Positions 1 through 13,181 of a DNA stretch of 13,181 nt are shown here, piece after piece. The stretch is from contig JABDPP010000134.1 in assembly GCA_013042765.1 (NCBI GenBank), positions 1 through 13,181 of the forward strand, read 5' to 3'. How positions within the stretch are numbered: position 1 is the stretch's first letter; every line of letters begins with the position of its first letter. The notes beneath the pieces were generated by a model, which saw nothing but the letters and a program-made list of their open reading frames with translations, was not told where the DNA came from and searched no databases. The stretch is from Litoreibacter sp. (lineage in GTDB: Bacteria; Pseudomonadota; Alphaproteobacteria; Rhodobacterales; Rhodobacteraceae). Both the position numbers and the translations under genes were made by a program.

Positions 1-2692
1 GTTCTGCGGTCTCGGCATCGACAAACACTGTCGGTGCAGCCTCCAGCGAGGCCCCGATCACCTTCTCCTGACGCTGGAGTTCCAGCGCACCGGTCACGAC
101 GCGGCGCACGCGGCGCAGCTGCGCCCACTTGGTGGCAAGGTCTTTGTCGCGCCACTCCGCCGGCGTTTGAGGAATATCGGTCAGGTGAATAGAACTGTCC
201 TCACCCGGGAAGCGCTCCAGCCAGACCTCTTCCATGGTGAACACCAGCACCGGTGCCAGCCATGTGGTCAGGCGATGGAACAGCAAATCCAGCACGGTGC
301 GAGCAGCGCGACGCCGCTGGGTATCGCCGTCGCAGTAGAGCGCGTCCTTGCGAATGTCGAAGTAGAAGGCAGAAAGCTCGACCGTTGCAAAGGTGAAGAT
401 GGCCTGAAACACGCCCTGGAAATCGTATTTGGCGTAGCCCTCGCGCACCGCCTCATCAAGCTCCGCCAACCGGTGCAGCACCCAGCGCTCGAGCTCGGGC
501 ATATCGGCAGGGTCCACCCGATCCTCCGGCGTGAAGGCCGACAGGGAACCCAGCATGAAACGCATCGTGTTGCGCAAGCGCCGGTAGCTGTCCGCCGTGC
601 CTTTCAGGATTTCCGGCCCGATCCGCTGGTCATTGCTGTAATCGGTCTGCGCCACCCAAAGCCGCAGGATATCGGCGCCATATTGTTTGACCACCTGATC
701 CGGCGCGATGATGTTGCCCAGCGACTTGGACATCTTCACGCCCTTCTCGTCCAGCGTGAAGCCATGCGTCAGCACACCGCGATAAGGCGCACGCCCCTGG
801 GTGCCGCAGCTTTGCAGCATCGAGGAATGGAACCAGCCGCGATGCTGGTCGGTGCCTTCAAGATAAAGATCGGCCAGCCCGTCGTCGGAGCCGTCCTCCC
901 GGTCACGCAGAACGAAGGCGTGGGTTGATCCGGAATCAAACCAGACGTCGAGAATATCGAACACCTGCTCATAGTCGTCGGCGGCATGGTCATTGCCGAG
1001 GAAGCGCTCCTTGGCGCCGTCCTTGTACCACGCATCCGCGCCCTCGGCCTCGAAGGCCTCCAGAATGCGGGCGTTGACCGCGTCGTCGCGCAGCAGGTAA
1101 TCCGCGTCGGTCGGCAAAGCCCCTTTTTTGACGAAACAGGTCAGCGGAACGCCCCAGGCGCGCTGCCGCGACAAGACCCAGTCAGGCCGCGCTTCGATCA
1201 TCGAGTAGAGCCGGTTGCGCCCGGTTTTCGGCGTCCAGGTCACCAGCTCGTCAATGCTGCGCAAGGCCCGCTCACGGATCGTCTTGCCATAGGTGTCCTG
1301 CCCGTCGCCGACCGGCTTGTCGATTGCAGCAAACCATTGCGGCGTGTTGCGGTAGATCACCGGCGCTTTCGAGCGCCAGCTATGCGGGTAGCTGTGCTTG
1401 ATCTTGCCGCGGGCCAGAAGCCCGCCCACCTCGATCAGCTTGGCTATGATGGCAGAGTTCGCATTGCCCTCCTTGCCGTTGGGTTTGAGGATCGCCTTGC
1501 CGCCAAAGAAGGGCAGATCATCGCGGAACCGTCCGTCCTCCATGACGTTATAGGTGATCACCTGCTCGAGCATGCCGAGATCGCGATAAAGCTCGAACTC
1601 CTCCATCCCGTGCGAGGGCGCGCAATGCACAAAGCCGGTGCCTTCCTCGTCGGTCACAAAATCAGCCGCGCGGAAATCGCGGATATCGTCCCACTCGCCC
1701 TCGCCGCCCTCGGCCCCGGCCAGCGGATGCGTCAGCTGGATCTTCGCCAGATCGTCCTGGGAGACATCGCAAAGCCGACGGTACATCGTCTCGTCCAGGC
1801 GCGCGCGGCCCAGGACATCCGCCGCAAGCTTGTCCGAAAGGATATAGCGGTCCCCGATCCTGGCCCAGCATTCCTCGGGACGCCCGGTAACCTCGTAAAG
1901 CCCGTAGGAGATATCCTCGCCATAGACCACCGCCTTGTTGGAGGGCATCGTCCAGGGCGTCGTCGTCCAGATCACCACATGAGCATCGTCCAGCGTTGCG
2001 TCGCCAGTGTTGACCACACGGAACTTCACCCAGACAGTGAAACTTTCCTTGTCGTGATACTCGACCTCAGCCTCGGCCAGCGCGGTCTGTTCCACGGGCG
2101 ACCACATCACGGGTTTTGAACCCTGATACAGCGTCCCGTTCATCAGGAACTTCTGGAATTCCTCGGCGATGACCCGCTCGGCATGGAAATCCATCGTCAG
2201 ATAGGGATCTTCCCAATTGCCCGTCACGCCAAGGCGCTTGAACTCGTCGCGCTGGATATCGACCCAGCCTTCCGCGAACTTCCGGCATTCCTGGCGGAAA
2301 TCGACGATGTCCACGTCATCCTTGTTGCGCCCCTTAGCGCGGTATTGCTCCTCGATCTTCCACTCGATCGGCAAGCCGTGGCAGTCCCAACCCGGAATAT
2401 AACGCGCATCATGGCCCATCATCTGCTGGGAGCGTACCACCATATCCTTCAGGATCTTGTTCAGCGCGTGCCCGATATGGAGATGACCATTTGCATAGGG
2501 CGGGCCGTCATGCAGCGTAAAGCTGGTCCGGCCTTCCTTTTCGCGCAACCGGCTGTAGACACCGATCCGCGCCCATTTCTCCAGCCATTCCGGCTCGCGC
2601 TTTGGCAGACCCGCGCGCATCGGAAAGCTCGTCTGCGGCAGGTTCAGCGTTGTCTTGTAATCGGGTTTCGTCTGGGGTGTGTCGGCGCACAT
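1..2692 (-). CDS. ileS: Isoleucyl-tRNA synthetase, 3' end beyond window
   Basis: Class I aminoacyl-tRNA synthetase that charges tRNA-Ile with isoleucine in the cytoplasm. About 897 codons are visible; the C-terminus, including any zinc-binding tail, lies off the left edge. The catalytic signature HIGH is at residues 72-75 inside [12 protein letters not shown], and KMSKS is near residue 651, preceded by the THGF..DEKG stretch typical of IleRS. The CP1 editing domain shows [14 protein letters not shown] (about residue 240) and [16 protein letters not shown] (about 351-366). The position matching the editing Asp342 of the E. coli enzyme is Glu365 here. The anticodon-binding domain follows KMSKS. 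I chose the ATG at 2692 because AAGGA (minus strand, 2705-2701) lies 8 nt upstream and the protein then begins [19 protein letters not shown], as in related enzymes. A 144-nt leader with attenuator features precedes it. Confidence 0.97.
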
Positions 2693-2749
2693 ATCGGGCG
2701 TCCTTGCTCAGTATTTCGGGAGTGGTCTCGGAGGGGTATGGGGCGGTGC

Positions 2750-2798
2750 GACAGCGCAAACACCTTTGCCCGGCGTCTCATCAGATCAGAGCGCCGGG
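2750..2798 (-). promoter_or_regulatory. Candidate ileS attenuator: two mutually exclusive hairpins
   Basis: Hairpin 1 pairs CCCGGCG+TCT (2798-2788, with one bulged C at 2791) with AGA+CGCCGGG (2778-2769) around a 9-nt loop, giving ten base pairs. Its 5' arm starts at the last base of the fourth Ile codon and includes the leader stop codon. The 3' arm can instead form hairpin 2, GACGCCGGGCAAA (2777-2765) with TTTGCGCTGTC (2760-2750) around a GGTG loop, with one mismatch, one wobble and a 2-nt bulge. The two cannot coexist. No T-run follows either hairpin, so a simple intrinsic terminator is not indicated. The following bases, 2750-2706, are C-rich and G-poor (I count about 22 C and 7 G), as in a Rho loading site. 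In addition, CGGGC of the 3' arm (2772-2768) could pair with GCCCG just before the ileS start. Confidence 0.5.
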
Positions 2799-2836
2799 AT
2801 TGTAATTCGAATGATAGTATCGAAACCTTGCATCAT
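2786..2836 (-). CDS. Predicted ileS leader peptide (MMQGFDTIIRITIPAL)
   Basis: This 16-codon reading frame lies 94 nt before ileS and has Ile codons at positions 8, 9, 11 and 13 (ATC, ATT, ATT, ATC). The stop codon TGA is at 2788-2786. Four Ile codons in six positions directly upstream of an isoleucyl-tRNA synthetase gene is what a ribosome-stalling leader peptide looks like. There is no convincing Shine-Dalgarno: only GGGG sits 2 nt before the first ATG, or 5 nt before the second (2833). The first ATG falls at the predicted transcription start, so translation may be leaderless. I recall that the trpL leader of Sinorhizobium meliloti is arranged this way. Stalling at codons 8-9 would leave the following hairpin arm free, whereas a ribosome at the stop codon would cover it. 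This is an inference from sequence; no homology search was possible. Confidence 0.62.
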   Translation of the reverse strand: MMQGFDTIIRITIPAL

Positions 2837-2843
2837 CGCCCCG

Positions 2844-2872
2844 CTTATAGAGACCTCTCCCGCAAGGGTCCA
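2844..2872 (-). promoter_or_regulatory. Predicted housekeeping promoter of ileS and its leader
   Basis: On the minus strand a -35 hexamer TGGACC (2872-2867, 4 of 6 to TTGACA) is separated by exactly 17 bp from a -10 hexamer TATAAG (2849-2844, 5 of 6 to TATAAT). Seven bases later comes the A of the first ATG of the leader peptide (2836), the expected +1 position. Confidence 0.55.
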
Positions 2873-2904
2873 GAGTGTGTGCGCAGAACCTCCCGGCTTC
2901 TGCT

Positions 2905-2940
2905 TGGGTGAAATATCCCGGGGTCCGGGGCAGAGCCCCG
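2905..2940 (-). repeat. Intergenic GGGATATTT-type element with GC hairpin
   Basis: Read on the minus strand, CGGGGC-TCT-GCCCCG (2940-2926) forms a 6-bp hairpin, followed by GACCCC and GGGATATTT (2919-2911). The GGGATATTT core and its position downstream of a minus-strand gene match the two closer repeats at 6978-7010 and 9742-9775. It lies between the hsp20 terminator and the ileS promoter. Function unknown; I associate such elements with Rhodobacteraceae intergenic DNA. Confidence 0.5.
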
Positions 2941-2967
2941 TCCGCCCTCAACCGCTTGCACAACACG

Positions 2968-3000
2968 CAAAAGAAAAGCGCGCCCCGGCAGGGACGCGCT
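2968..3000 (-). terminator. Rho-independent terminator of hsp20
   Basis: On the minus strand AGCGCGTCCC-TGCC-GGGGCGCGCT (3000-2977) forms a ten-base-pair stem (one T-G wobble) with a 4-nt loop, followed at once by TTTCTTTT. It begins 25 nt after the hsp20 stop codon. It is the clearest intrinsic terminator in the window and insulates ileS from heat-shock transcription. Confidence 0.88.
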
Positions 3001-3025
3001 GTAGATTTCGGGATTATCCGACGGC

Positions 3026-3481
3026 TCAGGCCTCGATGGCCTTACCTTCGATCCGGTCGCCCTTGGCGATCTCGATCTGGCGCGGCTTCAGCGCTTCGGG
3101 CACCTCGCGCACGAGATCGACGTGAAGCATACCGTCGATATGGGCAGCACCGCTCACGCGCACATGATCAGCAAGGTGGAACCGCTTCTCAAAGGCCCGT
3201 GTGGCGATACCGCGGTGAAGATAGGTTCGCTCCTCGCCCTCGTCCGCCTTGGAGGCAGCAATCACCAGCGCATTCTCGCGCTGCTCAACGGTCAGATCCG
3301 CCTCGGAGAACCCTGCAACAGCCACGGAAATGCGGTAGCTGTCCTCGCCGGTCTTCTCGATATTGTAGGGCGGGTAGGTGGAATGGTTGACCTCGCTGGC
3401 CAGAACCCGGTCCATCAGGTCCGTAACGCGGTCAAAACCTACGGTTGCACGGTAAAGTGGGGAAAAATCATAAGGTCGCAT
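3026..3481 (-). CDS. Small heat-shock protein, Hsp20/IbpA family
   Basis: ATP-independent cytoplasmic chaperone of 151 residues that binds unfolding proteins and holds them for DnaK/ClpB. The N-terminus MRPYDFSPLYRATVGFDRV is the IbpA-type opening. The alpha-crystallin domain spans roughly residues 36-128 (YNIEKTGEDSYRISVAVAGF at the start, DGMLHVDL near the end), and the C-terminal IxI motif used in oligomer assembly is IEI at 136-138. The frame could begin at a TTG at 3505, but I prefer the ATG at 3481: it has AAAGGA upstream at normal spacing and gives the conserved N-terminus. The gene stands alone, with its own sigma-32-like promoter, a thermosensor-like leader and a strong terminator, so it is probably a monocistronic heat-shock unit. 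It resembles IbpA more than IbpB, but alphaproteobacterial names vary, so no symbol is given. Confidence 0.95.
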   Translation of the reverse strand: MRPYDFSPLYRATVGFDRVTDLMDRVLASEVNHSTYPPYNIEKTGEDSYRISVAVAGFSEADLTVEQRENALVIAASKADEGEERTYLHRGIATRAFEKRFHLADHVRVSGAAHIDGMLHVDLVREVPEALKPRQIEIAKGDRIEGKAIEA

Positions 3482-3582
3482 GCTGTCATCCTTTCGAAAA
3501 AGCAATGTTGCGTTGGCACAGCCCTCCCTCTTCGGACAGGCTGCTTGTTGAGAACGCCCGGACCCTGAAGCGGCACCCGGAC
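3482..3582 (-). promoter_or_regulatory. ROSE-like RNA thermometer in the hsp20 leader
   Basis: The ~100-nt leader ends in a hairpin at 3507-3487. Arm CATTGCTTT pairs with AAAGGATG around a TTCG loop, so the AAGGA Shine-Dalgarno is paired with TTGCT and the G of TTGCT is left bulged. A U(U/C)GCU sequence opposing the Shine-Dalgarno, with a G left over, is the diagnostic feature of ROSE elements, which melt on heating and are known upstream of small heat-shock genes in Rhizobiales. Upstream, CAGCC/GGCTG with inner TCC/GGA gives a second hairpin (about 3549-3525). No folding program was run. Confidence 0.68.
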
Positions 3583-3588
3583 CATTTT

Positions 3589-3618
3589 TATCTGGGAGAT
3601 CCCCGGTCAGGTTTCAAG
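3589..3618 (-). promoter_or_regulatory. Sigma-32 (RpoH)-type promoter of hsp20
   Basis: On the minus strand CTTGAA (3618-3613) is followed after 15 bp by TCCCAGATA (3597-3589), close to the heat-shock consensus CTTGAA-N13-15-CCCCATNTA. The -35 sits in the loop of a short inverted repeat, CAGGT..ACCTG. Predicted start of transcription is near 3582, giving a leader of about 100 nt. Confidence 0.65.
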
Positions 3619-3640
3619 ACCTGCCAAAGGTCGGAAACGA

Positions 3641-4468
3641 TCAGGGCTTGAGAAACAGGGCTCCGGTTTCGGCCCGCGCAGATCCAAGAGACAATTTGCG
3701 CGGTTTCACGTTCGAGCGGCGGAAGACACCATCGCTTTGCGACCGCTTCTCCATCAGGACATCAAGCCGGTCTTTCAGACCTGCCGCAATCGCCACCTTG
3801 CCGGAGTTCCATTCGGCTTTGGCAGAGACCACCGACATCACGCGTGGCCGCCCGTTCTCGAACACGAAAACAGGTGCTCCGGAAGCCCCGAAATCTACAT
3901 CACAGGAAGTCACATAGACCCCGCGCCGCCCTCCGATGATGTGGCAGGTCTCCTGAATGCTGGGTGCCTCGGCCCGGTCCATCGCATAGGAAACCACCTG
4001 TACCTGCTGACCAAGCCGCGCGTTCAGGGTCGTCTCGAAAGGTTTGATTGCGAAGTTTCGGATCGGGCGATCAAGCTCGATCAGGGCCAGATCGGCGGCC
4101 ACCCGGTTCATGTCGTCCGAAGATGAGTAGATATAGTCGGGATGCAATATTGCGCGTTTGACATTGCGATAGGCCGAGGCGCGTCCGCCACGCAGCCCCG
4201 CCAGGAATTCGATCTCGCGCTCCGGCAACCGCGCCCCGCTGTGCTTGTCGAAAAAACAATGCGCAGCGGTCAGCACGAGATCGGGCGCAATCAGGGTGCC
4301 AGTGCAGAACCCGCGTCCTCCAAGATCAACGCGCCCGACACCGCGCCATTGCTTGGTTTCATCAAGTGTCGTGAGGGCCTGCAGGCGCGCGCTATCCTCC
4401 GCCCAGAGAGCGGAAATGCTCACCAAACTGGTGGTCAGGACAGTGATCAGGGCCAACAGGCGCCGCAT
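3641..4468 (-). CDS. Exported trypsin-like serine protease (S1 family)
   Basis: A 275-residue protein with a signal peptide (about 1-23, cleavage after ALWA), so periplasmic or secreted. It has the chymotrypsin fold and catalytic triad: His70 in LTAAHC, Asp126 in ADLALIEL and Ser196 in DFGASGAPV. Likely disulfides are C55-C71 (either side of the catalytic His) and C175-C189. Asp190 lies six residues before the serine, where trypsin has its specificity Asp189, so cleavage after Arg/Lys is plausible. The serine motif is GASGAP instead of GDSGGP, so the Asp194 used in zymogen activation is absent. The start at 4468 is supported by GGAGGAG just upstream. The gene lies 62 nt after glcF on the same strand and may be read from the glc transcript, but no functional link is evident. 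Substrate unknown. Confidence 0.88.
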   Translation of the reverse strand: MRRLLALITVLTTSLVSISALWAEDSARLQALTTLDETKQWRGVGRVDLGGRGFCTGTLIAPDLVLTAAHCFFDKHSGARLPEREIEFLAGLRGGRASAYRNVKRAILHPDYIYSSSDDMNRVAADLALIELDRPIRNFAIKPFETTLNARLGQQVQVVSYAMDRAEAPSIQETCHIIGGRRGVYVTSCDVDFGASGAPVFVFENGRPRVMSVVSAKAEWNSGKVAIAAGLKDRLDVLMEKRSQSDGVFRRSNVKPRKLSLGSARAETGALFLKP

Positions 4469-4530
4469 ATCTCCTCCGGGGACGTTTTCCGGACCCCGAA
4501 ATAGCGGAGAGTTGCGGCGAAATTAGGGCC

Positions 4531-5850
4531 TCAGCGCAGGATTGGTACGTCGGGCACACGGGGCGCTTCGCTCAGAGCCGGTGGTTTCGGACCCCCGGTG
4601 GCCCAGTCCAGCAACTCGACCGTATGGACGATCGGCACCTCGGTGCCCGACCCGATCTGCATCATGCACCCGATATTGCCCGCCGCGATGATATCGGGAG
4701 ATTTCGCCTCCAGCGTGCGCACCTTGCGGTCCTTGAGCTGTTTTGAGATCTCCGGCTGCATCAGGTTGTATGTCCCTGCCGAGCCACAGCACAGATGCGG
4801 ATCGGCAGGCTCCAGAACCGTGAACCCTGCCTTCTTTAGCAGCGTCTTAGGGTACGTCTTGATCTGCTGGCCGTGCTGCAGAGAACAGGCGGCGTGATAG
4901 GCGACCTTCAAGTCCTTGTCTGCACCCTCGGGCAGGTCAAGCTTCATCAGCACTTCCGAGACATCCATGGCAATCGCACTCACGGCCGCCGCCTTCTCAG
5001 CCAGCGCCTCGTTGCGGAACATATGGCCGTAATCCTTCACGGTCGTCCCACATCCTGAGGTATTGATGACAATCGCATCAAGCCCGCCGCCGTCCATCTC
5101 GCGGCTCCACGCTTCGATGTTTTTTGCGGCCGTGGCATGGCTTTCATCGGATTTTCCCATGTGATGGGTCAGCGCCCCGCAGCAGCCCTGCCCCTTGGCC
5201 ACAACAACCTCACAGCCCAGACGTGTCAGAAGCCGGATCGTGGCGTCGTTAATGTCAGTGTTGAGCGCTTTCTGCGCGCAGCCGGTCATCAGCGCGACCC
5301 GCATTTTCTTCTCGACCGCAGGTGCAAAGCTCTGTGGGTCATCATTGCGGCTGACCGGCGGAATGTGCTTGGGCGCCATCTCCAGCATCGCCTTCAAGCG
5401 TGCATCGGGCATCAGGCCTGCGAAAGGCCGGCCAATCTTGGCGGCCAGAAGCGCAAGACGAAAGCGCATCGGATAGGGCAGGATTCGGGCGAGAACCCAG
5501 CGCAGCGCCCGGTCGGAGAAAGGACGGTCGTAATTCTCTTCGATATACTCACGCGCATGATCGACAAGATGCATGTAATGCACCCCTGAAGGGCAGGTCG
5601 ACATACAGGCCAGACAGGACAGGCAGCGGTCAATATGCTTAACCGTCTTGGCGTCGGGCTTACGCTCGTTTTCGAGCATATCCTTGATCAGGTAGATCCG
5701 CCCGCGCGGACTGTCGAGCTCGTCACCCAGAACCTGGTAGGTCGGACAGGTCGCGGTGCAGAATCCGCAATGCACACAGGTGCGCAGGATCTCATTCGCG
5801 CGCTGCGTGCCCGGGTTCTTCAGCTGTTCGGGGGTAAAAGTCGTTTGCAT
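4531..5850 (-). CDS. glcF: Glycolate oxidase iron-sulfur subunit GlcF
   Basis: The iron-sulfur subunit of glycolate oxidase passes electrons from the flavin subunits to the respiratory chain at the cytoplasmic membrane. It has 439 residues, close to the usual GlcF size. Two ferredoxin-type [4Fe-4S] motifs are intact: C25-x2-C28-x2-C31-x3-C35-P and C76-x2-C79-x2-C82-x3-C86-P. Two cysteine-rich CCG domains follow, with cores QGCCGALTHH (about residue 223) and LCCGSAGTYN (about 356), as in heterodisulfide-reductase-like subunits. The ATG at 5850 lies 6 nt after the glcE stop, with only a weak G-rich Shine-Dalgarno overlapping that stop, which suggests translational coupling. Lactate-oxidising LldE/LutA proteins share CCG domains, but LutA lacks this tandem ferredoxin N-terminus, and the linked glcD and glcE favour glycolate. 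Confidence 0.95.
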   Translation of the reverse strand: MQTTFTPEQLKNPGTQRANEILRTCVHCGFCTATCPTYQVLGDELDSPRGRIYLIKDMLENERKPDAKTVKHIDRCLSCLACMSTCPSGVHYMHLVDHAREYIEENYDRPFSDRALRWVLARILPYPMRFRLALLAAKIGRPFAGLMPDARLKAMLEMAPKHIPPVSRNDDPQSFAPAVEKKMRVALMTGCAQKALNTDINDATIRLLTRLGCEVVVAKGQGCCGALTHHMGKSDESHATAAKNIEAWSREMDGGGLDAIVINTSGCGTTVKDYGHMFRNEALAEKAAAVSAIAMDVSEVLMKLDLPEGADKDLKVAYHAACSLQHGQQIKTYPKTLLKKAGFTVLEPADPHLCCGSAGTYNLMQPEISKQLKDRKVRTLEAKSPDIIAAGNIGCMMQIGSGTEVPIVHTVELLDWATGGPKPPALSEAPRVPDVPILR

Positions 5851-5856
5851 CGTAAT

Positions 5857-6969
5857 CTACCCCATCAGGCCCGGGTTGAGTATGCCGCGCGGATCGAATT
5901 TCTCGCGAAGCCCTTTGGAGACAGCCGCCACAGGCGCCGGCTCGGGCGGGAACGCTCCTATGGCCGCCCGTGTATCATGACCGGCCCGCAACAGCGTCGC
6001 GTGGCCCGAAATCTCCGAAAGCGCCGGGCGAAGATCACGCCCCTCGGCGCATAAGGCCCAGACCAGCCCGCCGCCCCAGTCCATGCGCAGGCGGGCGTCC
6101 GGCAGAGCAGCAGCAACAGCCGGGCCGTCCGACGGTTTCACGGAAATGCGCCACAGATCACCTTGCTCACCGGCAAGATCGCGCACATCGCGGATATCCG
6201 ACCAAAGTGCGACCGCACCCTCATCGATAATTTCGGCCTCGCCAAATTCCGACAGCAGCGTGCGCAGTTGCTCCGCGCGATATCTGACGGAGGCTTCGAA
6301 CCCCTCCAACCTGAGTGTTGTACGTTCTGCCTCGGGATCATGCGCCGCCCCCGATACCTCGTAGGGCGAACCCAGTGCCTTGGACATTGCGCCGACCGCA
6401 CGGCTCACATCCAGCCCCTTCAGAACAAGCGCAGCCGTCGTCGCCACGCCTGGCAAAAGCTTGAAGCTGACCTCGCTCAGAACACCTAGCGTTCCATAGC
6501 TGCCAGCCATGAGCTTCACGAGGTCATAGCCGGTCACGTTCTTCATCACCCGGCCACCGTTTTTCAAAACCGCACCCTGCCCATCCACGAACCGCACGCC
6601 AATCAGGCTGTCCCGGCAGGCCCCGGCCTGGATCCGGCGCGGACCCGACACATTCGCCGCCACGACACCCCCGATTGTGGGCTCTCCCTGCGAGCCCATA
6701 ACGGCACGGTGGTCCATCGGCTCAAAGGGCAGACGCTGGTTCTCGGCCGCCAGCGTGGCCTCGACCTCCGCAAGCGGCGTGCCCGCCTTGACCACCAAGG
6801 TCAAGGCGCCCGGCTCATAGATCTCGACCCCCGTGAGCGCCGAAGTGCTCAGCACCTCGCCGGTCACGGGATTGCCGATAGGCCGCGTGCCGCCACCGAT
6901 AATGCGCAGCGGCCCCTTGGCCCCCGAAATCGCGTCCGACAGCTCCGCCTCGGTGCGTGGTGTGATCAT
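5857..6969 (-). CDS. glcE: Glycolate oxidase FAD-binding subunit GlcE
   Basis: Second flavin-type subunit of the glycolate oxidase complex, 370 residues, slightly longer than the E. coli protein. The N-terminal FAD-binding PCMH domain shows LRIIGGGTRPIGNP (about 21-34), PTIGGVVAANVSGPRR (about 95-110) and the family stretch GGRVMKNVTGYDLVKLMAGSYGTLGVL. The C-terminus, FDPRGILNPG, is typical of GlcD/GlcE-like oxidases. The frame stays open upstream to 7053, but I chose the ATG at 6969: it gives MITPRTEAEL, aligned with family N-termini, with GAAGAGA about 6 nt upstream, whereas the longer version would translate an intergenic repeat. It lies 61 nt after glcD and 6 nt before glcF, in one transcription unit. 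Confidence 0.94.
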   Translation of the reverse strand: MITPRTEAELSDAISGAKGPLRIIGGGTRPIGNPVTGEVLSTSALTGVEIYEPGALTLVVKAGTPLAEVEATLAAENQRLPFEPMDHRAVMGSQGEPTIGGVVAANVSGPRRIQAGACRDSLIGVRFVDGQGAVLKNGGRVMKNVTGYDLVKLMAGSYGTLGVLSEVSFKLLPGVATTAALVLKGLDVSRAVGAMSKALGSPYEVSGAAHDPEAERTTLRLEGFEASVRYRAEQLRTLLSEFGEAEIIDEGAVALWSDIRDVRDLAGEQGDLWRISVKPSDGPAVAAALPDARLRMDWGGGLVWALCAEGRDLRPALSEISGHATLLRAGHDTRAAIGAFPPEPAPVAAVSKGLREKFDPRGILNPGLMG

Positions 6970-6977
6970 GGCAGTCT

Positions 6978-7010
6978 CTTCATTTCTCGAAAAATATCCC
7001 CGCCGGAGGC
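6978..7010 (-). repeat. Intergenic repeat copy A between glcD and glcE
   Basis: On the plus strand cttcatttctcgaaaa leads into aaatatccccgccggaggc, and the whole 33-nt block is nearly identical to 9742-9775 (one indel and one or two substitutions by eye). In the direction of glc transcription it begins 20 nt after the glcD stop: GC-rich hairpin, GGGGATATTTTT, then CGAGAAATGAAG. It could be a weak terminator or processing site that lowers glcE/glcF expression, or simply a dispersed repeat. Confidence 0.65.
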
Positions 7011-7030
7011 GGAACGATGCCCCGCGCCCC

Positions 7031-8464
7031 TCAGGCCGCGCGACGTGCCGCACTCGCGGCCAGCGGAAACACCTTGGCGGGGTTCAGAAGCCAGGCCGGA
7101 TCGAACACGTCCTTCACCTTCATCTGAATCTCCAGATCTTCCGGCGTGAACTGGTCGACCATGAGATCGCGTTTCTCGATGCCCACACCATGCTCGCCAG
7201 TCAGGCAACCCCCGGCCTCGACACACAACCGCAGGATGTCGGCCCCCATGGCCTCACATAGTTCAAGATCCCCCGGCTTATTGGCATCAAACACGATCAG
7301 TGGGTGCATGTTGCCATCACCGGCATGAAACACATTTCCGACCTGCAGCCCGTATTGCTCGCTCAACTCGCCAATCCGCTTCAGCACGAACGGCAGTTCC
7401 GAGACCGGGATCGTGCCGTCGAGGCACATATAGTCGCCAATCTGCCCGATTGCGCCGAAGGCCGATTTCCGGCCCAGCCAGATCTTGGCGCTCTCCTCCG
7501 GGCTTTTGCTCTCGCGCAACTCGATCGGATCATGCTTGCGGGCAATCTGCAGGATCACGCCCAGCTGTTCGTCGATCTCGGCCTCGGAGCCCTCGACCTC
7601 CACGATTAGCAGCGCCTCGCAATCGGGATAGCCGGCATTTGCAAACTGGTCCGAGGTCTCGATACACAACCGGTCCATGAACTCGATGGCTACCGGTAGC
7701 ACGCCCGCCTTGATGATGTCGGCAACACAGGCGCCGGCAACTTCGCTGTCATCGAAAGCCATCAGAACCGGCCGCGCGCCTTCTGGCTTGGGCAGAATCC
7801 GCAAGGTGGCTTCTGTGACGATGCCCATCTGCCCTTCGGAGCCGCAGATCAACCCAAGCAGGTCATAGCCCGCTGCATCAAGATGGCCCCCCCCGACCTC
7901 CATCACAGTGCCATCCATCATCACCATGGTGACACCCATCAGGTTGTTCGTTGTGACCCCGTATTTCAAACAATGTGCGCCGCCCGAATTCATCGCGATA
8001 TTGCCGGCAATGGCACAGGCCAGCTGTGAGGAAGGGTCCGGCGCATAGAAGAACCCGTTCTCCTCGACCGCGCCCGTCACGCTGAGATTGGTGCGCCCGG
8101 TCTGAACGCGGATGAAACGGTTGTCATAATCGGTCTCAAGCACCTCGGTCAGGCGCGCCACGCCGAGGATGACACTGTCTGCCGTCGGCAAGGAGCCACC
8201 CGCCAGCGAAGTGCCTGCCCCGCGCGGCACAACGGGAACATTCTCGTCAGAACAAATCTTGAGCACGGCCGCGACCTCTTCGGTCGAGCCCGGCAACACA
8301 ACGCAGAGCGGCGGACACTTATAGGCAGTCAACGCGTCACATTCATACGCGCGGGTCTCAGCCTCTTCAAAGATCACCGCCTCGCGCGGCAGGACCGAAA
8401 GCAGGCGCGCGACCAGCCGCGGCTTCTTGGCGATGACAGTGGCGTCTGGGGCCGGCATTTCCAT
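7031..8464 (-). CDS. glcD: Glycolate oxidase FAD-linked catalytic subunit GlcD
   Basis: Catalytic subunit that oxidises glycolate to glyoxylate with bound FAD; 477 residues, near the E. coli size. The N-terminal PCMH FAD-binding domain contains VPVVPRGAGTSLAGGS and the downstream NIAMNSGGAHCLKYG segment. The C-terminal FAD oxidase domain carries HAGDGNMHP (about 380-388) and TGEHGVGIEKR (His about 425), residues lining the substrate/metal site in this family. The frame is open to 8599, but the ATG at 8464 has GAAAGGA upstream and gives MEMPAPDATVIAKK, the expected N-terminus. It is first in the glcDEF unit. Its 175-bp upstream gap, shared with a divergent gene, holds a candidate promoter and dyad operator. 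No glcC regulator or glcG is visible here. Related D-lactate dehydrogenases are excluded mainly by the linked glcE and glcF. Confidence 0.95.
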   Translation of the reverse strand: MEMPAPDATVIAKKPRLVARLLSVLPREAVIFEEAETRAYECDALTAYKCPPLCVVLPGSTEEVAAVLKICSDENVPVVPRGAGTSLAGGSLPTADSVILGVARLTEVLETDYDNRFIRVQTGRTNLSVTGAVEENGFFYAPDPSSQLACAIAGNIAMNSGGAHCLKYGVTTNNLMGVTMVMMDGTVMEVGGGHLDAAGYDLLGLICGSEGQMGIVTEATLRILPKPEGARPVLMAFDDSEVAGACVADIIKAGVLPVAIEFMDRLCIETSDQFANAGYPDCEALLIVEVEGSEAEIDEQLGVILQIARKHDPIELRESKSPEESAKIWLGRKSAFGAIGQIGDYMCLDGTIPVSELPFVLKRIGELSEQYGLQVGNVFHAGDGNMHPLIVFDANKPGDLELCEAMGADILRLCVEAGGCLTGEHGVGIEKRDLMVDQFTPEDLEIQMKVKDVFDPAWLLNPAKVFPLAASAARRAA

Positions 8465-8485
8465 GAGACAGTGTCCTTTCGCTGT

Positions 8486-8510
8486 AATTGGTAAAATAAT
8501 ATAACCAATT
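8486..8510. promoter_or_regulatory. Candidate operator: 25-bp AT-rich dyad upstream of glcD
   Basis: Perfect arms AATTGGT (8486-8492) and ACCAATT (8504-8510) flank an 11-bp spacer made only of A and T. It overlaps the predicted -10 box of glcD. The half-sites resemble those of FadR-type GntR regulators such as PdhR and LldR, to whose family GlcC also belongs, but those sites usually have about 3 bp between half-sites rather than 11. The regulator is therefore not identified. Confidence 0.5.
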
Positions 8511-8524
8511 TCAAGTTTACGCAA
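8496..8524 (-). promoter_or_regulatory. Predicted promoter of glcDEF
   Basis: On the minus strand TTGCGT (8524-8519, 3 of 6 to consensus) lies 17 bp from TATTAT (8501-8496, 5 of 6). Transcription would start near 8489 and leave a leader of about 25 nt before the glcD ATG. The -35 is weak, which would fit a regulated promoter. Confidence 0.38.
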
Positions 8525-8639
8525 GCACGCAATTTCGACCACTCTGAAACCTAAGTAACAAACCCCTACGCGGAGACGAATTCTCCAGCGCAGGAGCAAA
8601 GGCTTGTTCCGTTGCCCGATCCCGGCCTAGGCTCCCTCA

Positions 8640-9386
8640 ATGAGCTTGCTTGAGCGCCTTTCCCTCCTCTCCCTCTACGATCTGGGGGCACTTTTCCTGC
8701 TTGCAATCAGCTGGCTCGTCCTCGGTTGGATGATTGAGCACCCCGGCAAGCGCCACCCATCGGTCACCCTGATCATGGCCGGATATCGCCGGGACTGGAT
8801 GCATGAACTGGTCACACGGGACCCCAGGATTTTCGACGCCACGATGCTGTCGAGCCTGCGGCAGGGTACTGCCTTTTTCGCCTCGGGCTGCATGCTTGCG
8901 ATCGGAGGTGTGCTGGCAGTGGTGGGCAATTCCCAGCAACTTCTGGTGGTCGCCGCTGATCTCACACTCGAGGAGGTGCCCGCATTCATCTGGCAACTCA
9001 AACTGATGGTTGTGGTCCTGTTCCTGACCAACGGGTTCCTGAAGTTCGTCTGGGCGAACCGGCTCTTCGGCTATTGTGCGGTCATGATGGCGGCTGTTCC
9101 CAATGAAATCGACCACCCGATGGCCTATCCGCGCGCCGCTCAGGCGGCCGAGATCAACATCCGCGCCGCGCTGAACTTCAACCGCGGATTACGCGCGATC
9201 TATTTTTCCCTTGGCACGCTGGCCTGGCTTCTGGGCCCGCTGGCCCTTCTGCTCGCAACCGCTTTCGTCACCGGGTTGATCTGGCGGCGGGAGTTTTCCT
9301 CCCATGCACGCTCGATCCTGCAGGAGCCCCCCACACCAAATCGTGATCCCGCTAAGCCGGGAAGCCATGATACGAGAACACCATGA
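8640..9386 (+). CDS. DUF599 family inner-membrane protein
   Basis: A 248-residue integral membrane protein of unknown function, assigned to DUF599 by its overall pattern: a first membrane helix, then YRRDWMHELVTRDPRIFD (about 49-66) and FFASGCMLAIGG, followed by FLKFVWANRLFGYCAVMMAAVPN. Membrane helices are likely at about 13-31, 77-97, 118-137 and 186-213, and the C-terminal tail is hydrophilic. No Shine-Dalgarno precedes the ATG at 8640. A poor promoter (TTGTTC, 18 bp, TAGGCT) would place +1 at or near the ATG, so a leaderless mRNA is possible but weakly supported. Its stop overlaps the start of the next gene by 4 nt (ATGA), so the two are probably co-expressed. It is divergent from glcD and I see no functional link to it. 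Confidence 0.85.
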   Translation: MSLLERLSLLSLYDLGALFLLAISWLVLGWMIEHPGKRHPSVTLIMAGYRRDWMHELVTRDPRIFDATMLSSLRQGTAFFASGCMLAIGGVLAVVGNSQQLLVVAADLTLEEVPAFIWQLKLMVVVLFLTNGFLKFVWANRLFGYCAVMMAAVPNEIDHPMAYPRAAQAAEINIRAALNFNRGLRAIYFSLGTLAWLLGPLALLLATAFVTGLIWRREFSSHARSILQEPPTPNRDPAKPGSHDTRTP

Positions 9387-9736
9387 GACAAATCCTGCTC
9401 CCCCTGCTTCTTCTTTTCCCGGGTTCGGCCCTGGCGGATCAGGCAAGGATAGAGGCTGCGACAGCCCGCCCGTCGGGAGACACCTGGAGTTTTACAGTCA
9501 CGATCCGCCATCCTGATACCGGCTGGGACCATTATGCCGATGGCTGGGCCGTCCTCGCCCCGGATGGCACCCAGCTGGGCTACCGCAAGCTTCTCCATCC
9601 GCATGAAAACGAACAGCCCTTTACCCGTGCGTTGAGTGGCGTAACCATCCCGGACGGCATCACTTCCGTGGTCATTCGCGCCCATGACAGCGTACATGGC
9701 TGGTCGGATCGCACGGTCACGCTCTCTGTGGAATAA
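9383..9736 (+). CDS. Small exported protein of unknown function
   Basis: A 117-residue protein with a signal peptide (about 1-18, cleavage after ALA), so the mature ~99-residue part is periplasmic. I recall similar conserved hypothetical proteins in Rhodobacteraceae but know no family name. The mature part looks all-beta and single-domain, with conserved-looking aromatic and histidine segments: GWDHYADGW (47-55), LLHPHENEQPF (70-80) and AHDSVHGWSDR (100-110). The clustered His (43, 50, 72, 74, 101, 105) could bind a metal, which is speculation. Coupled to the DUF599 gene by an ATGA overlap. Confidence 0.8.
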   Translation: MRQILLPLLLLFPGSALADQARIEAATARPSGDTWSFTVTIRHPDTGWDHYADGWAVLAPDGTQLGYRKLLHPHENEQPFTRALSGVTIPDGITSVVIRAHDSVHGWSDRTVTLSVE

Positions 9737-9741
9737 TCCCG

Positions 9742-9775
9742 CTTCATTTCTCCGGAAAATATCCCCGCCGGAGGC
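9742..9775 (-). repeat. Intergenic repeat copy B between convergent genes
   Basis: This copy is a near-identical partner of the block at 6978-7010; both contain aaatatccccgccggaggc. Here extra bases create perfect arms CTCCGG..CCGGAG around 12 nt, which copy A lacks. In the minus direction it starts 16 nt after the stop of the gene ending at 9792, the same placement and orientation as copy A behind glcD. It may act as a weak terminator between the converging genes. Confidence 0.65.
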
Positions 9776-9791
9776 TCCCGAAACTGACCGC

Positions 9792-11861
9792 TCAGCGCTG
9801 TCCTTCGCGCATCCAGGCCGCGACGCTCAGGAGTGCCGCCAAAAGGAAAAACAGCCAGGGCGAGACCAGCGGCGTCACCACGACATTGACGGTCAGGTAG
9901 GCGTTGCGCGGCGTCAGGCCGATCCATCCCCGGCCGGCTGCATTACGCCCCTCGCCGACCATCCGCAGGCCGGGAACCCCGTTCTCCAACGCCAGAACAC
10001 CTCCGCGCGTGGCCTCCACAAGGGATGCGAGCTTGGTACCGCTGGCAATCGTTTCCACGAACTCGCTCGGCTCGGATTGCCCAAGGGCAATCACCGTCTC
10101 ACGTGTGCCCTCTGCGATGCGGTAAAGCCCTGGTACCGCCCCCTCATAGGTGGTCACGAAACGGCCGGGGGACACTTCGTCGAGCGTGACGCTGTCCTGG
10201 GTTCCATCCGGCGCGGTAATGTCCACCGACCCGATCTCGGTGTCGAGGGTCCGCCGGGTCAGCGTCATGGTCTGGCCCTCGGCCGTGGCGGTCAATGCCT
10301 CCTCCTCGAGGTCCGGCTCCTTCATCATCCAGTGCGCCAGCCGCCGCAACAACTCAAGCTGCGGACCTCCACCCTCAAACCCGCGATGCCACAGCCAGGC
10401 GTGATCGGAGGCCAGAAGCGCCACGCGCCCCTCGCCAACCCGGTCCAAGACCAGCAGTGGTTTGTCGTCAATGCCGCTCATCACGGCCTGGCCAGACCCT
10501 GCTTCCAGCTCGATCTGCCGCATCCATCGGCCCCAACCCGGCAGCCCGTCCTCGCCGGCAGGCAGCGGGCTGAACGCCTCCAGCCCCTCGGTAACGGGAT
10601 GGCGCGCTCCCAATTCGGAGATGCGCGGTTTGAACCCCTGCTCCATGACCCGCGCCGTGGGTGTGGCGGGCAACACCTTGCCCAGCGGGGAGCGAGAAAT
10701 ACTGTCGGCGCTGGCAAAATCCGGCCCGGCGGCCACCAGAACGGCGCCACCCTGCTCCACGTAGGAGCCGATACTGTCAAAATAGAGCGCCGGCAGAATG
10801 CCACGTCGCTTGTAGCGGTCAAAAATGATCAGATCGAACTCGTCGACCTTCTCAAGGAACAATTCACGGGTTGGAAAGGCGATCAGCGAAAGCTCCGCCA
10901 CCGGTACCCCGTCCTGCTTTTCGGGCGGGCGCAGAATGGTGAAATGGACCAGATCTACCGCTGAATCCGATTTCAGCAGGTTGCGCCATGTGCGCTCCCC
11001 GGCATGGGGCTCGCCGGAAACCAGCAGCACCCGCAGCCGGTCGCGCACGCCGTTGATTTGAACCACAGCCGCATTGTTGCGGTCCGTGAGTTCGGTCTCG
11101 TCCACGGCAAGCTGGAACTGCAGCACGTTCATGCCGCCATGCGGCAGGGTCAGTGGCAGATCCAGATCCTCGCCCACCGGCACACGGAACTCACTCGGCT
11201 CGCCGCCATCGATGGCGATGCTCAATTCGGCCTGCGACCCGATATTCGCGGGCACATCGCCCTGATCCTCGACCCGTACGGTCAGGGTGATCTCCTCACC
11301 CAGAATGGCAAAGGCAGGCGCGTTGCGTACGATCAGGCGGCGGTCCCAGTCCCCCTCCCGCCCGGTGAGAAGCACATGAAGCGGCGCGTTCAGCTCAGGC
11401 GCGCGGGGCAGATCATGGAGTTGCCCGTCGGTGATCAGAACCGTGCCCGCGATCCGCGCGCGCGGCTCTTCGGCCAGCGTTTCGTTCAGAGCCGTCATCA
11501 ACTCGGTGCCGGCATCACCCACCCCGTCGGGCACAACAACCTTGCGCAGGTCCATGCCCCGCGCTTCGATCTCCCTTTCGAGCTCCGCAGCAGCCTCGGC
11601 GGTTTGCGAGCGCCGGTCCGACAGGGCCTGGCTCGCGCTTTCATCCACCACCATCACGACGATATCGCTCAGCGGTTCGCGTTCCTCGTCCTGAAGGGAC
11701 GGGTTGGCCAGCGCGATCAGCAAAACCAGCGCCGCGCCCGCGCGCAACCACCAGCCCGACAGGCCACGCCAGACCGACAGGCCCAGCAAAAGAACGATCA
11801 CGACCACAGCCACGGCAAGGACGGCTATTGGCAGCAGTGGGTCGAAGATCACACCGGTCAT
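9792..11861 (-). CDS. Membrane protein with VWA-like and GATase1-like domains
   Basis: A 689-residue membrane-anchored protein with no established function. Two N-terminal membrane helices (about 8-28 and 38-53) precede a von Willebrand A-like domain whose MIDAS-type metal motif is D73-E-S75-A-S77, followed by TVLITDGQLHDLP. A beta-sandwich stretch comes next, then a class I glutamine-amidotransferase-like domain (FDLIIFDRYKRRGILPALYFDSIGSYVEQGGAVLVAAGPDF, broken here by position, about 350-390). This domain lacks an obvious catalytic Cys and so is probably non-enzymatic. One helix near the C-terminus (LVSPWLFFLLAALLSV) ends the protein, so most of it is likely periplasmic. I chose the ATG at 11861, one base after the upstream stop, over an earlier in-frame start. 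Such genes usually follow moxR, DUF58 and DUF4159 genes, suggesting a MoxR-linked envelope or folding role. Confidence 0.82.
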   Translation of the reverse strand: MTGVIFDPLLPIAVLAVAVVVIVLLLGLSVWRGLSGWWLRAGAALVLLIALANPSLQDEEREPLSDIVVMVVDESASQALSDRRSQTAEAAAELEREIEARGMDLRKVVVPDGVGDAGTELMTALNETLAEEPRARIAGTVLITDGQLHDLPRAPELNAPLHVLLTGREGDWDRRLIVRNAPAFAILGEEITLTVRVEDQGDVPANIGSQAELSIAIDGGEPSEFRVPVGEDLDLPLTLPHGGMNVLQFQLAVDETELTDRNNAAVVQINGVRDRLRVLLVSGEPHAGERTWRNLLKSDSAVDLVHFTILRPPEKQDGVPVAELSLIAFPTRELFLEKVDEFDLIIFDRYKRRGILPALYFDSIGSYVEQGGAVLVAAGPDFASADSISRSPLGKVLPATPTARVMEQGFKPRISELGARHPVTEGLEAFSPLPAGEDGLPGWGRWMRQIELEAGSGQAVMSGIDDKPLLVLDRVGEGRVALLASDHAWLWHRGFEGGGPQLELLRRLAHWMMKEPDLEEEALTATAEGQTMTLTRRTLDTEIGSVDITAPDGTQDSVTLDEVSPGRFVTTYEGAVPGLYRIAEGTRETVIALGQSEPSEFVETIASGTKLASLVEATRGGVLALENGVPGLRMVGEGRNAAGRGWIGLTPRNAYLTVNVVVTPLVSPWLFFLLAALLSVAAWMREGQR

Positions 11862-11862
11862 C

Positions 11863-13181
11863 TCAATTCCCCAACCGGTCAAGCAGGGCCGGAACATGGA
11901 CCTGATCGGATTTGTAGTTCCCGGTCAGCACATGCATCACGAGATTCACGCCGAACCGGATCGCCAGTTCGCGCTGCCGCTCACCACCAAAGCCGCGCCC
12001 AACGGGATAAAGCGGCTTGCCCGCCGCATCGCGCGCCCAGGCCGCGGCCCAGTCATTGCCGCCGATCAGGACCGGCGTGACACCGTCATTGAGATTGCGG
12101 AACGGCAAGCCCTCGACCCGTTCGGCATCGGGCGGCGCGGCCTCCACCCAGATATCCGCGCCGGCATGGCGCCCCGGGAAATCCTGCAGCAGGTAGAATG
12201 TTCGCGTCAGGACATGGTCGCTCGGGATCGGCTCGAGCGCGGGAATGTCCAGCGGGCGGGCCAGCTGTTGCAGCTTGCGCCCGGTGGGCGTCGATGACCC
12301 GAAACCGCCGATATTGGCATCGCGCGTATCAAAAACGATCATTCCGCCGGTGCGCAGGTAGCGGTTCAGCCGCAGATAGGCCTGCGCCGAAGGGATCGGT
12401 TGCGTTGTCGAGACCGGCCAGTAGAGGAGCGGATAGAAGCTCAGTTCATCGGCTTCGAGATCGACCGAAATCGGATCGGCGGGTTCCACCGAGGTGCGCC
12501 GCGTGAGACTGACCGACAAGCCGCTCAGCCCCTCCTCCGACAACCCGTCAAGCTGCGGATCGCCGGTCTCCACATAGGCCAGAACAACCTCGCCCGTAGC
12601 TTCAAGTGCGCGCAGATCCGCCTCCTGTGCGGCCGCTTCCGGCGCCGGTATCAAAAGGGCCACGGCCATCGCGCCCGCAATCGCCCCGCGTGGGCCACGC
12701 AAGCGGCCACCAACCAGGAGAGACATCAGGATATCGGCCATCAAAAGAGCCAGGGCGGCCAAAAGGAATAGCCCCTGAAGTGGCGTTTCCGCTGCCGTGA
12801 CCATGCCCGCCACGGTGATCCCAGCGGGCCAGCTCATCGCGTCAAGGGACGCGTCCGAACCCAGCACATTGAGCGCCATGCGCCGGTCGCCCCCGGCATA
12901 GAGCCCGGGCGGCAAATCAGCGCCGAGGCTGCGCGTGGCAATCACCTCTCCCCTCACGCCCGGGGCCACATCGGAGCGGCGGACCTGTCCGAACCCGTCC
13001 ATCTTCTCTTCAAGCACCCAAGTGGTTCCAGCCAGATCCTCGGAGGAGATCACGGCGGGCCGCGTCGAGATAGCCAGACGTTCCAGCATCTGCACGAAAA
13101 GGCCGGAGAGCGGCAAACTCGACCATTCGGCATTCGCCGTGACATGGAACAAAATGACCTGTCCTTCGCCAAGATCGGCGC
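11863..13181 (-). CDS. DUF4159 domain membrane protein, 5' end beyond window
   Basis: The frame is open to the right edge, so the N-terminus, probably a BatA-like region with VWA or GATase-like parts, is missing. About 439 codons are visible. The first visible stretch, ADLGEGQVILFHVTANAEWS, is typical of this family. Two hydrophobic segments follow (nucleotides about 12785-12705 and 12680-12620), the second ending in AAAQ. Then comes the C-terminal DUF4159 domain, with LSFYPLLYWPV, LNRYLRTGGMIVFDTRD and RLDIP-like elements before the end LLDRLGN. The domain is probably periplasmic. The TTG at 13152 is not a likely start because the coding pattern continues upstream. The stop is one base before the next gene, indicating tight coupling. 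Members occur in moxR-DUF58 operons; function is not established. Confidence 0.85.
   Translation of the reverse strand, partial: ADLGEGQVILFHVTANAEWSSLPLSGLFVQMLERLAISTRPAVISSEDLAGTTWVLEEKMDGFGQVRRSDVAPGVRGEVIATRSLGADLPPGLYAGGDRRMALNVLGSDASLDAMSWPAGITVAGMVTAAETPLQGLFLLAALALLMADILMSLLVGGRLRGPRGAIAGAMAVALLIPAPEAAAQEADLRALEATGEVVLAYVETGDPQLDGLSEEGLSGLSVSLTRRTSVEPADPISVDLEADELSFYPLLYWPVSTTQPIPSAQAYLRLNRYLRTGGMIVFDTRDANIGGFGSSTPTGRKLQQLARPLDIPALEPIPSDHVLTRTFYLLQDFPGRHAGADIWVEAAPPDAERVEGLPFRNLNDGVTPVLIGGNDWAAAWARDAAGKPLYPVGRGFGGERQRELAIRFGVNLVMHVLTGNYKSDQVHVPALLDRLGN

Follow-up and report, generated by a model that had tools for sequence, protein, structure and literature searches.

Ribosome-mediated attenuators govern amino-acid operons such as trp, ilv, leu and pheST. 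The T-box reads tRNA without a ribosome, unlike the ribosome-based element proposed here, and trpL of Sinorhizobium meliloti carries an intrinsic terminator. Translational T-boxes are found upstream of ileS in Actinobacteria (PMC1262725), and a 2008 survey of 125 proteobacterial genomes reported T-boxes in only two of them, in each case before leuA (PMC2494555). The ileS T-box lets tRNA charging control ileS through a specifier codon (PMC1262725, PMC2494555), as is proposed for the element described below. The S. meliloti trpL leader is also a leaderless ORF with cognate codons in an alphaproteobacterium; those are Trp codons, and the account of trpL describes no CGA-AUU core (PMC10117765). 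In Caulobacter crescentus, a ribosome-profiling-based map includes a leader CDS upstream of ileS, CCNA_03934, and an ilvIH leader (PMC4117421). CCNA_03934 is listed without a function and, where the study mentions it, served as a negative control only, with no mechanism, motif or conservation given; its likeness to our element is in its place before ileS in an alphaproteobacterium (PMC4117421).

The locus studied here lies in a window of 13,181 nucleotides from Litoreibacter sp. (GCA_013042765.1, contig JABDPP010000134.1), the whole stretch of DNA that was analysed. It resembles the trp, ilv, leu and pheST attenuators in having a short ORF with cognate codons over hairpins, a stop codon by a hairpin and the same class of target genes. 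It differs from them in having a single, nearly invariant specifier codon that follows CGA and keeps a constant 8 nt from the hairpin, in being probably leaderless with no U-tract terminator seen, and in the use of the same core at ileS, a small AHAS-like gene (tentatively assigned) and leuA within one class. An earlier note on this DNA had suggested that a peptide attenuator of ileS may be new in Alphaproteobacteria. A leader CDS of ileS had already been mapped in Caulobacter (PMC4117421). Apart from that named CDS, our literature search found no description of this device; earlier related predictions are possible.

Layout of the ileS leader

The features of the locus are collected in Table 1.

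Table 1. Features of the ileS leader region in the window
Feature	Position	Strand	Basis or detail
-35-like element TGGACC	2867..2872	-	sequence and relatives
-10 element TATAAG, 7 nt 5' of leader ATG	2844..2849	-	sequence and relatives
Leader ORF MMQGFDTIIRITIPAL, stop UGA 2788-2786	2786..2836	-	sequence; frame conservation
CGA Arg codon preceding specifier	2807..2809	-	78/80 relatives
AUU, proposed specifier (sensor) codon; next A (2803) invariant in family alignment	2804..2806	-	80/80 relatives
Hairpin P1	2769..2798	-	5' arm 2798-2789, loop 2788-2780, 3' arm 2779-2769, bulged A 2776
Possible alternative pairing, P1 3' arm CGCC 2775-2772 with P2 5' arm GGUG 2764-2761	2761..2775	-	
Hairpin P2, covarying register	2745..2764	-	GGUGU 2764-2760 with GCACC 2749-2745, inner pairs
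C-rich, G-poor spacer, candidate Rho-loading region	2706..2744	-	
Shine-Dalgarno-like AAGGA of ileS	2701..2705	-	sequence
ileS (isoleucyl-tRNA synthetase), truncated by window end	1..2692	-	start at 2692

Direct reading of the minus strand gave TGGACC, 17 nt, TATAAG, 7 nt and the leader ATG at 2836, in agreement with the promoter proposed in the earlier note, and both elements have counterparts in most of 80 relatives. A -35-like core, from a list compiled after inspecting the sequences, is present in 75 of the 80 (CTTTAC in 29, CTGGAC in 24, and others) and lies 18 nt from the -10 in 66 of those 75. The -10 is TATAAG in 53 relatives and TATAAC in 20; its distance to the leader ATG is 6-7 nt in 64 of the 80 and 8-10 nt in 15, with none found in 1. 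Transcription is predicted to start at or beside the leader ATG, which would make the leader ORF itself leaderless. In Methylorubrum, the transcription start reported 150 nt upstream of ileS is an A 7 nt after TAGAAG (PMC9320726).

The leader reads ATG ATG CAA GGT TTC GAT ACT ATC ATT CGA ATT ACA ATC CCG GCG CTC TGA, and the four Ile codons claimed for it were counted. Its end overlaps hairpin P1, in which CCCGGCGCUC pairs with GAGACGCCGGG through ten pairs and one bulged A, and which is also present in the lowest-energy fold of the window. The ORF had been described as ending inside the 5' arm of a ten-pair hairpin; the ten pairs are there, and the stop codon sits in the loop, immediately beyond that arm. 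The distance from the first AUU base to the 5' arm is 8 nt. Hairpin P2 takes a longer register, 2764-2742, in the lowest-energy fold.

A generic promoter scan of the window listed no site, and the folding energy of the window is ordinary (z -0.68, with 54 of 200 shuffles as good). Therefore, the sequence alone is not beyond chance, whereas the comparison with relatives is. An alignment of the regions upstream of ileS across Rhodobacteraceae, which the earlier note had suggested, contained both a conserved leader frame and covarying hairpin arms. Within this family alignment, P1 and P2 are paired in 95.8% of cells, and 9 of 17 pairs have changed on both sides, a level of covariation reached by 0 of 500 shuffles. 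The third pair of P2 covaries as CG in 37, UA in 33 and UG in 4 of 78 sequences. The P1 3' arm and the P2 5' arm are complementary in 94.8% of cells, without covariation of their own.

Codon choice and the change at leuA

The codons next to P1 are unusual for their amino acids. At the leader site, CGA occurs in 78 of 80 relatives compared to 1.6% of the Arg codons in ileS, and AUU in 80 of 80 compared to 10.1% of the Ile codons in ileS. AUU was demanded by the pattern used for the class-wide search and was not demanded in the family set that gave 80 of 80. The wider core consists of CGA-AUU-A, four bases and the CCCGG hairpin, and the P1 stem extends past CCCGG/CCGGG in the class-wide set.

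The earlier note's model amounts to a classical multi-codon attenuator: a ribosome stalled within codons 8-13 would permit hairpin 1 to form, and hairpin 1 would switch ileS on. In most Rhodobacteraceae there is indeed a run of Ile codons before the hairpin, with Ile at positions -3, -2 and -1 in 56, 68 and 69 of 80 leaders, and a ribosome stalled at the first Ile of the run would, given its footprint, leave P1 free. However, the run is mostly missing at the 81 sites outside the family (Ile in 14, 19 and 6 of them at the same positions), where CGA-AUU and the hairpin are still there. The only Ile codon common to the wider set is the AUU after CGA, so several Ile codons do not appear to be an essential sensor. 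Within the family, too, the Ile-rich frame is common without being universal, since a scan for frames with at least three Ile returned an empty list at 7 of 80 loci. The Ile codons that are present shift to rarer ones nearer the hairpin, with AUC making up 47/56, 28/68, 2/69 and 0/80 of the Ile codons at successive positions toward it, then 11/46 after AUU. This also speaks against the multi-codon attenuator, since rarer codons close to P1 are probably slower there. We consider that explanation unlikely; as judged from these alignments, the Ile run is an embellishment of Rhodobacteraceae.

Which codon follows CGA depends on the downstream gene: it is AUU at ileS, and probably at other genes of the isoleucine pathway, and CUU at leuA. 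This marks that codon as the specifier. Six of the seven CGACUUA sites precede leuA, compared to none of the five CGACU(A/G)A sites. At the level of sequence, this swap to CUU is independent evidence that the codon selects the amino acid. Two of the six leuA leaders have no stop in the hairpin. A valine version, CGAGUNA, turned up only once in 110 genomes, and no clear gene goes with it.

These codon data also bear on a possible arrest peptide, in which the nascent ...RIxxPAL would itself stall the ribosome, perhaps with free isoleucine as the ligand, rather than a shortage of Ile-tRNA. The leader does end in Pro-Ala-Leu-stop, and at the amino-acid level the family keeps R in 78, I in 80, P in 80 and A in 78 of 80 leaders. 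Yet CGA and AUU, being rare synonyms, are conserved at the codon level, the overlapping hairpin arm can explain P-A-L, and the leuA leaders have R-L instead of R-I. An arrest peptide is thus improbable.

Distribution and reading frame

A strict filter matched in 356 of 394 genomes of the family, leaving 38 of 394 without a match. Of the 372 Alphaproteobacteria genomes sampled, 84 matched the class-wide pattern and 288 did not, and the core occurred in 1 of 146 genomes from other classes of Pseudomonadota. Outside the family, 61 of 87 ileS loci examined were not flagged. The loci and genomes without a match weigh against the explanation favoured below. As a phase control, the pattern placed one base out of register matched in 27 of 144 genomes, at scattered sequences, with none in G000, G022 and G154.

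Of the 81 class sites, 29 lie upstream of ileS, 40 upstream of a small protein that is tentatively AHAS-like and 1 upstream of a threonine ammonia-lyase. Nine class sites precede AAA_33-type or NTF2-like genes, most of them assigned by likeness, for which we know of no link to isoleucine; they too weigh against that explanation. The small protein received no Pfam assignment at the cut-off. Hints to its identity were ACT_AHAS_ss at an E of 0.031, in one of three proteins, and an acetolactate synthase III small subunit in PDB at an E of 0.0099.

Conservation of the frame was assessed against the two other frames. At the 80 Rhodobacteraceae ileS loci, the leader frame has an upstream ATG in 80, compared to 12 and 1 in the others, and a stop within 36 nt in 80, compared to 12 and 22. 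At 73 of these 80 loci, every ATG found 15-45 nt upstream of CGA is in frame. Class loci have an in-frame ATG in 77 of 81, compared to 6 and 10, and 27 of the 29 class sites in the ileS group reach a stop no more than 42 nt past CGA, compared to 5 and 9. The comparison shows that the leader ORF is kept in frame.

A structured RNA or a protein-binding site, made of CGAAUUA and the hairpin and acting without translation, would leave the ORF incidental. The very strong conservation of the nucleotides fits such a site, as do the class sites before the small protein: a stop within 42 nt is found in 19 of 40, where the two other frames give 4 and 18. Since one of these reaches 18, the leader frame at these sites is not enriched in stops around the hairpin. 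Against this stand the frame statistics of the ATG in family and class, the stops at ileS and the change from AUU to CUU at leuA, which together make the explanation very improbable. A T-box riboswitch reading tRNA-Ile directly, which shares the gene and the idea of a specifier codon, is hardly conceivable given that Rfam gave no match to a T-box or any other model, whether the window was searched at the gathering score or 2600-2950 at an E of 5, and that the codon is part of a conserved reading frame.

Proposed mechanism and its meaning

A single-codon ribosome-mediated attenuator, whose sensor would be a translated leader with AUU as the specifier of Ile-tRNA sensing, is the explanation that we consider likely from these comparisons. 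The element would work like known ribosome-mediated attenuators at the sensor: there is a short upstream ORF, predicted to be translated and conserved in frame, its end overlaps a hairpin, and its control codons are cognate to the regulated gene (AUU at ileS, CUU at leuA). Neither a U-tract terminator nor a sequestered start site was found.

In the proposed mechanism, transcription would begin at the leader ATG. With Ile-tRNA scarce, the ribosome would pause once AUU occupies its A site; because of the size of the ribosome footprint, its front edge would rest on the CCCGG foot of P1. P1 would then be blocked, its 3' arm would be free for the 5' arm of P2, and ileS would be expressed. With Ile-tRNA ample, the ribosome would run to the stop codon within the P1 loop and depart, P1 and P2 would close, and ileS expression would drop; the likeliest agent of this drop would be Rho at the C-rich spacer. 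A slow CGA in the P site may make the decoding of AUU especially sensitive.

The polarity of this model, in which closing P1 lowers ileS expression, is about evenly balanced with its opposite. The earlier note had a stall lead to hairpin 1 and expression, which is doubtful since a ribosome with AUU in the A site would cover the P1 foot. Stalling at Ile codons 8-9 would instead free P1, and would count against P1 as the off state.

The output step of the model is put forward tentatively and leans toward doubtful. No consistent U-tract follows P1 or P2, and it is mostly lacking, so an intrinsic terminator was rejected. Sequestration of the Shine-Dalgarno is not claimed either, since folding the 80 leaders in three states gave nearly constant mean access (0.535 with P1 free, 0.523 with its foot masked and 0.518 with the ribosome at the stop); the difference between the first two is small (Wilcoxon P 0.011). 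Because U-tracts are lacking, Rho at the C-rich spacer is the most likely candidate for this step. Across the relatives, C makes up 32% of the spacer and G 14%, with C exceeding G in 73 of 79, figures that have no other 5' leaders as a control set.

It is slightly short of an even chance that these leaders form a modular attenuator family of Alphaproteobacteria with a swappable one-codon sensor. Such a family would combine CGA-NUU-A, a fixed distance to the CCCGG hairpin and leaderless ORFs, with AUU marking an Ile regulon (ileS, the AHAS-small-subunit-like protein and threonine ammonia-lyase) and CUU marking leuA. With CGA in the P site, its inosine-adenosine wobble would render decoding of the next codon hypersensitive to tRNA charging, and the readout would be Rho-dependent or otherwise unconventional rather than an intrinsic terminator.

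If this is true, Alphaproteobacteria would match the level of the ileS synthetase to tRNA charging where other phyla use a T-box, and ileS, probable branched-chain amino-acid genes and leuA would be linked by one codon-specified device. The natural one-codon swap makes the sensed codon and the role of the preceding CGA directly testable, and the element gives model Alphaproteobacteria specific sites at which to apply ribosome profiling and 3'-end mapping.

The leader frame upstream of ileS

The minus-strand promoter, short frame and two hairpins described upstream of ileS in the earlier note were found in place by direct reading of the window. The stop codon, which had been put inside the 5' arm of the first hairpin (P1), sits in the P1 loop just beyond that arm. 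By itself, the window sequence is unremarkable, since its folding energy was ordinary (z of -0.68) and a standard promoter scan of the window reported no promoter. The lowest-energy window fold of the second hairpin (P2) is longer than the register that covaries in relatives. The contig comes from a genome of 2.6 Mb that is 80% complete. A terminator-like hairpin precedes the ileS promoter (1 observed, compared to 0.6 expected in shuffles), which weakly suggests that ileS has its own transcript.

Positions of features around the ileS leader in the window
Feature	Position	Strand	Remark
Leader ORF	2836-2786	minus	
Terminator-like hairpin	2977-3000	minus	T-rich tail; flanked by the upstream small gene and the ileS promoter
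Upstream small gene	3026-3505		

A genome-contig scan gave at least 597 confirmed ileS loci; the best 80, all from Rhodobacteraceae or close to that family, served as relatives. The predicted conserved frame was present, with an ATG, the core (CGAATTA) and a stop joined in 80/80. The core was exact in 78 and ATTA was kept in all 80; CAG (L051) and GCC (L060) replace CGA in the two exceptions. The ATG lies 7, 8 or 9 codons before CGA, or 12 (L022) and 13 (L072). It was found in the leader frame at 80/80 loci compared to 12 and 1 for the remaining frames, and a stop within 36 nt at 80/80 compared to 12 and 22. The peptide consensus reads M(T/M)xxxAIIIRI(I/T)xPAL. Counted from the Arg codon, Ile occupies positions -3, -2, -1, +1 and +2 in 56, 68, 69, 80 and 46 of the 80 loci. 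The claim of an Ile-rich frame held in part: the Ile run is common in the family and is not essential, since no frame with three or more Ile was reported by a scan at 7/80 loci.

In the ileS genes of these loci, CGA makes up 1.6% of Arg codons, and AUU and AUA 10.1% and 0.5% of Ile codons; at the fixed leader positions, CGA occurs in 78/80 and AUU in 80/80. The leader Ile codons are rarer synonyms nearer the hairpin: approaching it, the AUC share was 47/56, 28/68, 2/69 and 0/80, and after the fixed AUU, AUC and AUA made up 11/46 and 29/46 of Ile codons.

The -10 hexamer ends 6-7 nt upstream of the leader ATG in 64/80 relatives, a spacing that would fit a leaderless message. For Methylorubrum extorquens, PMC9320726 reports a start site 150 nt ahead of ileS, on an A that follows TAGAAG by seven bases. 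L374, a locus elsewhere in the class, has TAGAAG six bases before the leader ATG; the two agree, though they are different sequences.

Hairpin covariation and occurrence in Alphaproteobacteria

The hairpin arms covary, a result that the earlier note had named as support. P1 and P2 were paired in 95.8% of cells with two-sided changes at 9/17 pairs, a result matched by 0/500 shuffles, and pairing fell to 34-47% when partners were slid out of register; both controls only partly remove kinship among rows. The P1 3' arm could pair with the P2 5' arm in 94.8% of cells, and no covariation was seen at this pairing in the same family alignment. In 78/78 aligned rows, gap-free, the P1 arm begins at a distance of 8 nt from the first base of AUU. 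A covariance model built from 78 rows (the window and 77 of the 80 loci, with L025, L065 and L087 omitted as near-duplicates, judged by eye) detected the element in 356/394 family genomes (strict filters, E of 0.001 or below). Each of these carries one copy, except for two in G460 and G645.

The family model matched 10 of 385 class genomes, 5 in the family and 5 outside. Of the latter, L093, L096 and L097 are upstream of ileS, L095 (site L302) is upstream of the small protein described below, and L094 had no ileS match. At L096, in a 1.1-Mb AT-rich genome (G089), the pre-ileS element persists as MKFNKQIIIRIINPTSL* (read from sequence), with the CCCG stem retained. An IleRS-like match was found in 144/144 genomes searched, and upstream sequences were inspected for 90 of these loci (3 family, 87 outside; the best 30 and 60 picked from the matches listed). 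A loose filter flagged 26/87 non-family loci, two weakly (L136, L179), leaving 61/87 unflagged. Leader peptides outside the family, such as MSRQNRQRIPRIITPAL and MAQRSAFAGMRIIGPAL, lack the Ile-rich character, but R-I-x-x-P-(A/V) recurs in them. The pattern CGAATTA-N4-CCCGG...CCGGG was present in 84/372 class genomes; a reversed control appeared twice among the matches listed, and a one-base-shifted control gave scattered matches in 27/144 genomes and 0 in the window genome. In a phylum sample, the pattern was found in 34/73 class genomes compared to 1/146 others.

Eighty-three sites in 80 loci (30 loci, plus 50 from a longer set of pattern matches) were classified by tblastn (E 0.01) against IleRS and seeds from the classified loci. 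The downstream gene matched ileS at 29, a small protein at 40 and an NTF2-like protein at 4, a label given to a match below cut-off (E 0.0073); 10 had no seed match. The small protein (~90-120 residues) had no Pfam match at cut-off; by profile it is most like the acetolactate synthase (AHAS) III small subunit (E 0.0099). By reading, L253, L254 and L284 of the ileS group have the gene for this small protein between leader and ileS. The unseeded sites comprise a threonine ammonia-lyase (L276), AAA_33-type proteins (L311 by Pfam; L280, L298, L320 and L309 by likeness), L303, L314, and L251 and L313, which have no in-frame ATG and were dropped, leaving 81 sites for later counts. An in-frame ATG was found at 77/81 compared to 6 and 10 in other frames, and the stem extends by a mean of 3.9 further pairs compared to 0.75 in shuffles; each position shows several pair types. 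A stop within 42 nt of CGA was found at 27/29 ileS sites compared to 5 and 9 in other frames; ahead of the small protein there was no leader-frame excess, since the counts were 19/40 compared to 4 and 18.

By reading, the leader ORF before the small AHAS-like gene often lacks the hairpin stop and overruns the next start codon (L246, L254, L256, L270, L273 and others), which suggests translational coupling. Tandem copies ~200 nt apart precede this gene at L308, L310 and L312. At L261-L264, L280, L298, L309, L311, L320 and L375, the CGAAUUA element has a tighter hairpin (CCCGGCCU...) with the stop codon mostly in the 5' arm; these sites precede AAA_33-type or NTF2-like genes, assigned mostly by likeness, with no evident isoleucine tie.

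Codon exchange ahead of leuA

The strongest evidence that the codon after CGA would be the sensor is its exchange along with the target gene. In a noisy open-codon search, CUU was suggested by eye among the matches listed, and when CGACUNA followed by that hairpin was sought directly, 13 rows in 12/110 genomes matched. CGACUUA occurred at 7 distinct sites, of which 6 (L337, L338, L340, L341, L343, L344) lie ~200-280 nt upstream of a 2-isopropylmalate synthase-like gene (leuA), called by best NCBIfam match at E 1e-93 or better from partial sequences, below whole-protein cut-offs. Their leaders encode peptides such as MKIDRLSGLLLRLTSPVL and MLTHTHLGLALRLRIPAL; 4/6 stop in the hairpin, and L337 and L338 run beyond. 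The seventh site (L346) has no in-frame ATG and a gene unlike leuA by eye, and 5 CGACU(A/G)A sites precede other genes, by eye. The search for a valine version gave one unclear site only.

A second, different leader was found in 8/13 family genomes examined (L349, L350, L353, L355, L356, L357, L359, L360), ahead of a LeuA-like gene that shares 29-35% identity with LeuA. Its peptides are Leu-rich and RL-terminal (for example, ...LLLLSRL*), and its UGA stop opens a hairpin CUCUGAGC...GCUCAGAG. The R-L end echoes R-I at ileS, but the codons are CGC-CUC.

Proposed sensing and output

A ribosome reaches ~12 nt ahead of the first base of its A-site codon. Since the P1 arm begins 8 nt from AUU, a ribosome waiting there would have its front edge on the CCCGG of P1, and stalling would block P1. 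The family loci would then follow the classical layout of 1:2 (P1), 2:3 (P1 3' arm with P2 5' arm) and 3:4 (P2), with ileS expressed in 2:3. Against this, a ribosome stopped at Ile codons 8-9 would not obstruct P1; we consider the polarity about evenly balanced. CGA, which is read by inosine-adenosine wobble, may be a slow, sensitising codon.

Polarity and output are less certain than the sensor. No consistent U-tract supporting a terminator was seen in the leader sequences checked, and Shine-Dalgarno access hardly changed in folding of family leaders. The spacer is 32% C and 14% G compared to 30% C and 32% G upstream of the promoter, a comparison limited to these two regions; this C-rich, G-poor composition would suit Rho as a tentative candidate for the output step.

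In a search of openly licensed papers, covering titles for most and passages of text for some, no description of the element was found; one may yet exist in print. The nearest case, in the available text of Schrader et al. 2014 (PMC4117421), is the Caulobacter ileS leader CDS CCNA_03934, which is named there and served as a negative control. The ileS element is real and conserved, uncharacterised as far as searched, and probably a leader attenuator whose translated leader senses Ile-tRNA with AUU as the specifier.
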